Under the pieces are notes generated by a model. It worked only from the letters and a program-made list of their open reading frames with translations. It was not told the DNA's origin and searched no databases. A stretch of DNA of 64,000 nucleotides from Prorocentrum cordatum (lineage: Eukaryota; Sar; Dinophyceae; Prorocentrales; Prorocentraceae), in assembly GCA_963575745.1 (NCBI GenBank), contig CAUYUJ010008069.1, forward strand, positions 179,501 through 243,500. Reading direction: 5' to 3'. Below, one piece after another: positions 1 through 64,000 of the stretch. Position 1 is the stretch's first letter, and every line of letters begins with the position of its first letter. The translations under genes and the position numbers were made by a program.

Positions 1-1045
1 GGACCCACCGAAGGCCCCAGTGGCACCGCCCGCAGGCGTCCGCCACCACCCAGCACAGCCCTTGCTCCCGGCGCTTCACCCACCCAGCAGAGCGTTTCGT
101 GGCCCCATAGGGGGCTCCACCGAAGGTCCCAGTGGCACCGCCCGCATGCATTCGCCACCACCCAGCACAGCCCTTGCTCCCTGCGTTTCACCCACCCAGT
201 ACAGCGCTTCGTGGCCCCATAAGGGGGCTCCACCGAAGGCCCTAGTGGCACCGCCCGCATGCGTCCGCCACCACCCAGCACAGCCCTTGCTCCCTGCGTT
301 TCACCCACCCAGGACAGCGTTTCGTGGCCCCATAAGGAGCTCCACGGAAGGTCCCAGTGGCACCGCCCGCATGCGTCCGCTACCACCCAGCACAGTCCTT
401 GCTCCCTGCGTTTCGCCCACCCAGTACAGCGCTTCGTGGCCCCATAGGGGGCTCCACCGAAGGTCCCAGTGGCACCGCCCGCGCGCGTCCTCCACCACCC
501 AGCACAGCCCTTGCTCCCTGCGTTTCACCCACCCAGGACAGCGTTTCGTGGCCCCCCACAGGGAGCTCCACCGAGGGTCGCAGTGGCACCGCCCGCATGC
601 GTCCGCCACCGCCCAGCAAAGCCCTTGCTCCCTGCGTTTCACCCACCCAGTACAGCGCTTCGTGGCCCCATAGGGAGCTCCACCGAAGGTCCCAGTGGCA
701 CCGCCCGCGTGCGCCCGCCACCGCCCAGCACATCCATTGCTCCTTGCGTTTCATTCACCCAGGGCCCCATGTGGGTGTTCCGCCGAAGGTCCTAGTGGCA
801 CCGCCCGCATGCGTCCGCCACCACCCAGCGCAACCCTTGCTCCCTGCGTTTCGCCCACCCAGTACAGCGCTTCGTGGCCCCATAAGGGGGCTCCACGGAA
901 GGTCCCAGTGGCGCCGCCCGCATGCGTCCGCCACCACCCAGCACAGCCTTTGCTCCTTGCGTTTCACCCGCCCAGCACAGCACTTCGTGGCCCCATGGGG
1001 AGCTCCACGGAAGGCCCCAGTGGCACCGCCCGCAGGCGCCCAGGG
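1..1045 (+). repeat. Tandem array, ~112-bp unit (family A)
   Basis: About nine head-to-tail copies of a 112-114 bp unit. The landmark TTCGTGGCCCCATA starts near 96, 208, 321, 433, 545, 659, (771, degenerate), 871 and 984. The unit core, TTCGTGGCCCCATAGGGAG followed by CTCCACCGAAGGTCCCAGTG, recurs in the arrays at 6.4 kb, 22.1 kb and 24.7 kb with different spacers. Each spacer contains CGCATGCG. The array starts before the window and ends against LINE coding sequence at an AG|G (about 1,045). Several frames read through it, giving Pro/Ser/His-rich pseudo-proteins that I do not regard as genes. Confidence 0.95.
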
Positions 1046-3905
1046 CGCGGTCTGGAGGCAAGCCTTGAGGGCTGGGTCTAATGCGAAGGCTACAGATGCG
1101 GCGGCCTCGGTTTTGGTCGATCTTTTTAAGTATAGTGGAACGATCGACCTTTGTGAGCTCCTGTATCGTTGTCGTCAATGGGACTTCCCGTTGGGAATTG
1201 CTAACCTTGCTGTGTCCATGTATCTCGAGGCCACGTGGTTCAAAGTGGCGGGATATGCTGGTGGGCCCTACTGGGCCGCGAGAGGAATCGCGGCTGGGTG
1301 CAGTTTCGCCACGACCCTCATTTGCTGCAGTTTCATGCGCGCGTGTCCCTTAAACTGTAGATCGACGATTCGGGTTTGTCTGCCACGGGCTCTAAGGCCT
1401 ACATCCTCACCCGCCTTCCTCCTGCTGCGGTGGCCCTCCATAAGGCCTTGGAGGAAGGAGTGGGAGCTGAGGTGTTTGATGATCCTGGCAAGCGTTCGTT
1501 GGTTTGCTCGTCTTTGGACTTGGGCCGCGAGCTCGGGCGGGGGCTCGGTGGTCTGGCTGGCCCCGTAGACTCCAGCGCTGGCAATTCAGTCATTGATGAT
1601 TGCGCTGGCGAGTCCCGCAGGTGCAAGGGGAGATCTAACAAGGCGAAGGCTCGCGAACGTAAATCCAGGGGATTCGGTTTTCGGCTTTCCAGGTTGCGAC
1701 CCGCCATCGGAGGGCGCATCTCTCGAACAGTTTTTGCTTCTGGGTCCTTGGCCTCGAATATTTTCTGGGCTGACGTTCGCGGGGTCACGGATCGCGGGCT
1801 GGTCACTTTGCGTTGCCAGGCGGCGTTGGTGCTCCAACCCTCAACACGTGGGCGTATCCCCACGTGCCTTTTGCTGGCTCGCCAAGGCCCGTGCTGGCCT
1901 GCGAGCGCGGCGCCCATTATCAGGGTGGTTAAGGAAAAGACCTCGCACCTCCATTTTTGCCCCCCATTCCTTTCCGCTCACGGAGCTCCGTGCTGCCTGG
2001 GAGGCAGGTTTTTTTCGGGCGAGTTCCCGCTGTGGCGATCTGTTGCTGGACCTGTTAGTGCGCTTCGGAAACCCTGTGATCGGATTTCTTGAAGCATGCC
2101 GTCGTTCGCGGTTTTGCTCACTTATCGGGGCCACAAGATCTCGTTAATTGTTTTTATGTTCCCCGTTCTTGGTTAAACCTCTTCTCCAGAAAGCTGTTCT
2201 GCGCGGCCTCGAGTGGGGCCTGGGCTCCCATTTTGACATGGCAAGCAGAGCGCGCGTTGACGGCGTCGCATCCCTTCTGAACCCGGGTATGTTTTCCCGT
2301 TCCAGAAAGTATGTATCCGTGCTCTCTTTTGTGATGTCATCTACCCCCAAACTCAGGCTGTAGTTCTGGGGCACAATATTGGCGACCTGTGCTCTGTCTG
2401 TCAGGAGGCGCGCTACACTCTAAAAGGCACAGGCTCTTGGAGTGCGCCGCCGTTGAAGATGAGCGCGCTGCTCTTGCTGAGCCTGCTGTGCGTAGACTGG
2501 CTGCGGACGCTGATGAAACTCTGGCTTGTTTTGGGGTCTTCCCCCACCCTGGAGATCTGGTTCCTGGCCCCGCCTCTTCTGGTGGCATTGTTGTGGAGTG
2601 GTATGGAGAACATGGTGATCTTTCCAGGCGCGCCCATGGAGACATTCCTGCAGATGGTTCATGCGCGCGGAAGGCCATCCACGAACTTAGTCGCGCTCGC
2701 TGGGCCTTCAGCGCGTGGTGCCGCGCTACGGGTCTCGAGAAACTCAAGGTTAGAGGCCCCGCGCGGGCTCCGTCGCCGCGGGCCCCACAGGCCGCCGAGC
2801 TTCACGCGTATAGAATTGCCTGCCAGTGGTCTAATGGCCACGGCGAATTGCTTTTAGATTGCGAGAAATGCGCTGGGTGTCACGATTACCCTTTCGAGGC
2901 CCGGTGCTCCCCGAAAAGGTCTCATTCGGGCGTTGCCCATGTCGCCTTTTCTCGCACCTGTGCTCGGTCCGTAAGGTTCGGGCTCGCCAGGGCCTGAGCG
3001 CGCGCGACGACGGTTGGGCGAGGCATTGTTGCGAAGGTAATCGCGTGGCCGACGTTCTGGTTAAACAGGCGTTAGTTCTGCGCCCGTCGCATGGCCCAGT
3101 GGTGGTTGAGAAGATCGATCACGATATGCTGGTTGCCAAAAGTGTCGGGATTTGGGCGGCCAAGGTTTTGCCATTCTGGCCGAGGCTCGACATGGGGCCC
3201 GATGTGGAGAGAACTCCCGACCCACCTTGACCTCCTGTGCTTGGGCCTACCCACACTTTGTGTTGGGTCGGCTCTTTTTGGCAGTGTCGTGAATGCCTGC
3301 GAGGCCGCAGAGGCCAGTTCAGTGCGCCACCAGTGGGTAGGCTGTGCTCCAGGTCCCTTCGAGTGCAGCCGAAGGTGCCCATGGGCCCTGGACATCGTTG
3401 CATCGTAACTGGTTGCTCTGATGGGTCATGTTTGTGCATCTGCCAACGCTGCAGTTGCATGAGTTCAGGTGCGCGCTTGGCCAATCTTGGGTATAAGTGT
3501 GCGCCTGGCAAGTCTCAGTGGAACCCGTGGTCTAATCTTCAACGTGAGCCCCATCCTTCTGTGGAGAAGGAAAGGGCCAGCGTTGACCTCGACTCGGTCT
3601 GTCCTAGTTACGCCTCCCCTGGACATGCTGCTGCCCCTGTCCTGTCTGCTCCCTTCGAGCCCGGGTGCCTGGTGGGTCCCGAGCACGGCTCTGGGACTAG
3701 GCCGCAGTCTAGTTGGCGGGATTGGGCGGGAAGTGGGTCCGCGGGTGCCAGCAGCAGCTCCTCTGGTGCGATTGAACATAGACGGGCTCGGCTTGGCCAA
3801 CTCTCGCCCTTGGAGCTGCGCAGGATCGAGGAGGAGGAAGAGGATGCCTTTTCGTTTTGCGGCGGCGATTCGCAGCCTCCTGTTGCTCGGTCCGGCGCCT
3901 CGCGC
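1046..3905 (+). pseudogene. Decayed LINE: RT, RNase H and C-terminal domain
   Basis: Relic of a dinoflagellate non-LTR retrotransposon, read in at least five frame segments. 1,046-1,330 carries the RT region before the active site (VWRQAL...DFPLGIANLAV...RGIAAGCSFATT). After a frameshift the catalytic box follows as stop-I-D-D at 1,358-1,369, where YIDD is expected. 1,376-2,340 holds the thumb and linker. 2,380-2,870 is RNase H with DGS (Asp codon 2,653), AELHA (Glu codon 2,797) and LLLDCE (Asp codon 2,857). 2,859-3,230, in another frame, has the GNRVADVLVKQA end of RNase H. From 3,237 comes the family's Cys/His-rich tail (LCWVGSFWQCRECLRGRR, later GREPHPSV-like). The 3' limit is approximate. 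The element cannot be active. Family assignment is from memory of dinoflagellate LINE proteins. Confidence 0.8.
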
Positions 3906-4560
3906 TGCGTTTCGGTTGCCAGGCTCGCGGGGGAAAGCGAGCAGCCTTTGTCCGAACTGTTTCCCCGAATGCGGATCCGGGCGCTTCAGAATAGTGTTTC
4001 TGAGTTATGTTTCTGTACTGTTTGGCGCCGTCGCCTTCTGGTCAGTCTCAGATTTGACTGCAGTCCCTCCCCCTTCGGGGTCTGCAGGTTTCGGAGTTGT
4101 TTGCGGCGCCGTCGCTCTTTCAACTCATTTCTTTTCTCCTGGGGTGGAGTCGCCCGCCCCCCAGTAGAGTATGTGGGTAGCTATAGCCGCTGATGGCAAG
4201 CAAATTCTTGACGCGGGTCTTATTTCTTCTTTCCATGGCCAAGGCTGAGCACCAGCGGCGGGGTCTGGGTGTGTGGTCCCTGCTCCTGACCACCTTTCCC
4301 CAGAGTTGGGCGTGTGGTTCCTGCTCCTGACCACGTTTTCCCAGCTCCGCTCGAGCGGGGCCCGAGGTGTGTGGTCCCTGTTCCTGACCACCTTTCCCTC
4401 GAGCCTCCTCGATGCTGCCATTGTCCTTTTTCTGCGCCATGGCGCCCTGCTGGAACTGAGGTTTCTGAGCACTGTGGTGGCCGTTGAGTCGATTGGCAGC
4501 AGCCACGGCGCGGATCAAAAGCCGATCCTGTACCCTTTGGGCACGTAGGCGACGATGCCA
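3906..4560. repeat. Short tandem repeat in non-coding DNA
   Basis: No gene is recognised. Between about 4,268 and 4,400 the phrase GTGGTCCCTGCTCCTGACCAC occurs three times at 43-60 bp spacing with small changes. The rest is unremarkable sequence following the LINE relic. Confidence 0.6.
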
Positions 4561-4589
4561 GGACTCCTCCCGCCCCCTGGGCGTCTTTA

Positions 4590-4960
4590 GAGTCCTTATC
4601 ATTATCCTTCTTCTTTTTCTTCTTCTCATTCTTATTCTTTGTTTTTTGATGGCCCGCGCGCGAATCACGACCGACTGGGTGACCGACGAAGCGCCGACGG
4701 TCCCGCCCCTCCTCGGCCGAGTTGCTGAAGGGGGGGTCAAAGTTCTCCCCATGACGCCGGACGGCGACGACGACAACAATGACGACGACAACGACGACGA
4801 CGACGACGACGAGGATGACTCCCGCCCCCCGTCAAACGACGACGACAACGGCGACGACGACGACGACGACGACGTTGGCCACCCCCCATGGCGCCAGCAA
4901 GCGATGACGACGATGACCCCGCCCTTCTGTGGCGCCGCCAAACGACGACGATGGTGACGA
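4590..4960. repeat. TTC/CTT tract followed by (GAC)n-rich tract
   Basis: 4,590-4,650 is a pyrimidine tract of CTT/TTC type. 4,755-4,890 is nearly pure GAC/GAT triplets interrupted by AAC. Acidic or Ser-rich reading frames across this are repeat artefacts. The tract lies upstream of a GC-rich stretch and the conserved right-end module at 5,110-5,170. This is the same order as the (TGG)n elements at 52.9 kb and 58.5 kb. Confidence 0.8.
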
Positions 4961-5109
4961 CCGTCGCCAGGGGGGAACCCCTTCCCCCTTGCACGGGGTG
5001 GGGTGGTGGGTTGAACTTCAGGTTGTGCGAGAGGGGGGTTGGGAGAGGTTGCGGTTTTGTGTGAGGGGGGGGCGGTCAGCTGGGTGCCTCGGATGTTTTG
5101 GGGGTTGTT

Positions 5110-5170
5110 TTTCTACGTGTCGCGGAATGTTTCGCACCCAGGCGCCCGTGAAACGGTCTCTCTCTCTCTC
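5110..5170 (+). mobile_element. Right-end module of a triplet-repeat element
   Basis: The sequence GCGGAATGTTTCGCACC, then AGGCGCCCGTGAAACGGTCT, matches the right ends of the (TGG)n elements near 53,885-53,935 and 59,925-59,970 (CCGAATGTTCCC...GCGCCCGTGAAACGCGTTCTCTC). I infer a third, diverged member whose internal microsatellite is GAC rather than TGG. The left end was not found, so the element boundaries are unknown. Confidence 0.6.
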
Positions 5171-5340
5171 TCGCTCTCTTTCTATATATGTGTATATATC
5201 ACGTATGTTGTTTCTTTGTCTCTGTCTCTCTCTCTCTCTCTCTCTTTCTGTTTCTCTGTCTCTCTCTCTCTATGTTTCTCTTTCGCATTGATGTTGGATA
5301 TCGGGGGAGGGAAGAGGGGGAGAAAGAGAGAGAGATAACA
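5156..5340. repeat. (TC)n microsatellite and GA-rich edge
   Basis: Two TC-dinucleotide runs (about 5,156-5,175 and 5,222-5,282) surround a short TATA/TGTA stretch. A GA-rich segment follows up to about 5,370. Leu/Ser-rich open frames over it are not supported as genes. Confidence 0.85.
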
Positions 5341-5370
5341 AAAAAAAGAGAGGGAAGGAGGGGATAGGAG

Positions 5371-6344
5371 GTAGAAATAACAGGATATGCTTGTGTCACC
5401 TTCGCCTGTGGCAAGTGCTCTTGTGGTGAAGTGCATCTCGCACCACCTTTGCCTTGATCTTCCTCTTTTCCTAGCGGTCGAGTGCTGCTCGCGTCTGTGA
5501 TCCTCCCACTCCCGATGCCCCTCTTCCTCCCTCCTGATTGGCACTGGTGCCCCAGTGAGGCGACCACAACTTTGTATGAATGCAGTACAGCAGGTGCCGA
5601 ATATTGTGATCGCTCGCGCAGCCCCTCCGCCAGCGTATGGCAACAGCTCAGCGCCTCCAAGTGCCTGCGCTCGCCTCGACGTCGGAGGAACGGCGGGTGC
5701 GAGGCGTGCGAGCCTCTCACGCCGCCGCGCTCGTGGCCGGGCTGGAACGAGTAAAAAGGGAGCGACGACGGCTGCGCGGAGCGCTCTGAGGCCTGCGACC
5801 TTGCCCCCACGGGGCAGCGCCTGTCTGACGTGCCCCTGCGTCTGCGCTGGTGGCCAGGAGCTTTTGCTCCGCGAGCCGTGCCTGCGCGAAGGCTCCCCAC
5901 GTGCGCCGTCAGAAGTTGGATCCCGAGTGCGTTGAAGTGTTGGTAGTTGCACTGGGTTTGGTCCTGTCTTTCTGTTGGGTGTCGGAGTTTCTGGTGGTAG
6001 GGTCCCGCCCATAGCTTTCCGCCCTGGCTTGCCATTGTGTGCTGGTATTTGCTCAAGGTCTCGACCATCGGATCCCGCAGTCAGTTGTTCTTGTTTGTTG
6101 CTCTGGGAGTTGTCTGGAGGCCCGCCACAAGGTCCTGCCCGCAGTTGCTACCTGTCTATTGGGTATTTGGGCTTTTGCATCGGGGCCCGCCTGTGGTTGC
6201 CTTCGTCTGTTGTGTTTACCGTCTGTTGTATTTACCGGGCCCGCCCCTGGTTTCTTGCGCTGAGAGGGTCTAGCCTTTGGTGGCCCTTGTCCGAAGGGTG
6301 TTCCAGCAGCTGCACAAAGAAGGTTTCCCATAATTGCCCATGTC
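5371..6344. other. No recognisable gene
   Basis: Moderately open frames exist on both strands but none shows a domain I recognise or convincing coding character. The part from 5,940 to 6,340 is GT-rich on the + strand and reads as hydrophobic peptides. Confidence 0.5.
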
Positions 6345-6980
6345 TGTTGGAGTGATAATTCCCAGCCGTCCTGCGGTGTTGGATCCTCGTTTTGAAGAGA
6401 CGGCGCCGCGCGCCCCCTCACCTCACCTCGCCTCCCGCCCTCCTCCCCCTCCTCCCCCTCCCCGTTGACTTTTGTTTCGTGGCCCTATAGGGAGCTCCAC
6501 CGAAGGCCCCAGTGGCTGCTCTCGCATGCGGTTCCCCCACCCAGTACAGCGCTTCGTGGCCCCACAAGGACCTCCACCGAAGGCCCCAGTGGCCGCCCTC
6601 GCTTGCGGATTCTCCGCCCAGTACTGCGTTTCGACCTGGTACAGCGCTTCGTGGCCCCACAGGGAGCTCCACCAGAGGTCCAAGTGGCTGCACTCGCATG
6701 CGGTTCCCCACCCTGTACAGCTCTTCGTGGCCCCACAGGGAGCTCCACCGAAAACCCCAGTGGCTGCACTCGCATGCGGTTTCCCCGCCCAGTACAACAA
6801 CGGTTCGACTTAGTACAGCGCTCCGTGGCCCCACAGGGAGCTCCATCAGAGGTCCAAGTAGCTGCACTCGCATGCGGTTCCCGCACCCAGTACAGCGTTT
6901 CGACCCAGTACAGCGTTTCGTGGCCGCATGGAGGGCTTCACTGAAGAGGATACCGACAACTGCGGCATTCACAACTGGAC
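6345..6980 (+). mobile_element. Family-A element: head module, dimeric array, tail module
   Basis: The head (6,350-6,440) has TTCCCAGCCGTCCTGCGGTG, TTGG and TCGTTTTGAAGAGACGGCG, followed by a C/CTCC-rich stretch. Six copies of the family-A core follow, with TTCGTGG near 6,476, 6,553, 6,649, 6,724, 6,822 (as TCCGTGG) and 6,918. Spacing alternates between about 75-77 and 96-98 bp, because every second unit carries an extra ~21 bp ending in a second TACAGCG-type motif. The tail (6,930-6,975) reads GGCTTCACTGAAGAGGATAC then CGACAACTGCGGCATTCACA. The same head and tail flank the arrays at 22.1 kb and, inverted, 24.7 kb. Whether this copy interrupts a gene is unclear. Confidence 0.8.
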
Positions 6981-9029
6981 ATGGTTGGTTCTTTCGCCAG
7001 GCTAAGTGTTGGCCCTGCCTGCCTGACCGCAGGATCTTGCCATTAATTGGCACTATTTGTTGGAATGCGCGCGAGAACCTCCAGGGGACGATTTCCCTCG
7101 GCTCCATCGCGGCACCCTCACGCCAAGGTCTGTAGGAAGAGGAGGGTCGTAATAGAAGGTGGGGAACGATGAGGATGAGGACAGGTGGAGGTTGGAAGAG
7201 GAGTATGAGGAGTATGGGGAGGAAGAGGAGGAGGTGAGGCTGAGCATGGGGAGTGTGAAGAGATCCAGGTTTTCGCTCTCCCCGACAGCACCAGTACCAA
7301 TCACTGCGAGCGCCTCGTTGCGCTCCGCCGTTATTTCTTCCGTTTCCCCGCCTCCGTCTCTTACACGCAATGTCATTATTAGTCAGCATCGTTGTTATCT
7401 TCCTTCCGCACAACACTACGAGTTGCAGATACATAATGTTTCGTTATGTTTCGGACAACTCGGCCAAACACCACTTGCTAATGTATGGTTGTGCTCCTTG
7501 CGAGTTCTGCCTGTCACCCCAGGGCTTGCACTGCGTCTGCCACATCTCGTCACAGTTGCTTATCAGCTTCTTATCTTGTCAAGGTTTCTCGCAGAGCCCA
7601 TCCGGAACGCCACTTACAACAGCCAACGAAGATTTGTCGTTGACGTGGCCCAGCTCTTTCTAGCGTTTGCCTGCTTTGTTGGCAACTGCTTAAGGCCTCT
7701 AGCAGCTTGTGGCGAGTCTAGTGAGCAACCTGTGCGCATTGATTCCTCTTAGCCTTGATTCCTGTCTTTGCTTGATGCAAGCGCTGCTCTACGGCTCGAC
7801 TCCGCCTACTCGAAGCCGCACGTTGATTGGGGGGTGGTCTCCAGGATTCGGCGTGCATTCGCGCAGACCGTAGCGCTGTTGCTTTTTGCCGCAGGCCCTT
7901 CCTTGGACTGGCGATCTGACAGCCGTGTTTTCGTTCGGCATGCACCGGTGGGACCCTCTATATGTACCGAACCATGAGCACGGTGGCCATCTCTTTTTTT
8001 ATTATTCCCTCTCCCATCCCGTCGGCCACAGGTGCGATTCTCGGTCGTCATCAATGTGAACGGCCGGCCAGAAGCCGCCACCGTTTCCCTCGGAGGGGAT
8101 CCTGGCGCCGAGGCGAACGGCTTTCAGTCTCAGAGAATGTGCTCGGAACAACGTTATCCCAGTTCATGCCGGTTTGCAGTCGTTCCCGGGCTTGTTGCGT
8201 GACATTTGATGAGATAGTCTTGTAGTTGTGAGGCGCATGCCTCTCCGTCTGCTTTAGGTGGAGGGCAGGATGACGGCAGGATGCGGACAGGGTTGACAGG
8301 GTAATGGCGGGATGAGGGTACGATGAGTGCAGGAGGAGCAATAATGAGGATACGGACGGGAGGACGAGGAGGAGGAGGAGGAGCAAAAGGAGGAGCAAAA
8401 GGAGGAAAACACGTGATGGGGGGTAGGAGTATGACACGAGGAGGAGGAGGAGGAGGAGGAGGAGGAGGAGGAGGGGAAGGAGAAGGAGAAGGAGGAGGAG
8501 GTGGAGTGGAGTGGAGTGGAGTGGATGCCTTTGCTGGTGCAAGTGCCATGATTATCAGCTAACTACCCTACTCCTCCGACTCGGACGGTTCCCGACTGTC
8601 TCGCAGCCAGCTCTGTTCGACTCGGGACCTTGGGGTGCAAACCTCTACTGATCCTGTCAAGGTACTCCCGTCCAGTCTTGGAGATGTTAAGCTCACAGGG
8701 GGTCTTTAACATTTGCAGCTGCTTATTTGCAAACGCCCCGAACGTAGTACAAAACCACACTTGAAGGGACATGTGTGTTTTCAACGTGTGTGTGTATTAT
8801 TTGCCCAGCCCCCCGCGATTTGGATTATGTCTCCTATCATGGGCGAAAGCAGAGCCCCCATCTACATTATATAACCTCGGGCACGGTGACTTCCACCACT
8901 AATCAGGCGTGCTCAGGGAAGTCGAACCTAAACACTGGAGGCACCGTCCCTTACAGTCGGCTAAAGTGCGTTGGGAGAGAAGGACCGCAGCAGCAGCAGC
9001 AGCAGCACACAGGAGGGGAGGGGAAAGTC
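6981..9029. other. Unassigned region with GGA and CAG tracts
   Basis: No gene is firmly recognised. A + strand open frame ending at 7,752 (about 110 residues after 7,370) reads like ordinary protein but matches no family I know. 8,365-8,515 is a GGA microsatellite, and TGGAG repeats lie at 8,503-8,523. 8,987-9,006 is a short CAG run directly before the 5' LTR. Confidence 0.45.
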
Positions 9030-9327
9030 TGAGTCATACCCCATACAACGGAGTTTCGGGGGATTTTGGAGGCTTCTGAACGAACACGGTTGGATTTCCC
9101 ATCCCCCTCCCACACAGCAGGCAGCATGATAGCATCATGAGGAGAGAGGCGGACGATCCGTAACCTTTTAGCTCGAGAGGCCTCTCGCGCAGACGAAAGC
9201 GTTTCGTTTCCCTCACCCTGGCAGGCAGAGCCATAGTTTGGGAGAAGGGCGAGGGGAAGTGGTGCAAGAGGTTTGACACTTCGATTCGATCGGTCGAAGA
9301 CCTAGAGAGCTTCGGTGTTGATTGACA
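9030..9327 (+). repeat. 5' LTR
   Basis: Starts with TGAGTCATACCCCATA and ends TTGATTGACA, so it has TG...CA ends. Long shared blocks with the 3' LTR include GCAGGCAGCATGATAGCATC and GCAGGCAGAGCCATAGTTTG, plus TTGACACTTCGATTCGAT and GGTCGAAGACCTA. It carries about 23 bp near 9,155 that the 3' copy lacks. Confidence 0.85.
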
Positions 9328-9341
9328 TTGGTAGCGGAGCA
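9328..9341 (+). other. Primer-binding site, initiator tRNA-Met type
   Basis: TTGGTAGCGGAGC lies directly after the 5' LTR. Copia elements usually carry TGGTA...AGAGC here, complementary to the 3' end of initiator tRNA-Met. The match is close but not perfect. Confidence 0.6.
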
Positions 9342-9443
9342 GATGATTCACGGACGAGAGCAGCATCATCCATGGGACCACTGAGCACGAAGGGTGGCGC
9401 AGCACCAGGAAATTAAAAGACGGACAGCGACAACGGCACACAC

Positions 9444-10085
9444 CATGGCGGCCGGGCACCAGAGTTCGACGGTACGTTGGGGAACTACAAGACATTCTAC
9501 GCAGCAAGAGCTCGAGGCAAGGAGAGCGAGACGCTGGTTGGCCTGGAGATCATGCAAGGCTCGTGGGGCAAAGCGTGGGACGTCGTCGAGGACATGCCGA
9601 TGGAAGACATCGAGAAGGAGTAAGGATGGAAACTTGTCCAGAAGGCGCTGGACAAGTCTTGCAAGTATGACGAGATAACGGAGCAGCCTACGGATTTCGA
9701 TAATTTCTTCTTCAGAGTCCCTCGCAAGCCGAAGGAATCTCTGATCGACTACCTGACGAGATACAGGATGGCGGAGAAGAAGATAAGAGTACATGACGTG
9801 GACCTACCAGACCGAGTGCTGGGTTGGTTCCTCCGGCCAGCGGGCCTGGACCGAGAACAGAAGCAGTTCATCATCAACCAAATCGGTGACGACCTGAAGT
9901 TGGACAACGTCGAGAACGAGATGAGCAAGACGTTCGGCCTGGATTCGGTACCATCCAGCAAGGCAAGTTCAGGAGCAGCGGCCTACCAGGTGGACGAAGA
10001 ATATGAAGAGGACACTTACGACGACACCTCTAATATGACGATAACATGGCTGCGTGCGCCGGCGCCGGCGCTCGCAAGAAGATGA
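9444..10085 (+). pseudogene. Copia gag relic
   Basis: One frame encodes a Copia-style gag: GGRAPEFDGTLGNYKTFY, then SWGKAWDVVEDMPMEDIEKE, and, after an in-frame TAA at 9,621-9,623, LVQKALDKSCKYDE and FRVPRKPKESLIDYLTRYR. The acidic tail YEEDTYDDT comes just before the stop at 10,083. No ATG in this frame starts it convincingly; an ATG at 9,445 is in another frame. The TAA and the lost start make it non-functional. Confidence 0.75.
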
Positions 10086-10344
10086 ATGGCATGAGTTTGG
10101 CTCGGGGGTTTTATCCTTCCATGGCCGTTGTACAACCACCGCCGCCGCCGCCGCCGAGAAAAACATCGCAGATCGTAGCCAGAGGCGGAGGCAGGGCTCG
10201 CGGTGGCACTCGAGGCGCATCGCGTGAGCGAGCAGGCGGATGACAACCAGCTAAGGGCCGTGGCAAGACATGCACCAGAGGCTCCCCGGCCAGAGGCTCG
10301 CCAGCCGGCGCAGCCCCCTTCGCCCCACAGGCGACGGAGGAGAC

Positions 10345-10625
10345 CATGTGCCTGAGGCGTGGTTAGCGCGGACATTTTGCAATGGGTTGCCCACGCCAGA
10401 GCAGGAAGAGAAAGCGCGCAGCAGCAGAACCAGACGACGCGCGGATGGTCACCGAGACGGAGCCCGACCAGATATACAGCGTGAACGACGGGGGCCCCTC
10501 CGAGGCGATTCGCGGCAGCGGGGCGACCGGCGCGATCGCGGGGCGCGAGACGTTGAAAACGTATTTCAATATGCCGGTTGACAAGGGCTTCCTGGTCAAG
10601 AACATGAACTTGTTTCCCTTGCTCC
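10345..10625 (+). pseudogene. Degenerate zinc knuckle and aspartic protease remnant
   Basis: The frame reads MCLRRG, stop (TAG 10,364-10,366), RGHFAMGCP. This is a CCHC knuckle with the second Cys changed to Arg (CGT) and the following residue changed to a stop. About 40 codons on, IRGSGATGAIAGRETLKTY (10,505-10,560) resembles the retrotransposon protease motif D-S/T-G-A with the Asp replaced by Gly. Both domains would be inactive. Confidence 0.6.
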
Positions 10626-11660
10626 AAGAACTTCAGGCATGGCAGCGATGCGACTGGCGAGGCGACGGCGAGTGCCCGCTCTTGGCCAGGGCAGGATGGG
10701 GGGCAAGGCTCGCCGGCCCTGCCGGCCCACAGGGCAGCAGCGGGCCGGTCGACGGGCCCCAGACGGCGCAGAGGGCGGAGCTGACGGCCGCCGTGCACGC
10801 GGTGAGCCTCGCAGCAGGCCCCGTCGAGGTGATGACCGACTCGCGGTTCGTCAGCAACGGGGTCGCGGCGCTCCGGGCGGGGGCGCCCCCGGCGGAGTGG
10901 GCGCACGCGGAGATCAGGGAGTCGCTGGCCCCGTGCTGCCAGACTGGGCACCTGGGAGCGAGATGGGTCAATGGGCATCTCGACGCGGCCAGCGCCAGGG
11001 CCCGAGGAATGGCTGAAAAGGACCGCCTTGGGAACGTCGCCTCTGACCGGCTGGCGGGCGCAGCCGCGCGCGCGCGCGGCCCCCGCCGCCCCCCCTGCTC
11101 GCCGGGCGGGGCAACCGACTGCGCGCCCTGGGCATCGCGCAGCGGCTGCTGGCAGAGGTGGAGCTGGCGGCGCCGAAAGTGAACCGCAGCGCCGGCGGCG
11201 TGGCCCCTCGGGCGGGCAGACCGCAGCGCCGGCGCCGCGGCCGGCGGGGCGTGCTCGGCGCGCAGCCAGGGTTGCCGCCGCAGGGCCCAGCGGCCGGAGC
11301 TGCCGCAGCACCGGCGCCGCCAGGCAGTGCGCGCGGCGGCGACAGCAGGGCCCGCTGCGCCGCTCTGTTCGCGGGGCAGGCTTGGCAGCTGCGCGCCGCC
11401 GCTCAGGGCCCCGGCTGGGCGGCCTGCCTTCGCAGCGGGGCCTCCGCGCCCGCGTGGCCGCGGCTGGCGGCGACGCCGTGTGCGGGCTGGGCCGCCGCGC
11501 TGCCGCCGCGGGCGGCGGCCCTGCTGCTCGCGCCCACGGTCTGGGCGGGCGGCCGCGAGGCCGATTGGCGCGCGGCGCTGCGCGGGCGCCTGGTGCAGCG
11601 CCCGGGGCCCGGGGCCGCCGGACTAATTCGTAATTCAGGCGGCCTGCGCGTCGGCCGCGC
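10626..11660 (+). pseudogene. Nested LINE fragment with RNase H
   Basis: RNase H-like sequence in the wrong place for Copia: DGECPLLARAGWGA, then QTAQRAELTAAVHAV (Glu codon 10,778), EVMTDSRFVSNG (Asp codon 10,838), GARWVNGHLD and DRLGNVASDRLA. A very GC-rich Ala/Arg segment to 11,640 follows, resembling LINE tails after RNase H. A run of about 20 C sits at 11,669-11,690. Order and style suggest a truncated LINE inserted into the LTR element. The insertion limits are inferred. Confidence 0.6.
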
Positions 11661-11777
11661 GCTGCCCCGCCCCCCCCCCCCCCCCCCCCTCCTCGACTCG
11701 ACCGCTGCTCTCTGCCGCTGGGCTTCTTCGATGGGTAAAAAAGTGCAGCGGCGCCCTCCTTCCCAGGGGGGCGCTTT

Positions 11778-12692
11778 GTGGAGGCCCTGACACGCGCGGC
11801 CCCAGGCTGCGCGCCACCCCTGTTCGCCAGGCCAATCGTGGGGGAGCTCGGCGTGGTGACGGACTACAAGAGTAAGCGGGCATGCCGGGATGGAGATGTC
11901 AAGCGGCCCCCACTGCGTCAGCAGTCGGCGAAGGGGCACTTCGTGATCAACGTGCTGGAGAGTTGTGACAGAAGCGTGAAAGAGCGCGCCGACCACGCAC
12001 TCTTGCCACATAATATGTTAGACCATGTCCGAGTACAGCACCCGATCAGCCCCTGCACCATCCTGGGCGACGAGGTGTTACCATGTGAGGGAGCAGTGGA
12101 TTGCATTGGAGCCATGGTGGAGATCGGCACCAAGACGGATCAGAAAGACGGCAACGACAGATCGGCCAAGGACCTCACCCCGAAGCAGCTCAAGACATGC
12201 CAAGACGCCGTGGACTCAGCCTACGGGGAGAAACAACGCGGTCTGGACAGAGCTCGAGAGATCTATCCAGCCAAGCGGAAGGTCTGGGAGGTCTACGGCG
12301 GCCAGTCTCAATTCACAGAAGAATTACGACGACGCGCGCGCCGGGCGCGGACGTCTGGCATGCGCAACGGCTGGGACTTCAGCAAGGTCAGCGCCTCAGA
12401 AAAGAACCTCAAGCTGATCGACGAGGAGGGGCCAGACGACGCATGGTTATGCCCCGAGTGCACACCGCGGTCGCTCATGCAGGAGATCAGCTATAAGACG
12501 GACACCAACAGAGAGCAGCTTCGAGAGCGACGCCGAGAGCACCGCGACACGCGCCTTATGATCTGCAAGATGATCTACCTGAAGCAGCGCACCAACGGCC
12601 GACGCGCGCGCCTGGGGCAGCCGTCTACGGCAAGAAACTGGAAGACGAGAGCCCCAACGATCTCCCAGGCCATCGCGTTCTCTCCGGTCAGT
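11778..12692 (+). pseudogene. Copia pol segment between protease and integrase
   Basis: A single open frame of 306 codons. It has KGHFVINVLE near residue 52, a Lys/Asp-rich middle, then KVWEVYGGQSQFTEELRR, the GWDFSKVSASEKNLKLIDEE block, and a final block around KRTNGRRARLGQPS. I know this arrangement (W-x-V-F/Y-G...GWDF...D-x-P-D-x-x-W) as a standard part of dinoflagellate Copia polyproteins; its biochemical role is unknown. The frame ends at a TGA (12,696). The protein continues in another frame from 12,693 (QCMTGLGMPGEG), so one frameshift separates this piece from the integrase. Confidence 0.7.
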
Positions 12693-12694
12693 GC

Positions 12695-13975
12695 ATGACC
12701 GGACTGGGGATGCCAGGTGAAGGGCCCGCTCGCGAGAGGACTGGGTTCCGCGCCGCGCGACGAGGGCTAGCAAAGGGACTCCGCGGCTTTCAGTGCGACG
12801 GCTCGCACCAACGTGCCCACTTGGAAGGAAAGATGCCTGGGGCTAACCTACGCTGGGCGGGGTTCGCCGAGAACTACGTGCCGCAGCTTGCCAGCATCCT
12901 GAGCGACCTGTTGGGCCAGGCCTGCGTGACGGACGAGGTGTTTGACGCGCTGGGGCTGGAGGCGGACGAGGGCCCAGTAGAGTTCGTTCACTACACCTCG
13001 GCGGACATCAACGACGAGAACGCGAATCACATCTACGCCAACAGGATTTTAAAGAGCGAGTTCGGCCAGGGCGCGCTCGTGCGCGCGGAGCGGCTCCACT
13101 GGAACCCGGGCCGCCCCAGCGCGGAGACTTTCGTGCGCATGTTGACGGCCGCGAGCGCGCGCGAGGAGGGCGTCGCCTGTGCTGGGCGCCGCGCGCGCTC
13201 GACCTGTGCCGAGCGACGCAAGGCACCCCAACCGCTGAAGACGGCACCGACGACCTGGAAGAAGTTTAAAGAGGCGCTCTACCAAGACTTGTTCGAGTTC
13301 AAATTGCGCGTGGGCGCGGCGAAGATCGCTCGCGCGTTGGACGGGGCGCGCTGTTTCCAGGGGGGCAAGATCGCGGCTTGAGAGACGACGGGCGAGGCGA
13401 TCAAGTCCATCGATAAGGCCTGGATCCGACGCTACGGCGCGCCCAAGAGGCTCGTCGTGGACGAGCGCGGAGGAGCATGCACTCAGGAGATGCTCGACTA
13501 GGCCAGCAAACAAAACATCGAGATGAAGATGGCCCCGGGCGAGGCACATCACGTGCTCGGACCCATCGAGCGCGCCCATCAGGTACTACAGACGCTGGAG
13601 CTCTGGTTCGAGGAGACCGGTCTCGAGCGCACAATCAATAACCTGAAGACGGCGCTAGACTGCGCACCATCCCAGATCAACCGAATGATGCACCGCAAGG
13701 GCTATAGTCCGTCGCAGTGGGTCGTGGGCCACAACCGGGAGCTCAATGACTCATTGTCCGCCGACGCGCTGCACGCGCCGGCGTCGGAGGCTTGCCCAGA
13801 GGACGAGGACTTCCAGCAGGTGGTGCAGCATCGCGCTGTAGCGGACACCGCCTTCGCCAAGGCGGACGCGACGGAGCGCCTGCACAAGGTCTTCCTGCGC
13901 AAGCGGCGAGACAGGCGCGACTCGGTCAGCGTCGGCGAGCTACGCTACTGCTGGCGTGACCGAGTAGCGAGCTGA
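12695..13975 (+). pseudogene. Copia integrase (DDE) with two stops
   Basis: The same frame runs through 1,281 bp with TGA at 13,379 and TAG at 13,499. The N-terminal part holds FQCDGSHQRAHLEGKMPG and GFAENYVPQLASIL. The catalytic triad is visible: QDLFEF (Asp codon 13,286), VVDERGG (Asp codon 13,460) and GPIERAHQVL (Glu codon 13,568). The spacing is D-x57-D-x35-E, as expected of a retroviral-type integrase. Downstream is a basic region (FLRKRRDRRD) and, past the stop, an SH3-like tail (RWRGPATVVLREDG). The RT that normally follows is missing. Confidence 0.8.
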
Positions 13976-14084
13976 CTCCAGAAGTCTCGCTGGAGGGGCC
14001 CAGCTACGGTGGTTCTACGCGAGGATGGAGAGAACGGCCAGCCCAAGGTCCAAGGTGCGTTGGATCACGCACGGCGGCAGCTTA

Positions 14085-14737
14085 CAACGGCGTAGCCCCG
14101 ACCAGATCTGCCCGAGCGCGGAGACCGTCGACGCGTGCCAGCTCTCCCTCAAGATATGCGACGACCCCGACAAGGTGGGTTTCGTGTGCATGACGGACGC
14201 GGCGCGGGCGGTCCGGAGGGGCGGCAGCTCGCAAGGCGGGTGCCTAATCCTGGCAACTCACAAGGACGTGCTCAACGGCAAGACCGTCGTGTACTCGGCG
14301 GTGGACTGGCGCTCATGGAAGCTTCCGAGGGCCAGCAGGTCCTCGATGGTAAATGAACCGCAAGTGCTGCAGGCGGGGTGGACGCGATGGAGTATGTCAA
14401 GGTGCGCTGCAGCCTGATGCTCAACGGCGCCATGCAGGTGCGGGGCCGGAGCGCGCTCGCGGTGGGCGCCAAGGCCTTCTGCGACGCCGCGCAGAAGCCC
14501 CGCGTGGGCAACTTCGACGACGAGAGGACGGGCGTCGAGGTGCAGGTGCTGAAGGGGCGTGCGACGGCGAGCGCCGCGGGCTTGCACTGGGCCAGCTCGG
14601 AGCGACAGCTCGCCGATGGTTTTGCGGAGTTGGCGGCTCGACAGCCACTGGCAGATCGATTTAGGACTGGAACAATAAGCTTGAACTTCGACGATAAGTT
14701 CCAGGCAGCCAAGAAGACGACGGCCAAGGGCCGATAG
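14085..14737 (+). pseudogene. Copia RNase H relic
   Basis: Two frame segments. 14,130-14,372: VGFVCMTDAARAVRRGG, SSQGGCLILATH, DWRSWKLPRASRSS, corresponding to the D-A-x-W...SQGG...W-R-S...R-S-S signature of Copia RNase H. 14,378-14,737: AVGAKAFCDAAQK, DERTGVEVQVLK, LHWASSERQLADGFAEL. The Asp of the usual VTDA motif is Gly here (AVGA), so a catalytic residue is lost as well as the frame. It joins integrase with almost no gap, which is the evidence that RT was deleted. Confidence 0.75.
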
Positions 14738-15443
14738 GCCGAGGCCCAGTGATTCGCAACTTCGAGACCGAGCCGGGCAGCAGCAGCAGCAGCAGCAGCC
14801 CTGGCGGTGTTTGCCGAGACGACCAAGGCCAGCAAGGCGGCAGCCTACTCGGCGAAGGAGGACATCGGCATGGTGAGTTTCGCGCGGCAAGACAGCCCGA
14901 AGATCGCGATCAGCACGCCACTCTGGGTGGTGATGAAAACGATGACGACACTATCTGTGGTGATCGCGATCGCGGTTGAAGCGCGCTGGAGAAAGTGCCG
15001 CGACAAGGCACAGGAGGCACATAACAATCCAGGACCTCTCCCTGACACGACGGCCGAGACCAAGAAGAAGACGACGAGGAAGACCTGCTACACGGGCGTG
15101 ATGGGCCAGGTCACATACAGTGGAATTGGACAGCCAAGCGGAGGGGCATCACACCACCAGACCCAGGGTTTCGCGCGGGCCTACGAGGCGACCCGCGAGT
15201 ACTGGAGGGACGGTCGTCCCCACGGTGATTGAGGCATCTTCTTGCTTTTTGTTACGGTCCTTTTCTGTTTTTCCTTCCTCTCGTTCCCGCCTGCCGCCCA
15301 TCGTAAGCAGAGGCGATGCGTGCAGCGGCTGCTGGTCACATCCACAGCCGCTCATGAGCTAGACAGGACATAGTGTTGCTTGAGGTTTTCCCGGTGCTGA
15401 GGTGAACGTGCATAGCGAAGTTTCGTTTCTTATTTCACCAATT
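14738..15443 (+). other. 3' internal region of the Copia element
   Basis: Contains a short CAG run (14,778-14,801) and an open frame 14,807-15,232 with one hydrophobic segment (TPLWVVMKTMTTLSVVIAIAV). Such tails follow RNase H in some dinoflagellate Copia elements; function is unknown. 15,233-15,443 is T-rich non-coding sequence. No convincing polypurine tract lies next to the 3' LTR. Confidence 0.4.
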
Positions 15444-15718
15444 TGATTTTTACTCCATAGAGAACGGCGTTCCGGAGGATTTCTGAGGCTTCTGACTGAA
15501 TGTTGTTGGATTCCCTTTCCCCATCCAGCACAGCAGGCAGCATGATAGCATCATGAGGAGCTCAAGAGGCCTCTCGTGCAGTCAAGAGGGTTTCGCTTCC
15601 CTTCACCCCGGCAGGCAGAGCCATAGTTTGGTATAAGGGCGAGGAGAAGTTGCGCAAGAGGTCTGACACTTCGATTCGATACGGTCGAAGACCTATAGAG
15701 CTTCGATACTGATTGACA
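15444..15718 (+). repeat. 3' LTR
   Basis: Starts TGATTTTTACTCCATA and ends CTGATTGACA. It aligns along its length with 9,030-9,327 apart from a ~23-bp gap. See the 5' LTR for shared blocks. Confidence 0.85.
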
Positions 15719-18700
15719 GGAAGGGGTGTGGCGGGCAAGCCTCTATTCCGCTCAGCCTATCCAACCTCTCAGACTCCTTAGTCGCCGCAATACCGTCCAA
15801 GGACGCTCTCAACAAACGCAACCTGACCAAAGAAGCTCGGCGCTGTGCAAAAAAAACGTTCGAACATTCTCGGCCAATCTGCGCACTTGTTTGCTGCATT
15901 CCCTGCACGCTCGTGCGCAATGAGGTTGCCAACCGCAAGGTTCCGAACACTCTTAACAGACGGGTGAGGCCATGATGAATGCAGGATGCGTGACGTGGGC
16001 CATCGGGTTACAATCTCCGCACGCATTTCCTTCCTAGGCAGGGGTGTGGAGGTGGAAGAGGCAAAGACGAAGAAGGAGCGGCAGGAATAGGAGGACGAGG
16101 AGGAGGAGGAGCTGACCAGGACGAGGAATTGGAGGTGGAGGAGCCCCCCGCCCCCCCTCTCGGTCGATCTTCGGAGGAGGATAGGAGAAGGGCACGCAAG
16201 CACGCCCCAGGCGAGGTCGCCCTCCGCATTCGAGGCCCCAGGGTATTCGCCCTACTGAGAGCCTGGGACTGCGCGCCGGGTGGCGAGTTGCGCCCTCGCT
16301 CTGCTCCTCCTTGACGTCCTCGTCGCCGTCGTCGTCGTCGTCGTTCTCCCTGTTCTCATCGTTTTTGTCTTCCTGGTCGTCCTCGTCCTCGTCCTCTCCA
16401 GAGCGCCGTGCATGATGCCGCTGAGACGGGGCAGGCAGGTGAGGCTTGCCTGCACGATTTGTCTCCACGGTTGCGCTTCACCTTCTCGTCCTCGTCTTCG
16501 TCCTGGTCCTCCTTGTCCTCGTCTTCTTCCTCCGTCTTCTCACGGTATGAACCTGGCAGTCACGGCAGGGGCAGCGCTTCGAAAAATCGCCGATGTTGTG
16601 GCGCTGCCGCTTAGTTCAAGCAGGTTTCCAGCGCGGCGTTACCGTGGTGAGAGGCATGTTCCATGGGTGCGCCTTAATGTACAATCTCGCCCGCCAGTGG
16701 CAATTCATGGGACAGGGATCCTCCGGTTAGTCGGGAGCGGGAGGATGGGGAAACAGAAGGTGGGGGTCACGGAACGACAGGGAATGAAAGGGAGTGAGTG
16801 TGGGTTGGGAGCCGAGCCCCTCCGCCGACCGCTCGTTCGGCTCTCCTTCTTCATCTCGGGCCGACGTGTTGGCAGGGGGCCCTGCGCTTCAGAGATCTCT
16901 CGACTGCGCGAGGTTGCGATCCTTCGCGACGGCCCCGAGTGCGGAATGTCCGAGGGGCTTTGTCGCTGGGACCGGGGGCGCCAAGTGATGCGACGGGGCA
17001 GATGGCCGTCGGATCCCGAACACTACGCATATCGCCGGGTTTTGATCACCTTTCGTCGCGGCACGCAAGGGCCTCGAATGACACAGTTTGAGCGCTGGCG
17101 TTTGCAGCGCTGCAAGACATGCAGCAGGCGGCCGTCGGATACTGGCCTTTGCCTTATGCAAATTAGAAGGCGAACAAGCAGACGGAGGAGCGGACGTGAC
17201 GAATTATTGGGCACCTGGCCTGCGTCATGGCCTTTGGAGGACTCCTTGGGGCCTCTCGCCCTGATCTCTCCGCAGAGCGTCTGTGTGTTTACGATGTGTG
17301 GCCGAGCGGCTACCGGTGCGAGCGCCAGCGTGGACCCTCCTTGCAAATTGTGTTGTCGAGCAGCAGCAGGGCCTGTTTCGTCTGCCCACCTGGCGGCGGC
17401 AGGGGGTCTGAGCTCAGGTGCGCGTGTGTTTGGGTCTGAGCTCAGGTGCGCGTGTGTTTGGGTCGCTTTAAATTTTAGTCTCTCTCTCTCCGCTGGACCC
17501 GAGTCTTCTCTCTCGAGGCGGGGGGGCGCCAGCCGCCAACGGCGCCATGCGGGCCCGCGGCATCCGCGATCGGCGCTAGCAGCGGCTGCCCCGCCGACGG
17601 CCGCCGGGCGCCCGAAAGCCACACAAGGTGGCGCCCAGGGGACAAGGCAGAGGGTGTGGATTGCTCGTGGGGTGGGGTGGGGGGGGCACCATGTCCGCAT
17701 CCACAGCCTCGCGATCTGGACCCCATGGATACGTCGTCGGCTCTGCGGGGATGCCCCGCGCGGAACGTATCCATTGCATCGCATATCCGTGGGAATGCAT
17801 CTCCGTGGGATCGCGTATTCATGAGATCGCGCGTCGGCATCCAAACGTTCGTCGCTCGCGAATACGGGATATGAGGTGGAATACGCTGGCTTTCGGGACA
17901 GGTGGGGTCGGGCACGGGTTGGCGGGAACATGAGAAGGCTTGAGTGCAGCCGAGCCCCGCTCTCTTGTATGCCGTGGCAGGGGATGTGCCATTCTGCTGG
18001 CGATTACAGCCCAGGCCCATGCCGAGGGTGCGAGATCGCCCTCCCGGCAGGAAGTTTTTCCCACTGACAACGGGATGTAGGAAGACCTCGGGGCATTCAT
18101 GCCGACTCGAAGCTGCCCCCACTGCTTTCTTATTGTAAGGGTTCGTGCTCGCAGCATTTGAGGAGGGGAGCTGAGCACAGAAAGTTGGACGATTGGAGGT
18201 TCGGGATGTGAAAGCCGTCTGCGAGGCGGCCACCCCGCACTGGCAACCCGGGCTTCGCGTCTTGGGCGGTGTGCGATGTGCGTGCGAAATTGTGCGTGTC
18301 GTAGGCCTCCCTAAGGCCCTTGGGGCTCTGGCGGCGGGTTGGATGCCCGTCTCCTACTGCTGCTCCCGCTCCTCCAGCGGGCGGTCTGTTGGGGTCTCCC
18401 GCTTTGCCACATGGTGTCCGTTATAGTGTCGTACGCCCATTGGCCTTCTGTGGCGTTCTGTCGCAGCTTCGCTAAAATTAAATAGTAAAGCCAGCGCGTA
18501 AAACCACAGCTAGATCCAAAGCTAAAGTTTTCAGCCAAAGCCGATGCTAAAGCGGAGGCCTGAATCAAATGTGAAAGTGACGTCAAAGCCAGAGCCAGAG
18601 CAAACGGCCTCTCGCGGCAGCGCTCGCTGCGCCGTCGGATGCGCCCGGCAAAGCCCAGGAGGCGTTGTCTGGAAGGGGGGGGGGTACAGGCAACGCTCCA

Positions 18701-20515
18701 AGGGGTCCAGCGGAGCGGCGACCGCGGAGTTGGAAGCACTGAAATGGTACACCGCCACCGGTTGCCGCCGTAGGGCGGGTTTCTGCGGGATGTATTCGGA
18801 GTGCGACCCCGAGGCACCAATTGATCAAGGCGGCGGTTGTAAAAACATGTGCGTTCTGATTTCGCGCAGGCGAGGGAGGGGAATGTTCGGCCAGGAGAGC
18901 CGTCGATTTGAGCCAAATGCGAGGAGGGAGACTGGAACCTCTAATGCCTTGAAGACGCAGAGTATGAGACATGTGGCACTCTCCGCCCTCCTCCGCGCCA
19001 GTGGCGCGCCCGAGAGGCATCCGTCACGAGCGCCTCGTCCACGAAGGAGCCATAGCTGCAGGTAGCGTGGTTGGCAGGCGCCAGCGAGCCGCCGCGCGGT
19101 CCTGGCCCTGACCTGCTGGTGCGCGGGGGGCGCGGGGGGCGGGGGGCGGCAAGTTGCGGAACTCTGGCTTATTTTATTCAGGAAACCGTAGGGTGGTGGG
19201 GCCAGTGTCTGGACCCTCCAGATAGATTGATCGTCGGCCTTCTCCTCACTTCTCCTCTTCACCACCCCCGTGCGTGTCTGCGCCCGTCTCTGCGCCACGG
19301 TCAGCTGTGGGAGGCAGGCCCTCTCAGAATTCTGAAAGCCAGGATTGGGACGGATGCAGCTGGTGGACACGTGGCCTCTCAAAGTACGCAAGCCCATTCT
19401 CAAAGGTTCAGGAGTCTGTACGGGAGGCACTTTCATTCCAATTGATGATCACGATCTTGGCCAAGTGAGTCGCTGGGGGGTATTTTCGCAGTCACGGGAG
19501 AGCAAGGCCTTGTCCAGCGCAGCCGAAAAGAATCGCAGACAGCGTCAGTACAGCTTGTATTGATATCCCCCCCCATCCAACACGCCAGAAGTGTGGGCAT
19601 CCTGTTGTGGGACATTGGGCAGGCGATGCTGACACGTCACCTCCTCTCGGCGCCCCTTTCACTCTCGCTTCTCCATCGTTGCGTCGAGGACCTGCAGGAT
19701 GCTGGGAGAGCATGGAAGACCACGGGGGGCGGGGTCAAAGCTCAATGCAGCTCGGGACCCAGCAGCGTCCGAAATGGCAGTCCATAGTTCCAAGTTGACC
19801 AGTGAAGGTCTCATTCGATTCGACTCCACTCAGTGCGTAAAGAGCAGCCCCACTTGGCCACTGCCTGCTTCGATCTCTGCGGCGCCGTGGTGCACACGAT
19901 GGCTTATCTTCGGTACCTGGGACACTTGGCTGCTTACGCTCCCCTCCTCCTGCTTCGTGAACCCTGCGCGCTGCCACGTCCACAGGCCTCCTCGCAGTCT
20001 GGCCCACTGCCTTGGCGGTCCTGTTATGTTATCGTTGACGGCAGGGACGGCATCGATAGTTATTTGAGTGCATTTCCCGCGTCAGAGCTTGCCTCGGTAG
20101 GGGTCCTAGCGGATTCATATGGTTAGGTTCGGATTGTCGCCGATTTTCGCTGCACGCCCGGGGGCCCGGGTGCCGGGGGTGCCCGGGGCCCGGGTGCCCG
20201 GGGGGGGGCCCTAGCATCAACAACCGCAAGATCTTACGGGGGCCGTAGATTATCCGGGCTTTTTCTGACATTTATGGGTGGTACCGTCGAACGCCTCAGA
20301 TGGAGCATTCTTAGATCAACTTGAGGGAGGAATGGAAGGAAGTATTCTATTGAGTATTGTGTAAGGCAGAGAAGTATTCAGATCGAGCAATTGTGGAAGG
20401 GAGAGAAGTATTCAGATGGAGTAGTTGTGGAAAGGGGAGGGGTATTCGTCATCAGAATCAGCACCATCATCGTAGCCGCTTTTTGTTCTCAAGCATATGA
20501 AGGGCCCTGTTAACA
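15719..20515. other. Long region without a recognisable gene
   Basis: Holds low-complexity segments: GGA-rich 16,040-16,150 and CGTCCT/CGTCGT-rich 16,300-16,540, which creates a Val/Leu-rich frame. A 28-bp tandem duplication lies at about 17,408-17,463 (TCTGAGCTCAGGTGCGCGTG, then TGTTTGGG, twice). An AAAGCC-rich stretch lies at 18,480-18,610, and a G/C palindromic patch (GGGGCCCGGGTGCC) at 20,160-20,210. A + strand frame of 173 codons at 18,544-19,065 is open, but nothing in it is recognisable. Confidence 0.5.
20471..20496 (+). other. Weak spliced-leader-like sequence
   Basis: TCGTAGCCGCTTTTTGTTCT, then CAAG, resembles the dinoflagellate leader CGTAGCCATTTTGGCTCAAG with several changes and two extra bases. 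It is followed two bases later by ATATGAAGG. It could be a diverged relic or chance. Confidence 0.2.
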
Positions 20516-21126
<611 letters not shown>

Positions 21127-21142
21127 CTAATATCCAGTCTTG

Positions 21143-21280
21143 CTCTGGAGGGAAACGTGGCCTACGGCAGAGGCTGGCAGCTGATAAACCTGAAGGTAAT
21201 CCGACAGTACCTGAAGGTAATCCGACAGTACCTGGAGGGAAACGTGGCCTGCGCCAGAGGCTGACAGCTGATCAACCTGC
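21143..21280. repeat. Imperfect direct duplication
   Basis: CTGGAGGGAAACGTGGCCTA at about 21,147 returns as CTGGAGGGAAACGTGGCCTG at about 21,233, each followed by a CAGAGGCTG/CAGCTGAT stretch. Between them the 21-bp phrase around CTGAAGGTAATCCGACAG occurs twice in tandem. Confidence 0.8.
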
Positions 21281-21302
21281 TCCATATCCTCGTTCTTTAC
21301 CA

Positions 21303-22042
21303 TTGTACCGCTCGCTGAAGCGAGACTGGGGGTCTGGAATCCTCAGATCATCGCGGGTACAGGAATACTCACACGGCGCCCGTGAGCAAGGCGTTGCTGG
21401 ACTGGATCGTTTGGCTGACGCTGGGGCGCGCGGTGATCGCCCTGGGAATCTACTTCGTGATCTCAAAAGAATCTTCGGCTGGCCTAGAGGATGTGCGCCG
21501 ATCAGTTGGATAAAATTGCCGACCAAACGAGGGCCGTCCACGCCGCATGCAGTTTTATGGCCACACGTGTTCTTCAAACATATGTTCATTGAAAGGTTGG
21601 ATATGTTTCAACAACGCTTATGCGGCCCCGGAGGCTCTTGCAAACACTTGTGGGAAGGAATGTATGATTCGACGTTCGTGCGGCGGCACCCGAAGCTCCC
21701 TCGAACAGAATGGCGCAGGACGATCCCGCTTGGTTTCCACGCTGATGATGGAGGGCTCAATAAACACGACTCGTTGTTTGGACTGTCGTGGAACAGTCTT
21801 GCTACAACAGGGGCGTCGTCGGTGCAGTCTCGTGTCCTCTTCTCGGGAATCAGAAAATCAGACATGGTACCCGAGACACTTTACATGCTGAGGTTTTTTT
21901 TTCTCGGAGCGTAAACATTCTTCCCACAGGAGAAACGCCAATGACGGATTGGCAGAACAGCGATATGTCTGATGGCGGCCTCCCACTAGCCGATGGCTGG
22001 AGAGGTCAGGTCGCCCAAGTTCCGGGCGACTGGCAGTTTTTC
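21303..22042 (+). CDS. Transposase-like dinoflagellate gene, block 1
   Basis: First coding block of a family I recognise from dinoflagellate gene models, unnamed and not searched here. Motifs: SWIKLPTKRG, PHVFFKHMF, RHPKLPRTEWRRTIPLGFHA, DDGGL, DSLFGLSWNSL, GIRKSDMVPETL. After a frame change at the T-run 21,894-21,902 it continues ILPTGETPMTDWQNSD and RGQVAQVPGDWQF. The HADDGG Asp, VDILRALDLG in block 2 and YSGEELVG in block 3 could be the D, D and E of a DDE-type transposase; that is inference. The true start is unclear, since the first ATG at 21,303 may lie inside an exon. The T-run shift may be an indel or a sequence error. The block ends where the family-A element begins. Confidence 0.6.
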
Positions 22043-23890
22043 CCGACCATCCTGTGGTGTTGGGTTTTCGTTTTGAACAGACGGTGGCCCGCGTCTCCTC
22101 TCCTCTCCTCCTCCTCCCCCTCCTCCCTCCTCCCTCCTCCATTTCGGCACACCCCTCACACGTTTCGTGGCCCCATATGGGAACTCCACCGAAGGTCCCA
22201 GTGGGTGTGCCCGCATGCGTCCCGCACACACATTTCGGCACACCCCTCACACGTTTCGTGGCCCCACAGGGAGCCCCACCGAAGGTCCCAGTGGGTGTGC
22301 CCGCATGCGTCCCGCACACCCATGTCGGCACACCCCTCACACGTTTCGTGGCCCCATAGAAAGTTCCACCGAAGGTCCCAGTGGGTGTGCCCGCATGCGT
22401 CCCGCACACCCATGTCGGCACACTCCTCACGCGCTTCGTGGCCCCATAGAGAGCTCCACCGAAGGTCCCAGTGGGTGTGCCCGCATGCGTCCCGCGCACC
22501 CATTTCGGCACACCCCTCACACGTTTCGTGGCCCCATAGGGAGCTCCACCGAAGGTCCCAGTGGGTGTGCCCGCATGCGTCCCGCACACACATGTCGGCA
22601 CACCCCTCACACGCTTCGCGGCCCCCTTATGGAGCTCCACCGAAGGTCCCAGCGGGTCTCCCCGCATGCGTCCCGCACACCCATTTCGGCACACCCCTCG
22701 CACGTTTCGTGGCCCCATAGGGAGCTCCGCCGAAGGTCCGAGTGGGTGTGCCCGCATGCGCCCCGCACACCCATTTCGGCACACCCCTCACACGTTTGCG
22801 TGGCCCCATAGGGAGCTCCACCGAAGGTCCCAGTGGGTGTGCCCGCATGCATCCCGCACACCCATGTCGGCACACCCCTCACACGTTTCGTGGCCCCATA
22901 GGGAGCTCCACCGAAGGTCCCAGTGGGTGTGCCCGCATGCGTCCCGCACACCAATTTCGGCACACCCCTCACACGTTTCGTGGCCCCGTAGGGAGCTCCA
23001 CCGAAGGCCCCAGCGGGTGTGCCCGCATGCGTCCCGCACACCAATTTCGGCACACCCCTCGCTCGCTTCGTGGCCCCATACGGAGCTCCACCGAAGGTCC
23101 GAGTGGGTGTGCCCGCATTCGTCCCGCACACCCATTTCAGCAGACCCTTCGCGCGTTTCGTGGCCCCTATAGGGAGATCCACCGAAGGTCCCAGTGGGTG
23201 TGTCCGCATGCGTTTCCCCCACCCAGTGCACCTCCGTCGGAGGCCGTCGGAGTTCCGCGCCTCGCTCGCGCGTCGTCGCTCTGCCCAGCGGCAGGAGCCT
23301 TGCCCGCTATCAGCCAGCCAGCTAGCTCTCTTTGCTGCGCGCAGCGGACGACCCGCGCGCGTCGCTGGGACCCCCCCGGGGCGACCTGCGCGCGTCGCTG
23401 GGACTCCGCGCTGCGCTGCGCCCGCAGCCTTGGACTTTTGAGTGCGCGGGCAAAGAGGGGGTAAAAGAAGGGGAGGAAGCGGGCGCGATCCTCGCGGTGG
23501 CGTCGCGGCGCGCGGGCGATGCCGTCGGGGAGTCCCGGGGAAGCTCCTTGCGGCGGCCACGCCCAGCGTCACGAGTATTCAGAGGCAGTCATTCTCAAAC
23601 TATTGTCATTCATATTCAAGTGCACCACGCTTTGTCATACTCGCATTCATGCACGTAGACTCGCTCGCACGCAGATTCCTTCACAGTCAGACGCACTCGC
23701 GCTCAGATTCACTCGCGCTCAGTCTCCCTACGTACTCAGATCAATCGTTTTCGTTCGCGTTGTGTACCACGCCACTCATTTCGGAACACCCCTAGCACGG
23801 TTCGTTGCCTCATAAGGATCGCCACCGAAACGGGGGATCGCAATTGCGGTGCTCACACCTGCATATGTTTGGGTCCTTCGTCCGGCTATT
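22030..23890 (+). mobile_element. Family-A element in the gene, forward orientation
   Basis: The head at 22,037-22,135 (TTTTTCCCGACCATCCTGTG, GTGTTGG, TCGTTTTGAACAGACGGTGG, then CTCCTC-rich) leads into twelve copies of a 90-bp unit. TTCGTGG recurs near 22,164, 22,255, 22,345 and so on to 23,157. The spacer is GTGTGCCCGCATGCG...CACACCCATTTCGGCACACC. Bases 23,221-23,775 are unrelated and include duplicated GCGCGTCGCTGGGAC and a run of ACTCGC(G)CTCAGATTC repeats. One degenerate unit and the tail (GGGGGATCGCAATTGCGGTG, CTCACACCTGC) follow to about 23,870. It separates coding blocks GDWQF and FCQAFYFAQWN, which would normally be adjacent. Confidence 0.8.
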
Positions 23891-24660
23891 TGTTTTGCCA
23901 AGCGTTCTATTTTGCGCAGTGGAACTCGGCGGATGCGATGTGCCAACTTTGCAGGGCATCGAACGCGCATCGCGCAAGGGCATGGTACGACGTGGGCTCA
24001 GAAGCAGGGCGGAGGGAAACAGTATGGGCCCACGAAACATACGTGGCCCATCTGGCCTTTCATGGCCTGCCCGCGCCTGCTTTCTTCCAGCCCAACCATG
24101 GCATCACCGGTTAAAGATTGGAAAACGTGATGGTCGACATCTTGCGCGCGCTCGATTTGGGCATGACCGCTCATGCCATTGGGAGCGCGACGTTTGCATT
24201 TGCATGTTTGCGAAAGAAGTTCGGCGGAACCGCGTGCGAGGGGGGCGCAGCGAGGCTGGCCAAGTATTTCAAAGAATGGCGCGTGCAGACTGGATCCAAT
24301 TCTCGCATCAGAGAGGTTTTAACATTGCGCAGGCTCCGCGCTGACAAGGGCTGGGCAACGTTGAAGGTGCATGGCGCCGCGACGAGGCATTTGACATCAG
24401 TCGCAGCGCACGTGCTTGTCCAATTTGCAGACTTTTGATGACCCGCATTGGGGCGTTCACGATCGACCTTCTCTTGCTGCGCGTCAATTGCTCGACTGCT
24501 TTTACGAGAATGAAAACAGAAAGCTTAAACATGCGCGAGGCCGTTCAAACAGAGCTCGAGACTCTCGGCATCCAGTTCACTTCTATCTACGGCAAGCTCT
24601 CCACTTGGAGCTTTTCGAAAAAAAATATCCTGGCGAAGGGCCCAACCTTGCGCAGTTGTG
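23891..24660 (+). CDS. Transposase-like gene, block 2
   Basis: Middle coding block, in three frame segments. 23,880-24,113: FCQAFYFAQWNSADAMCQLC (a C-x2-C pair), then ETVWAHETYVAHLAFHGLP. 24,118-24,438: VMVDILRALDLGMTAHAIG, CLRKKFGG, LAKYFKEWRVQT, LTLRRLRADKGWATLKVHGA, ATRHLTSVAAHVLVQFAD. 24,416-24,657: DDPHWGVHDRPSLAARQLLD, CFYENENRKLK, LFEKKYPGEGPNLA. Order and spacing match the family. The shifts at 24,113 and 24,438 would each break the protein unless they are splice events or sequence errors, so this copy is probably a pseudogene. The block ends at the direct repeat CTTGCGC (24,647-24,653), where the inverted family-A element starts. Confidence 0.6.
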
Positions 24661-26246
24661 GGCGCCGCAATTGTGAATATCTTCTTCGGTGAAGCTTCCG
24701 ATGGGGACACGAAGGGCTGCGCTGGGTGGGGGGGGGCGCATGCGGGCGGCGCCGCTGGGGCCGTCGGTGGAGCTCCCGATGCGGCCGCGAAGCGCTGTGC
24801 CCCCCGTCAGCTTTTCCAAGCGAAACGCCTTTGGTGGAGCTTCCTATAGGGCCACGAAAGGTGTGAGTGGTGTGCCGAAATGGGCGTGCGGGGCGCATGT
24901 GGGCACACCCACTGGGATCTTCGGTGGAGCTCCCTATGGGGCCACGAAACGTGTGAGTGGTGTGCCGAAATGGGTGTGCGGGGCGCATGCGGGCACACCC
25001 ACTGGGACCTTCGGTGGAGCTCCCGATGGGGCCACGAAACGTGCGAGGGGTGTGCCGAAATGTGTGTGCGGGACGCAAGCGGGCGCACCCACTGGGACCT
25101 TCGGTGGAGCTCCGTATGGGGCCACGAAACGTGCGAGGGGTGTGCCGAAATTGGTGTGCGGGACGCATGCGGGCACACCCACTTGGGACCTTCGGTGGAG
25201 GTCCGTATGGGGCCACGAAACGTGCGAAGGGTGTGCCGAAATGTGTGTGCGGGGCGCATGCGGGCACACCCATTGGGACCTTCGGTGGAGCTCCCTATGG
25301 GGCCACGAAACGTGTGAAGGGGTGGGTGTGCGGGGCGCGTGCGGGCACGCCCTCTGGGGCCTTCGGTGGAGCTCCCTATGGGGCCACGAAGCGTGTGAGG
25401 GGTGTGCCGAAATTGGTGTGCGGGACGCATGCGGGCGCACCCGCTGAGACCTTCGGTGGAGCTGCCTATGGGGCCGCGAAACGTGAGAGGGGTGTGCCGA
25501 AATGTGTGCGTGTGCGTGCGTGGGGCGCAGGCGGGCGCGCCCACTGGGACCTTCGGCGGGGCTCCCTATGGGGCCACGAAGCGTGTGAGTGGTGTGCCGA
25601 AATGAGTGTGCGGGACGCATGCGGGCGCGCCCGCTGGGACCTTCGGTGGAGCTCCCTATGGGGCCACGAAGCGTGCGAGGGGTGTGCCGAAATGGGTGTG
25701 CGGGACGCATGCGGGCACGCCCATTGGGGCCTTCGGTGGGGCTTCCTATGGGGCCACGAAACATGTGAAGGGTGTGCCGACATGGGAATGGGGGGCGCAT
25801 GCGGGCGCACCCACTGGGACTTTCTGTGGAGCTCCCTACGGGGCCACTAAGCGTGTGAGTGGTGTGCCGAAATGGGTGCGCGGGACGCATGCGGGCACGC
25901 CCATTGGGGCCTTCGGTGGAGCTTCCTATGGGGCCACGAAGCGTATGAAGGGTGTGCCGAAATGGGTGTGCGGGGCGCATGCGGGCACGCCCACTGGGAC
26001 CTTCGGTGGAGCTCCCTATGGGGCCACGAAACGCGCGAGGGGTGTGCCGAAATTGGTGTGCGGGACGCATGCGGGCACACCCACTGGGACCTTCGGTGGA
26101 GCTCATGAAGCGTGTGAGTTGCGTGCCGAAATGGGCGTGCGGGACGCATGCGGGAGGAGAGGAGGAGAGGAGACGCGGCCCACCGTCTCTTCAAGACGAG
26201 GACCCAACACCACAGGATGGTATGGAAAAAACCCAGGGCATGGGAG
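24654..26246 (-). mobile_element. Family-A element in the gene, reverse orientation
   Basis: Reverse complement of the same design. The tail (CGCCGCAATTGTGAATATC) is at 24,658-24,690. About 16 units of mostly 90 bp run from 24,700 to 26,110, with GCCACGAA near 24,851, 24,941, 25,031, 25,121, 25,212 and so on. The head (GAGACGCGGCCCACCGTCTC, GAGGACCCAACACCACAGG, ATGGTATGGAAAAAACC) is at 26,165-26,235. Single units deviate: one is 9-10 bp short near 25,320 and one 10 bp long near 25,510. CTTGCGC at 24,647-24,653 is repeated at 26,247-26,253. Removing everything between the repeats plus one copy joins the codons in frame. Confidence 0.8.
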
Positions 26247-26475
26247 CTTGCGCCAAAGCTTCACATGTTTTCTACCACTTGGTCATGCAGTCGATGCAAT
26301 TTGGGGGCCCGGCCTATTGGTGGACATACTCGGGCGAAGAGTTGGTGGGGCGCCTGATCAGAATACCACGCGCAGTTCATCCGACCACGATTGCAGAGCC
26401 CACGCTGTGCAAATGGGCGCATTGCGTTTTCGACGAGATATCGATGGATCTCGAAGTGGGCACTTGGAGCTGATC
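26247..26475 (+). CDS. Transposase-like gene, block 3
   Basis: Last coding block: LAPKLHMF in one frame, then, after a 1-base shift at 26,263-26,270, YHLVMQSMQFGGPAYWWTYS, GEELVGRLIRIPRAVHP and EPTLCKWAHCVFDEISMD, ending at TGA 26,470-26,472. The P-K-L-H-x-F and Y-x-x-E-x-L-V-G motifs are characteristic of the family's C-terminus. The Glu in GEELVG is my candidate for the third acidic residue of a DDE triad (inference). Confidence 0.6.
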
Positions 26476-27181
26476 AAAAACAGCAGCAAAAGACATTGCC
26501 AACAAATTGAGAAAGGCCCCAAGAGGGCCGACGTGTCCCAAGAGGCCTGCAGAAGCCCCCATTCCAGTCCAGTGTGCACGGCGCTAAGGCGAGAGCCCAT
26601 CTCTTGGTCTTAAAGGTCTGTCTTGGAGGTCCGCCTTAGGTTGGGGCTGTCTTGAAGGCTATGGGCCAGGTTGAAGCGCCCTGGGCCATCGCGGTCTTCC
26701 TCCTTTAGGCGGTGGCGGAGGAGCAGGGGTGGATTTATTGTGCGTGCGCGTGTGTGCGCGTGCGTGCGCGCGTGTATTTATAAGGAGGCGAGGGAGGTTA
26801 GCTATGCTGGGTGGCGGCCGTTGCGCCAATCCCTTCCTCCTCCCCTGCTCCTCCTCGTGGCGGCCGTCTCGGGGTCTTGGCCTTGGAGCTGTCTTGGGGC
26901 GTCTTGGGATGTCCATATTCGCAGGCATGTGTCGGTCTCAAGCGGCGCTCTTTCTAGAACAGATCACGCGCGCATTGCTAGCGCGCGATGGCGAGGCGTC
27001 GCCGCGGAGGCAGACAGCAGGACAAGGCAAGCACCTCCTGGCCCCAGAGGCACGCAAAGGCACGATCTTTGCCGAGCACCTCCTAGCGCCAAAGGCACGC
27101 AGAGGCACGAGCGGCAGGGGCGGGGGGGAGCAAGGTAGCGAAGCTCGCGGGAAACAAGGGCAAGGGCAATAGCAAAGGCAA
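26476..27181. other. No firm gene; GT/GC-rich tract
   Basis: 26,735-26,785 alternates GTGCGTGCGC. 26,655-26,700 and 28,105-28,150 share a phrase like GGTTGAAGCGCCCTGGGCCATCG. 27,040-27,110 contains two copies of an AGCACCTCCTGGCCCCAGAGGCACG-like phrase. Nothing else is recognised. Confidence 0.45.
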
Positions 27182-27946
27182 GTGCAAGGACAAGGGCAAA
27201 CCACTCGACGAGCGGGCCGCCAGGCACAAGCGGCAAGGGCAAGGGCAAGGGAGAACAAGGCAGCGAAGCTCGCGGGGAGCAAGGGCAAGGGCAACGGCAA
27301 GTACAAGGTCAAGGACAAGGGCAAGGTTTTACTTTCGGAGATTTGGCAGCGAGACAGGTTACCTCTTGAGGTTATTCACGAGCTCGCGATTGAGCTCGAG
27401 CTCGAGATGAAGCGGGCGCCCCACGAGGGGGCCGGTCGAGGCCGCGCCGCTGGCGATGGACAACCATTGCCCGCCATTGAAGACGGCGGCGCTAATTCGA
27501 GGAACCCGAGCCCGAACCCGTCCACACGGGGCCCGACCCCGATCGAGGACAGCCCCACGGAGCCAGCGGCCGAGCCCGCGAGGACAGCCCCGCGGAACCC
27601 GCGGCCAAGACGCATGGAGAAGGCCCGCGCCACCGCCGAGGGCAAGGGCAAGGACACGGGCAAGGGCAAGGGCGATGACCATGGTAGCACTATCGCTCAA
27701 CAGCTGGCACATATAGCGGCCCTAGACAAATTGGACATTGAAAACAACTGGTTTAGCCTGGGCCCCACGTCCATCCCCATGCCAGCGACGTGGCGCCCCG
27801 CCAACAGGGCAATCAGGGATAGCGCCGCGACGGTGGCGCACGGCGAAGCAAGAGCGTTCATGGATGCAAACGGCATCCAACATTGGACCCAAGAAGCGGT
27901 AGAAATAGCTCGCCGAGCGGCTTTTGAGTTCACGATGCCTTGCTGA
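27182..27946 (+). CDS. Lys/Gly-rich hypothetical protein
   Basis: Open frame of about 254 codons. The N-terminal part is basic and repetitive (KLAGSKGKGNGKYKVKDKGK). A duplicate of that segment lies about 125 bp upstream (from about 27,131) in another frame, so the region grew by tandem duplication. The middle is Pro/Ser/Thr-rich. The C-terminal ~70 residues (IAALDKLDIENNWFSLGPTS, RDSAATVAHGEARAFMDANG, HWTQEAVEIARRAAFEF) look like ordinary folded protein. The listed start is not ATG and upstream sequence stays partly open, so the 5' end is undefined; it may be an exon. No family is recognised. Confidence 0.4.
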   Translation: MQGQGQTTRRAGRQAQAARARARENKAAKLAGSKGKGNGKYKVKDKGKVLLSEIWQRDRLPLEVIHELAIELELEMKRAPHEGAGRGRAAGDGQPLPAIEDGGANSRNPSPNPSTRGPTPIEDSPTEPAAEPARTAPRNPRPRRMEKARATAEGKGKDTGKGKGDDHGSTIAQQLAHIAALDKLDIENNWFSLGPTSIPMPATWRPANRAIRDSAATVAHGEARAFMDANGIQHWTQEAVEIARRAAFEFTMPC

Positions 27947-28497
27947 ATTTGGTTCGATGCACATTTGGATTTTTCTTACAGCGAGGCGCGTTTGGCGCCG
28001 CGCGCGAGGTGCTTTGGCACATTGGCGCGTTTGGCGCCACGCACGAGTTTACCAAACAAAAGAAACCTAAAACCGGTTACATTCGCGTTTTCGGCCGTTC
28101 CCTAAGGGTCATGGTCTATGTTGAAACGTCTTGGGCCATCGTGGACGCCGTCTTGGGCTAGTCCTCTCTGTGCCCTCTTGGAGCCACATTGTCCTATCCT
28201 TGTTCCCCCTTGGTGATGACGGCGATGATGATGCGCGCTGACATGCTCTTGGCCTCTTGGGGCCTTCTTTTTTTGGGGGGGAGGAGGAGGTGGTTAGTTG
28301 TTTGTTGTTGTTGTGGTCATCGTTGCTGTTGTGTTTGATGTTTTCCAATCGTTCAGAGTATGAGCGTGTGAGCAAGACCTGTCGTGCACACCTTGCTCTG
28401 GCTGACCGAGGCCCCATGTCGCCTTGAAAACCCCTTCAGAAAATGCGGCACCGCTCCGTGGGCCTGAGAAATGTCGCCCTTGTCGCCTTCAAATCCC
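27947..28497. other. No recognisable gene
   Basis: Contains two copies of a GCGCGTTTGGCGCC-type phrase (about 27,984 and 28,026), T/G-rich stretches near 28,265-28,330, and the phrase shared with 26,655 noted above. Confidence 0.5.
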
Positions 28498-29277
28498 TTA
28501 AGAAACGTCGCCTTGCAACCCCTTGGCCTCGTAGCGCTGCGCCGCGCACGTGACGGCAAAACGCCCCTTGACGTCAAGGTGCGAGCTGCGCTTCTCCAGG
28601 CGCGCTCTGTGCACCAGCCCCGCCGCGGGCGGCGCGCCAGACAAGTTCTGGCACACGTGCACGCACTTCAATGCCATGTTGCTCGCTCTCGGGCTGCCGA
28701 CCGCCTCCTCGGTGAGCTTCAAGACCTTCTTCCTGCGCTCCTCTCGGATGACGTCGGACTCTCGGGTGACGTCGGCGTTGCGCTTCTGGCCGTTCGCTGG
28801 CGGCTGCTGGCCGACCTCTGGCGGCTGCCGGTCGTTCCCCGGCGGCTGCCGGCCGCCCCCTGGCGGCTGCGGGCCGACTTCCAGCTTCAACGTCGATGGC
28901 GACCTCGCCGCTGGAGGCGGCGACTGCTGGCCGACCACTAGCTTCATCGCCGCTGGCGACCTCGCATCTTGCTGCATCGCCGCTGGTTCCTTGTAAGCAG
29001 TTAAGTAGATGCCGCTGCGGGGTTCGACCGTTGCCGCTGCCGAGTGCGACGCTGCCGGGGGCGGCGCGCCCTCGGCAGCGATGTCGACGACGTCTTTTTT
29101 CTCCTTGAGCTTGCCGAGCCAAGGGGTAGTCGGGAGCGCGTGGTTATTCTTATTCTTCTTCTCGGTGCCGACGGCTTCCTCGCGGTTGGAAGTCGGGGCG
29201 CGGACTCCCGTGCCTGGGAATCGTCGCCCCTTGCGTTCTCTCTTGCATTGGCTTTTCTTTTTCTTTTTAAGGGGCAC
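28498..29277 (-). CDS. Hypothetical Pro-rich protein, minus strand
   Basis: About 259 codons open on the minus strand. The N-terminus is Lys-rich, then LPTTPWLGKLKEKKDVV. A middle region has four QPP-containing repeats (GPQPPGGGRQPPGNDRQPPE and similar, about 28,790-28,880). ESDVIREERRKKVLKLTEEA and ALKCVHVCQNLSGAPPA follow. Composition is protein-like, but the first codon is GTG rather than ATG. No domain is recognised. The opposite strand is also open over much of this, so confidence is low. Confidence 0.3.
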   Translation of the reverse strand: MPLKKKKKSQCKRERKGRRFPGTGVRAPTSNREEAVGTEKKNKNNHALPTTPWLGKLKEKKDVVDIAAEGAPPPAASHSAAATVEPRSGIYLTAYKEPAAMQQDARSPAAMKLVVGQQSPPPAARSPSTLKLEVGPQPPGGGRQPPGNDRQPPEVGQQPPANGQKRNADVTRESDVIREERRKKVLKLTEEAVGSPRASNMALKCVHVCQNLSGAPPAAGLVHRARLEKRSSHLDVKGRFAVTCAAQRYEAKGLQGDVS

Positions 29278-29399
29278 ATGTCTCTACTAGGGGTTTACCA
29301 TAAACCAAACTACCATACCTAAAACTTGGAATGTGCTAACATAGCCATACCTGAAACTCGAAAACGTGAAAGGGAAATCGCGACCATTCCCTAAACCGA

Positions 29400-30385
29400 G
29401 GCGTGCCATGTAGGAAATCTGAGCACGACCCACCGACCATCACTAAAACGACGCCCAACACTACCAAACACCACAACAACCACAAGGGCACAGAGCACAA
29501 AGCCACCACCCACACCACCACCACCCACCACCCACACCACACCACACCACCAGGACCACCGCGCCAACAGCCAACACCCACGCCAAAGCTCCGCCGCCAC
29601 CCACCACACACCACACCACGCCACTGCCATCCCACCACAACCCACGCCATCCCACCGCCATCTCACCACAACAACACAACAGCACCACCCACACCCCACA
29701 CGCCCACACCCCACATCAGCACATCAGCACCATCCACACCACCCACCACCACCCACGCCACCGCCCCACCGCCATTCAACCATTCAACCTTCCACCCACG
29801 CCACCCGCCACCCCGCCACCGCCGCCGCCGCCACCCCACCACCACCCACGCCGCCACCACGACCGCCATTGCCCATGCCACAACCACCACCATCCACCAC
29901 CCACACCACCACGCGCACGGCGTACGGCGTACGCCCAGACACCCACACGCCACACACCTCACACACACACACACCACAACCAAACAAACACACACACACA
30001 CACCAGGACGACTACATACTACACCACCCACACCCAACGCCACGACCTCGCCGCCACCCACTCCACCACGCCAAGGCCCAAGGCCACCCCACCACCAGCC
30101 CCCCCCCCGCCACCCGCCACCCAACCACCACCGAATCGCGACAACCACCACCAACACCATCACCGCCCACACCACTATTCACTACCTCACTACCTACCCA
30201 AACTATCACACCAGGCACCAGGCACCAATACCACCACAACACCACCACCCACACACCCTCACACCCACACCCCGCACCACCGCGCACGCCACCAACCACC
30301 GCTCCCACCGACAGACCGTCACCCACCGGACCACCCCACCCCCACCACGCCACCACCACCACCACGACCACCGCGAAAGCAGATG
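29400..30385. repeat. CCA/CACC-rich low-complexity block
   Basis: About 1 kb of C/A-biased sequence built from CACCACC, CCACACC and CACACAC phrases. Thr/His/Pro-rich (+) and Val/Gly/Trp-rich (-) frames are artefacts. Complementary in type to the (TGG)n tracts at 53 and 59 kb, but the conserved end modules of those elements were not found here. Confidence 0.85.
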
Positions 30386-30419
30386 AGGCGAGAGAAGGGA
30401 GAAGGGCGAGAGAGCTCGC

Positions 30420-30884
30420 CGCCTCCAGGAGAGCAGGAGGAGGAGGAGGAGGAGCAGGATGAGGAGGAGGAAGGAACCCCGAGCCTCGAACCGTCGTCGT
30501 CGATCGTCGATCGTCGTCGTCGTCGTCGTACCGCCGCTGCGCGACCGTTTTGGCTCGGGGCACGCGCCCCGCGCCCTCGGGGCGCGTGCTGGGCGCGAGC
30601 CTCGCATGGGCGAGCTCGGCGAGCTCGCCGGCGAGGCTCGCCGGGCAAGGGGGGGGGGGGGGGGCGGCAGGATGGCAGGATGTAGGATGTAGGGGAGGGA
30701 AAAAGGAGAAGGACAAAGAAAAGGGGTGGGGAAAAAGGAGAAGGGGGGGAGGGGCAGGAGGCAGGAGGTAGGAGGGTAGGAGGGAGGATGGAGAGGAGGA
30801 GGAGGAGGAGGAGGAGGAGGGGGAGGAAAAGGGAGGAGGAGGAGGAGGAGGAGGAGGAGGAGGAGGAGGAGGAGGAGGAGTAGG
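30420..30884. repeat. GGA microsatellite and CGT repeats upstream of LINE
   Basis: GGA-rich runs at 30,430-30,475 and 30,790-30,880 surround a CGTCGTCGATCG patch (30,490-30,530) and a G run at about 30,648-30,663. The last run ends GGAGGAGTAGG (30,874-30,884) at the LINE boundary. Confidence 0.85.
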
Positions 30885-33800
30885 CTCGCAGCCAGCCGAA
30901 TCGCGCGCAGCCGTTGCCCGGGCCGGGCCCTCCCCCCTCACCCGTTCTTCCCTTTCCACCCCGCGCCTTTCCTCCCCCAACTCCCGCGCCATGGAACTCG
31001 ACGTGGGCCTCGGCGCGGCGCCAGCGGCGGCGGCGCTGCCCGCTGACCCGGGGAGGGACGAGGAGATGCCAGAGGCAGGGAGCGGGGGTAGACAGCGACG
31101 TCAACGAGCGCGAGGGGAATGGGCGCTGGACCTGCAGCCGGCTTCGAAACGACCAGCTGCATGCAAGGCGTGCGCGATCCCTTTCGCTTCGCATGAGATG
31201 CGCATGTGCACACGGGGCAGTCGGACTCGGTACAGTTGGCTATGCATCGGCTGCGTTGCTGGGAGGGCGGGGGTCGACGACGACATTCGCCCAATGTATC
31301 GGGCGGGGCCTGCACATGTGGAGGAAGCACGGGCAGCGGTCGTTTCTGCAGCGGCAGCTCAGGGAGTTGCCCCTCAGGGGCCTGGAGACGCTGGCGCGGA
31401 GGCGACAGGCCAAAGAACGCTTCCGGTGATGCACCCGTCTTGGGATGTCCAGAGCGTGCCCGACCGAGGATGGTGGCAGAGTTTGTCTTGGGACACGGCT
31501 TTGCGAACTGGCATTTCGACTTTCGTTCAGGTTCCTGATCGGTTTCGTGGAGCGCTGGCGCATGCGAGGCACAAGGCGCTCGAGGTGCTCGAGGCGGCTT
31601 GCGTGCAGGGCGAAGCCGCGGCCGAGTGGAAATTGGTGCTGCTGTTCGACTTAGTTTTGCTCGCCCGCCCTCGTGGCGAGGGCCCCATGTGCGCAGAGCT
31701 CCTGGAGGAACGGCTGGCCTTGTGGTGGGGCGGGCAGTGGCCGCTCCTGTGGGCCTCTGCTGTGGGCGGGGGCCCAGCGCCGCGAACGCCGAGCCGGAAG
31801 TCCACGAACAAGGAGCGAGCGCGCAGAGTCCACACGCTGGCCGCGGCCGGCGAGGAGGCCCGGGCCCTGGCGGCGACGGTGGGCGCCGAGCTCGCGCCAC
31901 GGACCGGGGCCACGCTCGAGAAGCTCAGGGCGTGCTTCCCCGCCGAGGCGCCGCGCCCCGAGGCCCCGCAGCGAGGGGCGCGGCCCGGGCCACCTTCCGC
32001 GGAGCTGAGAGAGCAGGTCGAGCAAGAGGCCGGCAAGTTGCTGCGGCGCCCGCCTCGGCTCACGGCCCCGGGCTTGCTGGGCGCGCGGCTGGAGCACCTC
32101 GCGGCCAGCGCCGACAGCGGGGCGACCTTGAGCTTGCTCGCCCGCGCCGCTGCGCGGGTTGCTTTTGGAGAGCTCCCCCCGGAGACGCTGCAGGCTTTGC
32201 GGGTGGGGGAGCTGGTGGCGCTTGCCAAAGGCTCCGGCGAGGTCCGGCCTCTGCTGGTGGGCGCCACGCTTCGCCGCCTCGGCCTTCGCGCGCTGGCCCG
32301 GGCGCGGAAGACGCAGCTCTGCGACGCAGCTGGCGAGCACCAGGACGGAGTGGGCCGCAAGGGAGGCGCAGCCCTGCCGGTGAAGCACTTGCAGGCTCTG
32401 GCTGAGCGCCGGCCGGACGCGACGTTCATCAAGGTGGATGTCAAGTCCGCCTTCCAGCGGATGGAGCGCCAGCCTGCCCTGGAGGCCATGGAGGCCGAGG
32501 TCCCCGAGGTGGCCGCTGCGCTGCGGGCGCGGTACACGGGGCCGGCCACGCACCTGTGGCGGGGGGCGGACGGGCGCTACGAGACAGTGCTGGGCCAGCG
32601 CGGGTTCGACCAAGGGGGCCCCTTGTCCCCGGCTGGCTTCGCGGTCGGTCAGCGGGGTGCCCTGGAGCAGCTCCTGGGCGAACTGCAGCAGCTGGACGCG
32701 GAAGCTCGGCTCTTCTCGTATCTTGACGACACCTACTTGGTAGTCACGGCCAACCTGGGAACTCGCACCCTGGACGCGCTGGCGAGAGCGCTCGCGCCAC
32801 TGGGGCTCGAGTTGAACGCTCGCAAGACCCTGGTGTGGTCTCCGCGCGGACTCCAGGCGGTCCAGAGAGAGCTCGCGGCCCACTACGTGCCCGAGCTGCC
32901 CGCGCTGGGCGCCCACCTCCGCGCGCCCGGGGACCCGCAGACGGACGCCGGCGCCGCGCTCCACCTCGGCGGGAGCAACTGCGGCTTGGACGGGGCCCGG
33001 GAGCGTTTGGAGCAGCTCTGGGGCCGGCTGCGCCAGCTGCAGCACGGGGGCCTCCCCCGGCAGGCCGCCGCCGCGCTCCTGCGCACCTCCGCGGGCAACG
33101 CCAGCCAGCACAACCTGCAGCTGGCGCTGGCAGCTGACGACGAGACGCTCCGCTACGACACCGCGCTCCGCGCTTGCTGGGAGGACCTGGCGGAGCGGCC
33201 GCTCGGGCCCGAGGCTCGCGACGTGCTAGGCTTGCCGGCGAAGCTGGGTGGCGTGGGGGTTCAGTGGGCGGCCACGCGCAGGGCGGCCGCGTACTGGGCG
33301 GCCTGGACGCAGGCGGCAGGCGAGGTGCAGCGCGGCCTCGGCGCCGCCTCGCTTGCAGACGCCCTGGAGACGCTCCCGCAGACGCGCGCGAAGCTCGAAG
33401 AGGCGCGCGCAGAGCTGGGGCGCCAGGGCGCCGAGCCCTCCCCGGGGGCCCCGCTAGCTGCTGCGCTACGGGAGGAGACGCGACAGAAGACGGTCGTTGC
33501 GATTATCCACAAGACAACTCACGCTGCCGTCAAGCAGCGAGTGGATCTTCGCAGCAAGGCCACCTTGCTGTCTGCGGGCGGCCCGGGGGCAGGCGGCTTT
33601 TTGCAGTACCCGACGGAGCCCCTCTGCGCCCTGGAGGACGTTGACTGGAGCACCTCTCTGCGCCGCCGCCTGCAGCTGCCGCGGCCGGAGTGCTCGCTCG
33701 CGGAGCTGGCCCGGGCCTCTGCTACCTGCTGCAACCAGACGGCGAGCGGCGCCACCTGCGCGGCCCCGCTGGACGAAGACGGCTACCACGCCTGCACTTG

Positions 33801-34831
33801 CCAGTCTGGCGGGGGCGTCGTGAGGCGCCACGGCGACTTGGAGAAGACGCTGGGGAGCTTGGCCGGGAGGTGGCGCCACTGCGTGCCCCTCTACGAACAA
33901 CGAGTCCCTGCTTGGGATAGGCACCGCGCGCGGCGGCCAGCAGAAGGGCCCGGCCCGCCGGTCCTGGAACGCGCCGTGTTGGACCTCCAGTACGCGGAGG
34001 TGGACGGCTCCTGGTGGGTGGACGTGACGGTCCGCCACCCGGCGGCAGGCGACGAGACGGCGCTCCGGGCTGCGGCGCGACGGCCGGGAGAGGCTACGCG
34101 CAGGGCCGAGCGCGAGAAACACGAGAGGTACCCGGGCGAGCGGCTCACGGCTTTCGCCCTGGAGACCTCCGGCCGCTTGGGCGCTGAGGCGCGACAGTGG
34201 CTGCTGGCGCAGGTGCGCGAGCTCCCCGAGGACACGCAGCCCGGCGAGCTGGCGCGCGCCTACAAGGCGCTCAGCTGCGCGCTGCAGCGCCAGGTGGCGC
34301 GCCAGCTTCGGCGCGCCGCCGGGCTGCGCTGAGCGGGGAGGACTGCTGGGCCCGGGCAGGGGGCGGCGCCGGCGCTGGGCGTCGGCGCGGGGCTGCGGGG
34401 CGGGCAGCTGCTGACGCTGGGCTGACGGCGGCTTCTACTGCTGCCGCTGCTGCGCGCGGACTGCTGCGCGCAGGGGCCGAAGGCCGGGGACGCGCGCTCG
34501 CCGGACAGGGCGGCGCGCGGCGCGGGGTGGAGGCCGGAGCGGGCGGCTGACGGCGCTGCTGCCGGGCACTGCTGCGCCGCGGGCGGCGCCGGACGCGGGC
34601 GCCTGCGCTCGACGCCGGCTACATCTCGCTCTGGCTGCACGTCCTGGTCCCGGGTATGCCAAGGCTATAGGCCCCGGCTGGCGCAACCCCTCCCCGCCAG
34701 GGGCGGCCGCTGTTTGCACGCTGGGCCCTCGTGCTGGGCGTAAGGCGGCGGCTGCTCCTGGGGGGCCGGTGCGAAGCACTGGGGGGCTGCGCCGGCACCA
34801 ATTCAAAGTGCGCTGGGACCGCGCGCCGCCG
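30885..34831 (+). mobile_element. Apparently full-length LINE in a GGA microsatellite
   Basis: A ~3.95-kb insertion bounded on both sides by GGA repeats. GGAGGAGTAGG occurs at 30,874-30,884 and again at 34,832-34,842, a candidate 11-bp target duplication, though in simple sequence. The 5' UTR is about 106 bp, followed by one long ORF (30,991-34,332) and a GC-rich ~500-bp 3' UTR without a poly(A) tail. An element that is open over its full length and sits inside a microsatellite suggests a recent insertion, possibly site-selective. Confidence 0.7.
30991..34332 (+). CDS. LINE polyprotein: reverse transcriptase plus C-terminal nuclease-like domain
   Basis: 1113 codons without interruption, starting at GCCATGG, a good initiation context. 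The N-terminal third has a Cys cluster near residues 58-90 (CKACAIP...SWLCIGC). RT motifs: KVDVKSAF (motif A, Asp 483), RGFDQGGPLSPAGFAV (motif B, Gln 541), FSYLDDTYLV (motif C, YLDD 577-580), LGLELNARKTLVW (motif D). The C-terminal part has a Cys/His set (CCNQTASGATCAAPLDEDGY, HACTCQSGG) and RRHGDLEKTL, then LERAVLDLQYAEV and WWVDVTVRHP. That layout fits LINEs with a zinc finger and restriction-enzyme-like endonuclease at the C-terminus, so the nuclease call is inference. No apurinic-type endonuclease or RNase H was seen. All RT catalytic residues are intact. It differs from the RNase H-bearing LINE relic at 1-3.9 kb. Confidence 0.85.
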   Translation: MELDVGLGAAPAAAALPADPGRDEEMPEAGSGGRQRRQRARGEWALDLQPASKRPAACKACAIPFASHEMRMCTRGSRTRYSWLCIGCVAGRAGVDDDIRPMYRAGPAHVEEARAAVVSAAAAQGVAPQGPGDAGAEATGQRTLPVMHPSWDVQSVPDRGWWQSLSWDTALRTGISTFVQVPDRFRGALAHARHKALEVLEAACVQGEAAAEWKLVLLFDLVLLARPRGEGPMCAELLEERLALWWGGQWPLLWASAVGGGPAPRTPSRKSTNKERARRVHTLAAAGEEARALAATVGAELAPRTGATLEKLRACFPAEAPRPEAPQRGARPGPPSAELREQVEQEAGKLLRRPPRLTAPGLLGARLEHLAASADSGATLSLLARAAARVAFGELPPETLQALRVGELVALAKGSGEVRPLLVGATLRRLGLRALARARKTQLCDAAGEHQDGVGRKGGAALPVKHLQALAERRPDATFIKVDVKSAFQRMERQPALEAMEAEVPEVAAALRARYTGPATHLWRGADGRYETVLGQRGFDQGGPLSPAGFAVGQRGALEQLLGELQQLDAEARLFSYLDDTYLVVTANLGTRTLDALARALAPLGLELNARKTLVWSPRGLQAVQRELAAHYVPELPALGAHLRAPGDPQTDAGAALHLGGSNCGLDGARERLEQLWGRLRQLQHGGLPRQAAAALLRTSAGNASQHNLQLALAADDETLRYDTALRACWEDLAERPLGPEARDVLGLPAKLGGVGVQWAATRRAAAYWAAWTQAAGEVQRGLGAASLADALETLPQTRAKLEEARAELGRQGAEPSPGAPLAAALREETRQKTVVAIIHKTTHAAVKQRVDLRSKATLLSAGGPGAGGFLQYPTEPLCALEDVDWSTSLRRRLQLPRPECSLAELARASATCCNQTASGATCAAPLDEDGYHACTCQSGGGVVRRHGDLEKTLGSLAGRWRHCVPLYEQRVPAWDRHRARRPAEGPGPPVLERAVLDLQYAEVDGSWWVDVTVRHPAAGDETALRAAARRPGEATRRAEREKHERYPGERLTAFALETSGRLGAEARQWLLAQVRELPEDTQPGELARAYKALSCALQRQVARQLRRAAGLR

Positions 34832-35200
34832 GGAGGAGTAGGAGTAGGAGGAGGAGGAGGAGGAGGAGGAGGAGGAGGGGAGTAGGGAGTAGGGAGTAGG
34901 GAGTAGGGATGGAGAAGGGATGGCAGGGGGGAGGGGGAGGAGGGATGGGGAGGGGGAGCAAGAGGAAGAGGAGGGAGGAGGAGAGAGGAGAGGAGGGGGA
35001 GGAGGAGGAGGAGGTGAGGAGGAGGAAGGAACGCATGAACGACTGTTGGCTGTTGTCCCGAGGTCCCGAGGAGGAAGGAGGAAGAGAGGAAGAGGAGGAG
35101 GAGAAGGGAGAACCGATGAGCACAATATCAGCCTCATACGGCGAGCATCGGGCATCGGGCATCGGGCATAGGGGATAGGGCATAGGTAGGGGCATAATGT
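34832..35200. repeat. GGA/GGGAGTA low-complexity tract downstream of LINE
   Basis: (GGA)n at 34,845-34,878, then five tandem GGGAGTA heptamers (about 34,875-34,910), then more GGA-rich DNA to about 35,115. GCATCGG and GGCATAG repeats lie at 35,145-35,195. Confidence 0.9.
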
Positions 35201-35820
35201 GACCTTTCGCTGGGGTGACCTCTGGCGCGCCGCTGTCTGGCCCCGCCTGGGGGGGGGCTTCGTCGCCGCGGCTGGGCGCAGCTCGAAAAACGGGTCAGTT
35301 GGGACCCCAGGAGGGGTCCGGTGTGCGATTTTGAACAGATTTGTGATTTGTGCGCACCATGGTCACTCTTGCGACAGGTCACTGGCCCAGCCCCAGAGGT
35401 TCTAAGAGAGAACTGGGCGCGGGGGGGTTAGATGTCAGATAGAGGCGGGGGGTCAGATAGAGGATAGAGGCGCGGGGGGGTCAGATGTCAGATGTCAGAT
35501 AGAGGCGTGGGTGCGTGCGCGGGGAAGCTATGAGGGAAAACGGGAAAACTATGGGCCATGCGCTATGCTACAAATGCGCCGTCTTGGAGCGATCTTTCGG
35601 CCACTCGGGGCCCTCTTGGATCTTGGGGCGTCTCGGGTCTTGGGCCTTGGGTCTTGGGGCCTCTTGGGGCCTCTTGGGCTCCTGGGGCTTTGTCGGCCCG
35701 CCTTGGATCTCGGAGGCTCTCTGAAGGCTCTGGAGGCCCCGGGGATGCGCTTGGGAGCTCATGGACCCCCCCGTCTAATCGGATTTCGGACCCCTGGCCC
35801 CTCGCCTCTCCCTTCCCCCT
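35201..35820. other. Non-coding leader region
   Basis: Includes short tandem GTCAGAT(A)GAGG repeats (35,430-35,510) and CTTGGGTCTTGGGGCCTC repeats (35,590-35,730). An open frame from 35,511 continues into the downstream gene. I take the region before 35,821 as non-coding because a spliced-leader relic lies inside that frame. Confidence 0.55.
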
Positions 35821-35842
35821 TCCGTAGCCGTTTTGGCTCATG
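35821..35842 (+). other. Spliced-leader relic
   Basis: CGTAGCCGTTTTGGCTCATG, preceded by TC, matches the 22-nt dinoflagellate spliced leader (CGTAGCCATTTTGGCTCAAG after DC) at 20 of 22 positions; the changes are A to G and A to T. Trans-spliced leaders occur in mRNA, so a genomic copy directly before an ORF indicates that the gene, or an ancestor, came from reverse-transcribed mRNA. Confidence 0.75.
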
Positions 35843-35864
35843 TTTTGGCGCATGGCGCACGGCC

Positions 35865-37106
35865 ATGCCCCCCTGCGCGCTGGGGCGCGGGGGCCCAGCT
35901 GAGTTCGCCGCCGAGCTTTGGAGCCACCCGGACTCCCCCGGGCGCCCAGGGAGGCTGGCCAGGCTGGCCCCCGACGAGCTCATCGTGGTCTCGAGCTCCG
36001 AGGACGAGCCAGCGAGTTCGCGGCTTGCGACGGCGCGCACGAGAAGCAGGAGCCGCAGGGGTCGGCCAACCGCGACGACAGCGACGAGGGCGACAAGGGC
36101 GACAAGGGCGGCCAGTGCGACCTCCTGGCCACAGTCGGGCGCAGCGGCGCCGAGGCAGGCGCGGTCGCCTGGGTCTGCCGCCGCTGGTGCTGGCGGCGTT
36201 CCGGCCATGGCTGCGACCCTGCGGCCGCAGTCGGGCGCAGCGGCGCAGAGGCTGGCGGCGCGGTCGCCTGGGTTGACCGCCGCTGGCGCAGGCGCTGGCG
36301 CCGGCGGCGCTCGGGCCGCGGCCGCGGCCGCGGCAGCTTCTGCAGAGGCGGTCAGTGCGTTTTCTCGGCCACCGTCGGGCGCGGCGCCTCCGAGGCGGTG
36401 GCTGGCAGACGCCATGCTCGGCCGCAGCGACAAGGTGCCCTCCTCGCCGCCAGCGTCGCCATCAGCGTCGAGGGCGGCGACGACGCCGCCGCGGCCTGCG
36501 GCCAGCGCGACGAGCGGCTCGTCAGCGGGGGCGCGTTGGGCGCCGCCGCCGCCCCCGCGAGAGCGCAGGGCGCTGCTGTGGGAGAGTGCGCGGGAGGACT
36601 CCTTGGAAGTCATGGGGAGATCGTGCGAGGAGCACCCAGAGATCACCTCCTGGATTCCTGGGAATCTGAGATCAACCGTGCCAGCGGATGGATTCGCGGA
36701 CATCGCCCAGCTGGAGCTCACGCAGCGGGTCCGTGCCGCGCTGGAGCTGATGAGGGCCGGGAGCTGCGCGGGGGGCGGAGGTCCAGCTTACTACGTGGGA
36801 TCGACCTCCGACCCCGCGTGGCGGCGGAGGGGCGGGCGGCGCTGGAGATCTGAAGCGCGCGCCAAGGCTCCCGCCAAGAGGGCGGAGTGGATGGGCGGTC
36901 ACTGCCTCCGATGGAGGCGGACGGTCGTCCTGGGCGCGTGGCCGGATGCGGAGGCATCGCGGCTGGGGCCGATCGCGATCGACGTTGCGCGTGCACATTG
37001 TGGGCAGGCGGTGAAGAACGTCGCCAACGACGCCAGGGGGCTCGAGGTGCGCTCGTACCCGGGCTACTCGTTCATCTATGTATGCGGAGGCCGGCGCTCT
37101 CTCTAG
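35865..37106 (+). CDS. Retrogene candidate with GIY-YIG-like C-terminus
   Basis: 413 codons. I chose the ATG at 35,865 because it is the first in frame after the spliced-leader relic, leaving a 22-bp leader. Upstream codons are open but would lie before the mRNA 5' end. The N-terminus is Pro/Gly-rich, then DELIVVSSSEDEP. A low-complexity middle has three copies of a PQSGAAAPRQARSPG-like repeat. The C-terminal ~130 residues resemble a GIY-YIG nuclease domain as seen in dinoflagellate proteins: PAYYVGSTSDPAWRRR (YYVG at residues 309-312), GHCLRWRRTVVLG, VKNVANDARGLEV and YSFIYVC. The first GIY strand and the catalytic Glu were not identified with certainty. No introns are visible, consistent with retroposition. 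Confidence 0.55.
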   Translation: MPPCALGRGGPAEFAAELWSHPDSPGRPGRLARLAPDELIVVSSSEDEPASSRLATARTRSRSRRGRPTATTATRATRATRAASATSWPQSGAAAPRQARSPGSAAAGAGGVPAMAATLRPQSGAAAQRLAARSPGLTAAGAGAGAGGARAAAAAAAASAEAVSAFSRPPSGAAPPRRWLADAMLGRSDKVPSSPPASPSASRAATTPPRPAASATSGSSAGARWAPPPPPRERRALLWESAREDSLEVMGRSCEEHPEITSWIPGNLRSTVPADGFADIAQLELTQRVRAALELMRAGSCAGGGGPAYYVGSTSDPAWRRRGGRRWRSEARAKAPAKRAEWMGGHCLRWRRTVVLGAWPDAEASRLGPIAIDVARAHCGQAVKNVANDARGLEVRSYPGYSFIYVCGGRRSL

Positions 37107-39232
37107 TGCATTGCCCTGCGCCCAGTGCAGCGTGCAGCGCGCAGCACAAGAGCACAAGAGTTATAAAATAAGGGCATGGGTGCATGGAAGAGATCAGAAA
37201 TGGAGGGGGGAGAGGTGAGAGATGAGAGGATCAAAAGATGAACCAGTATAGACTATAGAGAAGAGATAAGAGGTAAGAGGTAAGAGATAATAGATAAGAG
37301 AAGATCGAGGATCGAGGCGAGGGGGGGGGGAGAGATGCACAAGCCACAAGCCACAAGCCACAATCCACAAGCCCATATTCTCAATCCTCTATCCTGAATC
37401 ATATTCCTGCATCTTCCTGCTCCACTTCCTGCACCTCCTCCTCCTGCTCCCCTGCTGCCCTTCGTCTCTCGTTGCTTCTCGGCGGGGAGGATGGATCCAG
37501 GATCCAGGGGGAGGGGAAGGAGGAGGAGGAGGAGGAGGAGGAGGAGGAGGAGGAACCCGCTGCCAGGCGGAGCCCGACGCCCAGCCCGACGCCCAGCCCG
37601 ACGTTGAGCCCGTGCTTTCCAGGGGGGACCGGCTGCGCTGCGGCCGGGCCATCCTGGCCGCGCTCCGGCGCAAAGGGGTGGCCCGGCGCTGGTGGCCGGG
37701 CGCGGCGCCCGCCGCGGACGCCCCCGAGGGCCGCGCCCAGGGGGGAGAGGAGGCAGGTACGAGGTAGGAGGTAGGAGGAGAAGGAGGACGACGAGGAGAT
37801 GAGAGATGAGGAGGAGGAGGAGGAGGAGGAGGAGGAGGAGGAGGAGGAGGGGGGGGGGGAGGAGAAAGAGGAGGGAGGAGGAGGAGGCAGGGGGCAGGGG
37901 GGCGGGTGGCGGGGGGATGGGGGACGGGGGTCGGGGAGGCGGATGGAGGATGGAGGATCGGGGAGGGAGAGGAGAGAGGAGAGAGGAGGGGGGAGGAAGG
38001 CGAGGAATGCGAGGAGGAGGAGGGAGAGGAGGAGAAGGAGAAGGTGGAAGAGGAGGAGTAGGGAGTAAGGAGAAGAGGAGGACAGGATTGCGATTGAGGA
38101 TATAGGATAGAGGATGGAGGATAGAGTATAACGGATCCCGCCCCTTGCCCCTCGCCAGGATGACCCCGACGTCGAGGGCCTCGAGGAGTCCCCCTTCACC
38201 GCGTATCGGAGTCGCCCGGGCCCCGGGCCCCGGCCATGCGGGGGGGATGTAAATTGTAAACATATCGGGATCGCGATTCGGAACGGCCGTTTGCAATCGG
38301 ATGCGTAACGGGGAGGAGGGAGGAGCTCAGGAGCTCAGGAGCTCAGGGCTCCTCTCCCTCAGAGCCCCATGTCAGGGGTCAGGGTATGAATGGTATGGGC
38401 GAGCATGAGCAAGTCTGAGTATGAAAAGTATGAATGAGTCTGAGAATGAGTGAATCAGGGGGGCCAGGGGCCAGGGGCATCCAACGTGACCCGCAATCGC
38501 TAGCCGCTAGCCGCTAGCCGTTGCCCCAAGCTACCCGAGACCCAAGATAACCAAGATGCCCAAGACCCAAGATGGGGGCCCGAGTGCGGCAATTTGCGGC
38601 CGCTGTTGCGCAGCGCGAACGGCCCGCGCTTCGAGCGGCGCCCCTCGGCCCTCGGCGCCGCATCTCACCAGTTGGAGGCGTGGCCGGAGAGGCCACGTGC
38701 GCATGCGCAATCATATTCATATTCTCTCGGGTTCACTCATGCACTCACGCGCTCATGCTCAGACTCGCGACTCACTCACTCAAATGCTCATACTTAATAC
38801 TTCATACTCAACGTTCACACGTTCACCAGGGCTTGATGGCTTGATGCTTGATGGCTTGATTGTATCTGACCTCTGACCTCTGACCCCGCCCTCTCCTCCC
38901 ACCTGGCACCTGACTTATCACTTATCATTTTATCATTTATCCGTGCGGCTGTCAGCTGTTAACGTGTAGAATCAAATATCAAATATGGCCCTGACCCCTG
39001 ACCAGTCGCCCATCCTAAATATGAATTCGCACCATCCCAGGAGGGCAGGGGGAGGGCAGGCATCGGCCCCCCCCCCTCCTTGTCCTTGTCCAATAATACC
39101 ATGCGCGGACAGGGCGGCGCTACCGATGCCATCTCAGGTCCCAGGGGGGCATTGTCGCATTGTCCAATAATACCATGCTCGGACAGGACGGCGCCACCGA
39201 TGCGCGGTGGCCCCCTGAGGAGGAAGTCCAGC
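37107..39232. other. Low-complexity DNA, no recognisable gene
   Basis: AGAGATAAGAGGTAAGAG-type repeats 37,200-37,320; GGA tracts 37,515-37,555 and 37,805-37,860; G/GGA-rich to 38,060; CAGGAGCTCAGGAGCTCAGG at 38,326-38,346; GAGTATGA repeats 38,400-38,460; CACTCA/ACTCA-rich 38,730-38,830; two copies of a TTGTCCAATAATACCATGC-type phrase at about 39,085 and 39,158. Confidence 0.6.
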
Positions 39233-39252
39233 TTCAGTAGCCATTTGGCTCT
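39233..39252 (+). other. Possible second spliced-leader relic
   Basis: TCAGTAGCCATTTGGCTCTT aligns with the leader core GTAGCCATTTTGGCTC if one T is missing. It lies about 60-115 bp upstream of candidate starts of the next ORF. Weaker than the relic at 35,821, but two such cases 3.4 kb apart are notable. Confidence 0.4.
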
Positions 39253-39312
39253 TTCTGGTCGGGGGTCGGGCCAAGCGGCCAAGCGCCAAGCGCCGCGCGA
39301 CTCCGGGGCTCC

Positions 39313-40101
39313 ATGGGGCCTTCTTCGAGCGGTCGCTCCATGACTCCATGGGCTGTTCCTCGAGCAGCGGCGGGGCGTCGCCCCCGGGGCCCCGGGGCCC
39401 AAGGGGGGCGCGCCACCGCCGCGCGGTGGCTCTGGCGGCTCTGCGACGCGCTCGAGATGACGGGGCAAGGGCCGGGAGAAGTCCTTCGAGCAGGGGCAGC
39501 CGCCGCAGCAGCCGCAGCCGTAGCCGAGGACGCAGGCACTCGCCCTCTGCCGCGGTGGCGCGCGGGTCGGAGCCGCGCGCGAGGCGCGCCCGCAGGTCGG
39601 CGGGCGGGTTCATTGGGTTGCGGTTGCGCTCGAAGGCGCCATCACCTCCGCCTTCGCCTTCGCCGACGCCGATCAGTATCAGTTCGAGTCCGCCGCTGGG
39701 GCCGCCTGGGCAACGCTGGCAACGCCGCCCGCGGCGGCGCCGGGTGTGCTGGCTGTGGCGCCGCCCGGGCCCTCCAGGCGTCGCTGCGGAGGTCGCTGCG
39801 CGAGGCCGAACGCCGCCTGGTGACCCCGGCGTCCGAGGAGATCGAGCTGCTCCTGGCCGCGCCTTCGCGAGGAGCCCGGCGGAATCTCGCCGAGCGGCTG
39901 TCCGCGCCGGGCCCCGCCACCGGGATGCAGCTGGAGTGGGGGCGCGCTGGCAGCCAGGCGTGGGCGGCGTGGGTCGGCGCGGGCGCGCTCTCGGCCGATG
40001 CTGTCCTGCGGGTGTTCGACGCGTTCCTGAAGTGTGACCCCAGCTACGCGATCGCCACCCTCGCGCCCGTCAAGCGCGGGCAGCGCGTCCGTTGGCGCTA
40101 G
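39313..40101 (+). CDS. Hypothetical Arg/Ala-rich protein
   Basis: 262-codon frame. Its last ~110 residues look like ordinary protein: LQASLRRSLREAERRLVTPA, SEEIELLLAAPSRGARRNLA, AAWVGAGALSADAVLRVFDA, FLKCDPSYAIATLAPVKRGQ. The first ~150 residues are compositionally odd. An overlapping frame starting at 39,348 (MGCSSSSGG, an N-myristoylation-like start) reads better there, so a frameshift or intron may join the two. No domain is recognised. The spliced-leader-like sequence upstream suggests a retroposed origin. Confidence 0.4.
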   Translation: MGPSSSGRSMTPWAVPRAAAGRRPRGPGAQGGRATAARWLWRLCDALEMTGQGPGEVLRAGAAAAAAAAVAEDAGTRPLPRWRAGRSRARGAPAGRRAGSLGCGCARRRHHLRLRLRRRRSVSVRVRRWGRLGNAGNAARGGAGCAGCGAARALQASLRRSLREAERRLVTPASEEIELLLAAPSRGARRNLAERLSAPGPATGMQLEWGRAGSQAWAAWVGAGALSADAVLRVFDAFLKCDPSYAIATLAPVKRGQRVRWR

Positions 40102-41900
40102 AGGCTCGGGGCTCGGCGAGGCTGCGAGGTAGATGAGAAAAGTGAGGGGGGTGAGGGATGAGGAATGGGGAGGGGGACAGGAGTTGCTGAGTTGCTGGTG
40201 GAGGAGGAGGGGAGGAGGGGGCAAGACGCAAGATGAGCAGGGGAGCAGGGGGGCAGGGAGCAGGGGGCAGCTGGGCAGCTGGTAGCTGGAAGCTGGAAGC
40301 GGAGGGCGGGGGGCGGGAAGCGCGGGGGCGGCGCGCGGGGAGGGGGGGGGGGGGGGGGGGGCATGAGAGTATGAGAGTGCGAGGACGAGAGGCAAGCGGG
40401 GAGGAGCCGAGGAGCCCTTCTCTTCCTTTTCCCTTCTCCAGTCTCCAGTCTCCAGTCTCGAGAACCCCGCCAGAAACTCTACTGCAATTACCTGCTCTCT
40501 CCTGCTCTTGCCCCTTCTCCTCCTCCTCTTTCTCCTCCTTTTGTCTTTTGTATTTTGCCCCTCTCCTCCAGCTGTCCTTTTTCTCCTCCCCCCCCTCCTC
40601 CTCGAGCCTCGAGTCTCGAAAGCTTCGCCGGAAACTTCGCTGCATGTTGCAAGTGCCTTCCCGCTCCTCCTGTCCCTGTCCCCTATCCCCACATCCTTAT
40701 TCCTTATTCCTTATTCACCTTCTCCTTCTCCTGACCATTTTCCCTCCTCCTCCTCTCGCCTCTCGCCTCTCGCTGAGGTCCAGGGGGGGGCCAGCAGAAG
40801 ATCTCGCACAAGACGGCCACAGAGATCGCCTTCGCTCGCCACGTTGGCATGACGCAGTCCCTCGCTAGCAACGCCAGGGGCATCCGGATCGAGAGGGTGA
40901 TTGCGATTCGAAGGCGCGCTGCGGGCTGGGGGCCCGGGCGCCGGGCCGTTTCCCGGGCGGGGGGGGGGGGGGGGGGGGGAAGAGAGGGGGGGGGGGGGGG
41001 GGGGAGGAGGAGGGGGAGGAGGAAGAGGAGGGGGGGGGATGAGGAAGAGGAGGGGGGGGGGGGGGGGGAGGAAGAGAGGAGGAGGAGGAAGAGAGGAAGA
41101 GGAGGAGGAGGAGGTGGAGAGGAGGAGGTGGAGGACGGGGGGGAGGAGGAGGGTAGGAGGGTTGAGGGTTGAGGAGGGAGGAGGAGGGGGAGGAGGAGGG
41201 GAGGAGGAGGAGGAGGGGAGGAGGAGGAGGAGGAGACGAGGAGGAGAGGAGGAGGAGGAGGGGGGAGGACGAGGAGGAGGAGGAGGAGGAGGAGGAGGAG
41301 GAGGAGGAGGAGGAGGAGGAGGAGGGGAGGAGGGGGGGAGGAGGAGGAGGAGGAGGAGGAGGAGGAGGAGGAGGAGGAGGAGGACGAGGGAAGAGGAGGA
41401 GGAGAAGGAGGAGGAGGAAGAGGAGGAGGAGGGAGGAGGACGAGGAGGAGGAGGAGGGAGGAGAAGGAGGAGCAGTGTCCGAGTGTCCTGGAGTCCTGTC
41501 CTGGAGTCCTGGAGCGCCCTGTGCCCTGTGCGCCTGTGCGCCGCAACCCGCGTGGCTAAGAGCTAAGGGCTATGGGCTAATGGCTAAGGGCTAAAGGCTA
41601 AGGGCTAAGGGCGAAGGGCTGAATGGGGGGGGGGAGGAGGAGGAGGAAGGAGGATGGGGAAGGAGGAGAATGAGGGGGGGGCGAGAGGCGAGGGGAGGAG
41701 GAGGAGGAAGGAGGAGGAGGGGCCCCTGGGCCCTGGGCCCTGGGCCCAGGGCCAAGTCCCAAGTCTAAAAGGTCGCGGTGCAACTTGTAAGGGGTCCGGT
41801 CAGCCGGTCAGCCGGTCAGCCATTGAGCTCCTGATCAATGTGCTAATGTGCCCCCCCAAACCCGAAGCCCCCGGGCGGGCGCTCTGGAGGTAAGTTCGTC
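40102..41900. repeat. GGA/G-rich and CTCC-rich low-complexity region
   Basis: CTCC/TTCC-rich 40,410-40,770; G homopolymers at 40,340-40,362 and 40,960-40,979; a ~520-bp GGA-type tract at 40,980-41,475; AGGGCTAA repeats at 41,560-41,615; CAGCCGGT repeats at 41,795-41,820. All long frames are repeat artefacts. Confidence 0.85.
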
Positions 41901-41920
41901 ACCGCAATGATGCGCTCCAG

Positions 41921-42412
41921 CGCGTTCTGCAGCCGGTGGCCGCTCTGCGGACGCTGGCGTTGTCGATGCACTTGAAGCGGGGCGAGGCCCAGCAGCACAT
42001 CACCTGCTTCTTGGAGACCATCGGCGATGATGAAGCGCCAGTCAGCGATGCTGGAGCACCAATTGTTGTCGATGCTGGAGCTGCTGGAGCACCCGTGGTC
42101 CGTGGTCGATGATGGAGCACCAATGGTTGGCGACGACGACGTTGGCGTTGACGGGCCGGGTGTTTCAGTAGATCAGGTTGCGCAAGTGATGGGCGCCATC
42201 GCTTACATCAAAACTAACAACATGGCCGCGCCGATTCCGTGGGCCACGTTCCCAACGATGTTAGAACGCACGTCAGCAGAGAATATATGGTCAGCCCTTT
42301 CCATGCGCAGCCCCCTTGATATCAGTGGCATGCAGCTGCCTGCCGAATCAGTGGTGAAATGGATATGGTTCATAACTATTGCGGATCAAGCTTCTTCCAA
42401 CAGGCGATTTCA
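41921..42412 (+). CDS. Exon A of a multi-exon dinoflagellate gene
   Basis: Coding block in two frames: RVLQPVAALRTLALSMHLKR, GEAQQHITCFLETIGDDEAP, then, after a shift near 42,105 inside a GATGCTGGAGCACCA repeat, VMGAIAYIKTNNMAAPIPWA, FPTMLERTSAENIWSAL, KWIWFITIADQASSNRRF. The style (F-P-x-M/L...D-x-x-S-S-N-R-R) matches the N-terminal half of a large family I know from dinoflagellate assemblies; its function is unknown. Upstream AG sites at 41,919 and 41,932 could be acceptors. The 3' end is probably near the GC after CGATTTCAG (about 42,412), since G-rich intron-like DNA follows. Confidence 0.5.
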
Positions 42413-43631
42413 GGCGCCCGGGCATGGGGCGTGGGTGGGTGGGGGGGGGGGGAGGCATTGGGCGTGGGCCAATCAAGGTTCAAAGTTCAAAGTGGTCAGT
42501 GGTCAGTTGCACCAGGCTTCGGGCTTCCATGCTTCCAGGTTCGTGGTCAGTGGTCACTGGGCCAGCGGGGCCGGGGGGCCAGTGGAGTCGGGGGCCAGGG
42601 GCCAGGGGGGCGCGGGGGAAGGAGGAGGAGGGGGAGGAGGGAACAGGAGGAGAGGGAGGAGGAGGAGGAGCGAGGAGTGAGGAGCGAGGGGGGATTAAAG
42701 ATACAGGGGAGAAGGGGCGATGAGCAGGGAGAGGGAAAATAGCAAACGACCAACGAAGAGGGGGGACCGCGACGTAATAATCTAAGAAGATAAGAAATAA
42801 GAAGAGAGGAGCGGGAGGTGGATGGGGGGTTAGCGATTAGCGACCAACGACGAGCGATTGGCAACTAGCAATTAGCAGGACTACAGACTACGAACTACGA
42901 GGAGGAAAACGGAAAACGAGGGGGGATTGAAGGCCACGGGGGGGCGACGAGCAAAAAGCCAGGAGCCAGAAGCGAACGGCGTGCACAGAAGAACATGATC
43001 ATTCCATTACTCAAAACTTAAGCGGCCCTCGGCCCCTGGCCCCTGGCCACCGCCCCCCTCTTGGGCTCTCGGGAGCTTTGGGGCGTTATAGGTTAGAGGT
43101 TAGAGGCTAGAGGTTAGAGGTTAGAGCTCTCATAGCTCCGAGCTCAGGGCTCAGGGCGTCAGGGCGTCGAGCGCGGGGCTGCCTGCGGCCCGCGGCGGCC
43201 CGCTCCTCCTCTCCTCGTGCACTCCTCGCATGTCCCTCCTTGCTCCTTGCTCTTCGCTCTTCGCCCTTCTCCACGTTCCACATCCTCCCCCATTATTTTC
43301 CCTCTTCCCCTCCTCCTCCATCTCCTCCTCCTGCTCTGCTCTGCCCTCATCGCCTGTCCTACGTCCTACCTCCTACCTCCTACCTCCTACCGCCCCACCT
43401 CCTGCTCCCTACTCCCTACTCTCTACTCCCTGCTCTCAGCTCTCAGCTTTCAGCTCTCAACTCTGGACTCCAGAGGCCAACGCCCCCTGGGCACTCAGCT
43501 CCGGGCCCCAGCCCCTAGCCCCTAGCCCCTAGCCCCCAGCCCAGGCGCACATGGAATCCCTGCTGCTGGCGCGGCGAGCTCATGTACTGATTGCGTCTTT
43601 CCCGTGTATGGTTCATATTCTTCACCGATAG

Positions 43632-43756
43632 GTGGTGCCACTGTTGAAGCAGGATGACATCAACACGAAGCTTTGCAGGGCTGCCCACATCTTCGACGTG
43701 TCGTCCTACTGGACTAAGTTGCTGAGCTCGACCATGAGAATCCTTGCCAAAGACGT
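43632..43756 (+). CDS. Exon B of the multi-exon gene
   Basis: Starts directly after ACCGATAG: VVPLLKQDDINTKLCRAAHI, FDVSSYWTKLLSSTMRILAK, ending at GAC|GTGATT. The AG|G acceptor and GT donor are both plausible for dinoflagellate introns. It is flanked on both sides by low-complexity DNA (43,080-43,540 CTCC/TAGAGGT repeats; 44,090-44,255 GGGATT and GAGAG repeats), which fits introns. Confidence 0.5.
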
Positions 43757-44257
43757 GATTGCCGGGCGCCCAGCTGCCCAATTTCGCAGCTTCGCGCTAC
43801 GCGCTTCCCGCTACCCGCTACCCCAGGGCCCAGGGCGCGTTGCAATCGCCCCTCCCGCTTCTTCTCACAATCTCTGCTCCGAGCAAGCCGCTGACGCGCT
43901 CGCGCGCTAACCGCTAACACCCCGCACTCCCCTTTTTGTTTGAGTGTGTCTGAGTATGATGAGATCTGAGATTGATTGGTCTTCGGGAACTCCACGGCGA
44001 GCACGCGCGCAACGCCACTTTGCTATTTTGATCGGTTGCAGGCGGCAAGCGGCACGGCGGGGGCGGCGCGGCGGGGGGGCATGGGCGCAGGGGGCAGGGG
44101 CGGGGGGAGGGGAGAGAGGAGGGGGGATGGGGAATGGGGGATTGGGGATTGGGGATTGGGGATTGGGGGAGGAGAGAGGAGAGAGGTGGAAAGGAGGGGG
44201 GATGCGGATGGGGAAAGGGGAAAGGGGGAGAGGAGAGAGGAGAGAGGAGAGAGGAGG

Positions 44258-44757
44258 GAGATTTGCGGAGTTGCTGGAAACTTGCAAGGTCGTGCACAAC
44301 CGTTCTCGGCCAGGCAGGCACCTGACCGTAGCGGAGCAGCTCCTGCGAATGACCTGGTGCAATTCGTTGCCGGACGAACTCTTGTCGAAAGGCCGGAAGA
44401 GACTCAGAGATGAGGTGCTGGGGCACTTCGTGGGGAACTGGGCGTCGTCGCAAATCTTGTACCACTGCAAGACCCCCAATTGCCCAGGCGGCCCTGGGTG
44501 CCGCAAGAGGGCGGTTGCTCACTCAAAAAAGTTGGTCACCAAATTATTGTTCTCGCGGCGGGCAGCGACGCCGTCGGCGTCGCGGTGGTGGAAATGCATG
44601 CCGATCATCCGCATCACCGCGCTGGGCGTTGGCTTCCACCATATTTGGCCCCGCGCGTCCCCACAGAGAGACGGCGGCGGCGATGGCAATGCAAACCTGG
44701 GCCTCGACGCCAACAATGACGACCACTGGCACGTCATCCACAACTTTCGGACCCAGA
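44258..44757 (+). CDS. Exon C of the multi-exon gene
   Basis: Clear coding block: FAELLETCKVVHNRSRPGRH, LTVAEQLLRMTWCNSLPDEL, LSKGRKRLRDEVLGHFVGNW, then a Cys/His cluster LYHCKTPNCPGGPGCRKRA (H-x-C-x5-C-x5-C), LVTKLLFSRRAATPSASRWW and NDDHWHVIHNFRTQKTWECQ. These blocks in this order are typical of the family. The cluster may bind zinc (inference). The 3' limit is uncertain: TTCGGACCCAGAAGAC|GTGGGA or a few codons later. Confidence 0.65.
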
Positions 44758-45149
44758 AGACGTGGGAGTGCCAGGCTGAGGAGCTTAGGATTGGCCTGTT
44801 AGCTGTTAGCTGCTGCGCTCTCCTCTCGGCAGCTCAGCGCTCAGCGCCCAGGCGCTGGGGCTCAGCACTCAGCAGCTCGGCGTGCAAATCGACCGCGTCC
44901 AACATCCAACATCCTCTGGCCTCTAGTCTCGAGTCTCTAGTCGATCGTCGATCGCTCGACGCTCGACGAGTGCTGTCTTGCATTTGGTTTATGGGGGTCT
45001 TGTGTCTTGATATTTGGTCGTGCTTTCTCACTCCCCAGCTTTCCGAGCGATTGTTGATTGCTGGTCGTATTCTCAATTCGACACTTGGAAAATCAATAAT
45101 CAATCGGCGAAATGAGATTATACGTTCGAGTAGAGATCAGTCCGTGTGA

Positions 45150-46004
45150 ATCGGATAAACGGATGTGGTCGGCGATGTGATCCGATGCGGTGCTCAGTTC
45201 TTGTTGACGCGCTGATCGCTGCCTCTGAGATTCCAAGGTTCCTGCTGGCGGGGGCCACATGCAGATCGCCGCTGCTCGTCCTGCGCAGCGTGGGGTTCGC
45301 TCAACACGTCATGGCCTGGATTATGTCCCGGGACGGGCTGAGAGCGAAACAGAAACGGAGGGATACTGACATGCCGAGGCTCCCCGAAAGCGAGGTTCCA
45401 AAATCAAAACTAGAATCGATGCTCGAGTTCTTTGACCCGGCTCGATCACCAGCGTGGAAGGCGTTGGCTGACGGCGGCGCCACGCTACAGCCTGAGGGTA
45501 GCGCCTACTGGGATAGCGTCATGGAGTTCAACAGAGCTGGTCACAAAGTTGGGATCACCAAAATATGGCAGAGTCTATTGCCTGCCCTGGCCCACCTGTT
45601 GTTGAAGACGTGCGCTGGTTCTCTCCGATATCCGTGGAGGTCGATCTTGACTTTGAGCCCCGACGTGGAGCTCCAGCAGCGGATTGCTCGAGATTTCTAT
45701 GACTTGAGCCCCTGCTGTCTGCTGATGTGGCAGACAGACTTGTCCACGTTCGACAGGGAGGTCGGGCACTCCCAGACCCGAGCGCATATCGATCCAGCCA
45801 ACGGTAGGACGCCCAGCTGTGAAAATGCATGCGTCGCTCGCTTCGGGAAAGAGGCGTGGCAACAAATCAAGCATTTGAAGAGCTCCTCGCAGACAACCCC
45901 TGCCCCGCCCAAGAGGGGGCGGCGCCCCCGCGATGATCGTGTCAAACGGAATCGCTACTGCGGTTGGAATGCTTACGTGGAATATCATAAAGGCATGGGG
46001 CATG
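45150..46004 (+). CDS. Exon D of the multi-exon gene, first half of HMG box
   Basis: Continuous frame: LRSVGFAQHVMAWIMSRD, KSKLESMLEFFDPARSPAWK, GITKIWQSLLPALAHLLLKT, QRIARDFYDLSPCCL, then a Cys-containing stretch (NGRTPSCENACVARFGKEAW) and a basic tail RGRRPRDDRVKRNRYCGWNA, YVEYHKGMGHG. The last 17 residues look like the start of an HMG box (basic, then a W/Y-rich first helix). The frame stops a few codons later unless spliced. A GC donor at 46,005 preserves the frame into exon E. The 5' limit is approximate. Confidence 0.65.
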
Positions 46005-46642
46005 GCTGGTGAGGGAGTGGACGCAGCGAAAGAGATCAAGAGAGGAGGTTCTCCTGGGATCGGAAATCTCTTTGCTCCTGCCGCCTGCCGCCCCTGGGCC
46101 CCCCAGGGCCCCAGGGCCAAGGGCCCAGGGCACCAGGGCGCCAGGAGGGGGGCGGAGGAAGGCAGGAATAAAGAATGAGGAAGGAGGGGGGGGGGGGGGG
46201 GGCGGGAGGGCCCAGGGCCCCGGGGCCCAGGACCCAGGAGAGAGGAGCGAGGGTCGCAAGATCGCAGGATTGGGGATTGGGAGTCGCAAGAAAACAGCTG
46301 GCCACTAGCGACTAGCGATAGGGCGATAGGGCAAGAGGGCAAGAGGCAAGAGGCAAGGCAAGAGGCAAGATGGGGGGGCGGCGGGAAGCGGGGGGCAGGG
46401 AAGGGGGGAGGGATGATAGGGGGGAGGGGATGGGGGAGAAGCGAGAAGCGAAAAGGGGGGAGAGGAGGGGGGTGGGAGCGTTTTGGCGAGGGCGGATGGG
46501 GCAGAGGGCAGAGGGCAGATGGCAGAGTGGCAGCTCGCAAAGGATGGGGAAGAGGGAAGAGGGAAGAGGGGGAGGAGGAGGAGGATTTCGGTTTTCTGGT
46601 GCCCGGACCTGCCAACTGCCAGCCGCCTGCCCGCTGCCCGAG
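46005..46642 (+). other. Candidate GC-AG intron splitting the HMG box
   Basis: CATG|GCTGGTGAG at the left and CCCGAG|GTTTCC at the right. A phase-1 join gives MGHG-FLRKVAGMW. The nearby GT (46,009) would put exon E out of frame. GC donors and AG|G acceptors are known in dinoflagellates. The interior is G-rich: a run of about 19 G at 46,184-46,202, GGCAAGA repeats at 46,330-46,370, and GGGCCCAGGGC palindromes. Confidence 0.5.
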
Positions 46643-46830
46643 GTTTCCTGCGCAAGGTCGCCGGGATGTGGAAGAACGAGTCGCAGGAGGAGAGGGGCAG
46701 GTTCGACCAGTTGGCCTTGCTTGAGAAAGCGGACAGGAATGCCAACCGGATGGATGTTCTAGATGCGTCTGACACAGGAGCGTCTGACTGCGGCAACGAC
46801 GTCGAGGGGGAGGCGGCCCGCTGGACCTGA
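46643..46830 (+). CDS. Exon E, second half of HMG box
   Basis: FLRKVAGMWKNESQEERGRF, then DQLALLEKADRNANRM. This aligns with the W-x-x-x-S-x-E-E-(K/R)-x-x-(Y/F)-x-x-x-A core and last helix of HMG boxes. Together with the end of exon D it gives a compact HMG-like domain, suggesting DNA binding. The acidic SDTGASDCGNDVEGEAARW follows; TGA at 46,828 ends the frame unless a donor lies just before it. Confidence 0.6.
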
Positions 46831-47194
46831 GAAACTTCCACTTCCATCGGCCAAGTGCATGATTGGATGCGTGGCGCGTGGAGTGTGGAGGTGAGGCGAG
46901 GCAACTGGGCAATTGGAAACTGGCAGGGATGGGCGATGCGCGGGAGGGAGTAGGGAGTAGGGAGTAGGGAGTGGGGGTTGGAGATAACCAGACGACTGAT
47001 CGACTTGTCATCTTGTATCTTGTCAATTGCCAGTTGCCCAGTTGCCTCAGACGCTGACCTCGCAACTGTGAGACCATGAGTTCCAACAGTATTCCCTCGG
47101 GACTCAGCACTCAGCGACTCAGCACTCGGCACTCCACACACAACAACCATTGGATATTGGAAGTGAAGTTTCGGTGTCCCGGGTTGGTCGTGAC
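46831..47194. other. Intron-like DNA
   Basis: Includes four GGGAGTA heptamers (46,946-46,976) and short ACTCAGC repeats (47,100-47,130). No coding block is recognised. Confidence 0.45.
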
Positions 47195-47569
47195 AGGTGG
47201 CGATGCTTGGGCACTGGGAGATCGGCTGCGCCACCTCTCCACTGCGGGCGGACTTGATGGCCTCGCCGGCTGCCGCGCCTGAGCTGCACTCAGAGATGCA
47301 GACTTGGCTCGCTGGACTCTTGCAGCGGGTGCCCCATGTCGAGGGCATGCTTCCAAAACGCGTTCACTACGATGCCGCCTGCGACGGCTATCTCTGCAGT
47401 TCGAAACTTACCGAGGGGACGACGCTGGCGGAGAGCTTCAGCGAGCTACACAAAACGTCTGATGTCACTTCTGCGTTTCTGATGAAGCTCGAGCCAGCAG
47501 GAGCAGGTCCAACTCTGGTTCGGGCTGCGATGGTCGCTTTACGCCAACACTGCCATGCGCTTAGCGCTT
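47195..47569 (+). CDS. Exon F of the multi-exon gene
   Basis: Frame with HWEIGCATSPLRADLMASPA, MQTWLAGLLQRVPHVEGMLP, VHYDAACDGYLCSSKLTEGT, LVRAAMVALRQHCHA. I recall this block as following the HMG-like region in the same family. The first codons may be intronic; AG sites near 47,190-47,260 are candidates. GCTTAG/GCTCAG repeats right after 47,560 mark the next intron. Confidence 0.5.
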
Positions 47570-47655
47570 AGCTGCTCAGTGCTCAGCTGCTCAGCTGAAC
47601 GCTGAATAGCAGAAATCTAGATTCGGGGAGCACCGAGGATCCGATCATATTGCAG

Positions 47656-48440
47656 CTTCGTTTGTGGGACCGAGACAGATACACACAATATTTATTACAA
47701 CCACACTCATGCGTGGGCACAGGACCTTCCCGTGTGCACTGCAGAGCACTTCTTCAAGAAGCTGTTGCGGTTTCTCGACCCCGAGTCTGTGCAGGGTACC
47801 ACTACGGGGATCTCCCAGTGGATCTCCAAGGTATACCAGCACTTTCTGCTGGAGGCCATGCAAGAGCTGACCAAATTCAACAAGGTCTCCATTAATGCTC
47901 ATTATCCTGCCCTCACAGCGCTCCGATCCTTCTACAAAGAATGTGAGGATCAGCACGGATCCCCAGGATTCCTTCTTTGGGAGGAGCCGGTGGCAACACC
48001 TGCTGCGCTTGACCAGGATGAGCCAGGCGCTGCCATGCCCGACGCTCCCGTCGAGATACCCCAGGACCCAGGCCGCGTTGCTTCGGCAGCACTAGATCAG
48101 GAAACGATGGTGCAGGTCCTGGCACAGCAGAAGAAGCTCGACCGCAACGAGGGTGACAACGAGACTACCCTCCAGGCCGAAGCTGCGCGCGTCCGCCCAG
48201 AGCTGGCCAAGACTTGCGGGAGCCCTGATGTATCGGATATCCGACCGACCGAATGCGCTGGATTACCCGGCGATCGATTGTCGCTCACTGAGATCGAGGG
48301 GATCGGCCGGTCGGTCGCTTCCTGTGCCACCGCCGAGCTTAATCGAGACGCGATGAACTTACTCGGTCATTATCTTGCTTCTGCTTCTGAGGCCGGTGGC
48401 AACACCCGCTGGGGCACCCTTGGGGATCTCGTTTCGAGCG
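47656..48440 (+). CDS. Exon G of the multi-exon gene
   Basis: After CATATTGCAG: THAWAQDLPVCTAEHFFKKL, LRFLDPESVQG, SKVYQHFLLEAMQELTKFNK, LTALRSFYKECEDQHG, an Ala/Pro/Asp-rich linker, then MVQVLAQQKKLDRN and IEGIGRSVASCATAELNRDA. The middle (47,730-47,960) is the most protein-like. The motif GGTGGCAACACCYGCTG occurs twice inside it (47,989 and 48,395). The frame then stays open but becomes implausible after about 48,440, where the next frame takes over. Confidence 0.5.
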
Positions 48441-48444
48441 GGGC

Positions 48445-49227
48445 CCCTGAGACGCTCCAGCATGACATCCCTCGACGCAGCAATTGCAGTCGCTTCCTAT
48501 CCCTGGGGATTGTTACCGCCAATGGCGCTCTATGTGACATATGCTGGCAATGCAGCACCTCTGCGGGTGCAGCAGGAGTTGGCGGCGCTGAGGCTGCCGA
48601 CCTTGCGTGCCTGCAGGAGCTCAACAGCTCAACCAGTGGATCAGGACCAACCTGTCCCACAACGAGGTGGTCCGCCTCATCGCAGAGGGCGCGAAGATCT
48701 ACTTCGGGGGACAGCGTTCGGCCATCAGTGGGCAGCGTAATAAATTGAGGATAATGGCGAAGAAGGCCGAGGAGAGGTACAATCGGTGGTGCGATGCGGG
48801 TTGCCCACCTGCCCGCTATTGCCGGCTCGTGGGAGAGCCTGACGACAACCGCCCATTGTACCACCCCTACCGTAACGTCCTTCAGCGCTTCCTCACGGAA
48901 TCTCGATTCCACCACCAAATTACGGGAGCCCGTGCGGCTATCGGCAAGGTGCCCTGGACCGAGGACGACATGTTTGAGGCTTGCAATATTCATTATCGCA
49001 GCCAGACACTTGGCCTCGCCAGTCGCAGGAATTGGTGGTTGAACGAGGGCAGGATGGACAGACGCACCAGGCAAGAACGCGGTCTGGTCACGATTGCCGT
49101 TCCCCGTGGGGACGGCACTTATGACCGGACCACGCGTCGTAATCTTGCCAAGGCTGCCTCTGTCGGACCTGCCTTTTTGATCAAAAGGCCATGGGGGGAA
49201 GGGTTCAGGGGTAGGAACCGATCCTGA
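48445..49227 (+). CDS. Exon H / 3' end of the multi-exon gene
   Basis: Two frames: MTSLDAAIAVASYPWGLLPP, MALYVTYAGNAAPLRVQQEL (from ATG 48,462), then a shift near 48,610 to LNQWIRTNLSHNEVVRLIAE, GAKIYFGGQRSAISGQRNKL, EERYNRWCDAGCPPARYC, VLQRFLTESRFHHQITGARA, WTEDDMFEACNIHYRSQTL, RRNWWLNEGRMDRRTRQERG, ending at TGA 49,225. The second part is rich in Trp, Tyr and Arg and clearly coding-like, but I do not know a domain. It could belong to the upstream gene or stand alone from the ATG at 48,607. Confidence 0.55.
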
Positions 49228-49266
49228 TAGCACCCCCCACACACACAGACCTTTACACGCGATGCC

Positions 49267-49722
49267 ATGGCGCCGCCGCCTCGCGCTGACCCTGGCGCCG
49301 CTGCTGGTGCCCGCGCCACCGGCGCGCTGGCAGCGATGCCCGCTGGGCCGCGCGGCGACGCCGCTGCCGCGCCACGCCCGAGCGGATGGCAGCCGGCTGG
49401 CGGCAGCGCTGGCGCCCGCGCCCCAGTGGCGCCCTCGCGGACCAAGCGGGCGCGCACTGCCGCCGACGAGTACGCCGCATACTGGCGCCACAACCTCGAG
49501 GGCAGCGAGTGGGGCCCCAGGTGCTGGAGCTACCACAACAACTGCTGGATGTACATTGCGGAGAACAGCGATGAGTTCGCGTACATCCGCGATTTGCAAT
49601 ACAATCATCGATTCTACAACTGGCACGCGCGGACCGCGTGGGATGCATATAAAACGAGCTTCACTGGCATTGACGGCCATCGTGTTTGGGCCAGTGAGTT
49701 CTACCCGCGCGGCAGCACCTAG
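49267..49722 (+). CDS. 151-residue hypothetical protein
   Basis: ATG in CCATGG at 49,267. The first ~60 residues are Ala/Pro/Gly-rich and basic (PSRTKRARTAADEY). The last ~85 are compact and aromatic: AAYWRHNLEGSEWGPRCW, SYHNNCWMYIAENSDEFAYI, RDLQYNHRFYNWHARTAWDA, FTGIDGHRVWASEFYPRG. Codon use differs sharply from the low-complexity frames nearby. It lies 40 bp after the preceding stop, separated by an ACACACACA tract. It may be an independent gene or a last exon. No family is recognised. Confidence 0.5.
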   Translation: MAPPPRADPGAAAGARATGALAAMPAGPRGDAAAAPRPSGWQPAGGSAGARAPVAPSRTKRARTAADEYAAYWRHNLEGSEWGPRCWSYHNNCWMYIAENSDEFAYIRDLQYNHRFYNWHARTAWDAYKTSFTGIDGHRVWASEFYPRGST

Positions 49723-50690
49723 TGATGTCGACCGCAAGGCCCACTGCTCGAGTTTGCCTGAACTTAGTCTTTACAGAGTTCGCCTCGAGCAGTAAAAAAC
49801 ACAACCTCTTAGCCACTTCACTATCTAGGAAAAGTGGCTTCTCATACACATTTTGGTGATGTCCGAGGCGCGCTCCTTAGGGGCCTTGCCGAAGCGACTC
49901 ACCCGACGCATGACTTGATTATGTAACTTCTCGTGTTCTGCAACGCGACGCTGAATTTATTTTGATCGCGTGAATCCTCTGTGCGACAGCTTCCGTAGTA
50001 CAGATGACGGAGCTTTGAGTATGATAATATACTTAGCTTTTGCTTGATGCTGGTGGCAACACCCGCTGTGTCCTTCCTGTGCTAACGAGGCTGGGCGCAG
50101 CGGTTTTTGATGTTGTTCTAGTTTGCTCAGATCCTCTTGCTCCGCTCATCCGCGCCCCAGTCCTCTCCTCCCTCGAGTGCCGAAGCGTTTTGGGGGGGCG
50201 CGCCGAGGGGCGCCAAAGCGTGTTCGGAAAGGATTATGGACACTTGGATGCTCCTTCGCTCCTTACCTTGCCCGTTCGCACCACGCAGAGGCGCCGCATA
50301 CTTTTGCGCCCTGCTGGTGTATTCGGGACGCGTGCGCTTTGAGGAGTAAGAGGGTGACAGGTTCTTTTTTCCTTTTCCCGAGTCCTGCCCGCGCGGGCGG
50401 GATTCGGGACGGGGGGTGTGAAAGGAACCCGTCTCATACCCTCATCTCTACTCGTCGCTCGCCCTTTTGCCTGCCCTATCGGCTCAGGCACTGGGAGAGA
50501 CCAGGGCGCTGGTCGCACAGGGGGAAAAGATCCCTACCTTTCCCTCCTTCCTCTACCTACGGGTCAGGGGTTCCGTGCCTTTGTACTCTAACCCCATGCG
50601 CAGTTCCCAGGACAGCGAAGAGCACGACTACCTGCGCGCCCGCCTGCGCGCGAGGAGAAAGCGCCAGCGGGAAGTGGGGGGTGGATCGAC
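49723..50690. other. No recognisable gene
   Basis: A less GC-rich stretch (49,780-50,040) is followed by GC-rich DNA. GGTGGCAACACCCGCTG (50,052-50,068) repeats a motif present at 47,989 and 48,395. No LTR could be identified for the Copia-type element that follows. Confidence 0.5.
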
Positions 50691-50691
50691 C

Positions 50692-52040
50692 CAAAGAGAC
50701 TGCCGCCGTTAGAGGCGGCCGCTGGCCAGAAAATCGAGCAAGAAGGCGCGCGCGAGGTCAGCTTCATCGCCCGGGCGACGAACCGGCAGCGCGAGATCTT
50801 GAAGTTCAGGTCCCACGTGGCGAACGCGAAGTGCCCGATCGTCGCGCAGCAGGGCTTGCCGGAGGCGGGCTTCGCGCCGAGGTTCGGCGTCCACGCGGGC
50901 ATGCTGAAGGCGCCCGGCGGGAGGTTATGCCCGCTGACCTTGCAGGGGCGCGTCTGGCACTTGTAGGTGAATCGCGTCGTCGCAGCCTGCGGCTTCGCGA
51001 TCACAATCGCGCCGCTCTGGCAGCCGGCGGCAGCTCATCCTGCGCCGGTTTATCGAGAAGGTCGAGATCCCGACGGAGCACAGGGTGAAGTCCAGGAAGC
51101 AGTTGGAGGAGGAGCGGCGTGCTCATCGTCGCCGGCCGCGGCGGCAGCCGCAGCGTCGGCGGCCCCGGCGCAGGCGAGGCTGGTCAGCGACCGCCAGGTG
51201 ATCGTCGTCAAGCGGCAGGGCGCCATCGAGTTGCGCGACAGTCATGAAGGCCCAGCGGCCGAGCTGCGCAAGCGAAGGGGGTGCCAGTCATGCCGCCGTT
51301 CGCCGAGGGACAGGTGCACCGACTCACTCATGGGCCCTGCCGATCGCGGCGCGATGCGCGCTTGGTCGGGGGGGGGCCGCGGAGAAGTCCACCGCGGGAC
51401 AGACCGGGGGCGCGGCGCGCCGCGGGTCCGGATCGACTGCTCGTTCCGAGGCATGCGCGACAACGACGACGCGACGGCGTCGCTGGCGTGCGTGGACTTC
51501 GAGTCAACAGCGATCGAGAGTGCGAGCGTGATGGAGAAGGGAACTGTCGACCGCGGCATCCAGATTCTGGCGCAGGCCCCCCAGTTCTTGGACCGCAAGC
51601 GCCTGATGCTGCCCAGCGACCAGGAGAACGCGGTCGCGGCGCTGAGCAGAGCCATCGCCGCGGAGCGCGGCGAGGAGACAGTCGCGCAGGTCGGGCCAAG
51701 GCCGGGCTTCAAGTCGAAGGGGCCGATCGAGGCAGCAGGAGGGAGGCTTCAGCCGCTCGTCCGTACCTTGGCGTACACTGGCAATGCGCACTGCGAGGTC
51801 GAGCTAAAGTCCGACGACCATATTAGCACATGGTTGGCGAGGCTCGCTGGCCGGGCCCTCGCGGGGTTTACCGTGGGAGACGATGGCTCGGCGCCGCAGC
51901 GACGGCCCAAGGGAAAATATGACCGCGGCCAGATCGCCGTGCTCGCGGAGACCGCGATCGATGTGCAAGCTGCCTGCAGGAGCTGCAGACAAGATGGATT
52001 CCGGGTGCGACGGTATATGGCTAGGCAAGGCAAACGTTAG
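50692..52040 (+). pseudogene. Second Copia-type element: protease-like region and integrase
   Basis: One frame with a TAG at 50,964. 50,715-50,960 is a protease-region remnant (GQKIEQEGAREVSFIARATN, ILKFRSHVANAKCPIV, GFAPRFGVHAGML). After the stop comes an Ala-rich and basic linker, then integrase: VRIDCSF (Asp codon 51,435), MLPSDQENAVAAL (Asp codon 51,618), GPIEAAGGRLQPLVRTL (Glu codon 51,729). The spacing is D-x60-D-x36-E. HISTWLARLAGRALAGFTVG, DDGSAPQRRPKGKYDRGQIA and a C-terminal RYMARQGKR follow. The domain is recognisably intact apart from the upstream stop. Confidence 0.75.
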
Positions 52041-52903
52041 TGACGAGCGCGCGATCGGCACGCCCAGGGGCAGGGTCTTCGCGCGTTCGATTGCAGGGAA
52101 GCCTGACGAGAAGAGATGGAACAAAAACATATCTTCGGCCAGGTCGCGAGCGCCCCATCCGATATGAAGGCGACCCTCCTGGGGGCGGAGCCCGTCTCGG
52201 GGCCGAGGTACCTGGCCAAGGCGATCCTCAACTGTCTGGGGAGGACATCTGGCTGTCCTGCCTGCGACGAGGCGGGTCAGCGCCACGCGGCCGAGTGCAG
52301 AGTTTCGCTCGGAGGCGCTACTGGACGCAGTGGACATTGCGATGGGCCTGGCTGCTCAGGCTGGGGCCCGCGGCGCTTTGCTTCCCCCGGCAAGGGCGGC
52401 AGCGAGGAAGAGGCGGCAGGCCGAGGCCGCGCAGCCCGCGGCCAGCAGCGGTCTGGCGCCCCCAGGTCCAGCGGCTGCCGCAGCACCAGCAGCAGCGCCA
52501 GCGCAGCCAGCCCACGGACACGGAGCAGACGAGGCCATGCCTGGCGCCGAGACGATGGGTCACGAGCCCATCGAGATCGCAGAGAGGACGAAGAGACAGA
52601 CCTCAGGGAAGGAGGAGATTCGTGAGAACAAGAAAGCACGCACTATCGGAGGTTTGCCCATGTGAGTCACGCCGCCCACGGTCTGCGTCGTGGACCTGAG
52701 CGAGCGCGCAGCCGAGCCCGTCGATGAGAAGGACCTGACTAACATCAATGGGGCGTCGCCAGGGCAGTTGCTGCCTGTAGGCAAGGCGAAGGATGGGCGC
52801 ACTCGGTAGCGAGCAAAGATGAATGATCACAAGGTATTCAAGCGAGTCTACGCCCAGGAAGCCAAGGCAGGCGCGCGCGCGATGCAAGTGGGGAGGGTCG
52901 ACG
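52041..52903 (+). pseudogene. Second Copia-type element: post-integrase linker and RT start
   Basis: Frame-broken continuation. LLGAEPVSGPRYLAKAI, TSGCPACDEAG and RHAAECR (a Cys/His set seen in this place in dinoflagellate Copia proteins) lie at 52,170-52,295. Gln/Ala-rich low complexity follows, with RTKRQTSGKEEIRENKKART. Then VCVVDLSERAAEPVDEKDLT, a TAG at 52,807, and MNDHKVFKRVYAQEAKAGAR, the usual lead-in to the Copia RT. The coding sequence stops at the (TGG)n element at about 52,904, so the RT core itself is not present. Confidence 0.6.
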
Positions 52904-53938
52904 AGGACGACGGTGGTGGTGGTGGTGGTAGGTTGTGGTGGTGGTGAGGGCGGTGGTGGTGGTGGTGGCGGTGGTGGTGGTGGTTGTGATGGTGGTGGTG
53001 TGGTGGTTTGCTGTGTTGGTGGTGGTGATGGTTGTGGCGGTGGGTGGTGGTGGAGGTGGTGGTGGTGGTGTGGTGGTGGTGGTGTGGTGGTGGTTGTGGT
53101 GGTGGTGGTGGTGGTGGTGGGTGGTGGTGGTGGTGGGTTGTGGTGGTGGTGGTGGCGGAGGTTTGGTGGTGGTGGTGTGGTGGTGGTTTGTGGTGGTGGT
53201 TGTGGTGGGTTGGTGGTGGCGGCGGTTTGTAGAGGTGGTGGTTGTGGTGGTGGTGGCGGTGGTGGCGGTGGTGGTGTGGTGGTTGGTGGTGGTGGTGGTG
53301 GGTTGTGCTGCTGGTAGCGGTGGTGGCGGTGGCGTGGTAGATTGTGATGGTGGTGGTGGTGGTGGTAGTGGTGGTGGGTTTTTGTGGTGGTTGTGGTGAT
53401 GGTGAGTTGTGGTGGTGGTGGTTGTGGTGGTGGTGGTGGCTTTGGTGGGTTGGTGGTGGTGGTGGGTTGAGGCGGTGGTGCTGGCGGTAGTGATGGCGGC
53501 GAGGGTAGCGGTGGTTATCGTCGCTGCGTGCCCGCCGTCGCCGGCGCCAGCGCTGGCGTCGCCGGCCGCCCACAGCGCCGGCGCTGGCGCCAGGCGGGGT
53601 TGAAAACCCCCCCTTCGGCGCCAGGGGTGGGGGGACCCCCCCCCTTGGGCTGCCTGCGGCGGCGTCGCTGCGCCCCCGCCGTCGGCGCCGCCGGCGGGCG
53701 CCGGCGCCCGCGCCGGGGGGGGGGGGAGGTTTGGGCCCTCCCCCCGCCCCCTTGGGAGGAGGGGGGGGGGGGGGGGGGGCGGCGTCGGAAGGGGGGGGCT
53801 GGGGGGGAGGGGCGCCCCCTTGATTTTGATCGACGGCGCCAAGTGTTGGGGGGGGGGGGGGGGGGCGCCCCCCGGCTCGAAGCGCGCCGCCGAATGTCCC
53901 CGAGGCAAGCTCGCATGAAACGCGTTCTCTCAGAGCTG
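52904..53938 (+). mobile_element. (TGG)n element inside the Copia relic, left end missing
   Basis: 52,910-53,510 is TGG/GGT microsatellite with scattered TTG and GCG changes. A GC module follows (CGCCGTCGCCGGCGCCAGCG, then CTGGCG), G/C homopolymer patches with AACCCC, and the right end GCGCCGCCGAATGTCCCC... ATGAAACGCGTTCTCTC (53,886-53,928). The module order and right end match 58,790-59,969. The left terminal repeat of that copy is not seen here: the sequence passes from RT-start codons through GTCGACGAGGACG into TGG. The left part and the RT core were probably lost together. Very long His/Thr/Pro-rich frames on the minus strand are artefacts. Confidence 0.75.
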
Positions 53939-53939
53939 C

Positions 53940-54660
53940 GACGAGAAGAGGGCGCGCCAGTGCATGGCGCCGACGGCGCTCTATCTGGCCGCGGGCAGGC
54001 CGGCCGCCCAGTTCGCGACGAGCTGGATCATGCGAGGCGCGCACGGGCCGATGGAAATCCACGGAGGAGGTCAAGCGGCTGGCCGCGTACCTGGACCTGG
54101 CGACGCACCCGCAGATGACTTGGCATTTCGAGTACCAGGAGATGCCGACGGATATCGCGATCGCCACCGGTTCCGCTGGGCTGGGGGCGAAGTGGCGAGG
54201 CGACGCCGCGGTGGAGGTTTCGAGTGCACAGGCAAGGCGTGCATCGACAGCTGGGCCGGAGAGCAAGCGTCGAGGGCGCTTAGCAGCGGAGAAGCCGAGC
54301 GCGCGGAGATGGCGAACGGAGCTGCCAGGGGCACCTTCACGAAGAACCTGCTCAACGAGATGAAGGTCGAGATGATGGTGACAGTGGCTGGCGACGGCGC
54401 GGCAGCGATCAGGATTTGCTCGGGGCCCGACGTCGGTCGCACCAGGTACTTGGATGCGAAAAAGCCGCGGTTGCAGGACAAGGTGGCGAGCAGGGGGGCG
54501 CGAGCCGAGAAAGTCCCGACAAGCGAGAATGAGGCGGATCTCACGACGAAGTCTCTGGATCCCACGCGACACCACGAGCTGGTGAAGAGGCTGCCATGGC
54601 CCTGCAGTCTGCGAGGGGCCCCCGAGGGCAGGGCAGCAGTCATCGAGACCACGATGGCGT
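53940..54660 (+). pseudogene. Second Copia-type element: RT end and RNase H
   Basis: PTALYLAAGRPAAQFATSWI, then in another frame EEVKRLAAYLDLATHPQMTW and HFEYQEMPTDIAIATGS, then SGGFECTGK-like, ASRALSSGEAERAEMANGA (the Glu of LSSGEAE is a Copia RNase H catalytic residue), GAAAIRICS, TRYLDAKKPRLQDKVA, SENEADLTTKSLD. The expected TDSDWAG motif reads ATGSAG, so an Asp is lost, and at least two frameshifts are present. The TGA ending the last frame is at 54,660. Confidence 0.7.
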
Positions 54661-56519
54661 GATGCGGCAGCAGGTGGCAGCAGTGCCGTGCGCCACTGCT
54701 TCAGTGGTGCAGTACGCAGACGACATCGTCGCGCTGGGGTTTCGCCCCAGTGAGCGATTCCACGTGCAGTGCGTAGCCGACCCAGGAGCCGTGCAGTTTG
54801 GAGCCGCGAAGGGAGAAATGTCCGAGGTTTCACGCCGTGCAAAGCCGGCCGCAGGGGCGCCTGCCATTGTTTGCAGCACAGTGGATGCCAAGTGAAATGC
54901 GCGAGGGATGTTGGCGGGCGAGGTTGGACCCAGCCACGCCCGAGGAGGAGTGCAATACATTATTGCGCTCTCACAGGGAACAGCGACATCATGTATGCGT
55001 GTTGTACGTAGCTATCGCAGGCTCGAACGGAAAAGATACCGCGCCGCTTATTTTGGTCTTCCGTTCGCCGCCTCCCATATTGGGCATCCATACCATCCTA
55101 ACGAACGACGCATCACATAACTTGCACCACGCATAGAGCACAGCACAACTTACACCGCATGGCTTGCAACGCATAGGTCGCATCACACAGGTTGGACTGC
55201 GCCGCGTGTGTTGGAACAAACCGGTTGCATTATATAGCTTGCGCCGCATAACGTGTTCCACATCCCGCGCCACGTAAAGTAAGTTACAACTAGTGAGCTC
55301 CATATGTTACGTCATATGCACGACGCATCCGGAGCACACTGATATGATGGTTTGTGGCCAGCGTATGCGAACGTATAACAGATTGGGCACACACAAGTTT
55401 GTGCATTCTTAATCAAGGCTTTTGCTTTTCGTCTTGAGCCCCAAATTTCCGAAACGACGTGCCGTTCATATGATCGGATACATTTAGCGCTCTCTTCGGT
55501 TTCGTGTCTCCTCTCTGCTCCCCTCTCTCCGTCCTGGGAAGACCTCCCCTTTTCCCCCGTCCAGTCATAGCTTGGGTCAGCCAGACATTTGCGACAGAGT
55601 GCGTGGTGTTCGTGGGAGAGGCGCAGTTCGAAATCCCGCTCACGCAGGGCGAAAGATTTTCCCCATGAACCCCAAATGTCCGAATCGACGTGCCGTTCAG
55701 GTGAGCAGATACATGTAGAGCTCTTTTCGGCGTCGTGCCTCCTCTCTTCTCCTTCTTCACTCCGTCCTGGGAAGACTTCCCCTTCCCCCGTACACATAGT
55801 TTTGGTCCGCTGAACCACAGTTCCATGGATAGCATGATGCTTCACGTGTTCTGCGGATCCTTTTTCCCTTGGGACCAGGATGTGCATTATTATTATATAT
55901 GTGTTCCCAGAAAATCAATGCATCCATTGGTTTTGTACACGGAAAATAGGTTCCTGGCAAGACAGAAATAGGATCCACGGCAGAATCGCACACCCGAAAA
56001 AAACAATTTGTATCCGTAGGTGTTCTAACATTTTGGTTCAAATCGAAAAAGTTTAGCCTTGGGGATGTATGTTGAGTGCATCCTAGGACCTTAGAGTCAA
56101 GAGTGTCGAGGAGGACGAGGAGGAGGAGCGTCAGCATCAGCAGCATCAGCAGCATCAGCAGCACTACCAGAATGACAGTGGCATAAGCATCACCGTCAGT
56201 TGTTTTGGGAGGGAGCGCTTGCAGCAGGAACAACCGAGACAGCAACACCGGCGTCATGAGCATCAGCTGCGGCATAAGGAGCAGCGGCAGCAGTGGGCAG
56301 TGGGGGCAGGAACATTGTGAGCAGGAGAAGCGGGAATAATCATGGAGGAGTCTGTGGACAGGGCGAGAAAGAGAAAGAGAAAGAGAAAGAGAGAGAGAGA
56401 GGTTCCAGGGGCCAAAGGGACAGGATGAGGAAGGCTAAGAGCGAGGGAAGCAGCAGGAGCAGCAGGAGCAGGTGGGCTCAGGCGAACCGTCCCAGTAGCC
56501 TGAGCGCGCCGTCGCGTGG
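54661..56519. repeat. Intergenic DNA with a 231-bp direct duplication
   Basis: About 140 bp at 55,438-55,560 (CCCAAATTTCCGAAACGACG, TGCCGTTCATATG, CCGTCCTGGGAAGACCTCCC) returns at 55,670-55,792 with moderate divergence; the offset is 231 bp. 55,100-55,260 contains several CATAACTTGCACC/GCATAG-type phrases. 56,125-56,165 is (AGCATC)n, and 56,363-56,402 is a GAAA/GA microsatellite. A 191-codon minus-strand frame spans the duplication but has no recognised domain. Confidence 0.65.
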
Positions 56520-56750
56520 ATGGCTCCGCAGTTCGCCAGGAGGGTCGCGCCCCTCGCGGGCGCGTGCCGCATTGTGCCGCAGTCGTGGTGGCACGCTGGG
56601 GACAGCCGTGGCCCGCCGCCGGTCAGAGCATTGCGCCGGCTGTTAGCCAGCAAGGCGGGCGCTGCCGCCGACCCAGCCGCCAAGCAGCGGGCGGAGGCCG
56701 CGAAGCAGGCCGCAAGCCGCAGGAAAAAGCAGGAGTATGTTGCTGAATGA
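56520..56750 (+). CDS. Small basic protein, possibly organelle-targeted
   Basis: 76 codons from ATG 56,520 (GTGGATGG context). The N-terminus is Arg-rich and amphipathic-looking (MAPQFARRVAPLAGACRIVP), as in mitochondrial presequences. RALRRLLASKAG and a Lys/Ala/Gln-rich helix AAKQRAEAAKQAASRRKKQE follow to TGA at 56,748. An alternative overlapping frame starts at 56,516 but reads worse. No family is recognised; the targeting idea is inference. Confidence 0.4.
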   Translation: MAPQFARRVAPLAGACRIVPQSWWHAGDSRGPPPVRALRRLLASKAGAAADPAAKQRAEAAKQAASRRKKQEYVAE

Positions 56751-57208
56751 AGCAGCAGCTTCCGAACTACTCCATGTTCACTTGCTGCGGAAAACGCCGT
56801 CGGAAAGTCTGCCCATGGCCGATTGGGCCCTTCAAGAGGGATCGAGTAGTTCATTGGGGAGGTCCTCCTGGAACTGTTTTTTCTTTGTTTATGACTTGTA
56901 GCGTCTGAACCGTTACTCGCGTGATAGGGCATAGTCTGACATAGTGAAGACTCATGCCGGTAAAGGGAAGGCCCCGCCAGGCCGCCTGTGCGTTGTGCCC
57001 AGCGCTGAAGGGGCCCAATCGTTACGTATGCAATAACGGCGTCGTGGCCACGTGGTTGATGCATGGCCCACTTACGATAGAAGGACCCCCTCATAGCCAC
57101 CCCAGAGTTCGTAGCTAGCTTAGAAGCGCTCGCATAGAAAACACAGCCGCTCCAATTTCTGTCAGTCTGTGCAGCATCTATCTTGGCTGTCCTGTACCGC
57201 TTAATTAC
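56751..57208. other. No recognisable gene
   Basis: Mixed-composition DNA without repeats of note. The frame of the small ORF at 57,209 stays open upstream to a TAG near 57,117. Confidence 0.4.
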
Positions 57209-57367
57209 ATGGATACGGAATCACCACAGATCCTCTCGTCTGGCTACCCGCCTCCTTCTGCCACTTCCCAGGGTGCAATTCCAGTCGGCACTTTCTTCGC
57301 CATCTGCGCGGGCCTGGGCTGCGGCGCATACTACGGCGGAATCCTGGAGGCTCGGTCCAGGGTGTGA
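57209..57367 (+). CDS. Short single-membrane-span protein candidate
   Basis: 52 codons: MDTESPQILSSGYPPPSATS, then AIPVGTFFAICAGLGCGAYY, then GGILEARSRV. The hydrophobic stretch is long enough for one membrane helix, followed by a short charged tail. The phrase 'PVGTFFAICAGLGCGAYYGG' does not look like repeat-derived sequence. It could be the end of an exon, since the frame is open upstream. No family is recognised. Confidence 0.35.
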   Translation: MDTESPQILSSGYPPPSATSQGAIPVGTFFAICAGLGCGAYYGGILEARSRV

Positions 57368-58489
57368 ATCGCCCAGGGGGGATCAAGAGTCAGTATGGGG
57401 GGCAGGGCATGGTGGTGAATGTATCATTCCGTCACCCCTCTACTTCTTACTCCGGATGTTGGCCCTTGCCCAGGATCCCCGCGGGCTGCCCAAGGGATGT
57501 GCCTGTCTCCAAGAGGTGCCCAACCTGGTGCAGGGCTCCGACCTGGAGAGGATGATCGCTTGGGTGCACGCTCAGGATCCAGGGCGGGACCTACTGTGAG
57601 CCCTCACTTCTGCGAGGCCACGGCAATGTTTTGTGGCAGATGTCGCAGTGTAAACCACTTCTTGTTTGAGCTGAGCAGTTTCCCCAGGTCTTTCCTCTTG
57701 CCAGCATGAGGTAAAGTTGGGCCCTGCGAGGTCTTCTGAAATTCTCCGTCGACGTGTGCTACGGCGCAACGCCAACAATGACAGTCAGAACATGCAACGT
57801 ATTGCCCAGGTCCTGTTACTTGCTGCATTCGGTGTGCAACAAACCGTCGAATAAATCAGTAGTGGTCGCGATAGCACCCAACAGCAATCTGATATGACAG
57901 GTCTTCAGTGTACAGCTTTGGTTTTGTGTAAACGTATTGCATGTCTGTGGCGCGGAAGGGACACACCGTTGCAATGGACGAGTTCTAGTTCTGTTTTTGC
58001 AAATGGGTGTTGTGGGAGTCACCTCGTTGGGCAACTGGGTAACTCACCAGAAGCTCGAGAGGACGCCAACATCTGTGTTAGCTCCCCTCAGGAAGGGACA
58101 GTCAGGACTCATGTCGCCCGCAGGGAATGGGGAGTTTGAAAGGATCAGAACGAGAATGAGGAGGATGTGGGGAAATAGTAGGAGAAGGAGGGCGAAGGTC
58201 AGGAGGTGCAGAAAGAGAAGGGTGAGGAGCAGGATGTAGACAGACGGAGAGAGGCAGGAGGAGGAGGAGGAGGAGGAGGAGATCTTGGCGCAGAGGATAA
58301 GGGATATTCGTAACATAACCCCTCTCTCCTCCCATCTGCTCTCTGCATCTCCTTCCACTCCGCCCTTTTGTTACTTCTCATCACTCTCGTTCCTTCCCTC
58401 CCTCCTCCTCTAACCTCTCTTCACCTCCTCTGCCTCTCTCGCCTGCCGCTCCCCAGCCTTGATGCCATTTGTTCGTGTCTTGTTGGTCT
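57368..58489. other. No firm gene; GA-rich and CT-rich tracts
   Basis: A frame at 57,455-57,600 (MLALAQDPRGLPKGC, LERMIAWVHAQDPGRDLL) is mildly protein-like. 58,140-58,285 is GGA/GA-rich and 58,320-58,450 CTCC-rich. Confidence 0.4.
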
Positions 58490-59977
58490 TGACCTCAGAA
58501 AGAGCGCGTTCTGTGGTCGCTTGGATGGGGCGGGGTTTGAAGCGGACCCCCCCTCCCCCCTTCCCCCCCCCCTCCCGTGACGGGGGGGGGGGGTTCGAAC
58601 CCCTTCCCCACCCCCCTCGTGACGGATGGGCGGGGGGTTCGAACCCCCCCCCCTCCCTTTGCTTCCCCTCTCCTCGGGCCGGCGCTGCGCTTGGGTCGGC
58701 GGCGGCTGGCGACGGCGGCGGGGGCGACGATTTCCATCTCTTAGCCAGCGCCGGCGCCTGCAGCGGCGGGCGGCGGTGGCGGGGAGCGTCGACGAGGACA
58801 GTGGTGGTGGTGGTGGGTTGTGGTGGTGGGTTGTGGTGGTGGTGGTGGCGGTGGTGGTGGTTGTGGTGTGGTGGTGTGGTGGTTTGTTGTGGTGGTGGTG
58901 GTGGTTGTGGCGGTGGGTGGTGGTGGTGGTGGTGGTTTGGTGGTGGTGTGGTGGTGGGTGTGGTGGTGGTGGTGGTGGGTTGTGGTGGTGGTGGTGGTGG
59001 TTTGGTGGTAGTGTGGGGAGGTTTGTGGTGGTGGTGGTGGGTTGTAGTGGTGGCGGTGGTTTGTGGAAGTGGTGCTTGTGGTGGTGGTTGTGGCGGTGGT
59101 GGTGGTGGTGTGGTGGTTTGTGGTGGTGGTGGTGGGTTGTGCTGCTTGTAGTGCTGGTGGTTGTGGCGGTGGTAGTGGTGGTGGTGTGGTAGATTGTGGT
59201 GGTGGTGGTAGTGGTGGATGGTTTTTGTGGTGGTGGTGGTGGTGATGTTGAGTTGTGGTGGTTGTGGTGGTGGTGGTTTGTGGTGGTGGTGGAAGTGGGT
59301 TGTGGTGGTGGCGGTGGTTTGTGGACGTTTGTTGTGGTGGTGGTGGTGGCGGTGGTGGTGGTGGTGGTGTGGTGGTGGTTTGTGGTGGTGGCGGTGGGTT
59401 GTGCTGCTGGTAGTGGTGGTGGTTGTGGCGGTGGTGGTGGTGGTGTGGTAGATTGTGGTTGTGGTGGTGGGGTTTTTGTGGTGGTGGTGGTGATGGTGAG
59501 TTGCGGTGGTGGTGGTGGTGGTGGTGGTGGCTGTGGTGGTGGTGGTTGGTGCTGTGGTAGTGGAGGTGGTGGTGGTGGGTTGAGGCGGTGGTGGTGGTGG
59601 TAGTGGTGGTGGTGGTGGTAGTGGTGGTAATCGTCGCTGCGTCTCCGCCGTCGCCGGCGCCAGCGCTGGCGCTGCTGTCCGCCGCCAGCGCTGGCGCCGA
59701 GGGGGGGGGGTTTTGAACCCCCCCCCCTTGGGGGTTTGAACCCCCCCCCTGGGCTGCTTCTGGTCATCGTCGCTACGTCCCCGCCGTGGGTGCTGCTGGC
59801 GGCCGCCAGCGCCGGCGCCTGCGCCGAGGGGGGGGGCTTGAACCCCCCCCCCCCCTTGGGAGGGGTGGGGGGTTCGGGAGGGGGGGGGTTTGGGGGGGAG
59901 GGGAGTCCCGCGACTTGAAACGCGCCGCCGAATGTTCCCAAGGCCAGCGCCCGTGAAACGCGTTCTCTCTGACCTCA
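58490..59977 (+). mobile_element. (TGG)n element with inverted ends and 8-bp direct repeat
   Basis: TGACCTCA flanks the element at 58,490-58,497 and 59,970-59,977. Inside it, the left end GAAAGAGCGCGTTCTGTGG is an imperfect inverted copy of the right end CCGTGAAACGCGTTCTCTC. The interior holds several GGGGTTCGAACCCC palindromes (58,590-58,650), then TCGACGAGGACAG and (TGG)n from 58,800 to 59,630. The GC module CGCCGTCGCCGGCGCCAGCG, more G/C patches, and CGCCGCCGAATGTTCCC follow. There is no coding capacity of its own. By structure it is a non-autonomous DNA-transposon-like insertion of about 1.47 kb. The long His/Thr/Pro frames on the minus strand are artefacts. Confidence 0.7.
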
Positions 59978-60025
59978 TGCTCTCTAGTTTCAACTCGCTC
60001 AGAGTTCAGGATTTCTACTGCAGAA

Positions 60026-60196
60026 ATGTTTGTTTTTCCTGCCCTGGTGAGGGCGAGAGCCAGGGCCAGCTCAGGCATGTCCCAGGTTGTTCGGCTGCTC
60101 TTCCAGGGAGCCGACCCCTTCGCCTCCCACCTCGCGGGCGCAGGCGCGCCCCCGCCCCCACCGCTGGCTGCCGCTGCTGCTGCTGATGTAGGGTGA
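60026..60196 (+). CDS. Short ORF after the (TGG)n element
   Basis: 56 codons: MFVFPALVRARARASSGMSQ, VVRLLFQGADPFASHLAGAG, then Pro and Ala runs. The front half is protein-like; the end is low complexity. It may be a first exon. No family is recognised. Confidence 0.25.
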   Translation: MFVFPALVRARARASSGMSQVVRLLFQGADPFASHLAGAGAPPPPPLAAAAAADVG

Positions 60197-60719
60197 TGGT
60201 GGATCTTGAACCCTTGCCCTTGTCTCGTCGCTTTCTTGTCCGCCTGCCCTCGTCTCGTCTCTTTCGTGGGAGTGTCCCTCCTCCTCTAACCTCTAACTCC
60301 CATCTCTGCGTCTTCCCGTTTTCTGAAATGGCCAGCCCCACGTCTCCTCCCCCCCGGCTTCTTGGAGATTGGGGAGAGCAGGGGGGAGGCGGGTCGTCAT
60401 TTGATGGCACGAACTTTTGATTCCGATGATACGATTGATCGAACCAGTGCTCCAAACAGAAATTGCTTGCCGTTAAGGGAATTCAGCACATCCTCGTACG
60501 ATCATTGGGCATATGATGCGGGGGACGGTTTTCCAAACTCGTTATCAACGGCCTTGGGGTGGGTTCTTGTGGCGGCAGTCGGGTCGCTTCGAGGATGCGA
60601 GCGTGGTGGTGTTTGACCTGGACGGCGTCATGAGCTCCGCCCGCAGGGACGACCACGGCGTCCCTCTGCAAGAGGCTCGCAGTCCGCCACCCGCCGGCCG
60701 CCCCGACATCACCGCATGG

Positions 60720-60865
60720 CGTCGTTGGAGCGGCCGTGGTCTCTGCAGGATGAGGAGGAGGAGGAGGAGGAGGAGGAGGAGGAGGAGGAGGAGGAGGAGG
60801 AGCAGGAGGAGCAGGAGGAGGTGGTGGAGGAGGAGGAGGAGGAGCAGCAGGAGGATACGTCTGGG
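60720..60865. repeat. GGA microsatellite
   Basis: GAGGAGGAG run at 60,750-60,800 with AGCAGG and GTGGTGG variants to 60,855. Confidence 0.9.
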
Positions 60866-60939
60866 GGGCACATCATGTTTCTCTTCCTTGCTTGCCTTCG
60901 CACGGGCCCGTGGGTGGGCGCACTGACGCTGCGGGCGAC

Positions 60940-61460
60940 GAAGCGCCGCGGCTTGCCGACGAGAACAGGAGGGGGAGACTCGTCATCAAGCCGCGGGCCA
61001 GAGGCAGCTCGCAGGGGGAGGACGAGGTGGGGCGGTTCCCCCGCCTCCCCGGCAGGCCGCCGACCGCTCCCATGGCCCCCCCAAGGGTGTGGGGTCCCGC
61101 GGGGTGTGGGGCGGCTGGGCCTTGGCGCGGCCGGGCAGGTCGAAGGCTACCTCGCCAGGGGCGTCAGCGAGGACTTCATCCAGGCGGCCCGCGCCCTTTC
61201 CAACCGAGGCTTCGGCCTGGCGGCCGTGGCGCTCGCGGCCCCGCCGCCGGCGCCGCCGGTTCCGCCGGCGCCGCCGGCGCGGGGCTGGCGGGGCGCGCCG
61301 GGCAATGCGCCGCGGGACCCGGGGGCGGACCTCGCCGCCGGACCAGAGCTCGCCAGGAAGCTCATCGCGCGTTGGTGCCCGCAGGCGCAGCCGGCCTTCG
61401 AGGTCGTGCTCGGCTACGACCTCGGGGAGGCTGGTCTGGGGGGTCCTCGGCGCGCCCGCC
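60940..61460 (+). CDS. Possible exon, frame-shifted
   Basis: Coding-like in two frames: DEAPRLADENRRGRLVIKPR, GRPPTAPMAPPRVWG (to about 61,110), then AGQVEGYLARGVSEDFIQAA, RALSNRGFGLAAVALAAPPP, GPELARKLIARWCPQAQPAF, EVVLGYDLGE. A Pro/Ala linker separates the two helical parts of the second frame. No domain is recognised. It may belong with the block ending at 62,205. Confidence 0.35.
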
Positions 61461-61981
61461 AGGCTGTCCCCTCGCCGCAGACGTCGTCATCATCATACTG
61501 TTCCTCTTTACCACCCCCCTCATCCCTCACACTTGTCCTCCTGCGCTGGCTGAGGGGGTTCGGGGGCGGCGAGGGCGCGGAGAAAGGTACTGCTTCACTG
61601 CACCCGCACCGGTCCTGGGGAGCACAGTTGGGATCGTTGGGACATGCACATCAGTTTCTCCAGGCAGGAGCGACGAGCCAGAGGAGGATGAGGAAGGAAT
61701 GCACGAGGAGGGGGAGGAGGACGACGACAGCTAGGAGGAGAGAGGGTGCAATATGACGAGGGCATGTACTTACAGATCGGGATGCGGATGCTGAAATCGG
61801 AAGCACCTGAAAGTAAAGATGATGGTGGTGATGATGATTTGGATTGTGTGGATTATGATCACGGTGATGGTGATGTTGCTGGTGATGCAGATGAAAGGGG
61901 GGAGGGAGAGGATGAGGAGGAAGAGGAATACGGAGAGGAGCTGCAGGAAATGGAGGCTGAGGAGCAAGATGGGGAGGGGGG

Positions 61982-62206
61982 GTGGGGTCGGCACGGTGGG
62001 ATTACTCGGAGGCGCCCGCGGGGCCTGGCGTCCTGGGGCAGCAGATGCAGAGGATCGCCGAGCACTACCGCGTGCCATGCGGCAAGCTGATCCTTATCAG
62101 CGCCCGCGGCAGGACCGCGAAGAGCGAGGATGGATGGCTGCGATTGGCTGTGACGGACCCCGCCGAAGGGTTCCGCTTCTCGGATTGCTTCGCGACCAAG
62201 CCTTGA
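61982..62206 (+). CDS. Possible terminal exon
   Basis: GVLGQQMQRIAEHYRVPCGK, LILISARGRTAKSEDGWLRL, AVTDPAEGFRFSDCFATKP, then TGA at 62,204. Reads like genuine protein, in contrast to the GA-rich DNA before it (61,860-61,980). The start is undefined; AG|G sites near 62,005 and 62,040 are candidate acceptors. No family is recognised. Confidence 0.4.
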   Translation: MGSARWDYSEAPAGPGVLGQQMQRIAEHYRVPCGKLILISARGRTAKSEDGWLRLAVTDPAEGFRFSDCFATKP

Positions 62207-62417
62207 GTCTGAGACCTCGCGTGCCCCTCAGACCGTAGTCCGCGCATCGATGAACAAGCAGGAATGAGGGGGAGAGGCAGGAGACCAGTTACGCAGATTC
62301 CTTCGTCACTAGGGCAGACACTCGCCGTGGCCAGGGAGGGCTTCGGGCGGCCTCCGGAAGGTTAAACAAGAACCCGGCGCGACCCCAAATAGGGAAAAGT
62401 GTCCTATTGCATGGGCG

Positions 62418-62660
62418 CGGTGCTTGGCATTGCTTGGCAATGCTTGCCCTTGGTTGGCGTTGCTTGGCATTGCTTGGAATTGCTTCGCATTGCTCGGCAT
62501 TGCTTGGCATTGCTTGGCACTGCTTGGAATTGCTTGGCGTTGCTTGGCATTGCTGGGAACGGGCGCTGAAACAATGCGAGGCCACGCATAGGGGCGGGGG
62601 GCCCGGGGAACCCGAGGAACCCGAGGAACCCGAGGAACCAAAGGAACCTGGGAAACCCTG
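62418..62660. repeat. Two short tandem repeats
   Basis: 62,418-62,566 is a chain of about fourteen 10-11 bp units of the type TTGCTTGGCAT with single-base variants. 62,606-62,650 is a 9-bp repeat GGAACCCGA (four copies), degenerating to GGAACCAAA and GGAACCTGG. Confidence 0.9.
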
Positions 62661-62847
62661 GGGAACCGGGAATTCAGGGAACTTGCGAAAAACAGTCGTT
62701 ACCACACGTCTCCTGCCGCCGCTTAGAAGCATTATTACACTACCTTGATAAAATACGCGCGCGACAACTCATCTTCTCTTTTCCCCATCCGCTTAACGGA
62801 CAGTCGAACTTCATACTTGAACGGCTGACGCCGCACACATTGCCGCC

Positions 62848-64000
62848 ATGGTCGCTCGGGGGTCCTCGAGCCCAAGACGTTCCTTGGAGACGCTGCTAGG
62901 AGTGCCACATCTACTACCGGAACATTATGATCAGATTGGCCCTGTCGGGCTTAAGTTGGGCAAAGATGAGTTATCCGCCGAAGTTGTTGAACCAAGGATG
63001 ACCGACCATGTCGGTCGTCTTGGGGCCCCAAAGACACCCATCCCACAATACATGATGAGCGCGGGAAGGGGCCTTGAGCAAGTATCAGTTTCGAGTCGAA
63101 GGACCGTTATCTTCGACTTCTCAACGCATCCAAGATAAGGATATGTTAGACGGCATGCCCGTCAACCGCGGTAGACGAGACACGCCTGTGCCCGAGGGCG
63201 ACTCCGACGAAGAGGACGAGCGGTGCGGCAGCAAGAGCCGCCCCCGGAACCCCCTCGCGGATAACGTCGCCCAGGCTTACGCGGTCCACTCCAGTTCGTC
63301 GGATGAATAAGGAGTGGAAAGAACCCCTAAAAACGGGAAAGAAACGTTCTCCGCGTCGAGCTCATCAGAGACGATCGAGACGTCTATGCTCGAACGGACG
63401 CCCGTTAAAGAGACTGCGGACCACGTCCAAAATCCGGCTGGGGAGCCCATCTGGGAAGACAACGAAGAGCAGCCGGGGGCCCCAGGGCCATCGTCCGGGG
63501 GGCCCGCGATGGCATCGCTTCTCGGCAAGACCCCCAGAGAAGACCCGGCCGACATTAAGGTGTCGCCTTACGAGAAGCGTCCTAAGATCGAGTCCGGTGG
63601 GCTAGGCATCCATGATGCACCCGGCCCGATCTCGGGAATCCGGGATAGAGGAAGTCAAATGCTTCAGTCACCGAGTTCGGTCTCCCAGAGGTCAAGATCG
63701 GGAAAGGGTGGCCCGGGCTCCACCCCGAGAAGCTCTCGACCTAGCTTGTCTATCTCGCGATCGTCTACGCCCAGGTATGTCACTAAGGAACCCTGCGCCA
63801 ACTGGGGACCGAACTGTGCGGGCCGCCCTGAGAGCTGCTGCCCTGGCCGCGCCCTCAACGACGGTCCGCGCAGAAAGCCAGCATGCCGGGGGTGCTCATT
63901 CCAATGTTCGCTATGCAATTTAAACTACCTGTGCCCTGACTGCGCCCCCCCCCGAAGTTGCACAAGTGCTTCGCTCTCAAGAACCACGAATGGGGGCAGC
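62848..64000 (+). CDS. Partial gene with Cys-rich C-terminal region, runs off window
   Basis: Starts at GCCGCCATGG (62,848): SLETLLGVPHLLPEHYDQIG, VEPRMTDHVGRLGAPKTPIP. Near 63,070 the coding frame changes to SKYQFRVEGPLSSTSQRIQD, VPEGDSDEEDERCGSKSRP. That frame meets a TAA at 63,308-63,310, then stays open to the window end, with ATG at 63,386: MLERTPVKETADHV, MASLLGKTPREDPADIKV, SPYEKRPKIESGG, Ser/Arg-rich stretches, and a Cys-rich region from about 63,790 (CANWGPNCAGRPESCCPG, CRGCSFQCSLCNLNYLCPDC) with about 12 Cys in 55 residues. The cluster is probably zinc-binding (inference). The acidic and Ser/Arg-rich middle looks disordered. The single TAA and frame change suggest decay, short introns or errors. 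Confidence 0.5.

Follow-up and report, generated by a model that had tools for sequence, protein, structure and literature searches.

The closest described systems are elements of the HINE/DINE-1 type. Cg_HINE of the Pacific oyster is described in PMC7492417 as a left flank with a microsatellite, satellite-like central repeats fixed in orientation, and a right flank, with a subterminal and an internal inverted repeat, a T-rich target, empty sites, and, in that description, no target duplication. The DINE-1/HINE elements of Drosophila and a mite have, in the account of PMC4067079, a 13-bp subTIR and a 3' stem-loop. Introners, as outlined in PMC9860276, PMC7789003, and PMC11453091, are introns of genes, with 3–9 bp target duplications in part of the families and family median lengths of 30–654 nt. 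Within the collection of papers searched, none joins helitron, dinoflagellate, and Prorocentrum; absence from print is not claimed.

The window analyzed here is a stretch of 64,000 nt of Prorocentrum cordatum (contig CAUYUJ010008069.1, positions 179,501–243,500, forward strand; coordinates below count from its first base). A gene-family copy at 21,144–26,467 is split here by two array-bearing elements in opposite orientations, e1 (22,036–23,888, + strand, borders ±1 nt) and e2 (24,624–26,231, − strand). We consider it probable, as a whole explanation, that e1 and e2 belong to a mobile, array-bearing family inserted in a transposase-like pseudogene and moving in a Helentron-like way; mobile insertion into a copy that is now a pseudogene is close to certain, and a Helentron-like mechanism of the family has a little better than an even chance.

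The family shares with Cg_HINE a left flank with a microsatellite (here a pyrimidine-rich stretch), oriented central repeats, a right flank, subterminal and internal inverted repeats (the latter a second repeat of the left flank), a T-rich target, and empty sites, and most copies show no target duplication beyond the T-run; however, the host is a dinoflagellate, a palindrome was not found in the right flank, and the likeness is one of description (PMC7492417). Insertion beside TT, a variable number of terminal Ts, subterminal inverted repeats, and central tandem repeats are common to the family and to DINE-1/HINE as described in PMC4067079, whereas the inverted repeat here measures 9 bp, no stem-loop was detected, and 6-bp direct repeats border 2 of 18 copies. 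Introners are also interspersed and have a short inverted repeat near both ends, but the present copies measure 0.67–2.4 kb against the medians given above, and have no splice support (PMC9860276, PMC7789003, PMC11453091).

Host Pseudogene and Empty Sites

A sequence-only reading of the window had proposed that three coding blocks of a single family follow one another in order on one strand. With P0002 as query, tblastn confirms this for the + strand, with segments at 21,144–22,042, at 23,890–24,508, in another frame from 24,510 to the second element, and at 26,264–26,467. The homology starts at P0002 residue 19 (21,144), just 3' of a (TAC)n microsatellite at 20,520–21,129 found by TRF. Block 1 (21,144–22,035, +; tblastn) has a frameshift between 21,890 and 21,899; block 2 (23,889–24,623, +; tblastn and sequence) has an in-frame TAA at 24,112–24,114 and frameshifts near 24,430 and 24,509; block 3, the C-terminus (26,232–26,467, +; tblastn and translations), has a frameshift near 26,264–26,275. 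With four frameshifts and one in-frame stop relative to P0002, the host copy is a pseudogene, a decayed transposase-like gene. The earlier picture of one gene split by elements holds for the order and strand of the blocks; the damage was absent from it.

Paralogue empty sites make the insertions readable directly. Among 28 host relatives, 20 were fetched and examined, and 8 were left out. All 20 align continuously across site 1, 17 of them gapless and 3 with 1–2 gap columns (counted within 20 nt of the junction), with 4–8 mismatches across 40 junction columns. Site 2 is empty in 18 of the 20, all aligned gapless with 15–18 mismatches in 40 junction columns, so that the exact border base there rests on equal length; L009 and L023, truncated or deleted at site 2, have no alignment across it and were excluded from the count. 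The borders lie at T runs (A on the other strand) for both elements, and the paralogues show no target duplication beyond the T-run at either site.

The empty sites put the junctions at about 22,036/23,888 and 24,624/26,231 rather than where the sequence-only reading had them. The junction strings it listed do exist (CTTGCGC at 24,647 and 26,247; GTTTTTCC and GTTTTGCC at the first gap), the junctions themselves being misplaced: the left CTTGCGC is an internal part of the element tail, where the reverse-complemented consensus reads CATATGC, and hence not a target duplication. Removal of e1 and e2 at the paralogue-defined borders keeps the frame across both gaps, as had been expected, at positions other than those claimed. 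For the frame proposed on the left side of gap 2 (...ENENRKLKHARG...GPNLAQ), homology stops at about 24,508, past which the homologous reading continues as ...SIYGKLSTWSFSKK, in another frame.

The two insertions are related head–array–tail elements, e1 pointing forward and e2 backward, in agreement with the initial observation, and both match the head and tail profiles. From its left end, e1 comprises a T-run (22,037–22,041), the head, an array in which a 90-bp unit recurs about 12 times (22,139–23,213, +; TRF), a unique block, and the tail. In the array of e2 this unit recurs about 14 times (24,828–26,104, −; TRF). Read on the + strand, e2 finishes with an A-run, which is a T-run in element orientation; its borders are uncertain by the length of the A-runs. 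A third, shorter copy, e3, lies elsewhere in the window (6,356–7,005, +; profile matches at 6,358–6,417 and 6,954–7,005).

Dispersal and Anatomy of the Family

A 66-base head query yielded 1,118 first-look candidates, 40 of which were scored; all 40 have E ≤ 1.8e-18 and lie on 40 contigs, with e2 among them. The other 39 were fetched at length (20) or at the left border only (19). Since the fetched copies are the best matches to a query containing T6, the length of the T-run in them is biased. The left border is common to all 20, with flanks that differ (by eye), and in 18 the tail follows downstream, with head, array, and tail in order; in L033 and L040 it is absent within the 3.3 kb examined. 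Every one of the 18 head–tail copies has a tandem array, with a best period of about 90 or its multiple in 17 (the exception is L038, with 387 and 177), repeat cores in a single orientation (18/18), and a pyrimidine fraction of 0.77–0.98 in the stretch following the head. The family is not known to be protein-coding. Together, the empty sites (20/20 and 18/20 fetched paralogues) and the dispersed copies (18/20 complete) bear out the idea of mobile elements inserted in both directions. In such a family, a giant dinoflagellate genome has a tangible means of dispersing satellite-like arrays.

Element Ends and Target

The end sequences of the family are TTTTTTCCCAACCATCC and CGCCAGGCTAA. Of 18 copies, 16 have a right flank starting with TT; for 3 of the 18, whose 3' end is altered, that end was placed manually. 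T-runs stand on both sides of the element, and 2–6 Ts match in 16/18 copies; hence, a duplicated T-run and an element-borne one are indistinguishable in single copies, and it is the two paralogue empty sites, and these only, that favor the latter. The base before the T-run varies (C in 7, G in 6, and A in 6 of 19 copies), and few Ts are seen at the left border of e3 and e4. Apart from the T-run, 16 of the 18 copies show no direct repeat at the border; L038 and L048 have one of 6 bp, which exceeds chance (at least 4 matching bases occur in 0.3% of mismatched flank pairs), and a loose one can be made out by eye in L046.

The consensus has a 9-bp subterminal inverted repeat (5' CCCAACCAT, 3' ATGGTTGGG); when the tail consensus was shuffled 20,000 times, such a repeat arose in 3. 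The exact 9-mer is present in 15/22 tails, own head and own tail agree at 8/9 or better in 16/22, and a second inverted repeat, GTTGGG, is found in 22/24 heads. The 9-bp repeat is short and, on the 3' side, subterminal, not terminal. It becomes visible only with more copies and was thus missed in e1–e4 taken singly, where local alignment for terminal inverted repeats never rose above the 95% level of the shuffles (0/4). No 3' palindrome was found: folding of the tail consensus gave z values of 0.10 and 0.17. The head may form a hairpin, with z at −2.3 over its leading 27 nt and at −0.8 over 45 nt.

The most probable history comprises two independent insertions of one element family into a copy, now degenerate, of a multicopy transposase-like gene. 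The element would move like a non-autonomous Helentron (HINE/DINE-1), using machinery provided in trans and a rolling-circle or single-strand intermediate, and would insert at T-rich sites, while its central 90-bp repeats might expand and contract as they are carried along. Counting against the Helentron-like view are the lack of a 3' palindrome, the two 6-bp repeats, the few Ts of e3 and e4, and the shortness of the inverted repeat.

Alternative Mechanisms

In the other orientation, the elements could be SINE-like retroposons, the T-run being a poly(A) tail and insertion being target-primed at A/T-rich sites. The opposite strand of the fetched copies indeed ends in A6 or more, mostly against A-rich DNA, and the 6-bp direct repeats of two copies, with the loose one of L046, fit this as well. 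Target duplications of SINEs and poly(A) retroposons are variable, typically 7–20 bp; however, the longest exact direct repeat in 18 copies is 6 bp, and beyond the T-run there is none in 16/18 copies or at either window site. Furthermore, the copies measure 0.67–2.4 kb and contain large internal arrays, inverted subterminal repeats are not expected, and the would-be 5' end (the tail) is present in 18/20, indicating little 5' truncation. We regard this origin as unlikely.

Less probable still, and in our view doubtful, is a DNA transposon of the non-autonomous cut-and-paste kind, for which an enzyme with the RAG1/Transib fold, such as the host family might supply, could be responsible. The 9-bp subterminal repeat and the 6-bp direct repeats of two copies agree with it, as does the presence in the same genome of this family, which is multicopy, has a transposase fold, and includes long open frames; against it, the 3'-side repeat is not terminal and there is no fixed-length duplication beyond the T-run.

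DDE transposases of the RAG1/Transib/CMC type have an RNase H fold, an acidic triad, and a CxxC/HxxxH motif; RAG1 served as the reference for spacing. The model of the host family has the RNase H strand order, with invariant D308, C328, and C331 and near-invariant D213, H566, H570, and E590, so that by its predicted structure the family would belong to this type. Its fold matches are RAG1, Transib, and P-element transposases at about 10% identity and a Foldseek TM of about 0.4, and Pfam gave nothing above the cut-off for fragments or for the full relative; it is a putative enzyme. A first homologue search with a 177-aa fragment gave no matches, and two fimbrillin matches in a PDB sequence search (E 0.08–0.1) were taken as chance. 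The family, with its RAG1-type fold and long open copies, merits study of its own.

Splice Sites and the Introner Question

That the elements are introners, carrying or recruiting splice sites and removed from mRNA, with the three blocks as exons of a working gene, is very improbable, since an introner should sit in an otherwise functional gene and this host carries four frameshifts and a stop. The sequence-only reading had taken the elements as intron-making, which is not borne out: besides the decayed host, the proposed junction repeats are no target duplications, and there is no exact splice pair at e1 and no constant base before the T-run. The role of e1 and e2 as introns is not supported, splicing being unproven rather than disproven.

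Returning to the mobile, Helentron-like family, its inverted repeat of 9 bp and the direct repeats formed by its T-runs lie at most 30 nt from both borders and so would fall within the repeat definition of introner elements given for P. cordatum in PMC10666404; repeat-based introner counts therefore need splice evidence. A bolder reading, which we hold to be less likely than not, is that a dinoflagellate Helentron-like lineage, numbering probably in the hundreds of copies at least, spreads satellite arrays of 90-bp units through the 4-Gb genome. Given these repeats, insertions of this kind might then account for part of the published introner calls, or certain copies might truly become spliced.

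The frame survives removal of both elements and both orientations are present, as introners would allow, and P. cordatum introns are described in PMC10666404 with GT, GC, or GA donors and mostly AGG acceptors. Near e1, 9 of 28 donor/acceptor pairs keep the frame, with length changes of −57 to +9 nt, but 0/28 restore the exact empty-site length; at e2, 18/66 keep the frame and one is net-zero, which would also replace host codons. Neither in-frame fraction exceeds the one third that chance alone would give. Families described in PMC9860276 sometimes add or delete codons, so that inexact pairs are compatible with an introner. The joined flanks of 16 copies (L036 and L043, with too little right flank, were left out) have a mean open frame of 377 nt vs. 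370 nt for mismatched flanks, hence no excess at low power, and are uninformative as a sign of genic location. The idea that the 5' end itself carries a GT donor was rejected, there being no fixed GT and a variable preceding base; that the first 20 copies all show G ahead of T6 results from ranking by a query containing G. A splice joining G|T6 to CAG|G would presumably add 4 nt. The acceptor-like CAG|G is seen at the 3' end in 15/18 copies, whereas in e1 the CAG is lost (CGTCCGG).

Empty Sites and State of the Host Gene

The forward array-bearing element e1 (22,036–23,888) and the reversed element e2 (24,624–26,231) are nested in a decayed copy of a transposase-like gene, a pseudogene at 21,144–26,467 (+). 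With e1 taken out, all 20 fetched relatives of this host copy align through the junction, 17 without gaps and three with 1–2 gap columns at most 20 nt from the junction, the mismatches numbering 4–8 per 40 columns around it. With e2 taken out, 18 of 20 relatives align gaplessly, and L009 and L023 show no alignment across the site; since 15–18 of 40 columns around this junction mismatch, its position to the base is taken from equal length and from the protein reading SFSKKPRAWELAPKL versus SFSKHLKIWKLAPKL. Neither insertion is present in any testable relative (20 at site 1, 18 at site 2).

Both target sites are T-runs in the element orientation (for e2, A-runs on the + strand), and zero bases are duplicated, provided that the element is taken to include its own T-run. 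The CTTGCGC pair, taken for a junction repeat in the sequence-only reading, turns out to be a match of the element tail to host sequence.

The host copy is read by tblastn in frames +1, +3, +2, +3, +1, and +3 along the + strand, with four frameshifts (21,890–21,899; near 24,430; near 24,509; near 26,264–26,275), leaving aside the frame change explained by e1 removal. Some of them fall within homopolymers, where faulty assembly could be the cause; the copy also has an in-frame TAA (24,112–24,114), and this stop does not coincide with a homopolymer.

Element Family

A genome search with the head, together with the empty sites, bears out the mobility claimed in the sequence-only reading, the family being dispersed: among 1,118 first-look candidates for the head query, all 40 scored ones match (94–100%, 40 contigs, e2 included), a list that is incomplete, as e1 is missing from it. 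All 20 copies fetched at length start with T6CC(C/A)NACCATCCTGTGGTGTTGGG, with left flanks unlike one another by eye, and 18 of them have the tail ...CATATGGTTGGGTCCTTCGCCAGG(C/A/G)TAA or a variant 0.67–2.4 kb past the head. Between head and tail lies a tandem array with a best period of about 90 or a multiple (e.g., 179) in 17 of these 18, the exception being L038 (387 and 177); repeat cores keep a single orientation within each copy (18/18). A third copy, e3, occupies 6,356–7,005, and a fourth lineage, e4, lies upstream of the ORF in 14/20 relatives and there shows, by eye, some two units of the repeat, so array length varies within the family.

A 112-bp tandem array at 5–1038, cut by the window start and with no tail recognised, has the core TTCGTGGCCCCA..GGAGCTCCACCGAAGG in common with the element arrays. 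At L031, another element's tail (130–179) ends about 75 bases before the head; two elements may stand side by side here.

The right flank opens with TT in 16/18 copies (border placed by hand in three, where the 3' end is altered). With the T-run excluded, border direct repeats are absent from 16/18 copies and measure 6 bp in L038 and L048, exceeding chance (at least 4 matching bases in 0.3% of mismatched flank pairs). With the T-run included, 2–6 Ts match between left and right in 16/18 copies, hence T-run duplication is possible in single copies.

The consensus ends have the inverted repeat CCCAACCAT/ATGGTTGGG in common, whose 9-mer also turns up when the tail consensus is shuffled, in 3 of 20,000 trials, and is exact in 15/22 tails; a second inverted copy lies within the head in 22/24, followed by a pyrimidine-rich stretch. 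Compared with the DINE-1/HINE layout in PMC4067079 and PMC7492417, the family has the same layout of ends and target; unlike DINE-1/HINE there, no 3' palindrome was found in the element, and direct repeats occur in a minority of copies. The family would appear to work most like a non-autonomous Helentron, without formal assignment to Helentrons.

Splicing

Judged from sequence, the reading of e1 and e2 as introners seems an unlikely account of the locus. We scanned GT/GC/GA...AG pairs at most 30–40 nt from the borders. For e1, none of 28 pairs restores the empty-site length; nine keep frame, the nearest being off by 3 nt in either direction. Of the 66 pairs for e2, one leaves the length unchanged, but replaces host codons, and 18 keep frame; one third is expected by chance. 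CAG|G is found at the tail in 15/18 copies and is lost in e1; with a donor at G|T6 it would give a net gain of 4 nt. In 19 further copies the T-run is 6–9 long and preceded by C (7), G (6), or A (6), so the 5' end has no built-in GT donor; G in all of the first 20 copies, considered as a fixed feature, was a product of query ranking.

For P. cordatum, the introner-element criterion in PMC10666404 asks for inverted repeats of 8–20 nt and direct repeats of 3–5 nt, no more than 30 bases from the ends of the intron. The family would come under this criterion wherever a gene model makes an element an intron.

Other Features of the Relatives

Several relatives, among them L010, L011, and L015, have another 0.8–1.0 kb insertion near the C-terminal codons (approximately 5365–6272 in gene-oriented L010, with equivalents in others), with CCACCAGCCC and GGGCTGGTGG near its two ends; L026–L028 and the window copy lack it. 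Upstream of the ORF, 16/20 relatives (e.g., L011 at 3062 and equivalents; L027, L028) carry spliced-leader-like relics with at most 3 mismatches to the spliced-leader 21-mer, as expected for retroposed mRNAs. A lone string of this kind, with 2 mismatches, lies at 35,822 (+).
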